Source: a virus. From it: 43,821 nucleotides of DNA. Below are positions 1 to 43,821 of this stretch, in pieces. The notes under the pieces were generated by a model. The model was not told where the DNA came from. It ran no database searches and worked only from the letters and a program-made list of their open reading frames with translations. The position numbers and the translations under genes are program-made. The stretch lies in IMG/VR virus record IMGVR_UViG_3300044998_000297, positions 1 to 43,821 of that record. One strand, given 5' to 3'. How positions within the stretch are numbered: position 1 is the first letter of the stretch; every line of letters starts with the position of its first letter.

Positions 1-228
1 ATTCAAGAGCCTAATTCAGAAAATTGGAAAAAGGCTTTACTCGAATCTCAAGTTCTTGATCCAAAGTCTTTATTTCATTTGATGGAAGAAACCATAAAAG
101 TCTCTAAAGCATTTGAAGGGCTATGGTCCATTGATTGGTTGCAAGGCGCGGATGGTGAATGGTATTGCACCGACATGGCCGTCGGTGGAATGTCGTATAT
201 GTGGGGAAATGAAAATGAACCCAATTGA
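1..228 (+). CDS. C-terminal end of an ATP-grasp-like protein (partial)
   Basis: The reading frame is open from base 1 to a TGA at 226-228, giving 75 residues of a protein whose start lies outside the window. The end reads like the closing strands of an ATP-grasp fold: a Ser-Ile-Asp-Trp-Leu strand (residues 43-47), a turn with Asp-Gly-Glu-Trp-Tyr, then Thr-Asp-Met-Ala and Gly-Gly-Met-Ser-Tyr. In that family the region supplies acidic metal ligands, although the usual final Glu-x-Asn is not present as such. ATP-grasp enzymes join a carboxylate to an amine or thiol using ATP, and phage copies are known but mostly unassigned. The next gene starts inside its last codons. The family call rests on this short tail only and could be wrong. 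Confidence 0.45.
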   Translation: MQEPNSENWKKALLESQVLDPKSLFHLMEETIKVSKAFEGLWSIDWLQGADGEWYCTDMAVGGMSYMWGNENEPN

Positions 229-766
229 ACCAGAATACGGTCCTTATTGCCATTTGACTGTTAAAGAGGCTTTTGAAAAAGCTTTCGGGCCTATTCCAGA
301 AGGAGCAACATGTCACTATGGATACTCAACGACCAGCGTGTACCCAGGTCCTTACGGTGTCCCAGCGCGTAAATGCCTCCCTGTCATTAAGCATGACGAA
401 AAAATATTCTTCTGGTCGTTCGATCTTGAAAAATGGAGGGACTTGCAAGAAATTGATTTCTTTGCGAGCGTTGACAGAATCCTCATGGATGTTTCCAATT
501 TGCCAGCGCGTTTTTTGGTCGAATACGAAATATTTTCTCACCCTCATCGAGAGGCGTTTAATGAGGTTGTTCGTAATAACACCGGTGTTCTTGTCGATTT
601 GACTCCAGTAGCTTACGATAATATGCGGAGAGATATTGAATCGGCGAAAGATGCTCTTGAGAAGATGGCCGATATGATTGGCTGTGGAATCAGCGATGAA
701 ACGAAAATGGAAGGTTCAGTCACGTCCTTCGTGAACGAAATCATGGAGTTTTTTGGAAAAGTTTGA
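209..766 (+). CDS. hypothetical protein, 185 aa
   Basis: The frame is open back to 113, but the better start is the ATG at 209. A purine-rich GTGGGGAA stretch precedes it, and an upstream start would bury more of the ATP-grasp-like frame. From 209 the gene overlaps the previous one by 20 bp, which is typical of translational coupling. I do not recognise the protein. Its first half has scattered Cys, Tyr and Gly residues and a Tyr-Pro-Gly-Pro-Tyr-Gly turn. The last 60 residues look helical and charged. Coupling to an ATP-grasp-like gene makes a shared pathway possible, but nothing in the sequence proves it. Confidence 0.6.
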   Translation: MKMNPIEPEYGPYCHLTVKEAFEKAFGPIPEGATCHYGYSTTSVYPGPYGVPARKCLPVIKHDEKIFFWSFDLEKWRDLQEIDFFASVDRILMDVSNLPARFLVEYEIFSHPHREAFNEVVRNNTGVLVDLTPVAYDNMRRDIESAKDALEKMADMIGCGISDETKMEGSVTSFVNEIMEFFGKV

Positions 767-772
767 AAAAAG

Positions 773-801
773 TTGTTTTTTCTACAAACATGGTGTATAA
801 T
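773..801 (+). promoter_or_regulatory. leaderless promoter for the 808 gene
   Basis: TTGTTT (773-778), a 17-bp spacer and TATAAT (796-801). Exactly six bases separate the -10 box from the ATG at 808, so the expected transcription start is at or next to the A of ATG. No Shine-Dalgarno sequence can fit. It shares the GTGTATAATATCAT string with the promoter at 1424. Confidence 0.75.
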
Positions 802-807
802 ATCATC

Positions 808-1074
808 ATGGAACAACGACTCATCTGGAAAAACAACGGAAAATCAATTCGATTCAAGTCGATTCGCAATATGGGCGGAGATGTTTACCAAACATTCGTT
901 CTTCAAGCTCTTGACCCCGAGACGATGGTTGGATTTACGACTTGGAAAGACAGTCTTGGTTATTGGGCCACCTACCGAAACGACTCAGGGCGAATCATCA
1001 CCGCAAAGTTTGGGCACGATTGGTCTAACTACATCGAACAGTTTACTCGATGGATGAAAGGGTTATCAAAATGA
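808..1074 (+). CDS. hypothetical protein, 88 aa, leaderless
   Basis: The frame is open from 763, but the promoter -10 box at 796-801 lies inside that extension. The ATG at 808, six bases after the box, is therefore the likely start. The protein is small, rich in Trp and other aromatics, with alternating hydrophobic and charged residues suggesting a compact beta-rich fold followed by a C-terminal helix with Trp-Met-Lys-Gly. I do not recognise a family. Its stop overlaps the next ATG (ATGA at 1071-1074), so the two are probably co-translated. It opens the run of small early genes. Confidence 0.65.
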   Translation: MEQRLIWKNNGKSIRFKSIRNMGGDVYQTFVLQALDPETMVGFTTWKDSLGYWATYRNDSGRIITAKFGHDWSNYIEQFTRWMKGLSK

Positions 1075-1415
1075 ACAAATACATCGAATGCGAAATTCAA
1101 GACGCTCAGTTGGCTCAACTTCCAGGCGGAGGCATGATTCCAATTGATAAAGAGCAGGCATATGTAAGCAGCGATGGTCTTTGGATCGAAAGATTCAAGA
1201 AGCTGTATTCATTAGAGGAAATTGAAGCATTTGAAATTAAATTCTTCAAATTCAATACTGAATCTTATTTGGCCGAAGTCGTTTTAGAGAGAGATAGTAT
1301 CTACTCTGAAATGGCTGTCGTCTGTCTTCCGAGAAATATGATCGGAGAAAAAGTGGTGATTCGATTTGCTACAGAAAAAGATCAAAAACTTGAAAAAGCC
1401 AGTAACATTTACTAA
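1071..1415 (+). CDS. hypothetical protein, 114 aa
   Basis: I chose the ATG at 1071 over the in-frame 1050. It has a GAAAGGG ribosome-binding site at about 1056-1062 and forms an ATGA overlap with the preceding stop. The protein is acidic and beta-strand rich, with Gly-Gly-Gly near residue 20. No catalytic motif is visible and I do not recognise it. It is probably made together with the 808 product from the same leaderless transcript. Confidence 0.65.
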   Translation: MNKYIECEIQDAQLAQLPGGGMIPIDKEQAYVSSDGLWIERFKKLYSLEEIEAFEIKFFKFNTESYLAEVVLERDSIYSEMAVVCLPRNMIGEKVVIRFATEKDQKLEKASNIY

Positions 1416-1423
1416 AATTGGTG

Positions 1424-1429
1424 TATAAT
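1424..1429 (+). promoter_or_regulatory. leaderless promoter for the 1436 gene
   Basis: TGTATAAT with the -10 hexamer at 1424-1429 and six bases to the ATG at 1436. No good -35 hexamer is seen at 17 bp. The sequence GTGTATAATATCATNATGGAA is nearly identical to the promoter and start of the 808 gene. Confidence 0.7.
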
Positions 1430-1435
1430 ATCATT

Positions 1436-1624
1436 ATGGAAACAACAACCACCATCGCAATCCAAGGCCAATCAAGCCAAGCCGTCACCATCATCGCAAC
1501 CGACGACCAAGTCAAGCGGTTCGCTCAACTCAACAACATTAGCGAGAATGAAGTCAAATCTCACCCGGATTTCAACTCTTGGTTGGTTCGTGACTTTCAC
1601 GCCCAATTCCCGGAGGGCTTCTAA
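1436..1624 (+). CDS. hypothetical protein, 62 aa, leaderless
   Basis: The start is the ATG six bases after the -10 box. The first 25 codons are unusually rich in C and A (ACA, ACC, CAA, GCA), giving an N-terminus of Thr, Ile, Gln and Ser. CA-rich sequence just downstream of the start is reported to raise translation of leaderless mRNA in E. coli, so this may be functional. The C-terminal half is a mixed charged region ending Pro-Glu-Gly-Phe. The family is unknown. The frame continues upstream to 1418 only through the promoter. Confidence 0.6.
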   Translation: METTTTIAIQGQSSQAVTIIATDDQVKRFAQLNNISENEVKSHPDFNSWLVRDFHAQFPEGF

Positions 1625-1626
1625 CG

Positions 1627-1833
1627 ATGAGATATCTCGAATGTGATTCAGCGACCCGGAATTCTCTCCGGGCAAAAGCTCTTCTCAAAGAACTCATGAT
1701 CGCGAATCAAAGAGATTCAGCATCTAAATTGGGGTTTTGCTCACCAATGAATCCAGCTCGGAAGAAACGTCTTACTGAAACGTTGATACGAGCTGTAAGT
1801 GAAATTAGAGCGGGGCAGGTTATTGCGAAATGA
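1627..1833 (+). CDS. hypothetical basic protein, 68 aa
   Basis: It follows the previous stop by two bases and has a strong GGAGG at 1613-1617 inside the upstream gene. The product is basic, with many Arg and Lys and two predicted helices, and could bind nucleic acid. No named motif is visible. Its stop overlaps the start of the next gene (ATGA at 1830). Confidence 0.6.
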   Translation: MRYLECDSATRNSLRAKALLKELMIANQRDSASKLGFCSPMNPARKKRLTETLIRAVSEIRAGQVIAK

Positions 1834-2021
1834 TTATCACTCTCGACCAAGCGGATTTCCTTTATTCTACCTGTCAAAAACGCCTAAAAGTGATTGTTGG
1901 TGAAATGAAAGACGAAGCCGAAACATACGGCGAGGTAGATATCGACGATTGGGAAGACCGTGAAGAATATGCAGACGTCGTAAAACTGATTGACGAGGTT
2001 ATCAAAAATGAAAACTCATAA
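1830..2021 (+). CDS. hypothetical acidic protein, 63 aa
   Basis: The ATG overlaps the previous stop by four bases. The product is strongly acidic in its second half, with a Asp-Ile-Asp-Asp-Trp-Glu-Asp run, and mostly helical. Small acidic early phage proteins are sometimes DNA mimics or inhibitors of host enzymes, but nothing here identifies a target. The family is unknown. Confidence 0.55.
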   Translation: MIITLDQADFLYSTCQKRLKVIVGEMKDEAETYGEVDIDDWEDREEYADVVKLIDEVIKNENS

Positions 2022-2223
2022 CATTGATCCAATTAACATCGGCCGATACGAAGTTGGTGGGTGCGAGCCAGTAGACGGAATCACGGTTAGGGCTTTAAGA
2101 AAAATTCTCGAAAACGTAGATCCGGACGATATTGTCATCACAGCCCATACAAAAACTGACGAAGTTGCTGGTGTAAATCGGGTTGGAGTGACAAAAGATG
2201 GAGCCTTTGTCATAATTTTGTAA
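2008..2223 (+). CDS. hypothetical protein, 71 aa
   Basis: The frame is open from 1990, but the ATG at 2008 is preferred because a GAGG lies at 1995-1998, inside the previous gene. It overlaps that gene by 14 bp. The protein contains a Val-Arg-Ala-Leu-Arg-Lys-Ile-Leu helix, an acidic turn and two beta strands near the end. Unrecognised. Confidence 0.55.
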   Translation: MKTHNIDPINIGRYEVGGCEPVDGITVRALRKILENVDPDDIVITAHTKTDEVAGVNRVGVTKDGAFVIIL

Positions 2224-2239
2224 AAAAAACAAAAAAACT

Positions 2240-2268
2240 TTGTTATTCTCACAAAAGTTGTGTATAAT
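2240..2268 (+). promoter_or_regulatory. leaderless promoter for the 2275 gene
   Basis: TTGTTA (2240-2245), a 17-bp spacer and TATAAT (2263-2268), with six bases to the ATG at 2275. Two A-tracts (2222-2229 and 2231-2237) lie directly upstream of the -35 and could act as an UP element. This is the best complete -35/-10 pair in the set. Confidence 0.78.
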
Positions 2269-2274
2269 ATAACT

Positions 2275-2514
2275 ATGGAACAACAAATCGTTTCAATCGT
2301 GGTCGACTATCCTCATGACAACATGATGTCGTTAGGCATTCCAAGTGCAGCCAGCGACTACGATCTCGAATTCGAAGTCATCGAGCAGAATGGTCCCGCT
2401 GGTGGCAATCCAGTCATCCGATTCTTTGGACCATACAAGAACGTTTTAAGGTTCATGGTTGATTATTCACCCAGCCTGGAAGATTTTCAAGACTTGATGC
2501 AAGACATCAAATAA
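2275..2514 (+). CDS. hypothetical protein, 79 aa, leaderless
   Basis: The ATG six bases after TATAAT is the start. The first codons, ATG GAA CAA, match those of the 808 gene, so promoter and start were probably copied as a unit or are under shared constraint. The protein alternates beta-type and acidic segments and ends with a short helix. No family recognised. It is followed by the acyl carrier protein gene after 11 bp and may share its transcript. Confidence 0.6.
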   Translation: MEQQIVSIVVDYPHDNMMSLGIPSAASDYDLEFEVIEQNGPAGGNPVIRFFGPYKNVLRFMVDYSPSLEDFQDLMQDIK

Positions 2515-2525
2515 AGGAAGAACAA

Positions 2526-2759
2526 ATGCCAACTACACTAGAAAAAGTGCTAACTATCGCGAAGAAGCATTCATCTGTTAACTCAGAATCTTTAAGCGAA
2601 TCGACCGAGCTTTCTGAGCTCGGTCTTGACTCTCTCGACATTGTCGAGTTTACGATGTCAGTCGAAGACGAATTTGGAATCAGTATTTCCGACGAAGATG
2701 TACCGAATTTCAAAACAATTGGAGATTTTGTCAAACATGTAGAGGAGAAGAAGTCATGA
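2526..2759 (+). CDS. acpP: acyl carrier protein
   Basis: The 77-residue product has the length and pattern of a type II acyl carrier protein. The 4'-phosphopantetheine attachment motif Leu-Gly-Leu-Asp-Ser-Leu-Asp is at residues 32-38, with Ser36 as the modified residue. It is followed by the acidic recognition helix (Val-Glu-Phe... Glu-Asp-Glu-Phe) and the closing helix around Phe-Val-Lys-His-Val. Such proteins carry growing acyl chains as thioesters and need a host holo-ACP synthase. A GGAAG ribosome-binding site precedes the ATG. It overlaps the next gene by ATGA. No fatty-acid synthesis gene is visible nearby, so it may divert host acyl chains or serve as a stand-alone partner. It is very likely a real ACP; its role is unknown. 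Confidence 0.9.
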   Translation: MPTTLEKVLTIAKKHSSVNSESLSESTELSELGLDSLDIVEFTMSVEDEFGISISDEDVPNFKTIGDFVKHVEEKKS

Positions 2760-3391
2760 CAGACCCGGTATACCAATTTGAAATGCGACTGAAAAAGTCA
2801 AACCGCCCATGGTTGATTTGCGACAATACCAACGCATTTTGGGAGTTTAACACATACAAAGGACTTATGCAAGCAGAAGCCGTAATGAGGTCCCAAGCCG
2901 GAAAAAACATTTTGAATGTTTTCGAAGAGGACGAAGAAGTCGATTTCAAGAAAAATGTTTCCGCCCTTGCAAGCTCTATCAAAAGAGCTTACAAAATCGT
3001 TAAAACGGATGGCCAAAATGTACTCGTTGAATTCGATTTAAAGCAACATCCAGAGCAAGTGGATTGGCTTGTCGATAAAGTGATTAAGCGGTGTGAACGT
3101 CTGAAGATTATTAAGGTGAACCCTTATAGTGTTGTTGTTCAAGCTCAATTTCAAGCTAGGAAAAACATTTTCTGGACTCAAGAGTTCACTGTTCGTTTTG
3201 AAATCACTTCTGATCAACTCGACAGTCTTTTCTATCTCAAGCTTGAGGAAATATTTAAGAACACAAACATCTGTATCGACGTTTTTGTGAAAAGACGAAA
3301 GGAAAGAATCGCTCAAAAATATGCCAGAGAAAATGCTCGAAAGACTCGTAATCGAATGAAGTCTAGCAACCTTCCAGGAACAGTTCAATGA
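2756..3391 (+). CDS. hypothetical protein, 211 aa, translationally coupled to ACP
   Basis: The ATG overlaps the acyl carrier protein stop by four bases. The protein has Trp- and Phe-rich beta-like segments early, then mixed helices, and a very basic C-terminal tail from about residue 178 (many Arg and Lys) that could contact nucleic acid or acidic proteins, including an ACP. I do not recognise the fold or any catalytic motif. The tight coupling to the ACP gene makes it the first candidate for an ACP partner; this is inference from position only. Confidence 0.65.
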   Translation: MTDPVYQFEMRLKKSNRPWLICDNTNAFWEFNTYKGLMQAEAVMRSQAGKNILNVFEEDEEVDFKKNVSALASSIKRAYKIVKTDGQNVLVEFDLKQHPEQVDWLVDKVIKRCERLKIIKVNPYSVVVQAQFQARKNIFWTQEFTVRFEITSDQLDSLFYLKLEEIFKNTNICIDVFVKRRKERIAQKYARENARKTRNRMKSSNLPGTVQ

Positions 3392-3579
3392 GAATGAAAC
3401 ACCCTAACTATTTCCGCTCTGGTCTATCTGCAGTTCACGCGATTGCTGCGTCTGGAGTTTCTTTTGGATCGAGCAGTAAAAAAAATCGCTTCAAGAAAAC
3501 TCATAAAAAGTGGATCCAGAAAAAACGAAATAGGCAAATTGCAAAAGCATCTCGCGTTCGAAACGGAGCTCTTAAATGA
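3388..3579 (+). CDS. hypothetical small basic protein, 63 aa
   Basis: Starts in an ATGA overlap with the previous gene. The second half is packed with Lys and Arg, while the first half has a short Ala-rich hydrophobic stretch. It could bind nucleic acid. No family recognised. Ends in another ATGA overlap. Confidence 0.55.
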   Translation: MRMKHPNYFRSGLSAVHAIAASGVSFGSSSKKNRFKKTHKKWIQKKRNRQIAKASRVRNGALK

Positions 3580-3863
3580 GCTCCGGAAAAATTTCAATGT
3601 CGATTGAAAACAAGATTAGAGTTATTACGAACTGTCTTGCAAAAGGAATTCCAATTGAAATTAAGACCGATTCTGGATATCGAAAAATTGTCACTTCTGT
3701 AAGTGGAAAAATTGGTTGGTCTGTTGTAGTCGACGAAATTGAAAAAGTTATGATAGACGATACGATTTCTTACAATTGGTTGGTTGAAATGGCCAATCAA
3801 ATGTCGGATGATGATATCGCAGTCATGACTTGCAATCTTACTCTTAACTCCTCAAAAGTATGA
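3576..3863 (+). CDS. hypothetical protein, 95 aa
   Basis: ATGA overlap at both ends, so it is part of the same coupled operon. The sequence alternates beta strands and helices in a compact domain, with a Tyr-Arg-Lys-Ile-Val strand and an acidic Asp-Asp-Asp near residue 77. No known motif. Confidence 0.6.
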   Translation: MSSGKISMSIENKIRVITNCLAKGIPIEIKTDSGYRKIVTSVSGKIGWSVVVDEIEKVMIDDTISYNWLVEMANQMSDDDIAVMTCNLTLNSSKV

Positions 3864-4087
3864 GTAAATTCAAAGAACCAATTGGGATCAGGATTCACCT
3901 TCCATTAACGTATCAAGATGACTATAAATTAGAGTCGATATTGAAAAAAACTGGTGGAACTAAAATATCAGCGATTAGAAGAGCTATTTCTTTGTACCAA
4001 TGGCTTGTCGCTAACTACAATCAAGACTCAGACGTTCTAGTTGTAAGAAAACCAGACGGTTCAGAAAAAACAATTGTGATCTTATGA
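3860..4087 (+). CDS. ribbon-helix-helix-like protein, 75 aa
   Basis: The N-terminal strand Ile-Gly-Ile-Arg-Ile-His-Leu-Pro, followed by a helix, a Thr-Gly-Gly turn and a second helix with Ala-Ile-Arg-Arg-Ala-Ile-Ser-Leu-Tyr, matches the layout of ribbon-helix-helix DNA-binding proteins. In these the strand pairs between two monomers and enters the major groove. The C-terminal 25 residues form a possible extra beta hairpin. Such a small regulator could act on phage or host promoters. The call comes from pattern only; a non-DNA-binding antitoxin-like protein is possible. Confidence 0.5.
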   Translation: MSKFKEPIGIRIHLPLTYQDDYKLESILKKTGGTKISAIRRAISLYQWLVANYNQDSDVLVVRKPDGSEKTIVIL

Positions 4088-4668
4088 AAATTGGAACTAA
4101 AAGTGTTTTGTTCGGTGCCCATTGTTGGTTTATTCACCCATGGTTTGTTGCACTATCCTGGTGGAAGCTGTATGGTTTTCCAAACGACGTTCGGCTCTGG
4201 GTGGCTTTCTTTGTACACGACATTGGTTATATCGGCCTACCGAATATGGATGGCAGAGAAGGCGAAGATCACGTTTTTCTTGGGGCAAGGATTATGGGCG
4301 ATCTTTTTGATGAAAACATGTACAGACGAAAGTTTTTCTTAGGAAAGATTTGCGATGTTCTTTACGGTGAAAAACATCCGAAGTATTGGTATCAATTCAC
4401 GTTTTATCACTCCAGATTTATGGCCAAACGATATCAAACATCTTTCTCTAAACTCTGCGTAGCAGATAAATTAGCAATCACTCTAGAGCCATGGTGGCTT
4501 TACCTTCCGCGAGTTATATTGACCGGAGAAATCAAAGAGTACAGAGGATTAGCTAATGAAGGCAAATATTCTTCGATGGACCTATCGAAAGATGGAAATC
4601 GACAATGGTTTGAGTCGATGAAAGAATATCTTAGAAAGTGGATAGAAGACAATAAGAACGTTGTATAA
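4084..4668 (+). CDS. HD-domain protein (putative phosphohydrolase)
   Basis: A 194-residue protein with the His-Asp pair of the HD superfamily at His45-Asp46 (Phe-Val-His-Asp-Ile-Gly-Tyr), preceded by His13 and His18 and followed by His63 in Gly-Glu-Asp-His. These could complete a metal site. HD enzymes remove phosphates from nucleotides or cyclic nucleotides. The N-terminus is rich in Trp and Phe and may form a hydrophobic helix pair. I recall similar Trp-rich HD proteins being annotated in other phages and mobile elements without a known substrate. The last two codons, GTA TAA, lie inside the TGTATAAT promoter of the next gene. Confidence 0.65.
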   Translation: MKIGTKSVLFGAHCWFIHPWFVALSWWKLYGFPNDVRLWVAFFVHDIGYIGLPNMDGREGEDHVFLGARIMGDLFDENMYRRKFFLGKICDVLYGEKHPKYWYQFTFYHSRFMAKRYQTSFSKLCVADKLAITLEPWWLYLPRVILTGEIKEYRGLANEGKYSSMDLSKDGNRQWFESMKEYLRKWIEDNKNVV

Positions 4669-4669
4669 T
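4664..4669 (+). promoter_or_regulatory. leaderless promoter for the 4676 gene
   Basis: TGTATAAT, hexamer 4664-4669, with six bases to the ATG at 4676. The TAA stop of the HD gene (4666-4668) is inside the hexamer. No clear -35 is visible at 17 bp. Confidence 0.65.
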
Positions 4670-4675
4670 ATCACC

Positions 4676-5056
4676 ATGAACAAAATATCTTTAGAACAGT
4701 GGAATGATCTTGCCGTTCGTCAAAGTAATAGAAACAAATCAAAGAAATGGACTTTCAGTCGTTTTTTATATGACTGTCGAAAGGCTGGAATTGAAATCGA
4801 AGAACTAATCGTTGGAGCATCGGTTTCGATATCTAAAGTTCCGTCAGTTGGTTCTATGAAAAAAGAATCAGTTGGATATATTGGAACAATTGTTCGCATT
4901 GAAACCAAAGAAGGACATCCAAATGTTTATACTGTGAAAATGGATGGATCTAATGACACTTTTCACAGAATTTGTAGAGATTTTATTTCTCCAGTAATGA
5001 CCGCGAACAAACTCGCATTTGCCTTAGACCAAGAGAGAAATTTGAAAAATGGGTAA
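4676..5056 (+). CDS. hypothetical protein, 126 aa, SH3-like region, leaderless
   Basis: The start is the ATG six bases after the -10 box. Residues 1-40 are basic and helical. From about residue 45 a series of short strands (Val-Gly-Ala-Ser-Val, Gly-Tyr-Ile-Gly-Thr-Ile-Val, Val-Tyr-Thr-Val-Lys-Met) with glycine turns resembles a small SH3-type or KOW-like barrel. The identity is unknown. It overlaps the next gene by 8 bp. Confidence 0.6.
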   Translation: MNKISLEQWNDLAVRQSNRNKSKKWTFSRFLYDCRKAGIEIEELIVGASVSISKVPSVGSMKKESVGYIGTIVRIETKEGHPNVYTVKMDGSNDTFHRICRDFISPVMTANKLAFALDQERNLKNG

Positions 5057-5786
5057 GCACAATCAGCTTCATCAAAGTTGGAGAGTTCAGACTGGCCTTC
5101 CATCTGCTCTTCAGACTACTCACGCATATATCGAAAACAGAAAAGATCCCCAATACGAAGGAAAGTCCGATAAATACGTTCTTGGTATTTCTATGATGAA
5201 GCCACGTGACATTGAGTCCAAAAGTGGAGCTTCTTGGCAAACGTTTAGAAATACTCTTTTAGATTCTTGCGAGACTTGGGGAACTCTTTTGCCCGTTAGA
5301 AATGGAAAAATCGTGAGCATACTAGAAATCAGTTCGAATGACACTCCAGATTTTTCTCTTCGACTTATGCCGACCGATTATGCCAAGACTTACTTCAATT
5401 CGACAGAAGTCCCTGACCTTCGCCAAGAGTATTTCAGATTTCTTCTTAAGTCTGTTCCTGTCCAAAGGATTTGTCGACTTGATGAAGTCTCTATGATGAC
5501 CGTGAAACGTTTCTTAGACGGTTTTAACCCACCTGAAATGTTTCTAAGAGATATTGAAAGGAGAATCGCTAGAATTCAAAGATCTGATTTCATTGAACTT
5601 CTTGAAGATGAATGCTCAGAGTTTTATAGTTCTTCAGCTTTCCATGCAATTTCCTCCGCTATGATGGCGTCAATTCACGGGTGGTTTACTGTGTACAACA
5701 CGAAAGGGAAAATAACTTGGAAAAAGGACGATGCGAAAACTCCTATCGAAAGAGCAAAAATTCTAAAATCAATTGGCTCCAAATGA
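5049..5786 (+). CDS. hypothetical protein, 245 aa
   Basis: Overlaps the previous gene by 8 bp and the next by ATGA. The product is a mixed alpha/beta protein. The middle has a Tyr-Phe-Arg-Phe-Leu-Leu helix, and residues 170-215 form a likely long helical pair rich in Arg, Glu and Ser. I see no P-loop, zinc cluster or nuclease motif. It sits between the small-gene cluster and the replication block and is unrecognised. Confidence 0.6.
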   Translation: MGKHNQLHQSWRVQTGLPSALQTTHAYIENRKDPQYEGKSDKYVLGISMMKPRDIESKSGASWQTFRNTLLDSCETWGTLLPVRNGKIVSILEISSNDTPDFSLRLMPTDYAKTYFNSTEVPDLRQEYFRFLLKSVPVQRICRLDEVSMMTVKRFLDGFNPPEMFLRDIERRIARIQRSDFIELLEDECSEFYSSSAFHAISSAMMASIHGWFTVYNTKGKITWKKDDAKTPIERAKILKSIGSK

Positions 5787-6538
5787 TTGATTCAGAAAAA
5801 ACATTTTTATCGACTCTAGAAAAGATTTGTAAAACGTATAGAGCAAACAATCTCGGGTGTATCTTGAAAAGGGTAGTACCCGGGAGTTATTATCTCGGGC
5901 TTTGGTACAAGTCTTTCGGCAACACAAGTCGACGCGAATTTCTTTTGCGAACCGAAAATTTCCGCTCGGTCGAAATACACCCTTATAATCTCGATGACAA
6001 GAGCTTTGCGATTGAAATCTGCGGATTCGTAAATCGTCATTTAGCCATATGTAATGTCCACCCAGATGCTGAAAGATGGGCTCAGATTCGGTTCTCTGTC
6101 ACTCCAAGGGTCATATCCAGGTATTCCGATTGGCCGACCGTTGAGTTGTCAGATGTAAGAGATGCTATGTCGGTTTACGATATAGTCTGGTCAAGACTAT
6201 CTCCTTATGATTTTGATGAAAACTTTTCCGAAAGAATAACCAAAGTTCTTGCAACTTACACGATGAAGCATACCGTAGAAAAGTGTATTGAAGTCGTGTC
6301 AAGATTGAAATCTGGAGAATTTTACTGTGCAGTACCGATTACAAGAACTGGATTCGCAAACATACACAGAGATGAGACTAAACAATATAAGAGAATAGCC
6401 AAAGCGCTTGGTTTCGATGACATTTTAATCGTTCACAAGTCAAATACAACATTGGTTAATTCGTTCTTTAAATGTAGAACAAATCACATAGAATCTCAAG
6501 ATTCTTTTGAAACCATCATGAATGGTCTTAAAATGTAA
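5783..6538 (+). CDS. hypothetical protein, 251 aa
   Basis: The frame is open from 5681, but the ATG at 5783 overlaps the previous stop by four bases and fits the coupling used throughout. The product is alpha/beta with several Trp residues and a run of aromatic strands. Cys residues are scattered and not arranged as a zinc site. No recognised family. It and the 5049 product may work as a pair, judging only by coupling and similar size. The last codon is followed by the promoter of the next gene. Confidence 0.6.
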   Translation: MIDSEKTFLSTLEKICKTYRANNLGCILKRVVPGSYYLGLWYKSFGNTSRREFLLRTENFRSVEIHPYNLDDKSFAIEICGFVNRHLAICNVHPDAERWAQIRFSVTPRVISRYSDWPTVELSDVRDAMSVYDIVWSRLSPYDFDENFSERITKVLATYTMKHTVEKCIEVVSRLKSGEFYCAVPITRTGFANIHRDETKQYKRIAKALGFDDILIVHKSNTTLVNSFFKCRTNHIESQDSFETIMNGLKM

Positions 6539-6544
6539 TATAAT
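6539..6544 (+). promoter_or_regulatory. -10 box of a conventional promoter
   Basis: TATAAT at 6539-6544, 20 bases before the ATG at 6565. The resulting leader of about 13 bases carries AAGGAG at 6553-6558. This is a leadered promoter, in contrast to the leaderless set, so the phage uses both modes. Confidence 0.55.
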
Positions 6545-6564
6545 ACTGAATTAAGGAGAATTCT

Positions 6565-6843
6565 ATGCAGATTTTAGAGAAACCCGTAGAACTAAAGCTT
6601 ATAGAGATTGAAGGTGTCAAGTACACTTCTCACGTAAGTCTTATCGATGCATTCTCTGAGTTCGGAGTTCAAAAATACATTCTCACGAATGCTATTAAGA
6701 ATCAAGAAGTCAGAGCGAGAAAAATGGGAAAGGTTTATATGGTCGATTTTGCCCACTTTGCAGAGTGGATGAAAAAGCCTAACAGCCTTGCCAAAAGAAA
6801 GCGATCCGAAAGGGCCGTTCTTTCTGATTTAGATAGTAACTGA
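6565..6843 (+). CDS. excisionase-like helix-turn-helix protein, 92 aa
   Basis: Residues 20-68 follow the pattern of short winged HTH proteins of the MerR/excisionase type: a helix, Phe-Gly-Val-Gln-Lys-Tyr-Ile-Leu, a recognition helix, then a Lys-Met-Gly-Lys-Val-Tyr-Met-Val-Asp wing and a closing Trp-Met-Lys helix. The tail from residue 72 is basic. It has its own promoter and an AAGGAG site. It ends where the helicase begins (TGATG). It is probably a small DNA-binding regulator or replication accessory. No integrase is present, so a true excisionase role is unlikely. Confidence 0.5.
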   Translation: MQILEKPVELKLIEIEGVKYTSHVSLIDAFSEFGVQKYILTNAIKNQEVRARKMGKVYMVDFAHFAEWMKKPNSLAKRKRSERAVLSDLDSN

Positions 6844-8732
6844 TGTACGTTCTCGATTCAAGCGATGATTGGATTTTTGTTCATTCGGATTCGGTAAAGA
6901 TTCAAGCGGATCTTTTAGAATCTGGAGCCATTAGAACAAATACCGTTAATGCATTTGCCTTTCCGCCAAGTCGAGAAAGTATATTCGCTATTGAAAGCGC
7001 TGATTCTCCTACATTCGTCACTGAGAATTACGAAAAAGCTAGAAAAAATATTCTCTATTTTCCAGACGAGTTAGTTGAGCAATACTCAAGCTTCTTAAAG
7101 CATAAGGGCTGGGTATCAAGCGTTGCAAAGCACCAAATTGAATTTTGTCACCAGGCTCTTTCTACAAAGTTTGCCTATAACGCTTCAGAACAAGGCACGG
7201 GTAAAACAAGATCCGTATGGGCCTTTTTAACTTGCTTACACCACGATCCCTTGAAAGAAATTTCAATGATCGTTTGCCCAAAAAGCCTTTATGTCGAGTG
7301 GGTGAATGAATGTCGAAAGATATTTGCTCCAGATTCGGATCACTCAAACACAGATTCTCTCCCGTTTAAGTTTGTTAACCTTTGCGAAGGATCTAAAGAA
7401 GACAAATGTAAAAGATTCGAGGATGCAATAGAGCAGAAAAAGAAAAAGATAGATTCTAGGCCTATTATCTTGATTGCGAACTACCAATCATTTAATGCCG
7501 ATTCTAGAAAAAGAACATCGCAAACTCTTCAAAAGACTTTAACCTCTAAGATAAAAAACGGAGGAGCTATTGTCTTTGACGAAGCTCTTTACATAAAAAA
7601 TCCAAAGTCAAACACTTGGAGAAATATAAAGCTTATCCGCCAAAAATTTGAGTATTGTCTTCCTCTTTGTGGTACTCCAATATCCGTTAGTGTTACTGAC
7701 CTTTATGGCCAATTGGTTATGATGGAGAAGTCAATTCTTGGGATGACTTACTCAATGTTTGAAAGCACTTATACTCGACACATCGAAGAAGAAATTAGAT
7801 ATAAATCGAAAGACGGAGAATCCGGCGGTAGTAGAAAAGTCAGAGTAATAGTAGGAGCTAAAAACTTACCCCATTTAATGTCGACTATTAGCGGTTATTG
7901 GTATCGCGCCACTAAACTAAGCGTTAGTGATTTGCCAGAAAAGATTTACCATGACCCAATTCAAATAAGACTTACTAAAGAACAAGAGCAATGGTATAAA
8001 GCTCTTCAACAATATGGTTTAAGTGCTTTGGGAGATAGCGAATCACTAGGTGGAGCCCAAAACGTAATGATTCGGCTAATGCAAGTTTGCGGAGGGCATG
8101 TGTTTTCCTATAACGACGGAACTATTCCACCTTTTGGAAACCAAAGATACGAAAATCCAGAAGATTATGAATATCAATGGACTGTCCGTGGAGAAGGGCA
8201 GTTATTTGAACTCCCCTGTGCAAAAACCGAATGGGTTAAGAATTTCGTCCAAGAAAGATTAGAGTATAACCCAACGCATAGAATTATTATTTTTTGTATT
8301 TTTAATTCTGAAGTTCATAGGATTACTAGAGAACTAAAATCGTTAATAGGAGACGATAAAGTTTGTGCCGTTACTGGTCAAACGGACGACCTTTCTCTTC
8401 TCGAATGGAAAAAGAGTTTTCAAGATAAAACGTCTAACGGGATACAAGTAATCGTCGGACAAATCGCTAAAATGGCTTACGGTCATAACCTTCAGGCAAC
8501 CGACACAACAATTTACTTTTCCAATCCGTGGTCTTACGCTCGCCGTTCTCAGTCAGAAGATAGAAGCCATAGAATGGGAAGAGTTGGACCATGCGAATAT
8601 TACGATCTCACGACTGTCTTGTCTAACGGAAAACAAACGACAGACAACTACATTATTGAAAAACTAAAAAAACACGAACAAATTTCAAATAAAGTGTCAA
8701 TCATGACATTTTTAGGCCAAAATGATGTATAA
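6843..8732 (+). CDS. SNF2/SF2-type DNA helicase
   Basis: A 629-residue protein with superfamily-2 motifs in order. The Walker A motif Gln-Gly-Thr-Gly-Lys-Thr is at 117-122, motif Ia-like Val-Cys-Pro-Lys-Ser-Leu near 144-149, motif II Asp-Glu-Ala-Leu at 246-249 (where many members have DEAH or DEAD) and motif III Gly-Thr-Pro-Ile at 277-280. The C-terminal lobe ends in a motif VI-like Gln-Ser-Glu-Asp-Arg-Ser-His-Arg-Met-Gly-Arg. This is the layout of phage SNF2-like translocases, which move on double-stranded DNA to remodel replication or recombination intermediates. It follows the HTH gene directly. The final codons Asn-Asp-Val-stop overlap the promoter of the next gene. The family call is secure; the exact role is not. 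Confidence 0.88.
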   Translation: MYVLDSSDDWIFVHSDSVKIQADLLESGAIRTNTVNAFAFPPSRESIFAIESADSPTFVTENYEKARKNILYFPDELVEQYSSFLKHKGWVSSVAKHQIEFCHQALSTKFAYNASEQGTGKTRSVWAFLTCLHHDPLKEISMIVCPKSLYVEWVNECRKIFAPDSDHSNTDSLPFKFVNLCEGSKEDKCKRFEDAIEQKKKKIDSRPIILIANYQSFNADSRKRTSQTLQKTLTSKIKNGGAIVFDEALYIKNPKSNTWRNIKLIRQKFEYCLPLCGTPISVSVTDLYGQLVMMEKSILGMTYSMFESTYTRHIEEEIRYKSKDGESGGSRKVRVIVGAKNLPHLMSTISGYWYRATKLSVSDLPEKIYHDPIQIRLTKEQEQWYKALQQYGLSALGDSESLGGAQNVMIRLMQVCGGHVFSYNDGTIPPFGNQRYENPEDYEYQWTVRGEGQLFELPCAKTEWVKNFVQERLEYNPTHRIIIFCIFNSEVHRITRELKSLIGDDKVCAVTGQTDDLSLLEWKKSFQDKTSNGIQVIVGQIAKMAYGHNLQATDTTIYFSNPWSYARRSQSEDRSHRMGRVGPCEYYDLTTVLSNGKQTTDNYIIEKLKKHEQISNKVSIMTFLGQNDV

Positions 8733-8733
8733 T
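8728..8733 (+). promoter_or_regulatory. leaderless promoter for the 8740 gene
   Basis: TGTATAAT with hexamer 8728-8733 and six bases to the ATG at 8740. The helicase stop TAA (8730-8732) lies within the hexamer. A TGACAT-like string upstream gives only a weak -35. Confidence 0.65.
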
Positions 8734-8739
8734 GATTTC

Positions 8740-8970
8740 ATGAAGAAGCTGTTGACTCTTCTGAAACAAACACCAAACGTTGAAATAGTTCATCAATCCT
8801 GGCTTTGCGGCAATCTTTACGATCTGCGAAAATACCCGAAAGGGCTCAATTCCGGCGCTGTTGGTCCAAGGTATCAATGGACCGACGAATATGGTATTCC
8901 GGTAAGCATCGAGTATGCGTACCGTGAAACCGCCCTCTTTAATTTCGGGAGTTGGATCCTTAACAAGTAA
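8740..8970 (+). CDS. hypothetical protein, 76 aa, leaderless
   Basis: The frame has an ATG at 8722, but that lies upstream of the -10 box. The ATG at 8740, six bases after the box, is the likely start. The product has a basic, hydrophobic N-terminal helix followed by a Trp/Tyr-rich region. No known motif. It is isolated between the helicase and the promoter of the glycosylase-like gene. Confidence 0.55.
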   Translation: MKKLLTLLKQTPNVEIVHQSWLCGNLYDLRKYPKGLNSGAVGPRYQWTDEYGIPVSIEYAYRETALFNFGSWILNK

Positions 8971-8977
8971 AAAACTG

Positions 8978-9006
8978 TTATCATCTAACGAATTAGATGA
9001 TATAAT
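8978..9006 (+). promoter_or_regulatory. promoter for the glycosylase-like gene
   Basis: TTATCA (8978-8983), a 17-bp spacer and TATAAT (9001-9006). The ATG at 9037 lies 30 bases beyond and is preceded by GGAG at 9026-9029, so this mRNA has a conventional leader. Confidence 0.55.
8981..9000. promoter_or_regulatory. 20-bp perfect palindrome, candidate operator
   Basis: TCATCTAA (8981-8988) and TTAGATGA (8993-9000) are perfect inverted arms around the 4-base centre CGAA. The palindrome fills the spacer between a TTATCA (8978-8983) -35-like hexamer and TATAAT (9001-9006). A protein bound there would block the promoter. It lacks a following T-run, so a terminator is less likely. Confidence 0.6.
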
Positions 9007-9036
9007 AGTTAATCCATTAGTCGGCGGAGCCACTAA

Positions 9037-9612
9037 ATGAATACCTTTCTTACATACCCTAATGATCTTGAATCAAGTCGATCACTCGACTATCGTCGTC
9101 TCGGTAAACAACGAGTTGAAACTCTTCAGCTACTACAAACAATCTTAAAAGGTGATTTAGCTAAAGGTTGGAAAAATCACCCGTCTACTAAAATTTGGCG
9201 CGACCATCCTTTTGCTTTAGCTATTTATGGAGTTTCCAATTGTTTTGCATGGACCGATCTCGGATATAAAGACTCTTGCGGACTTAAAATATCCGAATTG
9301 GTTCTTCAATTAAACGACGCTGGTCTTTTGAAGTCCAAAGAGTCCGCTTTTATCGATGAAGTTGGGCGAGATGTTTTGTCTGTTTATTCACAGCTCCAAA
9401 CAATTGTTGCTTTAGAGCATGCGTCTTATCTTTGTGGTAATACGAAATATAAATGGGCTCGGCCAGACTGGTATTTCGATCAAGAAGTTCATTCAAAGTA
9501 TAGAGCTAGTCTCTTATACAAGTCGCTTAATCAGAACCCAAATGAATCAACAATCCTTCACTATAAAAGATTTACATGGTCGGAGACTCCTGAATATGGA
9601 TATAAATGGTAA
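9037..9612 (+). CDS. pyrimidine-dimer DNA glycosylase-like protein
   Basis: The 191-residue product begins Met-Asn-Thr-Phe-Leu-Thr-Tyr-Pro and has Asp-Tyr-Arg-Arg-Leu-Gly-Lys-Gln-Arg-Val-Glu near residues 18-28, followed by Gly-Trp-Lys-Asn-His-Pro. This N-terminal signature matches the MSMEG_6572/pyrimidine dimer DNA glycosylase family found in actinobacteria and many phages. Such enzymes cut the glycosidic bond at ultraviolet-induced dimers. The remainder is Trp/Tyr-rich and helical. It has its own promoter with a palindrome in the spacer. The assignment rests on recall of the N-terminal signature; activity on dimers is not proven for most phage copies. Confidence 0.65.
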   Translation: MNTFLTYPNDLESSRSLDYRRLGKQRVETLQLLQTILKGDLAKGWKNHPSTKIWRDHPFALAIYGVSNCFAWTDLGYKDSCGLKISELVLQLNDAGLLKSKESAFIDEVGRDVLSVYSQLQTIVALEHASYLCGNTKYKWARPDWYFDQEVHSKYRASLLYKSLNQNPNESTILHYKRFTWSETPEYGYKW

Positions 9613-9841
9613 TTCACCTAAAGAACAATCGGAAAGACAAAAGGAGAGAAATCGAAAAACCTTCAAAATTTCTTTGGTCGCTAATGGTTTTATTGTCGAT
9701 GACGGGTTCAAAAAAGAAACCTTCGTTGCTTGTGGAATCGGTATTGATCTAGAGAAAATTCATTTTCCAGACGGCACTGTTCTTCAGTTTTTGAAAGAGT
9801 TTATTTTGAATTCGAAAGAGGAAAATGAAGCAGGTTCTTAA
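9596..9841 (+). CDS. hypothetical protein, 81 aa
   Basis: The frame extends upstream inside the glycosylase-like gene, but the ATG at 9596, with CGGAG at 9581-9585, gives a 17-bp overlap and is more plausible. Residues 1-25 are hydrophilic and basic. The remainder is a compact beta/alpha domain ending in an acidic tail. No known family. It overlaps the following ATPase gene by 17 bp, so it may be an accessory of that protein. Confidence 0.55.
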   Translation: MDINGNSPKEQSERQKERNRKTFKISLVANGFIVDDGFKKETFVACGIGIDLEKIHFPDGTVLQFLKEFILNSKEENEAGS

Positions 9842-10556
9842 ATTGAGTCAAGCTCCTATTGAAGCTACAAATGCTTTGATTTACGGACCTCCTGGAGTAG
9901 GAAAAACTCCATTTGCTTGTTCGAGTAAAAAAAGAAGAGCTTTTGTCATTGACGTTGATCAAGGTCTTGCATCGGCCAATCCTAGATGGGGTGTCGATAC
10001 TAATATGATTGATTACGTTACCGTTGAGTCATACGATGAATTTCTTTGGGCTCTAGATCAATACATAAAGAACTACCAAAAATATGAAATTTTGGTTATC
10101 GATACTGTGACTGAACTCTTTAGAGTGCTGCTCGACGAAACTAGAAAAAAGGGTCGAGCAACGCAAGTGCCAGAGCAAAGAGATTGGGGAATTGTCCTTG
10201 TAGCTTTCGATGATTTGATCCGAGCGATTAGAAAACTACCGGGCGTTAAAATCTTCTTAGGTCATGAAGACTCTTTTGACAACAAAGAAACTGGTATGAA
10301 AGAAATCAAACCGGCTTTCCAGGGTCAAACTAAAAAGTTTTACTCAAAACACTTTGACGTTATCGCGAGATTGTTTTTAGTTAACGCTCAAGTAGCTAAT
10401 GCCGATGGAACAATCTCAAACCAAGTGGCTAGATATTTACAGTGTCAACCCACCCCGAACATAGATTCCAGAGACAAATATGGAATCTTAGGAATGTATG
10501 AAATACCCGATCTCGATCAAATTCTAGATAGAATTGATCAAGGAAGAAACAAATAA
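9825..10556 (+). CDS. RecA-like AAA ATPase, Sak4-type single-strand annealing/recombination protein
   Basis: A 243-residue ATPase with Walker A Gly-Pro-Pro-Gly-Val-Gly-Lys-Thr at 21-28 and Walker B Ile-Leu-Val-Ile-Asp at 89-93, followed by Thr-Val-Thr-Glu-Leu. The size and the layout (a short RecA core, an early P-loop, and Gly-Gln-Thr-Lys-Lys-Phe near the middle) match phage ATPases annotated as Sak4 or AAA_24. These assist annealing or strand exchange together with an ssDNA-binding protein. The next gene, sharing the TAATG junction, is an ssDNA-binding-like protein, which is the usual arrangement. An AGAGGA site precedes the ATG. The ATPase call is secure; Sak4 membership is likely. Confidence 0.78.
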   Translation: MKQVLKLSQAPIEATNALIYGPPGVGKTPFACSSKKRRAFVIDVDQGLASANPRWGVDTNMIDYVTVESYDEFLWALDQYIKNYQKYEILVIDTVTELFRVLLDETRKKGRATQVPEQRDWGIVLVAFDDLIRAIRKLPGVKIFLGHEDSFDNKETGMKEIKPAFQGQTKKFYSKHFDVIARLFLVNAQVANADGTISNQVARYLQCQPTPNIDSRDKYGILGMYEIPDLDQILDRIDQGRNK

Positions 10557-11356
10557 TGAGCAACGCACCAGTGCCTCAAGTACCTCAAGTCCCTCAACCT
10601 ATGGTCCCACAAGTTCCTCAGGTTCCACAACCAGTAGTTCCGCAAGTGCCTCAAGCCGCTGCTCCTCAGGTTCCACAACCAATGGTACCTCAGGTTCCCC
10701 AAGCGCAGGCCCCGCAAGTCCCGCAAGTTCCCCAACCCGTTCAAGCACCTCAAGTGCAAGCTGTTGAGCAACCTCAGGTCCAACCGATGGTCCCTCAATC
10801 TCCAGTGCAGCCGATGGTTCCACAGCAAACTGCTCCAATTGGAATGCCTCAAGCGGCAGTTCCACAGGGGATTCCTCAAGGAGTTCCGTACGATCCACTT
10901 GCGAATGCAATGGCTCAAGATGGATTGCTCGGAGCCCTTTCTCAAGTCGCTTTCGGAGATGTTCCAGATTCCAGTATGGCTATGCTTTTGGACCCGGATC
11001 TCGAGTATGAAGGAACCATAACCGAACTTTCGGTCGGTCCGAATAGAAACGGAGACAATAATATTCAACTAAAAATTACTGTTGACTTCTGTTCTGACGC
11101 AGCTTCGCCGTCTAAGTACAATGGAGCTGTCTTGTACGATAATATTCCTATCCTCGAAACAACGCGGTGGAGAATTAAATCTCTCGGATCTGCCATCGGT
11201 GCTATGAGCGCCGATAAAAGCCAATGGATTCTTCCTTCGGCCCAATGTAAGGGTCGACGTGTTCGATTCAAGGTGATTACCGACACCTATCAAGATAGAA
11301 AGAAGAGTAAGATTGACGGCGCTTACGGTCCGTCACAATTCTCGAATCCTTCTTAA
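10556..11356 (+). CDS. ssDNA-binding-like protein (DUF669-like) with N-terminal Pro/Gln/Val repeat arm
   Basis: The 266-residue product has two parts. Residues 5-112 are almost entirely Pro, Gln, Val, Ala and Met in a Val-Pro-Gln repeat. Residues 125-266 form a beta-rich domain with Tyr-Glu-Gly-Thr-Ile-Thr-Glu-Leu, Ile-Gln-Leu-Lys-Ile-Thr-Val and Arg-Arg-Val-Arg-Phe-Lys-Val. This resembles phage DUF669 or OB-fold ssDNA-binding proteins that sit beside Sak4. Ordinary SSBs have a disordered tail at the C-terminus; here the low-complexity region is at the N-terminus. It follows the ATPase by a four-base overlap and is followed by a perfect hairpin. The SSB role is inferred from context and strand pattern. 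Confidence 0.6.
   Translation: MSNAPVPQVPQVPQPMVPQVPQVPQPVVPQVPQAAAPQVPQPMVPQVPQAQAPQVPQVPQPVQAPQVQAVEQPQVQPMVPQSPVQPMVPQQTAPIGMPQAAVPQGIPQGVPYDPLANAMAQDGLLGALSQVAFGDVPDSSMAMLLDPDLEYEGTITELSVGPNRNGDNNIQLKITVDFCSDAASPSKYNGAVLYDNIPILETTRWRIKSLGSAIGAMSADKSQWILPSAQCKGRRVRFKVITDTYQDRKKSKIDGAYGPSQFSNPS
10565..10890 (+). repeat. imperfect coding repeat, Val-Pro-Gln units
   Basis: About 36 codons of CCT/CCA/CCG-CAA/CAG alternate with Val, Ala or Met codons, giving repeats of 9 bases such as CCTCAAGTN in tandem. Synonymous codons vary, so the repeat is kept at protein level rather than being a fresh DNA duplication. It could still slip and change length. Confidence 0.8.
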
Positions 11357-11368
11357 TCAAAACGACTT

Positions 11369-11395
11369 AGAGGGAGTTTCTTCGGATCTCCCTCT
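11369..11395 (+). terminator. perfect 8-bp hairpin after the SSB-like gene
   Basis: AGAGGGAG (11369-11376) and CTCCCTCT (11388-11395) form a perfect stem around an 11-base loop. It lies 12 bases after the SSB-like stop. No T-run follows; instead TATAAT (11395-11400) overlaps its 3' arm. It may end or slow the upstream transcript, or act as an mRNA stabiliser. Confidence 0.5.
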
Positions 11396-11400
11396 ATAAT
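11395..11400 (+). promoter_or_regulatory. -10 box before the primase-helicase gene
   Basis: TATAAT 12 bases before the ATG at 11413, giving an expected leader of only about 6-7 bases and no room for a Shine-Dalgarno. An out-of-frame ATG at 11406 would encode only 17 residues. Near-leaderless expression of the primase is likely. Confidence 0.5.
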
Positions 11401-11412
11401 TATCAATGAAAA

Positions 11413-14322
11413 ATGAACGAACGCCTCAAAAGAACTTTAGAGCAAATTGGTTGGAATGAGCTATACTCCCAATACATCCCTAATTTAACTCCGGAGAATG
11501 AAAGAGGCGAAAGACGAGCTCGTTCTCCATTCCCCGACGTAGTTGACAACAATCCTTCTTTCAGTGTCAACGTTCAAAACGGTTTTTTCAAATGCTTCAA
11601 AACAAATAGACAAGGAGATTATGTTGTCTTTAGAGCTTATATGGAACCAGATAAAGAAGATTACGATTCTTCTACTGGTGAAATAGTTCCCAACATACCT
11701 AAGACTCAAAGACGGTTAATCAGAGAATTTAACGTTGTAAGGAGTATTGACTTAAGTTGGGTTGGTTTTTGTAGGGATATTCTTTCCACCGACCAACTTA
11801 TACTCGGTGGAATTCAAAGATTAAAACCATGGTCGAGAAATACTCTCTACAATCTTAACGTTGGGTACGATACCCAATCTGACAGATTCATAATCCCTAT
11901 CGCTGAATCGAATGGTCATATCGTTAATCTCAGAATGTATCGGCCCCATGGTACACCTAAGATTTTCTGGTATGAAAAAGACATAAGTGAAGGATCAAAT
12001 CTAGTATTTCCTCACATTGCTTGGGGAGAGCAAAATCTTATATTAGTAGAAGGAGAACCTGATGTTATTTCTCTACGATCTTACGGATTTCAAGCATGCT
12101 CTGGAACTTCTGGAGCTGGAAATCCTGTTCCGGAAGGTCCTTGGTATTACGGAAAAACAATCTATGTATGGATGGATTGCGATGCTGCCGGAAAAGAAGC
12201 AGAATCTTATGCAATAGCTCTTCTAAAAGATAAAGCTAAAGAAGTCAGAATTGTAACAACGCCAGAATGGTCTGGAAGACCAGATAACGCCGATGCATCA
12301 GACTACATTATGTATCTGATTTCTATCGGATATAGTTTTGAGCAAATACAAAGAGAAATATCAAAGCTCATAACAGATTCGGTAGTTGTTGACAACAAAG
12401 TTACTGAGTTCGATCAAGAAGCAATAAATGAAAAATTCGAAAGTGCTTTATCCAGTTCTCACGTAAACAGAAAGGTTTCGTTTATTGCCAGAATCCATGG
12501 AAAATCAAGTAAGAAACACATATTACCCACAGAATACTCGATAAACTGTCCCGCTAGTGGGCACACATATTGCCAAAAATGTCCGATGAATACCACCTAT
12601 CGAGGAAACGGTAGGTTCTTCCATGACCCAAGGTCTCCAATAAGCCTTAAACTTATCGAAGTAAGTGACCAAAAACAACACCAAGTACTAAAACAAGTAA
12701 ATGGAATTCCGACTCAATGTCCAGATCCAGTAATCACAATTGAAAAAGCGGTAGATGTTGAACAAGCCCTTATCGGTCATACGATTCACCACGGAGAAGA
12801 TAGCGGTGAAAGATCGAGAAGAGATGCTTATATCATTGGAAGAAAAGGAACCCCAGAAGAAAATAGAGATTATGCATTTGAATCATTTGTTTACCCTCAC
12901 CCGGAAACTCAACAGGCCGTTTTCCTCGTAGATTCGTTTTCAGCATTTAGAAATAAACACGAAGTCTTTGAGTTAGACGATCAAATTATTGCAGATTTAA
13001 GAAAGTTTTCTCCGACAACAGGAGAAACTGTTCATCAAAAACTAAATGAAGTAGCTGACGATCTGGCTAATTCTTATAGTTTTATTTACGGAAGGCGAGA
13101 TCTTCATAAGATTTACAGAACGGTATGGCATTCTATCATTCGTTTTCCTTTCAGAGGGAAAATGGTTGAAAGAGGATGGATTGAATGTCTAATACTCGGA
13201 GACACCCGATGTGGAAAAAGCGCTATTTTTAAAGAACTATCAAAACTTTTTGGGATAGGTGTTTTAGTAGACTGTAAATTACAAACACTTGCAGGAATAC
13301 TTGGGACGGCTGTTCAATCGCCTAGTGGAGATTGGTATGCTGTTGCGGGGATACTCCCTCAACAGGATAACGGAATCATATGTTTTGATGAATTCCATAG
13401 CAGAAGAGGAGGATCAGATTTAATCGAAGTTCTTTCTTCGACGAGAGCCGAAGGTGTTGTAAGAATTTCTAAGGCTGCTCAAGCTGAATTCCGCGCGAGA
13501 GTTAGATCAATATGGCTCGCTAACCCGGGTGAAGGAAAACTAATGAGTGAGCTTTCTTACACTGGAGTCGAGTTAATAAATCGACTAATCAAACAACCTG
13601 AAGATATTGCTCGATTTGATATCGCAGCGGCAGTGAGTCAAGACGATGTAGAGTCTGAAATTATCAACGAAGGAAAACCTCCAATACCTTCTCGATATGG
13701 AGAAGAGTCTTATAGAAATCTTATAGCTTGGACATATTCTAGAAAGCCAGAGCAAATATTCTGGTATAAGGACGCCGAACAAAGAGTTTTGGACAGGGCT
13801 ATTAAGATGTCCAAGAAATATGATTCATCTATACCTCTCGTTGAAATATCAGACCAGAGAACAAGAATTGCAAAGATAAGTGTCTCGATTGCCGCCCAAT
13901 GTTTTTCAACCGATCAAACGGGACAATTTCTTATTGTTACTCCAGACCATGTAGAAGCCGCGTACCAACTTCTTCGCGAGTCTTACGACAGTCGCGTGAT
14001 GGCGTACGACGTTTATTCCATGGCTGTTAGTGGAACGAAGAAGATTGTTGACGAAAAAGCAGTTATTGAGTTGATCAATCGTCTTAAGCCTTATTCCAAC
14101 AGATTCGTCGAAGAACTCCTCAGGTTGGACCATTTCAGTCGTCAATCTCTTACGAGTATTGTTCCTATTGAATTTTCGATGTTTGATACTTTGGTTGGAA
14201 CTCTTTCTGCAAATAGATGTATTCAACTCGTTGACCGTGGGCGGAAAGACTCTTATGAAAAAACCCCCGCTTTTACAAAACTTTTGAAAAAATACATCCA
14301 TGAGCACAAAAACGATGTATAA
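11413..14322 (+). CDS. primase-helicase: TOPRIM primase fused to an MCM-like AAA+ helicase
   Basis: A 969-residue protein. Residues 35-75 resemble the front of a DnaG-like primase (Ser-Phe-Ser-Val-Asn, Phe-Phe-Lys-Cys-Phe) but lack a full zinc ribbon. TOPRIM motifs are Val-Glu213-Gly-Glu-Pro-Asp217 and Met-Asp255-Cys-Asp257. Cys379, Cys387, Cys390 and possibly Cys436 could bind zinc. The C-terminal motor has Walker A Gly-Asp-Thr-Arg-Cys-Gly-Lys602-Ser, Walker B Ile-Ile-Cys-Phe-Asp659-Glu660-Phe, sensor-1 Asn704 (Trp-Leu-Ala-Asn-Pro) and Ala-Arg734-Phe-Asp. These last elements match MCM proteins (ANP, LLSRFD) rather than DnaB-type RecA helicases. It should unwind the fork and make primers for the DnaE polymerase nearby. 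The stop lies inside the next promoter. Confidence 0.82.
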   Translation: MNERLKRTLEQIGWNELYSQYIPNLTPENERGERRARSPFPDVVDNNPSFSVNVQNGFFKCFKTNRQGDYVVFRAYMEPDKEDYDSSTGEIVPNIPKTQRRLIREFNVVRSIDLSWVGFCRDILSTDQLILGGIQRLKPWSRNTLYNLNVGYDTQSDRFIIPIAESNGHIVNLRMYRPHGTPKIFWYEKDISEGSNLVFPHIAWGEQNLILVEGEPDVISLRSYGFQACSGTSGAGNPVPEGPWYYGKTIYVWMDCDAAGKEAESYAIALLKDKAKEVRIVTTPEWSGRPDNADASDYIMYLISIGYSFEQIQREISKLITDSVVVDNKVTEFDQEAINEKFESALSSSHVNRKVSFIARIHGKSSKKHILPTEYSINCPASGHTYCQKCPMNTTYRGNGRFFHDPRSPISLKLIEVSDQKQHQVLKQVNGIPTQCPDPVITIEKAVDVEQALIGHTIHHGEDSGERSRRDAYIIGRKGTPEENRDYAFESFVYPHPETQQAVFLVDSFSAFRNKHEVFELDDQIIADLRKFSPTTGETVHQKLNEVADDLANSYSFIYGRRDLHKIYRTVWHSIIRFPFRGKMVERGWIECLILGDTRCGKSAIFKELSKLFGIGVLVDCKLQTLAGILGTAVQSPSGDWYAVAGILPQQDNGIICFDEFHSRRGGSDLIEVLSSTRAEGVVRISKAAQAEFRARVRSIWLANPGEGKLMSELSYTGVELINRLIKQPEDIARFDIAAAVSQDDVESEIINEGKPPIPSRYGEESYRNLIAWTYSRKPEQIFWYKDAEQRVLDRAIKMSKKYDSSIPLVEISDQRTRIAKISVSIAAQCFSTDQTGQFLIVTPDHVEAAYQLLRESYDSRVMAYDVYSMAVSGTKKIVDEKAVIELINRLKPYSNRFVEELLRLDHFSRQSLTSIVPIEFSMFDTLVGTLSANRCIQLVDRGRKDSYEKTPAFTKLLKKYIHEHKNDV

Positions 14323-14323
14323 T
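14318..14323 (+). promoter_or_regulatory. leaderless promoter for the 14330 gene
   Basis: TGTATAAT with hexamer 14318-14323 and six bases to the ATG at 14330. The primase-helicase stop TAA (14320-14322) lies inside the hexamer, the third such case. Confidence 0.65.
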
Positions 14324-14329
14324 GTTGAT

Positions 14330-14728
14330 ATGAAAAAGCGACCTGTACACCTTTCGACCGGAGAATGGATCTGGATACCAGAAAATCAAGACCATCCGGA
14401 GCTCGAATCCAATAGAAGCAAGAAAAGCGAAAAACAAATCGAAAGGCAAATCAAGAGAGAAACGAGACGAAGAGTCCGTGAAATCCTTGATAACATACCC
14501 CACGATTGCGGCAATTGCAAATTTCACGATTATAGCCAAGGGCAAATGATCAAACGAGAATTTGGTACGTGCGAGAAATACAAATTGAGCAATCGACTTG
14601 TAAATCGACCGACCGATCCAGGTTGCGAACATTGGCAAGTTAAAAGCGAAGCTAGAAGAAACACCGAGTTGAAAGCTCAAGATAATACCATCAAAAAGAT
14701 TTCTAACATCAAAATCACCAGAAGATGA
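14330..14728 (+). CDS. four-cysteine zinc-binding-like protein, 132 aa, leaderless
   Basis: The start is the ATG six bases after the -10 box; the earlier in-frame ATG at 14300 lies upstream of the promoter. A central Asp-Cys-Gly-Asn-Cys-Lys-Phe knuckle, Gly-Thr-Cys-Glu-Lys-Tyr and Asp-Pro-Gly-Cys-Glu-His-Trp give a Cys-x2-Cys...Cys...Cys pattern that recurs in small phage and bacterial proteins and probably binds zinc or an iron-sulfur cluster. The N- and C-terminal flanks are basic. It ends in an ATGA overlap with the polymerase gene, so it may modulate replication. The specific function is unknown. Confidence 0.6.
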   Translation: MKKRPVHLSTGEWIWIPENQDHPELESNRSKKSEKQIERQIKRETRRRVREILDNIPHDCGNCKFHDYSQGQMIKREFGTCEKYKLSNRLVNRPTDPGCEHWQVKSEARRNTELKAQDNTIKKISNIKITRR

Positions 14729-17700
14729 ATTTCGTCCATCTACACGCCCACTCAACGTTCTCGTTCCTCGACGGATATGGGACCCCTGAGCAAATAAGAG
14801 ATCGTATTATTGAGCTAGGTCAAAAGGCCGTAGCCGTAACTGATCACGGATCTATTTTTGGATATGTCCCTTACAATAAAGCTTTTCGTAAAAGTGGAAT
14901 CAAAGTAATCTACGGTATTGAAGCATATATTGTAGACGATTTGAGAGAAAGGACACGAAATCAAGAGTCTTTTGACGGCGTTCCTCATATTACAATACTT
15001 GCGAAAGACATTGAAGGCTATAGAAATTTGCTTCGGTTGAATCGTTTGTCCTGGGAAGAAGGCTTTTACTATAAACCGAGGATAGACCATCAAGCATTGA
15101 TCACTCATCAAAAAGGTTTAATTGTTTTGTCCGGGTGTCCAACAGGATATCCTACTCGATACATCGATGGCGGAATGGTTGAAAAGGCTAGATCCCATAT
15201 CGAATTCTTAAGAAATAATATCGAGCATTACTATATCGAGCTGACTCCAGCGCCTGATTATGCTCCAAGTTATAAAGCAATTCCTTATTTGATGAGATGG
15301 GCAATAGAGCTTGGAATACCGCCAGTAGCGACAGCAGATGCTCATTTTCCTAGACCAGAGGACTCGATAGCCCAAGACATTCTTCTTTGTGCTGGAACAG
15401 ATCAAAAAATATTTAGCCAATCACGAAAACTAAAGATACCATCTTATTTTTATTATTGCGACGCTGAAGAAGTTTTTCAAAGGCTTTTAACCGTAGGTTA
15501 CTCAACACCTTTAGCCGATCAATTATATGTAGAAAAAGATTGGTATCGATCGGCTGTTAACAACAGCTCAATCATTGCTGATATGGTCGATGTTGAACTT
15601 CCAAGAGCAACGTCCGTCTCTTTTCCCGGAATACCAGAGGGCAAAACTCAAGACCAATATCTTTTCGACCTTTTAACAGAAGGATTTATAAAAAAGGTTC
15701 AAACGGGAATCATTCCACACGACCAACAAGAGAGATACTGGGCCCAATGTTGTGAGGAATATAACATATTGGTTTCCAAAGGTTTTAGCGATTACATACT
15801 CGCGACAGTAGACGTTATAACCTATATGAAAAACAAAGGAAACATAGTTGTCTGTCGCGGGTCGGCAGGGGGCTCCTGTTTGCTTTGGGTTCTAAATGCT
15901 TCTACAGTCGACCCAATTAAAAACAACTTGTCATTTGATCGGTTCTACGATAGAAATAGACAAGACCCACCAGATGTCGATATTGATTTTGGGTCATCTC
16001 ACAGGGGAGAAGTAATTGACTATTTGTTCAATAAATATGGCTCTCAAAAGTGTAGTCAAATTAGTTCAATATCAACTCTTGGGCCTAAGGGCGCACTTCA
16101 AGACACAGCCAAAGTTTTAGGAATATCACGAGATAAATTTAGCGACTTGTCTGAGATTTTAGATGGTGTTAAATTTGTTGACGAATCAATATTAGAATCA
16201 ATTAGATCCTCGGAATCTGGTAAATGTCTGGTTGATATGCCAGACTTAAATCTCTTCATCAAAATTATTGGTCAATATCGTCACAGTTCTAAGCACGCGG
16301 CTGGCGTTTTAATTGCAAAAGAAAACATTGATGACATCGTAGGGATTACTCTAGGGGCAGATAAGAGGCCCGTTGCGACAGTCGATAAGCACGGAGCAGC
16401 AGAACTCGGATTTCTTAAAATGGACATCCTTGGAGTTACGGCTCTTGATAGTCTATCGTATGCAGCCCAAAAAATAGGAAACGGATCGTCCGATTGGATT
16501 GAATATATTCCAGAAAATGATCCAAAAACCCTAGAAACGTTAAATAGTAAAAGACTCGTTTCTATATTTCAGCTAGAAGGGTATTCCGCCGAGATGGTCG
16601 TTCGGCAAATTGGGATATCATCGTTTGACGACATCGTTGCAGCATCCGCTCTTTGTCGACCGGGACCAAAAGATTGGATTCCAACGTATAAATATCACAA
16701 AGAAAATCCAGAGGAATTTGAGAGATGGATTCTTTCGATACACCCTGTAGCTGCTGAGATTGTAAGAAGCACATACGGTCTAGTCGTTTATCAAGAACAA
16801 GTTATGGCATTGGCCGAAAAGCTAGCTAAATTTAATATGGTGGATGTTCATAAGCTCCGTAAAGGAGTTTCATCGTCTGCTGGCGATGCATGGTTCGCCG
16901 AATGGTCCACCAAATTCATAGACGGTTGCCTTCAGAATGGCGTCTCTGCACAAGAAGCTAAACATTGGTGGGAATCTATCCAAACACACTCGCATTATTC
17001 GTTCAATAGAGCTCACTGTACGACTTATGCAGACGTTGCCTATAAACAAGCGTACATCAAAACGTATTGGCCATCTATCTTTTACGAAGCCGAATTGATT
17101 TTTCAGGAAAAAGAAACAAAAACACGACGTCTAATAAAAGAATTCGTTTCTATCGGTGGGAAAGTTGTCCCAATCCATCATAAGTATAGTCAAGAAAAAT
17201 TCTCATCACATGATGGAGTTCTTTATGGTGGGCTTGAGTCTATTAAGGGTGTAGGCTCTGTGTCTGCTAAAAAGATTAGGGAGAAAGGACCCTATAATTC
17301 TTGGCCAGAATTCATTGAGGCTTTACCTAAGGGCTCTAGATCGGTTGTAGAGCACATTTATGCTGGTGGAAAAAACAATATTTGTGAAACACTTTATGCT
17401 TTTCCGTGGTCAGTTGTGACTAATACAGACGAAGAACTTGAATCAATGAGGGAGCAAAGAAATGCTGTTTCGCCAAGATATTATTCTGTCGTTACGCCTG
17501 ACCACGGTCAAACTTTAATTTGCGGATACGTTAGTGAACTCAGTGTCGATTACGAACGAATCAGTTTTAGTATCGAAGACGAAGTTCATTCTATCCCCGT
17601 AAGAGTAGCCAGAAAAAAGGTAGGTAATTTCCAGCACCTTAAGAAAATTCCAAATGGATCATACGTTTGCGCCAAAGGAAGATTCTATAATTCGTCACTG

Positions 17701-17760
17701 TTCGTTGAAAATGTTGAGGTCCTAAAATATCCATGTCAATTCACACAGACATCTCACTAA
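14725..17760 (+). CDS. dnaE: DNA polymerase III alpha subunit (DnaE-type replicative polymerase)
   Basis: A 1011-residue C-family polymerase. The PHP domain opens with Val-His5-Leu-His7-Ala-His9-Ser and continues with Val-Thr-Asp-His-Gly and Ala-Asp-Ala-His. The palm has Pro-Asp417-Val-Asp419-Ile-Asp421-Phe and, further on, Leu-Lys-Met-Asp-Ile-Leu-Gly, the three-aspartate site. His-Ser-Ser-Lys-His-Ala-Ala-Gly-Val-Leu-Ile is a typical finger segment. A C-terminal OB-like domain is visible near residues 925-1000. It is shorter than E. coli DnaE (1160 residues), with the C-terminal tau-binding region reduced. E. coli has Arg where this protein has His7, so its PHP site may be active in proofreading; no separate DnaQ is visible in the window. 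It overlaps its neighbours on both sides. Confidence 0.93.
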   Translation: MNFVHLHAHSTFSFLDGYGTPEQIRDRIIELGQKAVAVTDHGSIFGYVPYNKAFRKSGIKVIYGIEAYIVDDLRERTRNQESFDGVPHITILAKDIEGYRNLLRLNRLSWEEGFYYKPRIDHQALITHQKGLIVLSGCPTGYPTRYIDGGMVEKARSHIEFLRNNIEHYYIELTPAPDYAPSYKAIPYLMRWAIELGIPPVATADAHFPRPEDSIAQDILLCAGTDQKIFSQSRKLKIPSYFYYCDAEEVFQRLLTVGYSTPLADQLYVEKDWYRSAVNNSSIIADMVDVELPRATSVSFPGIPEGKTQDQYLFDLLTEGFIKKVQTGIIPHDQQERYWAQCCEEYNILVSKGFSDYILATVDVITYMKNKGNIVVCRGSAGGSCLLWVLNASTVDPIKNNLSFDRFYDRNRQDPPDVDIDFGSSHRGEVIDYLFNKYGSQKCSQISSISTLGPKGALQDTAKVLGISRDKFSDLSEILDGVKFVDESILESIRSSESGKCLVDMPDLNLFIKIIGQYRHSSKHAAGVLIAKENIDDIVGITLGADKRPVATVDKHGAAELGFLKMDILGVTALDSLSYAAQKIGNGSSDWIEYIPENDPKTLETLNSKRLVSIFQLEGYSAEMVVRQIGISSFDDIVAASALCRPGPKDWIPTYKYHKENPEEFERWILSIHPVAAEIVRSTYGLVVYQEQVMALAEKLAKFNMVDVHKLRKGVSSSAGDAWFAEWSTKFIDGCLQNGVSAQEAKHWWESIQTHSHYSFNRAHCTTYADVAYKQAYIKTYWPSIFYEAELIFQEKETKTRRLIKEFVSIGGKVVPIHHKYSQEKFSSHDGVLYGGLESIKGVGSVSAKKIREKGPYNSWPEFIEALPKGSRSVVEHIYAGGKNNICETLYAFPWSVVTNTDEELESMREQRNAVSPRYYSVVTPDHGQTLICGYVSELSVDYERISFSIEDEVHSIPVRVARKKVGNFQHLKKIPNGSYVCAKGRFYNSSLFVENVEVLKYPCQFTQTSH

Positions 17761-18971
17761 TCTCGTCGGTTTTATCTAATGGTTTCGCTCCTGTAAACCA
17801 AGAGGAGTATGGTGCTCCCTTAAACTCTATAAAGCACTTTTCCTATAGTTCAATATCGACCTTTTTGTCATGCCCAAGGCATTGGGCCGCTGCTTATTTA
17901 TTTAAGATGAGGACCCCGCCTGGCATTTATGCCGAAATTGGAACGGCGATGCACAAGTCAGTTGAAGAATCAACGAAGCAAAACACTTTGGTTATTGACC
18001 CTTCAGTCTTTAAAGTCGTTAAAGAAGACGAAGTGGATAACCTTAAGCGATACATCGGTAAAAACCTTGCACGTGTTGGAAACGTTACTGGCGTTGAAAA
18101 GAAATTTCAAATCAGTGTTCTTGAAGAAGCTCCACCTCTTCTCGGGTTTATCGACCAGGAAGAATATTATCCGTCTGTGAATTATGTGGTTGTTCACGAC
18201 CATAAGTCTAATCGGAGAATTGAAAATACTGAAGCGTGGAGAAATAAACTTCAGCATAAAATTTACGCTTTCGCTACTAGAAAAACTTATCCCGGGATTT
18301 CTAGAGTGAGAGGAAGAGTCGGATACATCAATTATCCAGACGTCGAAATCGAATGGGAGATTCCTGTTGAGTCCGATCAAGATGTTTACAACGCGTTTCG
18401 GCGAGTCTGGTTTTCTGCTCTAACGTATGTCAATTGGAATGACAGCAATCCGACACGACTCAGAGATTTTCCGGCAACTCCTCATTCCGACTGTAAATAT
18501 TGCCCATTAGCCGAAGTGTGCCAAGAGAGAATATCGAAAGCTACTACTAATGACTTGAGACAAATCAAAGCCGTGAGAGATTTTGAAGATGCGTACCTCG
18601 AAGCGAAGTCGATAAAAGAAGCAGTAGATGCGGACATAGAAATCCTTGAGAAAAAAATTCTAGAGAAGAGAGACCAACTTAGAAAATTAGCCGTTATTCA
18701 AGAAACCAGTAGCCGAAGATCAGTTGATTTTGAGAACGCTTACACGGAAATTATTTCTCTGGCTCAACAACACGCGCTCGAGACTGGAGATTCTTCGCCT
18801 CTCGACGAGTTTTACAGAATGAGAAACGAAATTTTCAGTGTCAAAGTCGGAGCTGTCGAAAAGTTCGTGCGAAAGTTCAAAGAAGAGATCGGAATCCCGA
18901 AGATTGAATTTAGTACTTCCTACAACGAAAAAGACGTCATCGTTTTGAAGAGCGAGGTCAAAAACGATTAA
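17733..18971 (+). CDS. Cas4/AddB-like PD-(D/E)XK nuclease with Fe-S cysteine set
   Basis: A 412-residue protein with a RecB-type nuclease signature: Tyr-Ser-Ser-Ile-Ser-Thr-Phe-Leu-Ser-Cys-Pro-Arg-His-Trp (38-51), Gly-Thr-Ala-Met-His74, Gly-Phe-Ile-Asp141, Val-His-Asp156-His-Lys158 and Gln174-His-Lys-Ile-Tyr. Cys47, Cys254, Cys257 and Cys263 are spaced C...C-x2-C-x5-C, the four-cysteine iron-sulfur pattern of Cas4 and AddB. After residue 270 a charged coiled-coil-like region extends the protein beyond the usual phage exonuclease. It most likely acts as a 5' or 3' exonuclease in phage recombination with the Sak4-like ATPase and ssDNA-binding protein. Its start overlaps the polymerase end by 28 bp. 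Confidence 0.8.
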   Translation: MSIHTDISLISSVLSNGFAPVNQEEYGAPLNSIKHFSYSSISTFLSCPRHWAAAYLFKMRTPPGIYAEIGTAMHKSVEESTKQNTLVIDPSVFKVVKEDEVDNLKRYIGKNLARVGNVTGVEKKFQISVLEEAPPLLGFIDQEEYYPSVNYVVVHDHKSNRRIENTEAWRNKLQHKIYAFATRKTYPGISRVRGRVGYINYPDVEIEWEIPVESDQDVYNAFRRVWFSALTYVNWNDSNPTRLRDFPATPHSDCKYCPLAEVCQERISKATTNDLRQIKAVRDFEDAYLEAKSIKEAVDADIEILEKKILEKRDQLRKLAVIQETSSRRSVDFENAYTEIISLAQQHALETGDSSPLDEFYRMRNEIFSVKVGAVEKFVRKFKEEIGIPKIEFSTSYNEKDVIVLKSEVKND

Positions 18972-18980
18972 AAAGTTAGG

Positions 18981-19046
18981 TTTCTGAATTGAAAATCAAA
19001 GAATTTTCTCAGAAAATCAAAAAAGTTGTGTACTTTTTGAGAAAAT
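18981..19046. promoter_or_regulatory. AT-rich region with nested inverted repeats
   Basis: TTTCTGA (18981-18987) pairs with TCAGAAA (19009-19015). GAAAAT (18991-18996) pairs with ATTTTC (19003-19008). ATTTTCTCA (19003-19011) also pairs with TGAGAAAAT (19038-19046). The shared arm allows alternative pairing. Lying just upstream of the promoter at 19051, it could hold operator sites. Confidence 0.5.
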
Positions 19047-19050
19047 GGTG

Positions 19051-19056
19051 TAGAAT
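19051..19056 (+). promoter_or_regulatory. promoter -10 box for the DUF932-like gene
   Basis: GTGTAGAAT with TAGAAT at 19051-19056. The leader to the ATG at 19093 is about 30 bases and contains a TCCAC/GTGGA mini-hairpin and a GGAAGGA ribosome-binding site at 19078-19084. The GGTGTANAAT string resembles the leaderless promoters but the spacing does not. Confidence 0.55.
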
Positions 19057-19092
19057 CTATCTACTCCACAAACGAGTGGAAGGATTAAGAAA

Positions 19093-20145
19093 ATGGAAAA
19101 CACAACCGTAGAGCGATCCGTCGACATTCAATCTGACAAGCCCTGGTCTAGCTGGCCACAACCGAAAACCGTTGAGGTTGCGCTTCGAGATCTCGTCGTC
19201 GAGAATAAGTCTGGTTCGCTCGTCCTTAAGAGTTCTGAAATCGAAAACGAAATCAAAATCGCCGATCAACAAGCTCTTCAACAACTCGGATGGAACGTCG
19301 GGTTCCCGGCGGATTTCGTCTCGAAGCTCGATTCAGATCTTGCAAAGGAAGTCATCAACAGCCGAATTCTTTCGGCTGCTTCAGACGCCAAGAATCGAAA
19401 GTTGAATTTCATCACCGAAGGAGACGAAGAGCAAGAGCTCAAGGCCATCACTTCCACTCGGCGCTCAGCTATCAGCCACCGGGTTGCGGCTCAAGCATTC
19501 TTCGACGCTTTCTCGGAGAAGTTTGAAGAAGCGACAGTTGATTACACATACATCAACGGTCGGTCAACCGTTCGGCTTTTGGCTGGCGTTCAAAGCGAAA
19601 TTACGTCAGGTGTCGGTGATATCATTAGCCACGGAGCTGAGTTGAATCACGTTTATGGGAACGAACTTGAACTCAGCACATACGCCAACCGGTTAGTATG
19701 TTTGAATGGAGCATATTCTCCAGTCGGTAAAGCTTCTCACCGATCTGCGAGTGAAGTAACAATCGATGCCCAAATCGATTGGATCTTCAATACAATCTCT
19801 GAAATCGATAAGATTTTCGAAGATAATATCAACCGATCTCGAGAAATGGCGGCGACTACCTTTACGGGCTCTTGGCGAGAAGCTCTTCGAACCCGGATGA
19901 AGGCCATGGGAGTTCCGTCTCGCTTCTATAACGAAGTCTATGAGGCCTTCGAGCAAGAGCCTGGGCAAACGGAATGGCATCTTTACAATGCGGTTACTCG
20001 AGCAGCGACCCACAGTGAAAAGATTGATCGTTCAAACGGGCGAAGAATCCAATCTCTTGCGGGGTCTTACGTCCACGGATTCGAACTAGTTACGGCAAAA
20101 GTTCCTGGAATTGTAGCCAAAGCTGGAGGATTCGAACTAGTCTAA
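19093..20145 (+). CDS. DUF932-like phage protein, 350 aa
   Basis: The protein begins with a polar segment, then has the pattern I associate with DUF932-type phage and plasmid proteins: an Arg-Ser-Ala-Ile-Ser-His-Arg-Val stretch, a Tyr-Ile-Asn-Gly-Arg-Ser strand, Val-Cys-Leu-Asn-Gly-Ala in the middle and a helical C-terminal half. The biochemical role of that family is unknown; its genes usually lie near recombination genes. The coding DNA is richer in G+C than its neighbours (34 of 60 bases from 19261 by hand count), suggesting high expression or separate origin. It has its own promoter and strong GGAAGGA and is followed by a perfect hairpin. Family membership is moderately likely. Confidence 0.5.
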   Translation: MENTTVERSVDIQSDKPWSSWPQPKTVEVALRDLVVENKSGSLVLKSSEIENEIKIADQQALQQLGWNVGFPADFVSKLDSDLAKEVINSRILSAASDAKNRKLNFITEGDEEQELKAITSTRRSAISHRVAAQAFFDAFSEKFEEATVDYTYINGRSTVRLLAGVQSEITSGVGDIISHGAELNHVYGNELELSTYANRLVCLNGAYSPVGKASHRSASEVTIDAQIDWIFNTISEIDKIFEDNINRSREMAATTFTGSWREALRTRMKAMGVPSRFYNEVYEAFEQEPGQTEWHLYNAVTRAATHSEKIDRSNGRRIQSLAGSYVHGFELVTAKVPGIVAKAGGFELV

Positions 20146-20156
20146 AGTTTCAAAAC

Positions 20157-20183
20157 GAGCGGAAGGTTAATAGCCTTCCGCTC
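20157..20183 (+). terminator. perfect 10-bp hairpin after the DUF932-like gene
   Basis: GAGCGGAAGG (20157-20166) and CCTTCCGCTC (20174-20183) form a perfect, stable stem with a 7-base loop. There is no T-run, and the next gene's ATG follows 16 bases later with a GGAG in between. It may partly terminate, or protect the upstream mRNA from 3' decay, separating two expression levels in one operon. Confidence 0.6.
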
Positions 20184-20198
20184 AAATGGAGAAAATCA

Positions 20199-20525
20199 AT
20201 GCAGGCAAATACATACCTCAAGATGAATCTGACCGACGACCAATTGGTGACCCTTAACAAGGCTGCTTACGGTGAAGACGGTCGAGCAAGCCGACAACAA
20301 GTTCGTGCTTTCGTTGGTACCGTCGTTAAGAACGCTTTCGAGCAAATCGGAATTCCAGCGGAGTTCCAAAATGCAGACGAGATTTTTATCGACCCTGACA
20401 ATCAAAAGAAGCGAGGTCGACCTCGAAAGAATACATCCCACGATGATTCTAAAACGTCCTCTGTCAACGAATCCGAAGACGAAGACGGTGGTACGGAAGC
20501 CGCTGAGGAATACGGAGAAGAGTAA
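20199..20525 (+). CDS. AT-hook protein, 108 aa
   Basis: Residues 70-77, Lys-Lys-Arg-Gly-Arg-Pro-Arg-Lys, are a textbook AT-hook, which inserts into the minor groove of AT-rich DNA. The first 60 residues form a small helical domain with a Ser-Arg-Gln-Gln-Val-Arg helix. The last 28 are Ser/Asp/Glu-rich and strongly acidic. The mix of an AT-hook and an acidic tail suggests a DNA-organising or regulatory protein. It lies between the DUF932-like gene and the dUTPase-like gene, and the latter starts on its stop codon (TAATG). The AT-hook is clear; the function is inferred. Confidence 0.65.
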   Translation: MQANTYLKMNLTDDQLVTLNKAAYGEDGRASRQQVRAFVGTVVKNAFEQIGIPAEFQNADEIFIDPDNQKKRGRPRKNTSHDDSKTSSVNESEDEDGGTEAAEEYGEE

Positions 20526-21016
20526 TGGATCGCCTGGGTGAAATATTTTCACTTCAGGCAAAATTGATCGACCGGCTAGGGACTAAAACCGCCGGTCGAT
20601 TGATTTTTCCAGAAAGTGAAATTAACGACGGCCAAGAAAATGTTTGCGATATCGCGACGCTATCTAATCATAAAGACAGTTTATGTGATATTGAAACAGG
20701 GCAAACTGTAGAATTTGCTTTGTATGAAGAAATTCAGCAGTCCACTCGCAAGATGATCGCTGAGGCGTCTGAGATTCTAGATTGGACTCCTTGGAAGCCG
20801 TGGTCTAAACAGCTCGGTAACAAGTCGCCTGATTTTCCAATTGAAAAACACTTTTCGGAAGAACACCTTAGGGAAATAAGAATGGAAGTTGTTGACCAAC
20901 TGCATTTCGTCATTGAAGCCGCTCAAATCCTTGGTATGTCCTCCGATGATTTGTATCAAATGTATCTTGAGAAAAACGGGATTAACCATCAACGACAAGA
21001 CTCTGGAAAATACTAA
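20525..21016 (+). CDS. all-alpha dUTPase/dCTPase-like nucleotide pyrophosphohydrolase
   Basis: A 163-residue protein with the all-alpha NTP pyrophosphatase pattern: an N-terminal Phe-Ser-Leu-Gln-Ala-Lys-Leu helix; Glu-Glu-Ile-Gln... Glu-Ala-Ser-Glu with Trp-Thr-Pro-Trp-Lys-Pro-Trp; then Glu-Val-Val-Asp-Gln-Leu-His-Phe, Leu-Gly-Met-Ser and Asn-His-Gln-Arg-Gln-Asp-Ser-Gly-Lys-Tyr near the end. Acidic residues in the two helix pairs bind magnesium. These dimeric enzymes cut dUTP to dUMP, and T4 gp56 of the same fold also destroys dCTP. Given the downstream modification genes, a dCTPase or dual role is plausible. The family is secure; substrate preference cannot be read from sequence. Confidence 0.8.
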   Translation: MDRLGEIFSLQAKLIDRLGTKTAGRLIFPESEINDGQENVCDIATLSNHKDSLCDIETGQTVEFALYEEIQQSTRKMIAEASEILDWTPWKPWSKQLGNKSPDFPIEKHFSEEHLREIRMEVVDQLHFVIEAAQILGMSSDDLYQMYLEKNGINHQRQDSGKY

Positions 21017-22191
21017 TGGAAATAGGCATTTGCGCTCACGCTAATTTACATGGGCCCGCGAATGCTCCGACCGACAATGCGAGGAGGCACCACCTCCTCG
21101 TAAATTACATTAAGTCGGTTTTCGGAGTGAGCCCTCATTGGTTTCAATTCAAGGCTTTAAATGGCCAATTGACACCTAATCTTCACGACCCTCTTGAAAT
21201 CGAAGCTTTTTCTAACGTCATTCATTATGGCGATTCAATGAGAGAGTTGTGTGAACAAAGTATGGACGCTTTTACTAAGTTAAAATCAGCAAACTTCCAT
21301 ACTTATAATTTTGATCCACTTTCACTTCAATATCAACTCCCAAAATTAGATGTCCTTGTGATGTTTGCTACTAGTCAAATAACTCCTAGTTATTCGATGG
21401 TTGCACTTCTAAAATTGCTGACCGATATCAATCCAAAGCTAAGTTTGGTTCTCATCGACCAGGATTTATCACATGGTTCAATAACTTCAAAAATAAGAAA
21501 ATGGAAATCTCAAGCTCCTGACTTGAAAATACACGTTATTCATGACAATTTCAAAAAAGACAAATCGGTTGACATTGTATCGAGTCAATCTCACATGGCT
21601 TTTCCATACATTGATTCTTTCGAAAGAGAAATTCTGACCTACGGTTATAAACCTGAAGTTGCTTACATTGGAAACGATTACGACCGAAGAGAAGTCATGC
21701 AGTTATTCTTCCAAGGGCCAGAGGTTCATTGGTACGGTCGAAAAAAGAAAGACTTCGATGAAGAGTGTCCGACGAACTGTATTCATCACGGCCCGTTTAA
21801 GTGGGAAGTGCCTATTGAAGACAAATATCGAGAACACACGTTCGGAATTAATATAAGCCGTGAGAAATACTATAAGAGAAGGCAGTATTCCCCTCGGTTT
21901 CTCGAGATTACTCAGTCTGGAGTCCCGTTCTTTTCACATTCCAAGTACGCCAACGCCGCTTCATTCACTACTGAATTTTTTGTTGTAGATGGATATAGCG
22001 ATCTTTTCCAGAAATTACATATTGCTTGTCAATCTGATTCTTTTTGTGCCGATACCGCAGCTTACCAACGTCAAGCAATCAAGTCAATTTTTTCTCCAGA
22101 AAGATGGCTCGATACGATTGGTACCGTTATCAACGGGGCCTATCATCAAATGGAAGGATTTTCTATCAACCATTACGAAGGAATACTATGA
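21016..22191 (+). CDS. GT-B-like glycosyltransferase
   Basis: The 391-residue product looks like a two-lobed GT-B glycosyltransferase of the CgeB/DUF3880 type. The N-terminal lobe has Rossmann-like strands (Leu-Asp-Val-Leu-Val-Met-Phe, Leu-Ser-Leu-Val-Leu-Ile-Asp). The second lobe starts around 216-225 with Ala-Tyr-Ile-Gly-Asn-Asp-Tyr-Asp-Arg-Arg, then Val-His-Trp-Tyr-Gly-Arg. A donor-binding stretch near 287-310 has Tyr-Ser-Pro-Arg-Phe-Leu-Glu-Ile-Thr-Gln-Ser-Gly-Val-Pro. In such enzymes this Glu contacts the sugar nucleotide. It is coupled to the dUTPase-like gene by TAATG and followed by the kinase, deaminase and thymidylate-synthase-family genes, so modified DNA bases are its most likely acceptor. 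A wall or virion sugar acceptor remains possible. Confidence 0.62.
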   Translation: MEIGICAHANLHGPANAPTDNARRHHLLVNYIKSVFGVSPHWFQFKALNGQLTPNLHDPLEIEAFSNVIHYGDSMRELCEQSMDAFTKLKSANFHTYNFDPLSLQYQLPKLDVLVMFATSQITPSYSMVALLKLLTDINPKLSLVLIDQDLSHGSITSKIRKWKSQAPDLKIHVIHDNFKKDKSVDIVSSQSHMAFPYIDSFEREILTYGYKPEVAYIGNDYDRREVMQLFFQGPEVHWYGRKKKDFDEECPTNCIHHGPFKWEVPIEDKYREHTFGINISREKYYKRRQYSPRFLEITQSGVPFFSHSKYANAASFTTEFFVVDGYSDLFQKLHIACQSDSFCADTAAYQRQAIKSIFSPERWLDTIGTVINGAYHQMEGFSINHYEGIL

Positions 22192-22412
22192 AAAACATCC
22201 AAGAGCTTATAGAAGAAGCCAAGCAAGAACCCCCCAGAACCGTCTCTCGTGATCTTTTAGATCACGTGCCTGTTTCCATACGGCCACCTAAAGAAAAAGT
22301 GCAGAGAGATGGTTCTAGACGTTCTTTCTCAAACTATCACAAACTTTTAGATACATTTATCAATATGGATACGCTGATGTTAAAGACCCTGAAGGAGACA
22401 AAATCGTGTTAG
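22188..22412 (+). CDS. hypothetical protein, 74 aa
   Basis: The ATG overlaps the glycosyltransferase stop by four bases. The product is hydrophilic and basic in the middle (Pro-Pro-Lys-Glu-Lys-Val), with a helical C-terminal half ending Cys. No family recognised. It overlaps the kinase start by 7 bp and could be a small subunit or adaptor of either neighbour. Confidence 0.55.
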   Translation: MKNIQELIEEAKQEPPRTVSRDLLDHVPVSIRPPKEKVQRDGSRRSFSNYHKLLDTFINMDTLMLKTLKETKSC

Positions 22413-23191
22413 TTTTGTTCGGACCCGACAGATGTGGAAAAACTACTGTTGCTGAAAAAGTTGTAAACGGGTTAGGCTATATGTATATGCATCATACTGT
22501 ACCACCGTATGACCCTTTCGCATATTTCACTCAATTTCTTGTTTGTGCTAGTAGAAACGTTGTGGTCGACAGAAACCACCTTTGCGAATACGCTTACGGG
22601 CACACATACAGAGGCCAATCGGGGATAACCGATCATAACTTTAAACTCCTAACCGCTGCATATTACGCTCATTACCCGGTATTCGTGAGAATGACCGATG
22701 AAAAAGAAAGCGTGCGAAGCAGGTGGGGAGAAGAAGAGCCATTTGACTTCGAAAAATTTGATGAGCTTCAACGTCATTATGATGAGGTTCTAAAGAAATA
22801 CAGAATCCCTCATTTAGTTCGATCTCTAAACGAATTTCAATTGGCTGACTCTCAACATAGAGGGCTTCCAAGAGGGCAAAGTCCTCAAAACATCATTGGT
22901 TCGGTGTATCTTGCCGATATTCACATTGCCTATCGCGATGAGACTGTGTGTATCAAAAACGATAATAAGTCTATTCCATTTGTCGGAAACACTCGCCAGT
23001 CGAGAGGTTTAGTTGAATCAATTTTTGAAAACTTCGACTATGATCGATTTACTATTGAAAATTACAGTGGCATAAAGCCAGGGAATATCGTTATCGAATC
23101 AAAAAAGGGATCGAAAGACGCCGTGACTTTGCCTTTTAACGACACAAAAAACATTTTGGATACGATTCAGAGGATGCTCAATGAGAATTGA
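22406..23191 (+). CDS. dNMP-kinase-like P-loop enzyme with extra C-terminal domain
   Basis: It starts at GTG (22406) with GAAGGAG at 22391-22397. The P-loop Gly-Pro-Asp-Arg-Cys-Gly-Lys-Thr-Thr is at residues 6-14. Val-Val-Asp-Arg-Asn-His near residue 53 corresponds to the DR(Y/H) nucleotide-binding motif of thymidylate kinases, and Arg-Ser-Arg-Trp-Gly provides a lid-like segment. The kinase part is about 160 residues. About 100 more follow, containing Gln-Ser-Pro-Gln-Asn-Ile-Ile-Gly-Ser-Val-Tyr and a beta-rich end that I do not recognise. In T4 the gp1 kinase phosphorylates hydroxymethyl-dCMP; this gene sits in the matching place. A DNA-level base kinase is an alternative. Confidence 0.68.
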   Translation: MLVLFGPDRCGKTTVAEKVVNGLGYMYMHHTVPPYDPFAYFTQFLVCASRNVVVDRNHLCEYAYGHTYRGQSGITDHNFKLLTAAYYAHYPVFVRMTDEKESVRSRWGEEEPFDFEKFDELQRHYDEVLKKYRIPHLVRSLNEFQLADSQHRGLPRGQSPQNIIGSVYLADIHIAYRDETVCIKNDNKSIPFVGNTRQSRGLVESIFENFDYDRFTIENYSGIKPGNIVIESKKGSKDAVTLPFNDTKNILDTIQRMLNEN

Positions 23192-23663
23192 TACTGAAGA
23201 CTATTTCCTTTTGCTTTGTCAAACAATTAGTATGAAATCTTCTTGCGAAAGAAGAAAAGTAGGTGCCGTTTTGACAAAAGAAAAACGTGTTATTTCGACT
23301 GGTTATAACGGCTCAGTTCCTGGCTCTACAAATTGTGACAGTGGAGAAACCTGCCAATCAAATGGCAGATGCATCCTTACGATTCACGCTGAAATAAATG
23401 CTCTTATGAGAGCGAGAGAAGTGGCCGACCAATTATGGTGCACGGATACACCGTGCTTCACTTGTCTCAAGTCAATCCTAAGTTATAATCCAGAGATTGA
23501 AATCATTTGGTTAAGAAAATATGAAGATGCACAGAGAGATGAATACATCGAAAAAGTACTCAAGAATGAAGTAAATATTCGTCAATTTAGGTCGTCTGCG
23601 ATTTCAAGAAACCGCTCCGTCATTAACTCGATGTTTGAGGAATACAATGCACTTCTCGATTAA
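23181..23663 (+). CDS. dCMP deaminase
   Basis: A 160-residue zinc deaminase with the catalytic His69-Ala-Glu71 and Pro91-Cys92-Phe-Thr-Cys95, binding the active-site zinc and activating water. Cys52, Cys58 and Cys64 between Gly-Tyr-Asn-Gly and the HAE motif could hold a second, structural zinc, as described for T4 dCMP deaminase. It converts dCMP to dUMP for thymidylate synthesis. It overlaps the kinase gene by 11 bp at the start and the next gene by 17 bp at the end. The assignment is secure. Confidence 0.88.
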   Translation: MRIDTEDYFLLLCQTISMKSSCERRKVGAVLTKEKRVISTGYNGSVPGSTNCDSGETCQSNGRCILTIHAEINALMRAREVADQLWCTDTPCFTCLKSILSYNPEIEIIWLRKYEDAQRDEYIEKVLKNEVNIRQFRSSAISRNRSVINSMFEEYNALLD

Positions 23664-24558
23664 GAATTTTCCAGAAAGCTACTTTAGAATTTACCAATCG
23701 ATTTCTGAAAAAGGCGAAAGACTCTCCCCGCGAGGAAAAAATTGTGTTGAGTTGAGACCTTACTACTTAACAATTAACAATCCGCTTGAATGTATCTACG
23801 TAGGCAAAGAAAGAGGCCTAAACCTTAAATTTATGGCTGTAGAGACACTTGGATATATTGCTGGTCTAGGCGGAGACTTAAATGATAAATGGTTTGTTGA
23901 TCTTTTATGCTCTACAAATAGAAACTATTCAAATTTCGTTAATGACAAAGGTTTTATGGATGGAGCATACGGAAATAGGCTCATAAAAAGTTTGCCGCAA
24001 GTATGTGATTTGTTGAAGTCTGACCCAGATAGCCGACAAGCTGTAGCTTCTATTTGGAGACCTGAATTCCCTAATTTGCCATCTAAAGATGTGCCCTGTA
24101 CTGTAGCGCTTAATTTCTTTAGGTCAAAAGGAAAGTTAGATCTCGTTACTCATATGAGATCTAACGATATTAATTGGGGTACGCCTTATGATATTCCAGC
24201 TTTTGTTACTATTCAGGCTCTTGTAGCCTCTTTATGCGGATTAGAAGTCGGACGATACCACCACTCAGTAGGTAGTATGCACTACTATGAAGATACTAAA
24301 CCGTCTTTAGACCCGAGTATCGGAAGAACCGATCTCAAGATGTCGGTACCGGTCCTTAAGCTACCGAATAATCATTCAATAGACTATAATACGGTCTCGA
24401 AATTCGCAAAGATTTTTCTCTGGGAAATGTATGTTATGTGGCAAAGAGAGCCTAAGTTTTACATTGAAGCAATACTTTGTCGAGATGATTTCCCGGAAGA
24501 ACTTAAAGATTATTTCAGAATTTTCGGAAGAATGATAGAAATTGGGAAAATAAAGTAA
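23647..24558 (+). CDS. thymidylate-synthase-family enzyme, likely dCMP (hydroxy)methylase
   Basis: I chose the ATG at 23647 (GAGG at 23637-23640) over the upstream TTG at 23635. The 303-residue product keeps the ThyA core: Asp-Gly-Ala-Tyr-Gly-Asn-Arg, Arg-Gln-Ala-Val-Ala-Ser-Ile, catalytic Cys151 in Val-Pro-Cys-Thr, Arg171-Ser-Asn-Asp, and Gly-Ser-Met-His212-Tyr-Tyr214. The decisive position is Gly-Thr-Pro-Tyr-Asp182-Ile: thymidylate synthases have Asn there (E. coli Asn177, 31 residues after Cys146), and T4 dCMP hydroxymethylase has Asp179 (31 after Cys148). Here the spacing is also 31. Asp pairs with cytosine, so dCMP is the predicted substrate. Whether it adds a methyl or hydroxymethyl group cannot be read. 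Activity as a diverged thymidylate synthase is the alternative. Confidence 0.78.
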   Translation: MHFSIKNFPESYFRIYQSISEKGERLSPRGKNCVELRPYYLTINNPLECIYVGKERGLNLKFMAVETLGYIAGLGGDLNDKWFVDLLCSTNRNYSNFVNDKGFMDGAYGNRLIKSLPQVCDLLKSDPDSRQAVASIWRPEFPNLPSKDVPCTVALNFFRSKGKLDLVTHMRSNDINWGTPYDIPAFVTIQALVASLCGLEVGRYHHSVGSMHYYEDTKPSLDPSIGRTDLKMSVPVLKLPNNHSIDYNTVSKFAKIFLWEMYVMWQREPKFYIEAILCRDDFPEELKDYFRIFGRMIEIGKIK

Positions 24559-24567
24559 AAAACGTAG

Positions 24568-24573
24568 TATATT
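24568..24573 (+). promoter_or_regulatory. weak -10 box before the C5 methyltransferase
   Basis: TATATT ends ten bases before the ATG at 24584, giving a predicted leader of only 3-4 bases. No Shine-Dalgarno is visible in the gap and no good -35. It may be a near-leaderless promoter, but it is the weakest of the set. Confidence 0.35.
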
Positions 24574-24583
24574 TAGTTTAGCT

Positions 24584-25633
24584 ATGGAAGCCGTCGGATA
24601 CCTGATCGGAGCAGGTTCTATGTCTATAGGCGTTGAGAATGCTGGTTTTGAAATAAAGTCAATTTATGAAACCCCAGGATATTCAAAAAATGCCATTCAT
24701 TGGGACCTCAATCGACCGCAATTAAAACACTCAGTTGTCGAATTAGATCATGAATTCGATGGCTTTTCTAGGCATAAGGACATAGATTTGTTCTACGGTA
24801 ATCCGCCTTGTAGCGGATTATCTTCTATGACCGGCTCAAAGTTAACTTCAGAGGCAAATCTATGTATGAGACACTGGATCAGAATGGTTGTAAAAGCCGA
24901 ACCGAAAATGATCTTAATGGAAAACGCGTACGCCTTTGCTTCAGATCGCGTATGGCCAATCAGAAAAGATTTAGCCGATGTTTTAGAAGACAACGGATAC
25001 TCTTGGTGGACCTGGAGCCATTGGTCTTGGCAAACAGGAACACCTCAGAAAAGAAGAAGAACTTTTCTTTGCGCTACAAAGTTAGACATACCAAACAAAG
25101 AAAAAATCTTTGATCAATTTAACCCAGTAAGAGATCCGAAGATGAACGTTTATGAGTTTATTAAACAGTGGGAAGATATAGAACCATCTCCCGATAATAA
25201 ACACTCTCATTGGTACGGTGCGAAAAATTACGATAGAATTAAAGGATCTTTTGATAAGATAGACAAATACCGAGAGATTGGCCAAAGACTTATTGGACCT
25301 AGAGTCAAATCTACTCTTAAAAACGGTGAGAGTGGAAAATATATTTACGATGAGAATTGCCCTCAAGAATGGGATATTCGCATGATGATGTTCCGCCCAA
25401 ACTTCATTGGCAGAACGGACGTTTCTGGAGCAATTATCGGGTGTTATAAATATATTCACCCAACTAAACAAAGATATTTAACGTTTAGAGAGCATGCTGC
25501 TCTTATGGGATATCCAGACGACTTCATGTTCGTTCCTGGAGTCTATGATCCGAATCACATTTCGCAAGGAGTTCCAGCGAATAATGTAACTCACGTTCTT
25601 AATCGATTCAAAGAGGTGTTAGGTGTTAACTGA
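24584..25633 (+). CDS. C5-cytosine DNA methyltransferase
   Basis: A 349-residue Dcm-type enzyme. Motif IV is Gly-Asn-Pro-Pro-Cys76-Ser with the catalytic cysteine. Motif VI is Met-Glu113-Asn114-Ala, where most have Glu-Asn-Val. Motif VIII is Gln155-Lys-Arg-Arg-Arg. Motif IX-like Tyr-Leu-Thr-Phe-Arg-Glu-His-Ala-Ala-Leu-Met-Gly-Tyr-Pro and motif X-like Gln-Gly-Val-Pro-Ala-Asn-Asn-Val lie near the C-terminus. Motif I (Gly-Ala-Gly-Ser-Met-Ser) is at 9-14. It methylates cytosine from S-adenosylmethionine; the target-recognition region (roughly 165-285) cannot be matched to a site. It may protect phage DNA from restriction, or act on modified cytosine. The next gene starts 11 bases before its end. 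Confidence 0.85.
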   Translation: MEAVGYLIGAGSMSIGVENAGFEIKSIYETPGYSKNAIHWDLNRPQLKHSVVELDHEFDGFSRHKDIDLFYGNPPCSGLSSMTGSKLTSEANLCMRHWIRMVVKAEPKMILMENAYAFASDRVWPIRKDLADVLEDNGYSWWTWSHWSWQTGTPQKRRRTFLCATKLDIPNKEKIFDQFNPVRDPKMNVYEFIKQWEDIEPSPDNKHSHWYGAKNYDRIKGSFDKIDKYREIGQRLIGPRVKSTLKNGESGKYIYDENCPQEWDIRMMMFRPNFIGRTDVSGAIIGCYKYIHPTKQRYLTFREHAALMGYPDDFMFVPGVYDPNHISQGVPANNVTHVLNRFKEVLGVN

Positions 25634-26054
25634 GTCGAGCTTATACAAGCCAATTGTTGTCGGCGCCAATAAAGAAAATTGGAGTCTCTATAGAATAGGA
25701 GATTCACCATACGGAAGAAAACCTTTTGACATCGGAGGGGCCGATCCAGACGGAAGATCTGTCGCTATTGAAGTAAAAATAGCTACCGCTTTCAATGGTC
25801 AAATATTTCCTTGGGATTCTTTTGAGGCCCACCAATTAACATGGATCAAAAGAATTAACGAGGTTAACGGAATTGGATTATTAGCCATTTACGAAGTAAG
25901 CACGAGCAAGATGTTCTTGTTCTGGCCAAAAGGAGATCAAATTGGAAGAGCAAATCTTTTTATGATTCCTAAGTGCATAATCAAAGGAAGCACATCAAAA
26001 GAGTTTTACGGATGGAATGTCGCAATGGAAGATATGAGGAAGCAACGTGGCTGA
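25623..26054 (+). CDS. RecU-like PD-(D/E)XK nuclease, putative Holliday junction resolvase
   Basis: It starts at GTG (25623) with GAGG upstream and overlaps the methyltransferase by 11 bp. The 143-residue product has the nuclease signature Pro-Phe-Asp36-Ile-Gly-Gly... Ile-Glu50-Val-Lys52, then a Phe-Glu-Ala-His-Gln helix and an Asn-Gly-Ile-Gly-Leu-Leu-Ala-Ile strand, an order that fits RecU-type Holliday junction resolvases. It would resolve branched DNA before packaging. The direct pairing with a methyltransferase leaves open a restriction-type nuclease, but the downstream helix and strand favour RecU. Confidence 0.65.
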   Translation: MLTESSLYKPIVVGANKENWSLYRIGDSPYGRKPFDIGGADPDGRSVAIEVKIATAFNGQIFPWDSFEAHQLTWIKRINEVNGIGLLAIYEVSTSKMFLFWPKGDQIGRANLFMIPKCIIKGSTSKEFYGWNVAMEDMRKQRG

Positions 26055-26565
26055 AGGCGAATTTAGATTTTTAGATCCGAAAGATAATCGAGCCGTTTTT
26101 AGAGAAAGAAAAAGAAAGAAGATGGATCTTTCTCTAATGAGTACGAGTCGACCAGCAGGGTTCACTGAAGAATCGGATGAAGAAAGTCAAGTAGTGACTC
26201 AAGTTGCAGTTGAAAATCAGGTTCCAAAAGAATTTGAGTCTTTCACAGCGACCAATTACCAAGAACCTATTGGAGAATACTCCGCCATTATGAATATCCC
26301 ACCCCCTTCTTATTATGCTTTGTGCGAAAATGATCAGGAATTAGATCAAATAGAAGAAGTTTATCGAACACTGGTCTTGGCTGAAGTAGATTCTCCAGCA
26401 TACAAAAACAGCCTCTTCGAACAGATGAACAATGCAATCGCAACGTACAATAACATGAAAGGTGTAATCTCTTCAGCAATTAGAAAAAAGATCATGGAAG
26501 ATATTAGATCAATAGCGACGAAAATCATTCTTGTTGAAAAGATACAAGAAACAAAAGGAAAGTAA
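26047..26565 (+). CDS. hypothetical protein, 172 aa
   Basis: It starts at GTG (26047) with GAGGAA at about 26038-26043 and overlaps the previous gene by 8 bp. The first 35 residues are basic, followed by a Glu/Ser/Val-rich linker to about residue 75. A helical C-terminal domain has Glu-Asn-Asp-Gln-Glu-Leu and a long amphipathic helix pair. The architecture (disordered arm plus helical bundle) suggests a scaffold or DNA-associated adaptor. No family recognised. Confidence 0.6.
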   Translation: MAEGEFRFLDPKDNRAVFRERKRKKMDLSLMSTSRPAGFTEESDEESQVVTQVAVENQVPKEFESFTATNYQEPIGEYSAIMNIPPPSYYALCENDQELDQIEEVYRTLVLAEVDSPAYKNSLFEQMNNAIATYNNMKGVISSAIRKKIMEDIRSIATKIILVEKIQETKGK

Positions 26566-27213
26566 ATGAGAAGGGCTTCTATCAAACAATGTTTTCTCTC
26601 CGGTGAAGACAGTGAAAGAACTCTAATTCACCACATAAAAGTTTACAACGTTGTTACGAATTCAGTAGATGATGTTTACATTTCTGACTTTTGTTGGAGA
26701 GAAATTTGCGGAAGAAACGACGAAACCGTTGCTAACTTCTGGTCAGCATACAGAGAAATGATTGGGGCTGGATATACCGACAATTCTTTTATTTCTCTCT
26801 TAAAAGAATCGGTTGGAAGAAAAAACGGACGTCTTATGGTGTTAATTTGCCCAAGAGAAAATCGATATTATCTTGCCGCTAGGTCTCCACAATTGAGTAG
26901 ACAAAGTTCTTTAGCTAGACTTCTTTGCAGAACGTCGAAACCAATTCCATCTTCTTTGGCAAATACAGCTATAGGAATCCTCGGAAATCCGATCATTGAA
27001 AAGACTCCGTGGAGATGGATAGAGGGCCAATTTGCTGTTCTTAATTTCTCACTTCAAGACACATTTATGGATGAACAGCCCAGCCCAGAAATACAAGATA
27101 TTCTTTACGCCAACAATAAAATAGGGTGGGGAGTCCCACCCGATATTTTTCAGTCAATAGTTTTTGAGGGTAAAGTTGAAGGTTACGCTCTTCTCAAAAG
27201 ATTAATCACGTAA
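26566..27213 (+). CDS. hypothetical protein, 215 aa, last gene of the + strand arm
   Basis: It follows the previous stop directly, with AAGGA at about 26557-26561. The protein is mixed alpha/beta with a basic Arg-Gln-Ser-Ser-Leu-Ala-Arg-Leu-Leu middle and Trp-Arg-Trp near residue 147. I see no catalytic motif. Its last 12 bases overlap the end of the convergent amidase gene on the other strand, with no terminator between the two arms. Confidence 0.6.
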   Translation: MRRASIKQCFLSGEDSERTLIHHIKVYNVVTNSVDDVYISDFCWREICGRNDETVANFWSAYREMIGAGYTDNSFISLLKESVGRKNGRLMVLICPRENRYYLAARSPQLSRQSSLARLLCRTSKPIPSSLANTAIGILGNPIIEKTPWRWIEGQFAVLNFSLQDTFMDEQPSPEIQDILYANNKIGWGVPPDIFQSIVFEGKVEGYALLKRLIT

Positions 27214-27768
27214 AACGGTATCGATGATTGATTGAGCTACATCATCAACGTATCTAAAGTATTTAGCTAAATCATTTGGATTGCTAATAAAGCAAACTTC
27301 AAGAAGACAAGCGTCATAATTACCGTGATTTGAAAGTATTGCAAGGCGACCTCTTACGCTCCTAGAGTCCTGTTTGTGACCTCTATTCTGCAATCCAATT
27401 TCTTGCGATACGTTGAATGATAGCGACCCTGCAAAAGCAGCGTGTTCATTTCCTCTAAAGAAAGTTTCAACACCAGTCGCGTTTTTATTTGAGAAAGAAT
27501 TGAAGTGAACCGAAACAAAATGAGTCGGTTTTTGTTCTTTCGCAAACTTAACTCTTTCGGCGAATCGGTTCCTGTTCGGTACATCAAAAACACCTCCATG
27601 AGGCACGATGACAACTTTAAGATCCTTTCTCTTTTCACACAGTTGTCGCACTCTGACACAGAGTTCCCAGGCTAATACCTTCTCCTTAACCAGCCTCCCA
27701 TTGTAAACAGAGACCGCTCCAGGGTCAGCTCCACCATGTCCCGCGTCTAGTACTAGAACTTTACTCAT
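27202..27768 (-). CDS. N-acetylmuramoyl-L-alanine amidase (endolysin)
   Basis: From the ATG at 27768 (the frame continues upstream to 27789 inside the previous gene) the product is 188 residues of a single Amidase_3 domain. Zinc ligands are His11 in Asp-Ala-Gly-His-Gly-Gly, Glu29 and His88 in His-Phe-Asn-Ser; the catalytic Glu157 is in Leu-Leu-Glu-Val-Cys-Phe. It cleaves the bond between the glycan strand and the stem peptide of peptidoglycan. There is no signal peptide or separate binding domain, so release would need a holin, which I could not identify nearby. It is the last late gene and overlaps the 27.2-kb + strand gene by 12 bp. Confidence 0.88.
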   Translation of the reverse strand: MSKVLVLDAGHGGADPGAVSVYNGRLVKEKVLAWELCVRVRQLCEKRKDLKVVIVPHGGVFDVPNRNRFAERVKFAKEQKPTHFVSVHFNSFSNKNATGVETFFRGNEHAAFAGSLSFNVSQEIGLQNRGHKQDSRSVRGRLAILSNHGNYDACLLEVCFISNPNDLAKYFRYVDDVAQSIIDTVLRD

Positions 27769-27946
27769 TGTCGTTTTCACCAAGGTCAACTTCAGAGTCT
27801 AAAAAGAGACTGTTCAAAAATAAAGACAAGTACTCCTCAGCTACAAGAGTTTTGTTAGAAAAGTTTCTAATCTTTTGCTCAAGTATTGTAGGGGGTATTC
27901 CTATCTTATCAACGAGTTCTTTTGACATTCCTATTTCTTCAAGCAT
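27761..27946 (-). CDS. hypothetical protein, 61 aa
   Basis: The ATG at 27946 is preferred over the in-frame 27991 because GGAGGA lies 6 bases upstream. It overlaps both neighbours by a few bases. The product is helical and acidic at the end, with no membrane segment strong enough to call a holin. Its place before the lysin would suit a lysis accessory, but nothing else supports that. Confidence 0.5.
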   Translation of the reverse strand: MLEEIGMSKELVDKIGIPPTILEQKIRNFSNKTLVAEEYLSLFLNSLFLDSEVDLGENDNE

Positions 27947-28217
27947 GCATTCCTCCATCGAACCCATCATCGTCTTCAGATTCATATACAATCATATCCG
28001 CAAAGTGATTTTCTAAACATCCAGCTAAACCGTAACAAAAAGTAGATGGCCCATTTCCTCCGTAATAATTTCGTTGTTTTTTGGATATTGGATTGTAGTC
28101 GCAAATCCCATAAACAAGGGCTATCCCAGATTCTTCACATTTCTTTTCAATTTCTCTGAGAGAATCTAATATTTGAGAAATGTCAGAATTTGTTTCTGGA
28201 TCTTTTCTTACGCTCAT
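27939..28217 (-). CDS. hypothetical protein, 92 aa
   Basis: The ATG at 28217 overlaps the stop of the large tail gene (ATGA); the upstream TTG at 28232 is less likely. The product has an acidic helical start, a Gly-Gly-Asn-Gly-Pro turn, four cysteines and an acidic Gly-rich end (Asp-Asp-Asp-Gly-Phe). Unrecognised. It could be a tail-tip chaperone by position. Confidence 0.55.
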   Translation of the reverse strand: MSVRKDPETNSDISQILDSLREIEKKCEESGIALVYGICDYNPISKKQRNYYGGNGPSTFCYGLAGCLENHFADMIVYESEDDDGFDGGMHA

Positions 28218-31200
28218 TGATCTTTGCCCCAAGAATCAGCATTATTCATAGAGGAAAACTTTTGTGTTGAAGATTCCTCACCGATAGAAACGATTCTTTC
28301 ATATCCAGTTAAAGGAACTTCGATTCCAAATTTTTTCTCTGTAGAAGACGAAGATATAGTCTCTTGAAAAGTGAAATTAGTTTCACCTTCATATCGACTA
28401 TAAACATTATAGTTCGGATCTTCCCAAACAATCGCGTGTTCCGAAAGGCTTTTTGAATCAAGGCAAAACGCTACTTGTTTTCCATTGAAAATAGAACCGC
28501 TAGGAGTTTTTTGCCACGTCTCATCTGACAATGAATACTCCCACCTAAAGTTAGAAGTTCCACTAATAACCGTTATTAATCGATAATGTTTTTCATTAGT
28601 GAATTCTATAGCTGCTCTTCCGTTTTCGTTGTTAAAGTTACTGATCGGTTGCCAAAATTGGGTTTGATTCCTTGTGTAAAGAGCCCATACTCCATCTGTA
28701 GTATTAATCAAAACGGCGTCAATATCGTCTAACGGATGGCTCGTGCACGCAACATTTTTACCATCGGCTATTCTTATAGGCGTTGTCCAAGATGATCCGT
28801 TATCCGAAGACTCAGTAAAGAATACTTCATCACCTTCTGTAACGTAACACACGACTACTTTATTTACGGTGTTCCATGATACTTGGCAATCTTTAACGTT
28901 ATTAATACTTAGAACAGTCCCGGTTTGTTCTATATCTTTAAAATTGGTGTATATGAAATCTATAGAGTTAGGTCTGTTTATTACACCCCATATCATACCA
29001 TCAGAAGCTCTACATATATGCCACCCTTCAATAATAAGGTCTGTTGAATTGTCATACGGGAAAACTAATCCACCTCTCCACGGTCTCATTTTTAAATATT
29101 CCGTAGAACCAACAAACAAACTAGCGTCGTACCCTTCAGAGTTAGTGACCGCCGCCGTGTGGTACTCCACTTCCCATCCATCGGGGGGCGATACTTCGGG
29201 GGTAAGAACATCGCCAGGAAAATCTAACCGTATGTCTGCAACCTCGGTCGTGATGATGTTCCGCCGGTTGGCGATAAGCGAGTACGAGTATTGCCCTAAT
29301 GCACCAAGTTCTTGCCAATCATTGCTCTTGCTTCTTTTGCGCCTAGGAGTAATAGCCATCGCAGGAACCTGCCGATAACCGTTAACTAAGCACGGAACGG
29401 GACCGCTGTCGCCCTGCACCAAGAAGGAGTGCCCGTTAAGTACCTGAGACGGGTCTCGCCACAAGTGCTTAGCGATTGTCATTTCCTCGTTGTTTACGAA
29501 GTAGGTTAACCCTTCTGGTAGTATCGCGTCTTGCGCGTCTCTGCCTTCTAGGAACGCTCGCCGGAACGATAGCCAGTCACCTATCGTCGGTGCGTCAACA
29601 AGTTCAGGCTTGGCGAGAGGAGTCGAAAGCAGGGTGTCAGAAAGTGCATTTCTAAACCATAACGTCTGCGTTCTGAACAAAGGACCCTTCTCACTAAGAA
29701 CCGTTGCGCCATGACCGCTCTCATACCGTACGTGCCATTCGTTTCTTGGTGCTAGATTAAGTGTGATTAACCCGAGGGTTGCCGATGCGCCCGGGTTGGT
29801 CTTGGTGATCGTTACTCGCAAGATACCGAAGCTTCGCGCCTTACTTCCGTGTTGCGTGGGTGCAAGCTCTCCACTTGCAGTAATCGTTGACGAATAGTCG
29901 TCAGCAGCTGGTGCAACATCGTCGTAAGTGTCCACAAGAAAGCCTGAATCACCCAGGTTCTGCGCAAGGGACGTGTGCCACTTGGTAGATAGTTCTGCGG
30001 GAATGTCCCAGTTTCCGCTTGTTGTCGCCGCCGCCACGAGTTCGGTTACTTTGCCTGTCGCGTCTTCTACCTCGATCTTTACCGATGTCACGTTTGACCA
30101 ATTAGCCGCCGAGAGTGCGACGTTCCGCGCAAGTGTTGACACCATGTACGGAAAGACCGTGTAACTCGATAAGTCGAACTCCGCCACAGTCGAGTCTGCC
30201 GAGAACTCAAACTTAGACGCTGTTACCTGCCTTGTGCCCGTTCCGTTGAACGTCCACCGGGAGTTTGTGAGGTCGTTAAGTTGTACCGCTGTCTGCCATG
30301 TCGTCGTGTCTGCGATAAACTCTTGAAGACCCCAAAAGTTAGGCAAGGCAGTGACGATCGTCGAGACGTTGGTAATTGCGCTCTGGTCGACTCCCTCCGC
30401 GATAACATCGACGCGCCGGTCGGTTGAGACTAGAACGCTAGGGTGATAGACCCACTGTTGCCGCACCGGGTACCAATAGTCCCCCAAGTTTGCCGGAGTA
30501 CCGTTAATCGCCCATCTAACGCTAGGGGACGACGAGTCGGGAGGAAACCATAGTGCATAAAGCCAATGAGGGGACCCGTGGAAGTTTGCCGCTCTTGCGT
30601 ACTGGTCGGTATGATTCAACGCACCCGACCCATTCGCCGCTCCACCTAACGACTGCCCGGTGCTAATTGTTCCAGGCAGCGAAAAGTCTTGAAAGTATCG
30701 CGACCATGAGGCGCCCGCGTAGCAGTGGTCGTTCAGGTTGTCTTCTATAGCGTTGCTCGCGTTTGTTACAACGGTTAGAAGTTGCGAACGAGAAGGAGTT
30801 ACAACTGTCGATGTGCTGTTATCGGTAACGGTGGGGTCAGTAGGGTCGGGGCAGTAATCCGTCGTTATGTCTGTGGAGAAAAACGTGCGAGAGGGAGAAG
30901 CTAGGCGCAATACCATTGCTTCGTAATCTGTGTTGTTCATTCTAACAACCTCTCTAGGGTTGTTAGGAATCAGCCATATAAAACCGCTCTCTGTAATGTA
31001 GTCGCCGTTTCCTGGGACCCGTGCCAGCCCCTCTATTTGTGCGTTCCAGGTCGTTGTTGCGTTCACGGTAAAAGGTGGTGCCCACCCCGGCGGCATGGTA
31101 ACCGTTGGGGTCTGCCAATTGCCGTTCATGTCGCGGAACCGCCACCCACCCGTAATAGTGCAAGTCCCTTCCCCTAATGAGCCCGAAGGCGGAGTACCCG

Positions 31201-31708
31201 GAGGGCAATTATTGTTCACCGGTGGGGTCGCACCTACCGCCGCTCCGCCCTCGATAAAGGGCGGTATGCCGTGAGGGTAAACGGCATCTGGCGCAAACCT
31301 TGCCGATGTGTAAGACCCTGCTCCGCTCGATGCCACTAATGAGCCGTTAGCATATGCGCGAACAGCCGACCACTTCATCGTCCACGTTCCCGGTTCGTTA
31401 TAAATTACGTAATCGTCAATCTCAATCGAACCGCTTAGCGAACCGTTGAAGCCCGTACCGCTAGTCGTTACTGAAATAATTCCACTGTGAACGACTTCCC
31501 AGTTACCAGATGGGCCACTCCCGGGAAAGGGATTCTCTCTAGAAACTAAACCGATAGAAAGACCTAAAGCAGTCGAAAGGGCATTTGCACAAAAGAACGA
31601 CGAAAGTTCCCCTGAATAAGCGTATCCGGTACCGTTATTAATACCAGCGCCAGTCCCCGCTATCTTGAACTCTAGCCGCTGACATTCCCAATATTTTCCA
31701 GCTAACAT
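28214..31708 (-). CDS. large distal tail protein (putative receptor-binding/adhesin), 1164 aa
   Basis: This gene lies after the hub, where siphoviruses encode tail-tip and receptor-binding proteins. The N-terminus (about 1-60) is encoded by DNA like the rest of the arm. Residues about 60-856 are encoded by much G+C-richer DNA and look like beta-rich repeats full of Thr, Ser, Asn and Gly with Cys pairs. From about residue 857 the DNA returns to normal composition and the protein resembles a beta-propeller, with an Asp-box (Ser-Ser-Asp-Asn-Gly-Ser-Ser-Trp) near 964-972 and repeated Trp and Tyr strands. Asp-boxes mark sialidase-like propellers that often bind or cut sugars. There is no enzyme-specific catalytic motif I can confirm. 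The role in host recognition is inferred from place and composition. Confidence 0.68.
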   Translation of the reverse strand: MLAGKYWECQRLEFKIAGTGAGINNGTGYAYSGELSSFFCANALSTALGLSIGLVSRENPFPGSGPSGNWEVVHSGIISVTTSGTGFNGSLSGSIEIDDYVIYNEPGTWTMKWSAVRAYANGSLVASSGAGSYTSARFAPDAVYPHGIPPFIEGGAAVGATPPVNNNCPPGTPPSGSLGEGTCTITGGWRFRDMNGNWQTPTVTMPPGWAPPFTVNATTTWNAQIEGLARVPGNGDYITESGFIWLIPNNPREVVRMNNTDYEAMVLRLASPSRTFFSTDITTDYCPDPTDPTVTDNSTSTVVTPSRSQLLTVVTNASNAIEDNLNDHCYAGASWSRYFQDFSLPGTISTGQSLGGAANGSGALNHTDQYARAANFHGSPHWLYALWFPPDSSSPSVRWAINGTPANLGDYWYPVRQQWVYHPSVLVSTDRRVDVIAEGVDQSAITNVSTIVTALPNFWGLQEFIADTTTWQTAVQLNDLTNSRWTFNGTGTRQVTASKFEFSADSTVAEFDLSSYTVFPYMVSTLARNVALSAANWSNVTSVKIEVEDATGKVTELVAAATTSGNWDIPAELSTKWHTSLAQNLGDSGFLVDTYDDVAPAADDYSSTITASGELAPTQHGSKARSFGILRVTITKTNPGASATLGLITLNLAPRNEWHVRYESGHGATVLSEKGPLFRTQTLWFRNALSDTLLSTPLAKPELVDAPTIGDWLSFRRAFLEGRDAQDAILPEGLTYFVNNEEMTIAKHLWRDPSQVLNGHSFLVQGDSGPVPCLVNGYRQVPAMAITPRRKRSKSNDWQELGALGQYSYSLIANRRNIITTEVADIRLDFPGDVLTPEVSPPDGWEVEYHTAAVTNSEGYDASLFVGSTEYLKMRPWRGGLVFPYDNSTDLIIEGWHICRASDGMIWGVINRPNSIDFIYTNFKDIEQTGTVLSINNVKDCQVSWNTVNKVVVCYVTEGDEVFFTESSDNGSSWTTPIRIADGKNVACTSHPLDDIDAVLINTTDGVWALYTRNQTQFWQPISNFNNENGRAAIEFTNEKHYRLITVISGTSNFRWEYSLSDETWQKTPSGSIFNGKQVAFCLDSKSLSEHAIVWEDPNYNVYSRYEGETNFTFQETISSSSTEKKFGIEVPLTGYERIVSIGEESSTQKFSSMNNADSWGKDQ
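29140..31530 (-). other. G+C-rich island inside the distal tail gene
   Basis: Hand counts: 35 of 60 bases are G or C from 30001, 37 of 60 from 30601, against 24 of 60 from 28501 and 27 of 60 from 31561. Both edges fall inside one intact reading frame, so the segment was exchanged in frame. Edges are approximate to about 50 bases. Confidence 0.75.
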
Positions 31709-31712
31709 AATT

Positions 31713-34259
31713 TTAAGTAGGGGATATTCTAGGTATATATCTTAAGTTCATATTACTTCTTGCGAACCCTTTCCGAATAACGTGAGTAATTCCAGTTACC
31801 ATAAATTCAAGGTACTTTCCTGTAAAACGATCAAAAGCTCCAGACTTAACATCATGTATCCCAACTCTTACTCCCGGAAAAATATCAAACTGTGGCCAAG
31901 AGGTCATAGATCCTGTTATAGATGGAACTTTAAGAATTTCAAAAGCTGCGTCAGCTGCATCTGAAGCATAATCGAGTGTCGCAAATTGAGAATCTACCCA
32001 GACAAAAGCGTTTTCAAAACCAAGAAAATTACCGCCAATCAAATCAAGAGCAGTAGATTGACTAAAGTTGTAAATTGAATTTTCATCTGTCCTATGGCTA
32101 ATTAAAGGATCCCATTTTCCACCGTATGCGTCTATACCCATTATCGTGACTTTATTTCTAACTTGTGTTAGGTCACGATCAATAGACCCGTTCATAACAG
32201 CTGAACCAGGAGATGGAACGGCTCCATCTAATATATTATCAACGACATTAAAGATTCTATAAGCCACTGGAGAATTTCTTAATTCAAATTTATCGAATTG
32301 CAAGCGTCCAAAGTTATCAAAGAAATAATAATAACCGAATTGCTTAGCAATCCGCCCAATATTGTCCCAGTTATTGGCTCCAGTATTCGCTCTCATTAAA
32401 GGATATCCTCCACTGCCAACAGGTAAAAAGAAAGAATCTCCAGTCGGCGAGTCCCCAAAAGGATCGTCTGGAACCTTGTTGATAAAACCTAGATCGCTAT
32501 CTGAAACATCTCCTCTATAAATACCAGAGTTATTTGCATAATAGGCAATGGCCGCATAAATATTCCAACCATCTACCCATGGTAAATAAAACTTAGGTGA
32601 TTTTAAAGCCGCTTCACGTCCGACACATTGAATAACATGTTTTGACTGCCCATTCGGTTCTATACTCGTAGAGCTTTTCAAAGAGGCGATGCCAGTAAAT
32701 AATCTGTGAGGACCGTTGACAAAAACAACATTATTATTTTCATCAAAATATCGCGTAATGGCGTCTATTTGAACAGCAAATGTTCCAGAATAATTAGCGA
32801 TTTCTCCCCACCATAAATTCGGTGCTCCGAAGGTATTCTTAGAAACCGGTGAAAAATTATTGAATACGAGACTAGCGTTTGAATTAATTGTTAAGGAATC
32901 AAAATCAAAATAGTGTGAAACGGTTATTTCTTCTGGGGCCAAAAATAAAGGAACGCCTGTTCCCTGTTGAGCTTCTTCTGGAAATATAACCGTCACCCCT
33001 CTTAAAATTGCAGTATTAGACGAATAATCGATACCGTCATATGTACCTTCTACTGGTGATTCTATCGACAATTCATACTGAGAAAAAGAATCAACGCCAG
33101 TTTCAGATATTGATGTAAATATAAGATTAGTGTCTGAATCAAAACCGGTTTTACTTATGGCTTTTCTCGCATAAAGAGGTTTATATTCAGCGTCTTTATT
33201 CGGGACAAATCCAAGCGGAACTTCTTTACTTATAAAAGTGGCATTTGCCCTGAATTTCATTGGCGCAAACCCAGCTTGGAAAGATTTGACTCCAGAACCT
33301 CTAAGGGTTATTTTGTGTAAATAAAATCTTTCGGATTCAGACTCTAAATCACTAAGATCGTCAAGGACAAAATTAGTTGACGGATCCATAAACAAACGGA
33401 CAACACTATTAAGTATTCTAAGCTCTAAAATATTTCCGTTTGGAGATCCCTGGTTATACCAACCAAATTGGCCATAATAACCTTGTTGAGATCCGCCCGT
33501 TATTGGTGTTCCGCTGTTATTAAGCTTTAAATCTCTTACTTTATCACCGGGACCAGATCCAAGTGGATCAGTATTCTTATAAAGTTCTGGTACACCATTA
33601 ATTCTATATCTGATAGTGTACCTTCTATCTATATCTCCTTCTCCACCTTTTATCCAGTATTCAACATCAAAATATGGTTTTGCCATTGATGGAAGAGGAT
33701 TCGTAATTGTTTCTATCCAATTACCAAAACCGTCTTGAGACCAAGTTATTGTTCTACCATCTAATTCGTAGGCTACTTGAAGATATCCACCTTGGCAATT
33801 TGAAGGAGGAGAACAAGAAATATCAAAAGTGTTATCCGTTGGAACGTACGAATATCTTGTAGAGCTACCAGGGTTAGAAACAGCATAGCCATAATAAATT
33901 GATCTTGCAGGCTCCGAAGTCCAACTTGCTCTAAGCTTTGGATTTTTCAAAATACCCGCCATATACTTTAACCGACCACCAAGAGAATTTCTTGTCCAGT
34001 TCTGAGTTGGCAGTGACGCGTTGAACCAAATAGGGGCTGTGTCTGGTGTTTCGTTTATGACGTAATTATTATGGGGGACAAGAACTGGGGCAGAAAAAAT
34101 AACGCCTAGCTCTCTATCAAATTCAATATCTTCTGCAGAAACAGTATCAAAATCATATTGGCTAAACCAATCGCTGTAAACAAATGCAGGACTCGTTGCA
34201 ACTCTAAAGAGTTTTTGCATTGGCCATGCTATAACTTCAGAGCAACTTTCTATTCTCAT
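31713..34259 (-). CDS. tail hub / tail-associated structural protein, 848 aa
   Basis: It directly follows the tape measure (ATGA overlap) and precedes the distal tail gene by four bases. The sequence is a long series of beta strands with few charged clusters. Around residues 625-660, Ala-Lys-Gln-Phe-Gly-Tyr-Tyr-Tyr-Phe-Phe-Asp-Asn-Phe-Gly-Arg-Leu is typical of hub domains of the gp27/late-control type. The region before it includes a Tyr-Ala-Asn-Asn-Ser-Gly helix. It probably closes the tail tube and joins it to the tip. The C-terminus has an Ile-Thr-His-Val-Ile strand often seen in hub proteins. It could also carry a distal-tail domain at the N-terminus. Confidence 0.65.
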   Translation of the reverse strand: MRIESCSEVIAWPMQKLFRVATSPAFVYSDWFSQYDFDTVSAEDIEFDRELGVIFSAPVLVPHNNYVINETPDTAPIWFNASLPTQNWTRNSLGGRLKYMAGILKNPKLRASWTSEPARSIYYGYAVSNPGSSTRYSYVPTDNTFDISCSPPSNCQGGYLQVAYELDGRTITWSQDGFGNWIETITNPLPSMAKPYFDVEYWIKGGEGDIDRRYTIRYRINGVPELYKNTDPLGSGPGDKVRDLKLNNSGTPITGGSQQGYYGQFGWYNQGSPNGNILELRILNSVVRLFMDPSTNFVLDDLSDLESESERFYLHKITLRGSGVKSFQAGFAPMKFRANATFISKEVPLGFVPNKDAEYKPLYARKAISKTGFDSDTNLIFTSISETGVDSFSQYELSIESPVEGTYDGIDYSSNTAILRGVTVIFPEEAQQGTGVPLFLAPEEITVSHYFDFDSLTINSNASLVFNNFSPVSKNTFGAPNLWWGEIANYSGTFAVQIDAITRYFDENNNVVFVNGPHRLFTGIASLKSSTSIEPNGQSKHVIQCVGREAALKSPKFYLPWVDGWNIYAAIAYYANNSGIYRGDVSDSDLGFINKVPDDPFGDSPTGDSFFLPVGSGGYPLMRANTGANNWDNIGRIAKQFGYYYFFDNFGRLQFDKFELRNSPVAYRIFNVVDNILDGAVPSPGSAVMNGSIDRDLTQVRNKVTIMGIDAYGGKWDPLISHRTDENSIYNFSQSTALDLIGGNFLGFENAFVWVDSQFATLDYASDAADAAFEILKVPSITGSMTSWPQFDIFPGVRVGIHDVKSGAFDRFTGKYLEFMVTGITHVIRKGFARSNMNLRYIPRISPT

Positions 34260-37200
34260 AGTCCAATCGGTTGAGGTTTCATCACTGCTTGCACCTGTTG
34301 ACCAGCGTTTAAAGTCTGAGTTTGTCTTGCAATAGTATTTCCAACGCCATCTTGAACATTAACAATTATCTCTAAACCACCAGTCAATTGTACTTGGGCA
34401 CCGCCTAGTGCAGCGTTAGTAAACATACTAGAGCTTCCATTAATTCCAAACATTCCCATAAATGCTTTTCCTTGGTTCATAAAATAATCTCTTTGATCTT
34501 TATTTCCACCGAAAGCACGATTAAGAACTCCAGACAAAGCAGATTCTCTTCTAGTAAATCGACTAGCGACCATATTAAAGTTTCCGGAAGAGTTTATTGT
34601 TTGACTTAGCAATCTTTCTTGCCAACCTGATTCGAGTTGCTGTTGAAGTCCAATTGCTTGTTCTATAAGACCCGATTGTTGTTGTTCAAAACGCAAGGTT
34701 ATAGCCTCTCTATTTTCTGGAGAAGCGTTTTCCATGGCTAAATCATAGTTTTTTCTCAGTTCGTCTAATTGACGCCCGGTAAGGGCAATCCCTTCTTGAA
34801 TAGATGCCCTAACGTCCCCATATCCGGCGAATGTTCTTGTAGCAATACTTCTTCTTAATTGATTTCTTAAAACATCTCTACTTAAACTAGGGCTAGGAGA
34901 GTAATCCGCCATAGAAATTTCTGAATTTGTTTCAGATAGTTGTAATTGAGCTAATTTAGATTCAGCTTCGTTTCTAGCAATAGATCCTTCTGGTAAACTT
35001 TCAACTAACTGTTTTTGGTAGGCAATAGCCTCTCTGACGTTGCTTATAGAGGACGCTCTGAGCGGCGCAGCGGCCAACGAACCGCCTCGTATGGCCTGTA
35101 ATGCACCTAAAGTTCTAGTAGTCCCTGATAGTGTCAAAGAATTAGAAACAGACATGTCATAATATGAGCGCCTATTCATTTCGGTCGCTTTTTCTAAGTC
35201 AGTCTCTAAAGTCTTTAGACGGGACATTATCTCATTTCTCTCTTCAAGAGTTGACCCGATTCTTTTTAGTCTTTCTAAATTAGCTCTCGTTACTTGAATT
35301 TCTTCGGAAATCGTTTGGGTCGAAGCATTTCTCGCAGAATAAATATCGGAAACTCCTCCAAAAAGTTCCGCTCGAGATACGTTAGCCATTCTCTCTGAGC
35401 CACGCAATCCAACAAAGCTCATATCTTGACTGAATTGAGTTTGAGAATATTGTCTATTTATTGCAACCGACTGAAGATTGTTTTGTATGAGCTCCGCTCT
35501 TATTTGTTCTTGTTCTATTGGGCCAACACCATAGAAAGACGAATTATTCAATCTTTCATTAAGTATAGAACTTCTTCTCCTGATCTCATCTAAAGTCGCC
35601 GCGAAGTCTCCAGATAAATTATTAGAGTCTAAGTAAGCTCCGCCGAACAAAGCTAATTGTTGTGAGCCCATTGCGGCAGAAGATCTTATTCCAGATATTT
35701 GAAGAGAAGAATCTCCAATAAATCTTCTAGACCTCATAAGACTAGACGCATATCCTGATTGAGCCGAAAGCGCTTCCGCATTTAATCGAGCTTGAACATC
35801 GAGTGGAGCTCCAATTTCTCTAGCTTTGTCTGCTCTTATTCTAGCAACATTTGCAATTTTACTGGTAGATTCAGCCGCTTGAGCCATTAATGCATTTTGT
35901 TCAGTGAGCCCAACACCAAGTGTTTGTCCGAGTAATAAATTAGCGGCAGAATATTGCTGACCAGAAGACACCAAAGAAGAAGTGTACTCGAGAACCATCG
36001 CCGTCTCAAGCATTCTGTTTGTTGCATTTCTTCCATTAAATTTATTTGACAGAGCGACCATATCTGGGGAGCTGTCCCCAGTGAGTATAGAAGATAAAGA
36101 TGCTCCGCCGAAAGCACTAAAATCAAATTGACCTCTTCCAGATATGCTAGCCTGAATCCGCTGCTCTATTGGTAAGAACCTAGAAGCTCTTGCGGCTGCT
36201 TGTGCCATTAATCTATTGTTGCTAGAATTAGGATTGCCAATACCTAATCCAGAAAAATCATCTAAATCTGCAAGGCCATAAAGTCCAGATTGCGCAAAGC
36301 TATACTTAAAGGCGTTTTGATAGTCGCCCATAAGCATTTTATTTGCTTCATTTAAACCCCTTTGATCTCCAAACCCATACTTAACAGACAATCGTCTTGC
36401 AGCACTAGATCTATCTTGAAGATCAGATGATATTCCAACGGCTTCAAGAAAAATTCCTTTTTCTTCAAATTCTCTAGTTTTTACTGCAAACTCAATAGTC
36501 TCATCTTCTAATCTTCTTTTTCTGTCAAATCCACCGAGTGTAAGAAAATTAGCGACCTTTCCAAAACCAGAGCCGTCCATAAAGCCGTAAAAACCGGACC
36601 TTCCTGTCCGGTAATCGGTTTCGGCATTCATTAGTCGTTGATAATCCGCAAGACCAGCGAATTGGCCACTAGTTTGAGCCAAAGAAATATCAGACCCAAT
36701 TCCTCTTATCTGTTGTTGAACGGCTTGCTGCGCATCTAAAGCACCAGTTTGACCATCCATCAAAGATAGTACAAGCCCCGGCAAACCGAAAGTCTGTACG
36801 GCTGCGGGTAAAAGGTTGGACATCGCCAATCCAGCAATAGTCGCTAAACCACGCGATCCAGTAAACTGGCTTATCTTCGCTTGGGCAGCGTTCATAAATG
36901 AACGGTTGGCAAAACCGGGATCCATTTGAGGCATAAGATCATTCGGATCAACCATAGAACCACCCGCTCCACCTCCAGGGCCGCCTGCTCCACCTCCGTT
37001 TACGTTTCCACCATTAATATTAATGGTAGACGCGTTCGATATGTTTATAGTCATGACGTTGAATATCGTCATCGCTGACCCAAACATAGAGCCTCCACCG
37101 GGCCCACCGATACCAAACGGAATTCCAGCGGGGACAGGACTAAGAAAAGGAGAAGAAGAACCAAAAGAAGGTGGAGGAGGTGGAATGGAATTACCAGAAT

Positions 37201-37354
37201 TACCAGAATTACCAATCCCACCAGAACCAAAACCAGAGCTTTGGTTACTCATTTGTCCGAAACGTTGGAGAAGTTCGATTAGTTCAGTTATCTGTCTAAC
37301 GGCATCTTTGCTATCAGCAGAAAATTTTATTGTGACTTCTCTATTGTCCGACAT
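34256..37354 (-). CDS. tail tape measure protein
   Basis: A 1032-residue, mostly helical protein with long Gln/Ala/Arg/Glu-rich stretches. It lies directly after the G/GT chaperone pair, the standard place for the tape measure, which sets tail length inside the tube. By the usual rule of about 0.15 nm per residue the tail would be near 150 nm. Residues 45-145 are rich in Gly, Pro, Ser and Asn, including a Gly-Asn-Ser repeat (27 bases, three copies) and a Pro5 run. A hydrophobic segment at about 165-200 may insert into the host membrane during DNA entry. The start overlaps the GT extension by 14 bp. Confidence 0.85.
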   Translation of the reverse strand: MSDNREVTIKFSADSKDAVRQITELIELLQRFGQMSNQSSGFGSGGIGNSGNSGNSIPPPPPSFGSSSPFLSPVPAGIPFGIGGPGGGSMFGSAMTIFNVMTINISNASTININGGNVNGGGAGGPGGGAGGSMVDPNDLMPQMDPGFANRSFMNAAQAKISQFTGSRGLATIAGLAMSNLLPAAVQTFGLPGLVLSLMDGQTGALDAQQAVQQQIRGIGSDISLAQTSGQFAGLADYQRLMNAETDYRTGRSGFYGFMDGSGFGKVANFLTLGGFDRKRRLEDETIEFAVKTREFEEKGIFLEAVGISSDLQDRSSAARRLSVKYGFGDQRGLNEANKMLMGDYQNAFKYSFAQSGLYGLADLDDFSGLGIGNPNSSNNRLMAQAAARASRFLPIEQRIQASISGRGQFDFSAFGGASLSSILTGDSSPDMVALSNKFNGRNATNRMLETAMVLEYTSSLVSSGQQYSAANLLLGQTLGVGLTEQNALMAQAAESTSKIANVARIRADKAREIGAPLDVQARLNAEALSAQSGYASSLMRSRRFIGDSSLQISGIRSSAAMGSQQLALFGGAYLDSNNLSGDFAATLDEIRRRSSILNERLNNSSFYGVGPIEQEQIRAELIQNNLQSVAINRQYSQTQFSQDMSFVGLRGSERMANVSRAELFGGVSDIYSARNASTQTISEEIQVTRANLERLKRIGSTLEERNEIMSRLKTLETDLEKATEMNRRSYYDMSVSNSLTLSGTTRTLGALQAIRGGSLAAAPLRASSISNVREAIAYQKQLVESLPEGSIARNEAESKLAQLQLSETNSEISMADYSPSPSLSRDVLRNQLRRSIATRTFAGYGDVRASIQEGIALTGRQLDELRKNYDLAMENASPENREAITLRFEQQQSGLIEQAIGLQQQLESGWQERLLSQTINSSGNFNMVASRFTRRESALSGVLNRAFGGNKDQRDYFMNQGKAFMGMFGINGSSSMFTNAALGGAQVQLTGGLEIIVNVQDGVGNTIARQTQTLNAGQQVQAVMKPQPIGL

Positions 37355-37535
37355 TTTGACTTATGAGCTCCGATATATCTAGAAACTCCATAGCCACTTG
37401 AGATGGTAACCCAAGTAGATCTGGCATTTGATTAAAGCGTCGCCAAAGAATAGCAAGCCGTATAGACATTGTAACCCGAGAAACGGATATCTCTCGACCG
37501 TTAACTATGTCTAGGACGACGCTTTCAATAAAGGG
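37341..37535 (-). CDS. -1 frameshift extension of the tail chaperone (GT-type)
   Basis: This -1 frame stays open across the end of the 173-residue chaperone gene and continues for 62 codons to a TAG at 37341. It has no convincing own start or ribosome-binding site. Read after a slip at CCCTTTA it gives a 230-residue fusion. The extension is helical with an Ile-Leu-Trp-Arg-Arg-Phe and an amphipathic Leu-rich end, like the T part of lambda GT, and it overlaps the tape measure start by 14 bp. In siphoviruses the G and GT forms coat the tape measure before the tube is built. Confidence 0.72.
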   Translation of the reverse strand, partial: PFIESVVLDIVNGREISVSRVTMSIRLAILWRRFNQMPDLLGLPSQVAMEFLDISELISQNVGQ

Positions 37536-38032
37536 ATGCGAAGCGGATTCGGAGACGATAAAATTTTAACCTCTTCTATTAAAGCCCTTCCGATCATCGG
37601 ATTCTCTATGGCTTTTAATTCGGCCTCACCTAAGATTTTCCCGTCTTTCTTTACTCTTCCGCAAGCGAGATAAAAATAGAATTTTTGCTCATTTACCTCG
37701 AATCGATCGATGATAAAGTCTCTTGCTCTCTCTTCAGCCTCCAACCATTCGCCATAACTTGCTGATCTCACCTGAAAAAGATGGAGTTGGGCAGTTTTAT
37801 GATAATCCTGGTTTTTATTTTTAAGATCTTCTAAAAATTTTGCTTGAGACTCATAAGCAAATTTTTTGGCCTCTATAATGTTCTTATCATCTCCTGAATA
37901 AGATTCAAAGGACTCTTTTAGAGCCAAAACTTTTTCTTGAAGATTTTTAATATCTCTTTGATTGGGTAAAACGAATTCTTCTTCTTCAAAAGATATAGTA
38001 TAAAGGGGAAAATCTACCCATGCACCTGCCAT
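37511..38032 (-). CDS. tail assembly chaperone (G-type), 173 aa, leaderless
   Basis: The product is charged and largely helical, with a long Glu/Lys-rich central helix (about 25-75), then a Trp-Leu-Glu-Ala-Glu-Glu-Arg segment and a small beta-containing domain. No signature motif is recognisable, and the call rests on position: between the tail tube gene and the tape measure, with a -1 slippery site six codons before its stop. It is the first gene behind a leaderless promoter with phased A-tracts. It binds the tape measure in the model of lambda G and GT. Confidence 0.75.
   Translation of the reverse strand: MAGAWVDFPLYTISFEEEEFVLPNQRDIKNLQEKVLALKESFESYSGDDKNIIEAKKFAYESQAKFLEDLKNKNQDYHKTAQLHLFQVRSASYGEWLEAEERARDFIIDRFEVNEQKFYFYLACGRVKKDGKILGEAELKAIENPMIGRALIEEVKILSSPNPLRIPLLKASS
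37529..37535 (-). promoter_or_regulatory. slippery heptamer C CCT TTA for -1 frameshifting
   Basis: On the - strand CCCTTTA reads as codons 167 (CCT) and 168 (TTA) of the chaperone, a canonical X-XXY-YYZ heptamer in the correct phase. After the slip, both tRNAs re-pair on CCC and TTT and translation continues in the open -1 frame. A CGAGA/TCTCG mini-stem lies downstream at about 37470-37495. Confidence 0.75.
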
Positions 38033-38038
38033 GAATAG

Positions 38039-38046
38039 ATTTTACA
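38039..38046 (-). promoter_or_regulatory. leaderless promoter for the tail chaperone gene
   Basis: On the - strand TGTAAAAT, hexamer 38044-38039, with six bases to the ATG at 38032. Same spacing as the early leaderless promoters, so late genes use this mode too. No good -35 is present. Confidence 0.6.
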
Positions 38047-38050
38047 CCAA

Positions 38051-38076
38051 TTTTTAGACTTTTTTGTATTTTTTTT
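38051..38076 (-). promoter_or_regulatory. three phased A-tracts upstream of the chaperone promoter
   Basis: On the - strand A5 (38051-38055), A6 (38060-38065) and A8 (38069-38076), with centres about 10 bases apart. They occupy roughly the -17 to -42 region of the promoter. This layout bends DNA and can contact the RNA polymerase alpha subunit in place of a -35 box. Confidence 0.6.
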
Positions 38077-38947
38077 ACGGTAAAGCAGTTACAGTGATTG
38101 GCCCAACAATGTTAGAATCACCAAGAAGCGTTAGTGAATAGGTTCTTAATTGTCTTCCAAAACCAACACCTCTATCGTTTGGATTATTTACTAGGACATT
38201 ATTTAGTTTTATCGAAGTAGCAATAACTCCTGAATCAATTTGTATTTCAATGTCGTCACCAGTTGAAATATGAGCTACTGCATTTGCTTGAAAAGCAAAT
38301 TGAGCACTTCCTCTGGCGATTCCAGCATTAACATCAACTGGAAGAACGCTTTGGGGGCAAATGCCCGACATACTCATATCAGGGGTGCTAGAGTTAGAGT
38401 AAGTAACTGAAAAATTAAGAACGCCATCAAGAGCAACCCCATTCTTTTTAAAACAAAGGCTCTTGAAGTTAATCGGCTCACCTTGGAAATAAGGGTAAGT
38501 ATTATCGAATGGAGCAGATATTGCTGTTGGAACTCCAAAAAGCATGTAATTAGCTGAAAATCTTACTTGATCTCCTTTAGCTCCGCTGATCGTAAAAGAA
38601 TTACCTTTTGCAAGAGAAAATCCATATCCACTAAAGCCGTCAAAAAGAGCCATTCCAGGGATATTAGCTAAATCATGCTCATAGTCGTTAGACCGAGTAA
38701 TAAAATGAGCATTCAAAATTGGAGGGTGTATCGGACATTTCGCTGTGTCAGCGTTCAAAAGAGGGATGCCAACGCTAAGCATTGGTTGTTGAGCCCCTTC
38801 AACGTAGTTAATAGCCCAATAGTTGCCAGCAATATCTGGCACATCCCAGTTCTTAGGCCAAGATAAATTGGCCGAGTTCGGTGTAATCGGCCAAAGCTCA
38901 GAAGCGCCTACTCTGAGCTGTGATTTATAGTGCTGGACAATCGGCAT
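38075..38947 (-). CDS. major tail tube protein
   Basis: The 290-residue product is beta-rich, with many Gly, Asn, Ser and Val residues and almost no long helices. It ends in strands such as Tyr-Ser-Leu-Thr-Leu-Leu-Gly. It lies just before the G/GT chaperone genes and after the tail terminator-like gene, the usual place of the major tail tube gene in siphoviruses. It carries its own leaderless promoter, consistent with the high expression a tube protein needs. I could not match a signature motif, so the call is mainly positional. Confidence 0.65.
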   Translation of the reverse strand: MPIVQHYKSQLRVGASELWPITPNSANLSWPKNWDVPDIAGNYWAINYVEGAQQPMLSVGIPLLNADTAKCPIHPPILNAHFITRSNDYEHDLANIPGMALFDGFSGYGFSLAKGNSFTISGAKGDQVRFSANYMLFGVPTAISAPFDNTYPYFQGEPINFKSLCFKKNGVALDGVLNFSVTYSNSSTPDMSMSGICPQSVLPVDVNAGIARGSAQFAFQANAVAHISTGDDIEIQIDSGVIATSIKLNNVLVNNPNDRGVGFGRQLRTYSLTLLGDSNIVGPITVTALP

Positions 38948-38953
38948 ATGTTT

Positions 38954-38959
38954 ATTCTA
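38954..38959 (-). promoter_or_regulatory. leaderless promoter for the tail tube gene
   Basis: On the - strand TAGAAT at 38959-38954, six bases from the ATG at 38947. It is a weaker -10 than TATAAT but has exactly the same spacing. The -35 region is poor (TTAGAG). Confidence 0.5.
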
Positions 38960-38961
38960 TC

Positions 38962-39468
38962 CTAAAATGGATAGTCCTCTAAAGACGGTGGATAAATATT
39001 TGCGGGTCGATACATCGCTGTTCTGAACGTAGAAACAAAAATTCGTGTAAGATTATCCCCTACAACTTGGTAGTCTAAGCTTGATTCCGGGACATTAAAT
39101 TCTTCAAATTCTAGTTTACAAAGCTCTCCAGGAATATCTATCGTTTGGGAAGATCTTAGTTCAAAAAGTCTCTTAAAAGATTCCTCGAAAGATTCAATAG
39201 CTCTCGCATTATATTGATTATCGTCATAGATAATGTATCCGACGACTCTGCAGGTGTAAACTTCTCTTAATCGATAATGCGCTTCGTCCCATTGAGTGTT
39301 TCTTTGAACATCTCCTAACGCTAAACAAGGAAATTGAGAAACATCAAGAACGTCTGGTTCAAAAGGCAGAACAGAGACGAGAGACAAATTATAAGGGTTT
39401 AGATATTGATTAAAATGTTCAATATTGGCATTTACAAAATTCTCTAGGGCCTGTTTAAACGTTCTCAT
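38962..39468 (-). CDS. tail terminator-like protein, 168 aa
   Basis: The product begins with a helix (Phe-Lys-Gln-Ala-Leu-Glu-Asn-Phe) and then alternates strands and a long helix (Ala-Ile-Glu-Ser-Phe-Glu-Glu-Ser-Phe). It ends with a Thr-Arg-Ile-Phe-Val-Ser-Thr-Phe strand. This alpha/beta pattern and its place between the gpS/HK97-gp10-like gene and the tail tube gene fit the tail terminator (lambda gpU type), which caps the tube. It overlaps its upstream neighbour by ATGA. There is no direct motif. Confidence 0.5.
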   Translation of the reverse strand: MRTFKQALENFVNANIEHFNQYLNPYNLSLVSVLPFEPDVLDVSQFPCLALGDVQRNTQWDEAHYRLREVYTCRVVGYIIYDDNQYNARAIESFEESFKRLFELRSSQTIDIPGELCKLEFEEFNVPESSLDYQVVGDNLTRIFVSTFRTAMYRPANIYPPSLEDYPF

Positions 39469-40136
39469 TTAGATTTGCCTTCATAGAAATATCTGGTTAA
39501 CACTTCAACTACCTTATCTATCTCTTCGTCTGGAAGATTAGTTACTGGCCGCTTAGGAACGCCCGGATTCATTACGGATTTCGCGAAAACAACACCACGA
39601 GGTCCCATAAACTTTAAGGCTTTTGCATTTTTCGCTTGTATTAAAAATGCTCTTTGCTTAGGTCCTTCAACACCAGTCCCGAATTCATGAAACGGAGCTA
39701 TAGTATGTTTCGATCCTATAATCAATCTCTCTTTTGATATTCTTTCAACGTGATCTTTATTTTTTTGAACATAACTATCACGTAAAGCTCCACTAGCAAT
39801 AAGAATATTACGTCTAGAGGCACCATACATTAGAGAGTAACTCGCCCTTAATTGTTGGAGTCTCGTTATTCTTCTCTTGTTGAACTTATTCGAGTACTTG
39901 ACGTTGGGGTCAAAATATTTACCTTCGAGAGTGCCTTGGGATAATGGTTTCCAACGGGGTCGTCCTCCCATCCGAAAAGTTGTGTCGAAAGCATGGCGAA
40001 CAATATTTGCCGACTCATTCCACGCGGGTCTAAAATCTTCAGCTCTAGATTTAGAATCTTGAAGATCTTTAATAAGCTCAGACATTCCGATTGTCTGAAT
40101 TGATATCTTTAACCCGCGAGGAAGATTATAAATCAT
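39465..40136 (-). CDS. tail completion / virion morphogenesis protein (gpS or HK97-gp10 type)
   Basis: The 223-residue protein has a helix, then Arg-Trp-Lys-Pro-Leu-Ser-Gln-Gly-Thr-Leu-Glu-Gly-Lys, an Ile-Ala-Ser-Gly-Ala-Leu-Arg-Asp-Ser motif, His-Glu-Phe-Gly-Thr-Gly and Pro-Lys-Arg-Pro near the end. These are hallmarks of the phage virion morphogenesis family, which joins head and tail or completes the tail end. It is coupled by ATGA to genes on both sides. The family match is good. Confidence 0.68.
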   Translation of the reverse strand: MIYNLPRGLKISIQTIGMSELIKDLQDSKSRAEDFRPAWNESANIVRHAFDTTFRMGGRPRWKPLSQGTLEGKYFDPNVKYSNKFNKRRITRLQQLRASYSLMYGASRRNILIASGALRDSYVQKNKDHVERISKERLIIGSKHTIAPFHEFGTGVEGPKQRAFLIQAKNAKALKFMGPRGVVFAKSVMNPGVPKRPVTNLPDEEIDKVVEVLTRYFYEGKSK

Positions 40137-40984
40137 GTTGTTGGATATACTCTTCCTGACGGAACCCCACTTTCAGCATAAATCGTACCAGCCGAAAAAC
40201 CAGTCGAAGAAATGTCTGTAACTTCTGTTATTAATTTATTGGTAGGGTTAGGAAGATCAAGGTTGCCAGAGGCCGTATCGAAAGGAGCAACACCCCATGT
40301 TCCAGATTGAGTCCAAATTACAGTAGCATTGTCCGAATCTTTGCCTGTAACCGTAACTGAAACGGCTCCAGATCCGTTAAGCCCGGTCCATGAAATTCTA
40401 GGTATTCCGCCCGCATATTTTGTTCTATCGATTGTATATCCAGCGGTTTGACCTGTACCGATAACCAGTCTTCTAAGGGCATTAGTAAAAGTTGTTCCTC
40501 TCCAGCTCTCTCCTTGTCTTACGGGGAAATAAACATTTTTCGCAGTAAGATATCGAGAGTATGTTGCGTAGTAAGCTTCATTGAAATCAGGTGGAGCAAG
40601 ACATTGCCAAAATGTTACATTGTTGACGTAGTTATACCAAGATAAATACGTGTTGAGGTCTCCAATAGTTCCACTCGTTACAGACGCTTGAGCACAAGCG
40701 GTTGACATTGAGAAAAGAAAATCAGAAAGAGCAACAGCCGAAAGGCTATTGATTGAGCACTTTGTCTTTAGAAGAGAAGCAGGTTTTACAAGCAGAATCT
40801 GAAGATCAGCGTCTGAAAAACTTGAATCGGAAGCTCCAGTTGTAAGGTTTTCAACACTTATCGCTTCTAGCGAAGCGCCGAAAGTTTGATCTCCCGCACC
40901 ATAAACTCCAGAACCGTAAAGAGATACATAAACGGTATTGACAACGTCCATCAATTTGTACGTTTGTGTTGGAGTGATTATCAT
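40133..40984 (-). CDS. structural protein of unknown role, 283 aa
   Basis: The ATG overlaps the previous stop and has GAGGAA 5 bases upstream. The product has a helical first half with many aromatics, then a Gly/Thr/Ser/Val-rich beta domain (about 190-283) similar in texture to Ig-like or decoration domains. It sits among connector and completion genes, so it is probably part of the virion neck or surface. I do not recognise it. Confidence 0.55.
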   Translation of the reverse strand: MIITPTQTYKLMDVVNTVYVSLYGSGVYGAGDQTFGASLEAISVENLTTGASDSSFSDADLQILLVKPASLLKTKCSINSLSAVALSDFLFSMSTACAQASVTSGTIGDLNTYLSWYNYVNNVTFWQCLAPPDFNEAYYATYSRYLTAKNVYFPVRQGESWRGTTFTNALRRLVIGTGQTAGYTIDRTKYAGGIPRISWTGLNGSGAVSVTVTGKDSDNATVIWTQSGTWGVAPFDTASGNLDLPNPTNKLITEVTDISSTGFSAGTIYAESGVPSGRVYPTT

Positions 40985-41469
40985 TTATTTCCTCGAATTG
41001 TTCCAGTAAACATGTCGCCAACTCCAGTCGGTTCCTCTGGATTATTTCTATCACTAATCTTCCACTTGTTTCTTGCAAACTGACCATTTTTAGGACCAGA
41101 CGAAAATCTTACGGCCCCAGGAACTATTTTGTTTTTTGATTTTATATCTTGAAGAAGGTCGTCATACATTTTAGAAAAATTACCAGAAACGGCATTTCCA
41201 CCCGCCGCGGACATCCCACTTGATCTAGTCATTTGAAGATGGTGAGACATTAAAAGAACCCAAAGAGAAGAAATCGGATTTGAAGTAGCTCCATTGTCTG
41301 GTTCTGGCCAAGACTTAAAAATCTGTGACAAATCCGATTCGAGTACAGGCCGTATTATGGAGTCAAATTGATCAATGATCTCGCTAGCATCTGGACCTTC
41401 TAAAGTGGCCTTTAAAGCAGGGTTATAAACCCTAAGAGCTAACGGATTTCCATAATACGGTGCTGGCAT
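40981..41469 (-). CDS. hypothetical structural or connector protein, 162 aa
   Basis: It starts directly at the end of the 41.5-kb gene (shared base 41469) and ends in an ATGA overlap. The N-terminal half is helical (Asp-Gln-Phe-Asp-Ser-Ile-Ile-Arg), with Trp in two helices, and the C-terminal third is Gly/Asn/Lys-rich. Position suggests head-tail connector or completion. No motif confirms it. Confidence 0.5.
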   Translation of the reverse strand: MPAPYYGNPLALRVYNPALKATLEGPDASEIIDQFDSIIRPVLESDLSQIFKSWPEPDNGATSNPISSLWVLLMSHHLQMTRSSGMSAAGGNAVSGNFSKMYDDLLQDIKSKNKIVPGAVRFSSGPKNGQFARNKWKISDRNNPEEPTGVGDMFTGTIRGNK

Positions 41470-42431
41470 TAAGAACCTCTTTGAATTTCGTTGGTGTAAC
41501 CGATCAAGATAAATCGGTCATCCGCAACAATAGTTGGGGCTATAGTCGGATCTTGTTCGACGGCGACCCAAGCACCTTTCGGGAAATTTTGAGCAGTTGT
41601 ACCGTTAAGACCTCTAGCAACAACAGTGAACGTGCCACTCGATAAAGTCGCTTTAACCCACTCAAATCGCTGATCTTGGGAAAAGATCTTAACCATATAC
41701 GTAGCGTTTGAAGGAGTGGTGGTGAAGAGACCATCAACGGTCCATGGGGCAGTAACCGCAAAAGAAGTGTCTGTCGACAGGAGACTGTTCGTAAGAACAG
41801 CAACCGCAGACCCGCCTTGCATGTTTACAGCGTTGTCGGCAACAACACTATAAGCTGTATCAGCCGATGCCTTCTTAAGGAGTTGATATGCCGTACTCGC
41901 TTTCGGAGAAAAAACACACCATACTCTGTTTCCGGGACCTATGGAAATTTGGCCACCGCTAGTAAATCCAGAAAGAGGAGAGACAAAACCAACAGAAGCG
42001 AACACCTGTAACGTATTAACAGCAGATGTTCCATTCGCGGTAACTACCTCTGTAATAGTTTCCCCGTTTGGTCCAAGACCTTCCAACAAAATATTCCCGG
42101 TAGTACCACTGTTAGCAGCAATCTGAACAGTTCTCGGAAAATCTAAAGAACCAGCCGGGCCAGAGTTAATTTGACCAGTTACTGCTGTTTTAGAGCTTAA
42201 AACAGACAGCGCTCTTAAACCAGTACTTGCCGCCGCGACAATACCATTACCGGTTCCTACAAAAGGATCTATAAGCGATGTAAAAGGTCGAAGATCGCCT
42301 TGAACCCTTGTCCCTCTAGGAAGAGTCAATCCAGTCATTCCATTAGATGGATTAATATCAACAGTTATCGTTGCTGGTTGAGCAATTCTAAGTCGCTCAA
42401 AGATTGCGAATTTTCTGAAAAAACTTGCCAT
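41469..42431 (-). CDS. virion structural protein, possible capsid decoration or head fibre, 320 aa
   Basis: The gene starts at 42431 with GAGG seven bases upstream and follows the major capsid gene after a terminator. Beyond a helical start the product is almost wholly Thr/Ser/Gly/Val-rich strands, in the style of surface decoration or Ig-like virion proteins. I could not assign a family. Its place behind a strong terminator implies lower expression than the capsid protein. Confidence 0.55.
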   Translation of the reverse strand: MASFFRKFAIFERLRIAQPATITVDINPSNGMTGLTLPRGTRVQGDLRPFTSLIDPFVGTGNGIVAAASTGLRALSVLSSKTAVTGQINSGPAGSLDFPRTVQIAANSGTTGNILLEGLGPNGETITEVVTANGTSAVNTLQVFASVGFVSPLSGFTSGGQISIGPGNRVWCVFSPKASTAYQLLKKASADTAYSVVADNAVNMQGGSAVAVLTNSLLSTDTSFAVTAPWTVDGLFTTTPSNATYMVKIFSQDQRFEWVKATLSSGTFTVVARGLNGTTAQNFPKGAWVAVEQDPTIAPTIVADDRFILIGYTNEIQRGS

Positions 42432-42473
42432 ATTTTACCTCTAGATCTATCTCTGCAGGATTTAGCAGAAACG

Positions 42474-42503
42474 AAAAACCCGTAGGTTATCCGCCTACGG
42501 GTT
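42474..42503 (-). terminator. intrinsic terminator after the major capsid gene
   Basis: On the - strand a perfect 10-bp stem, AACCCGTAGG (42503-42494) and CCTACGGGTT (42486-42477), with a 7-base loop, is followed by a T-run ending at 42474. This is the clearest Rho-independent terminator in the window. A second, smaller stem (TCACTTT/AAGGTGA with one G-U pair) precedes it. It allows high capsid expression with partial read-through to the next genes. Confidence 0.82.
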
Positions 42504-42528
42504 CATTATATCACCTTATTAAAGTGAT

Positions 42529-43482
42529 TTAGAGGTCTTCGATATTTCCGTTGCAGTTAGCGAGAACGTAACCGCAAGCTGGAGCAACCATCTTCGAGTC
42601 GTACATGTGAGTGACTTGAATCGCATCAGAGTTCTTTCGGAATTCTCTCCACTTTTCAGTCTGGAACGGTCGATTCTGGAAGCTAAGGGCGAAGGTAAGA
42701 GTCTTAAGACCCATACCCTGCGGGTTAATAAAAGCAATAATGCAGTTATTGCCCCACGTCTCAACCATATCCTCGCTCTCGCCAGCGGCCGCTTGGTTAT
42801 AAGTGCTTTCGCACTCAAACACTCTCAATCCGAAAAGCTTAGGCGGAATACCGCTATCCAAAACAAGGTTCGGATCGGTATACTTTCTAAGTTCATCGAT
42901 TTGATCCATTTGACCAAGAATCATCGCCGTTTCGGTAGGAATAAAGATAGTATTCGCTTTTCTTCGCGAATCTCGGAAAATCACATACTTACCAGCATTA
43001 ATATCTTGGCGAGGATCTGCAGTTGCAACGTTAGACCATGACTGGGCCATGTTTCTAAAGTGCGTAGAAGCGTATCCAGACCACTCGGTGTTGGTATTGT
43101 CGAGGACTTCATTAGCAACTCTATATTCTCTATCAAGAAGAAGACAGTCCGTCAAGAACTCGGTCTCATCGATATCCATATTAAGAGCAGCGTCAGCGTT
43201 TGCTCTTTCTCGATCGGAAATCAACGAGTGATAACCGTACTCTCGACAAAGATAAGGCTCGTTAGAAAGCGAGCGGGAAAGCTGCTTCGTTTCACTTTTA
43301 TCTTCGCGGAGAGAAGGGGCAATTGTAAAGTTTTCCTTACCATACACGTAGTATCGATCGGATTCCTTTGCAACAGAGACGATAGGAGACAAAGCATCCG
43401 CAACATAACTCGGATTTTTGTAATAAATCGAGATATTGCTGAGAGCTTTATCGATGTGTACTTGTGATGGAGAAATGCTCAT
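42529..43482 (-). CDS. major capsid protein, HK97-fold
   Basis: The 317-residue protein has the pattern of HK97-type capsid subunits: an N-terminal arm, Val-Ala-Asp-Ala-Leu-Ser-Pro-Ile-Val (near 27-35) and Asp-Arg-Tyr-Tyr-Val-Tyr-Gly-Lys-Glu-Asn-Phe leading into the E-loop. A long acidic spine helix (about 93-127, with Asp-Glu-Thr-Glu-Phe-Leu-Thr) follows, then a peripheral and axial domain with Pro-Thr-Glu-Thr-Ala. It assembles the icosahedral shell. A GAGG lies 8 bases before the ATG, and an intrinsic terminator follows. The coding DNA is slightly richer in G+C, consistent with high expression. It is close in style to capsids of Mu-like and related groups; no N-terminal protease domain is seen. 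Confidence 0.8.
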   Translation of the reverse strand: MSISPSQVHIDKALSNISIYYKNPSYVADALSPIVSVAKESDRYYVYGKENFTIAPSLREDKSETKQLSRSLSNEPYLCREYGYHSLISDRERANADAALNMDIDETEFLTDCLLLDREYRVANEVLDNTNTEWSGYASTHFRNMAQSWSNVATADPRQDINAGKYVIFRDSRRKANTIFIPTETAMILGQMDQIDELRKYTDPNLVLDSGIPPKLFGLRVFECESTYNQAAAGESEDMVETWGNNCIIAFINPQGMGLKTLTFALSFQNRPFQTEKWREFRKNSDAIQVTHMYDSKMVAPACGYVLANCNGNIEDL

Positions 43483-43485
43483 AGA

Positions 43486-43821
43486 TTAAACCTCAAACGG
43501 TCTTAGCAAGACCAGGGCGTATCTAGCGTCGTCTGCTGCAGGAGCAACTCGGCTAATAGATTGACCGACAATGTGCTGACCAGCGTTAAAGGCGTTAGAT
43601 GTTTTCGCTGCAGCGGCAACTGTGCCATCCATTTTTACAGTTTGGCCACTAATAGTGGTGGTATTCGAAGTTGAAGTCCTTACGTAAGTTCCCACGCCAA
43701 TTGCTGTAGAGTCAGTAGTGTCATCACAAAGAATCGGAACAATTCCATGAGTAAGAACAGCTACTGGACCGTTTTGCGGATTGGCGTTGAAAGCAGCCCA
43801 AGCGGTAGCGGGGTCGTTTCC
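43486..43821 (-). CDS. capsid decoration-like (DUF2190-type) protein, 3' part only
   Basis: The frame is open from the window edge to a TAA at 43486, giving 112 residues without the start. It has Ala/Thr/Gly/Val-rich strands and ends in a Arg-Tyr-Ala-Leu-Val-Leu-Leu-Arg-Pro-Phe strand. This texture and its place just before the major capsid gene fit the DUF2190 or gpD-type decoration proteins. The partial length prevents a firm call. Confidence 0.5.
   Translation of the reverse strand, partial: GNDPATAWAAFNANPQNGPVAVLTHGIVPILCDDTTDSTAIGVGTYVRTSTSNTTTISGQTVKMDGTVAAAAKTSNAFNAGQHIVGQSISRVAPAADDARYALVLLRPFEV

What the first reader, a model, noticed from the sequence alone, without database searches (positions are those of the whole stretch)
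20525..25633. T4-style cytosine substitution and glycosylation cassette in a siphovirus-like phage
Five coupled genes match the enzymes T4 uses to build glucosylated hydroxymethylcytosine: an all-alpha dUTPase/dCTPase-like enzyme (gp56 type), a GT-B glycosyltransferase (alpha- or beta-gt), a P-loop dNMP kinase (gp1 type), a dCMP deaminase (cd) and a ThyA-family enzyme with the dCMP-specific Asp (gp42 type). They are adjacent and share overlapping starts and stops. The families are recognised from sequence motifs; the combined pathway is inference. Such DNA would resist many restriction and CRISPR nucleases. The cassette occurs outside T4-like genomes, with an added C5 methyltransferase and an unknown domain on the kinase.
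Basis: partly seen in the sequence, partly recalled or inferred. Interest (0 to 1): 0.85.

Follow-up and report, generated by a model that had tools for sequence, protein, structure and literature searches.

The report
Phage glycosylated-cytosine DNA cassette
An uncultivated phage, unrelated to T4, carries a compact gene set that very probably swaps cytosine in its DNA for hydroxymethylcytosine and then attaches a sugar; its sugar-transfer enzyme belongs to a little-known family, distantly related to T4's, that we found next to the same partner genes in dozens of other uncultivated phages.

Summary
All the genes are at the stated coordinates, and each family assignment was tested. The ThyA-family protein carries the dCMP-specific Asp (D186) and the water-activating Asp three residues before the catalytic Cys (D152). 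This is the published dCMP-hydroxymethylase signature, except that T4 Ser94 is Gly. The gp56-type pyrophosphatase (35% identity over 82 aa to T4 gp56) and the dCMP deaminase are confirmed. The GT call, unsupported by Pfam, PHROGs, PDB sequence or BLAST, was confirmed another way. A motif search found 55 relatives in IMG/VR. Their profile hits both the window protein (E 2e-15; 1e-8 with the motif masked) and T4 beta-GT (E 1e-14). A model built on them matches T4 beta- and alpha-GT best. Linkage is strong: 51 of 55 relatives lie near the same kinase and 39 near a ThyA. All 37 longer ThyAs have the dCMP Asp, against no ThyA in 34 chance-motif loci. Four representatives and the window protein have no tblastn match in 50,697 phage records. 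This is a T4-like chemistry built from non-T4 parts: a new variant of a known kind. Sugar, linkage, extent of substitution and the C5-methyltransferase's role are undetermined.

The parts
20525..21016 (+). All-alpha NTP pyrophosphatase, dCTPase/dUTPase of the T4 gp56 kind
   Evidence: PF08761 E 6.4e-10; phrog_173 1.9e-14; blastp to T4 gp56 35% over 82 aa, E 4e-11
21016..22191 (+). GT-B glycosyltransferase, DNA beta-GT-like; invariant D148, D150, Y217-G219-N220, R224, and R294/E297 aligned to T4 beta-GT R269/E272
   Evidence: Profile of 55 IMG/VR relatives: window E 2.2e-15, motif masked 1.1e-8, T4 beta-GT 1.3e-14; AF2 pLDDT 69.6, pTM 0.73; best PDB matches T4 beta-GT; residue columns
22188..22412 (+). 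74-aa ORF of unknown function between GT and kinase
   Evidence: ORF only; no family
22406..23191 (+). P-loop nucleotide kinase with an unidentified C-terminal extension (about residues 150-261); proposed 5-hydroxymethyl-dCMP kinase
   Evidence: phrog_761 2.1e-7; family gene directly upstream of the dCMP-type ThyA in most of 80 IMG/VR loci
23181..23663 (+). dCMP deaminase
   Evidence: PF00383 1.6e-13; phrog_174 8.4e-29; HAE and PCFTC zinc motifs read in the sequence
23635..24558 (+). ThyA-family enzyme, predicted dCMP 5-hydroxymethylase (D152, C155, T156, D186, E70, Y112)
   Evidence: PF00303 1.6e-20; signature residues
24584..25633 (+). DNA C5-cytosine methyltransferase with PPC, EN and QKRRR motifs
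   Evidence: PF00145 2e-24; motifs read in the sequence

Best explanation
The cassette makes glycosylated 5-hydroxymethylcytosine DNA by T4 logic. The gp56-type enzyme removes dCTP (and dUTP), giving dCMP. The ThyA-family enzyme adds a hydroxymethyl group from methylene-THF to dCMP. The P-loop kinase starts the conversion of hm-dCMP to the triphosphate, which the phage polymerase incorporates. The GT-B enzyme then transfers a sugar from a nucleotide sugar onto hmC in the DNA. The dCMP deaminase diverts surplus dCMP to dUMP for thymine synthesis. The C5 methyltransferase is an accessory that may protect unsubstituted cytosines. Supported by sequence and structure evidence: enzyme families, catalytic residues, GT relationship, gene linkage. 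Inferred: reaction order, sugar, extent of substitution, resistance to nucleases.
For: ThyA residues match T4 gp42 at every determinant tested but one: D186 (T4 D179), D152 (D145), C155, E70, Y112, R134, S176, T156. E. coli ThyA has N, L and H at 186, 152 and 156 (roles in PMC6400193 and PMC8670742). gp56 homology. GT: profile E 2.2e-15, motif-masked 1.1e-8, T4 beta-GT found by the same profile at 1.3e-14, 600 shuffles no better than E about 7. AF2 confidence rose from pLDDT 35 to 70 with the family alignment, and the best PDB matches are T4 beta-GT (E 1.2e-6; Z 17.8) and alpha-GT (Z 17.3). Linkage: kinase in 51 of 55 and ThyA in 39 of 55 GT loci, against ThyA in 0 of 34 chance-motif loci; all 37 linked ThyAs have the dCMP Asp. 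L170 carries pyrophosphatase, kinase, GT, ThyA and deaminase together.
Against: T4 Ser94 is Gly110 here. The kinase shows no significant similarity to gp1. A C5 methyltransferase would have little substrate if all C were hmC. The window GT is only 14-23% identical to its relatives, and some other GT-B enzymes lie within about 1 Z unit of T4 beta-GT. No biochemical data.
Confidence: 0.82

Rival explanations
1. The genes are an ordinary thymidylate supply set (dUTPase, dCMP deaminase, thymidylate synthase, dTMP kinase), with an unrelated GT beside it.
For: The same four families make dTTP; phage annotations call the relatives thymidylate synthase and thymidylate kinase.
Against: Asp not Asn at the specificity position, Asp at C-3 and Thr at C+1; GT family linked to this ThyA type in dozens of phages.
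Confidence: 0.06
2. The ThyA-family enzyme is a dCMP methylase making 5-methyl-dCMP, and the GT acts elsewhere (cell surface or protein).
For: The Asn-to-Asp change alone turns thymidylate synthase into a dCMP methylase (cited in PMC8670742); phage Xp12 has a dCMP methylase (cited in PMC5175136); Ser94 is missing here.
Against: The C-3 Asp that activates water for hydroxymethylation is present, as in SPO1 dUMP hydroxymethylase; 5-methyl-dC has no hydroxyl for a GT; a C5 methyltransferase would then be redundant.
Confidence: 0.06
3. A variant of the best explanation, not exclusive of most of it: cytosine is modified, but the final product is not glucosyl-5hmC. The GT adds another sugar, or the linkage differs, as in RB69 or Thanatos.
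For: RB69 arabinosylates (PMC6024577) and Thanatos carries a deoxypentose bound directly to cytosine (PMC12838424) with a similar gene set; the GT is divergent.
Against: None specific; the best structural match is a glucosyltransferase, but that does not fix the sugar.
Confidence: 0.35

Closest known systems
T4 hmC and glucosylation pathway (gp56, gp42, gp1, cd, alpha-/beta-GT)
   Same: Same enzyme classes in the same logical order; same dCMP-HMase signature but for Ser94; GT fold closest to T4 beta- and alpha-GT
   Different: One compact cassette; kinase not recognisably gp1; ThyA not shown to group with gp42; GT outside PF09198; no second GT found in the cassette; added C5 methyltransferase; phage with a DnaE-type polymerase rather than T4's
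Shewanella phage Thanatos (PMC12838424)
   Same: dCTP pyrophosphatase, dCMP deaminase, dCMP hydroxymethylase and GT candidates
   Different: T4-like phage with deoxypentose linked directly to cytosine; its GT candidate is a fused GT and phosphotransferase protein
MetaGPA modified-cytosine phages (PMC8670742)
   Same: D177-type ThyA, dCMP deaminase and pyrophosphohydrolase clustered on modified contigs
   Different: The modifier tested there is a carbamoyltransferase, not a GT
SPO1 gp29 dUMP hydroxymethylase
   Same: Among the nearest characterised ThyA relatives in phage records (35% over 214 aa); also has Asp at C-3
   Different: Has Asn at the specificity position, so uses dUMP

Membership tests
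dCMP hydroxymethylase (T4 gp42 type) | Thymidylate synthase family with catalytic Cys | tested here: met
   PF00303 1.6e-20; C155
dCMP hydroxymethylase (T4 gp42 type) | Asp at T4 position 179 (dCMP specificity) | tested here: met
   D186
dCMP hydroxymethylase (T4 gp42 type) | Asp/Glu three residues before the Cys (T4 D145) | tested here: met
   D152 (PMC6400193)
dCMP hydroxymethylase (T4 gp42 type) | Ser/Thr at T4 position 94 with Tyr two residues on | tested here: not met
   G110 in place of Ser; Y112 is present. Filed as working like gp42, not as a gp42 orthologue
dCMP hydroxymethylase (T4 gp42 type) | Groups with gp42 in a tree | tested here: inconclusive
   Very long gp42 branch, weak forks
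dCMP hydroxymethylase (T4 gp42 type) | Hydroxymethylates dCMP | not testable with these tools
   Needs an enzyme assay
T4 beta-glucosyltransferase family (PF09198) | Match to the family profile | tested here: not met
   No match at E<=10
T4 beta-glucosyltransferase family (PF09198) | GT-B fold, nearest to T4 DNA glucosyltransferases | tested here: met
   Foldseek top six all T4 beta-GT; VIA Z 17.8, some other GT-B enzymes within about 1 Z unit
T4 beta-glucosyltransferase family (PF09198) | Arg269 and Glu272 equivalents | tested here: met
   R294, E297 by profile alignment, 37 of 38 rows
T4 beta-glucosyltransferase family (PF09198) | Glucose transfer from UDP-glucose to hmC DNA | not testable with these tools
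   Needs an assay
T4 gp56 dCTPase/dUTPase | Homology to gp56 and PF08761 | tested here: met
   35% over 82 aa, E 4e-11; PF08761 over cut-off
T4 gp1 dNMP kinase | Sequence homology to gp1 | tested here: not met
   blastp E 0.55
dCMP deaminase | PF00383 with HAE and PCxxC zinc motifs | tested here: met
C5-cytosine DNA methyltransferase | PF00145 with PC and EN motifs | tested here: met

The most novel reading that the evidence does not exclude
The window GT and its 55 IMG/VR relatives are an unrecognised family of DNA-cytosine glycosyltransferases, found so far only in uncultivated phages and coupled to a dCMP hydroxymethylase and a dedicated hm-dCMP kinase, which installs a sugar or linkage different from T4's glucose.
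Probability: 0.4. Interest if true: 0.7.

Novelty: new variant of a known kind. Interest (0 to 1): 0.56.

Why it matters
Glycosylated hmC is known mainly from T4-like phages. This cassette shows the same chemistry probably exists in unrelated phages, assembled from other parts. It also reveals a DNA-GT-like family with no close counterpart in the held collection of phage genomes, a possible source of DNA-modifying enzymes and a marker for predicting which uncultivated phages carry nuclease-resistant DNA.

Tried and rejected
Single-protein scans of IMG/VR with ThyA, GT and kinase and of genome contigs with the GT found nothing. Direct Pfam, PHROG, PDB-sequence and blastp searches of the GT gave no significant hit. 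PF13524, PF09198 and PF13692 against the window gave none. AF2 of the GT without an alignment was useless (pLDDT 35). GT-like genes near other dCMP-type ThyAs (L019, L089) showed no similarity to the window GT. The idea that the kinase extension is the UDG-like domain of its relatives failed: it scores no better than shuffles. The ThyA tree does not resolve the window's place.

Full report
What is there. The window is a 43,821-base virus record. Between 20525 and 25633 lie a pyrophosphatase, a GT, a 74-aa ORF, a P-loop kinase, a dCMP deaminase, a ThyA-family gene and a C5 methyltransferase, on one strand and overlapping up to ThyA. The phage has a DnaE-type polymerase (tblastn), Sak4-like, SNF2 helicase and primase genes, and a head protein of phrog_1005 whose best matches are Pseudomonas and Roseobacter phages. 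It is not T4-like in these genes; tail type was not tested.

Pyrophosphatase, deaminase, methyltransferase. Pfam supports each above its cut-off. The pyrophosphatase is homologous to T4 gp56 (35% over 82 aa, E 4e-11).

ThyA-family enzyme. Published work identifies Asp at T4 179 (E. coli 177) as the dCMP determinant and Asp three residues before the catalytic Cys as the water-activating residue that makes a hydroxymethylase (PMC6400193); positions 177 and 147 also separate modified from unmodified phage contigs (PMC8670742). The window protein has Asp at both sites (D186, D152) and Thr at the 147 equivalent, identical to T4 gp42 and unlike E. coli ThyA (N, L, H). SPO1 gp29, a dUMP hydroxymethylase, has D152 but N186, as expected. 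The ribose-side residues Arg134 and Ser176 are those of deoxynucleotide enzymes (compare PMC5175136). One signature residue fails: T4 Ser94 is Gly110 here, as in 84 of 89 members of this clade. In the tree gp42 has a very long branch, so common or separate origin from gp42 is undecided.

Kinase. An alignment of dCMP-type ThyAs recovered more than 580 relatives from IMG/VR, of which 80 were fetched. In most of them a member of the window's kinase family lies directly upstream of the ThyA gene. This supports a kinase acting on the ThyA product. In many relatives the kinase carries a C-terminal domain resembling uracil-DNA glycosylase (PF03167, best E 3e-6). The window's extension is shorter and not demonstrably the same domain.

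Glycosyltransferase. The protein has no direct database hit. Its segment YIGNDYDRR suggested a motif; two DNA-pattern scans of IMG/VR yielded 55 full or partial family members in as many loci, about 34 distinct at 90% identity. Their profile scores the window protein at E 2.2e-15 and T4 beta-GT, which played no part in building it, at 1.3e-14; with the selecting motif masked the window still scores 1.1e-8, and shuffled sequences score no better than about 7. Several members hit Pfam Glyco_trans_1_2 or, weakly, the beta-glucosyltransferase PHROG. With this alignment AF2 gives pLDDT 69.6 and pTM 0.73, against 34.9 and 0.27 without. The model's best Foldseek matches are six T4 beta-GT structures, and VIA puts T4 beta-GT (Z 17.8, rmsd 3.7, 280 residues) and alpha-GT (Z 17.3) on top, although some other GT-B enzymes are within about one Z unit.

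Linkage. Of the 55 GT loci, 51 carry the kinase and 39 a ThyA within the stretch fetched; of 34 loci that held the DNA motif by chance none carries a ThyA. All 37 longer ThyAs have the dCMP Asp, 35 the C-3 Asp, and 32 also the T4-type Ser94 (the counts of that call include the window protein itself in the 'EGYRDCTSDD' and total rows). L170 has pyrophosphatase, then one intervening gene, kinase, GT, ThyA and deaminase, the last four overlapping. The GT family was found by its own motif, so this association is independent evidence for a role in cytosine modification.

Relation to cultured phages. The window GT and four divergent relatives have no tblastn match in 50,697 GenBank phage records. 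This covers only that collection.

The methyltransferase. A C5 methyltransferase occurs over Pfam's cut-off in 26 of 50 records with this type of ThyA, and directly beside kinase and ThyA in L020. If cytosine were fully replaced it would have little substrate; protection of incompletely substituted DNA is a guess.

Verdict. Glucose as the sugar, complete substitution and nuclease resistance are inference. Thanatos and RB69 show that sugars and linkages vary (PMC12838424, PMC6024577).

Noticed in passing
L019:5058-5984, L064:5079-6008, L014:1714-2727: Kinases directly upstream of dCMP-type ThyA genes are fused to a C-terminal domain resembling uracil-DNA glycosylase (PF03167, best E 3e-6, over cut-off).
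   Followed up: partly
L009 (Pseudomonas phage PMBT14) 6001-9552: A cultured phage with kinase, pyrophosphohydrolase, dCMP-type ThyA and deaminase; its ThyA has the specificity Asp but Arg at C-3, so it may be a dCMP methylase rather than a hydroxymethylase.
   Followed up: no
L005 (Actinomycetia phage DSL-LC01) 2000-4334: A GenBank phage whose kinase-ThyA-deaminase set has the same dCMP-HMase residues as the window; a practical test case.
   Followed up: no
window 9037-9612: Protein matching Pyr_excise (PF03013, E 3e-14), the pyrimidine dimer DNA glycosylase family, to my knowledge that of T4 DenV.
   Followed up: no
L170:6318-7412: Gene between pyrophosphatase and kinase, phrog_9677 (unknown function, E 6e-88), whose start looks by eye like an FAD-binding UDP-galactopyranose mutase; it may hint at the sugar used in that phage.
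   Followed up: no
L089:7917-9775 and L019:9363-10358: Near other dCMP-type ThyAs: a MobA-like nucleotidyltransferase beside a 399-aa protein, and a 332-aa protein, both GT-like by eye but unlike the window GT; possibly other modification routes.
   Followed up: partly
window 25623-26054: Small nuclease-like protein weakly matching RecU (E 0.007), overlapping the end of the methyltransferase gene.
   Followed up: no
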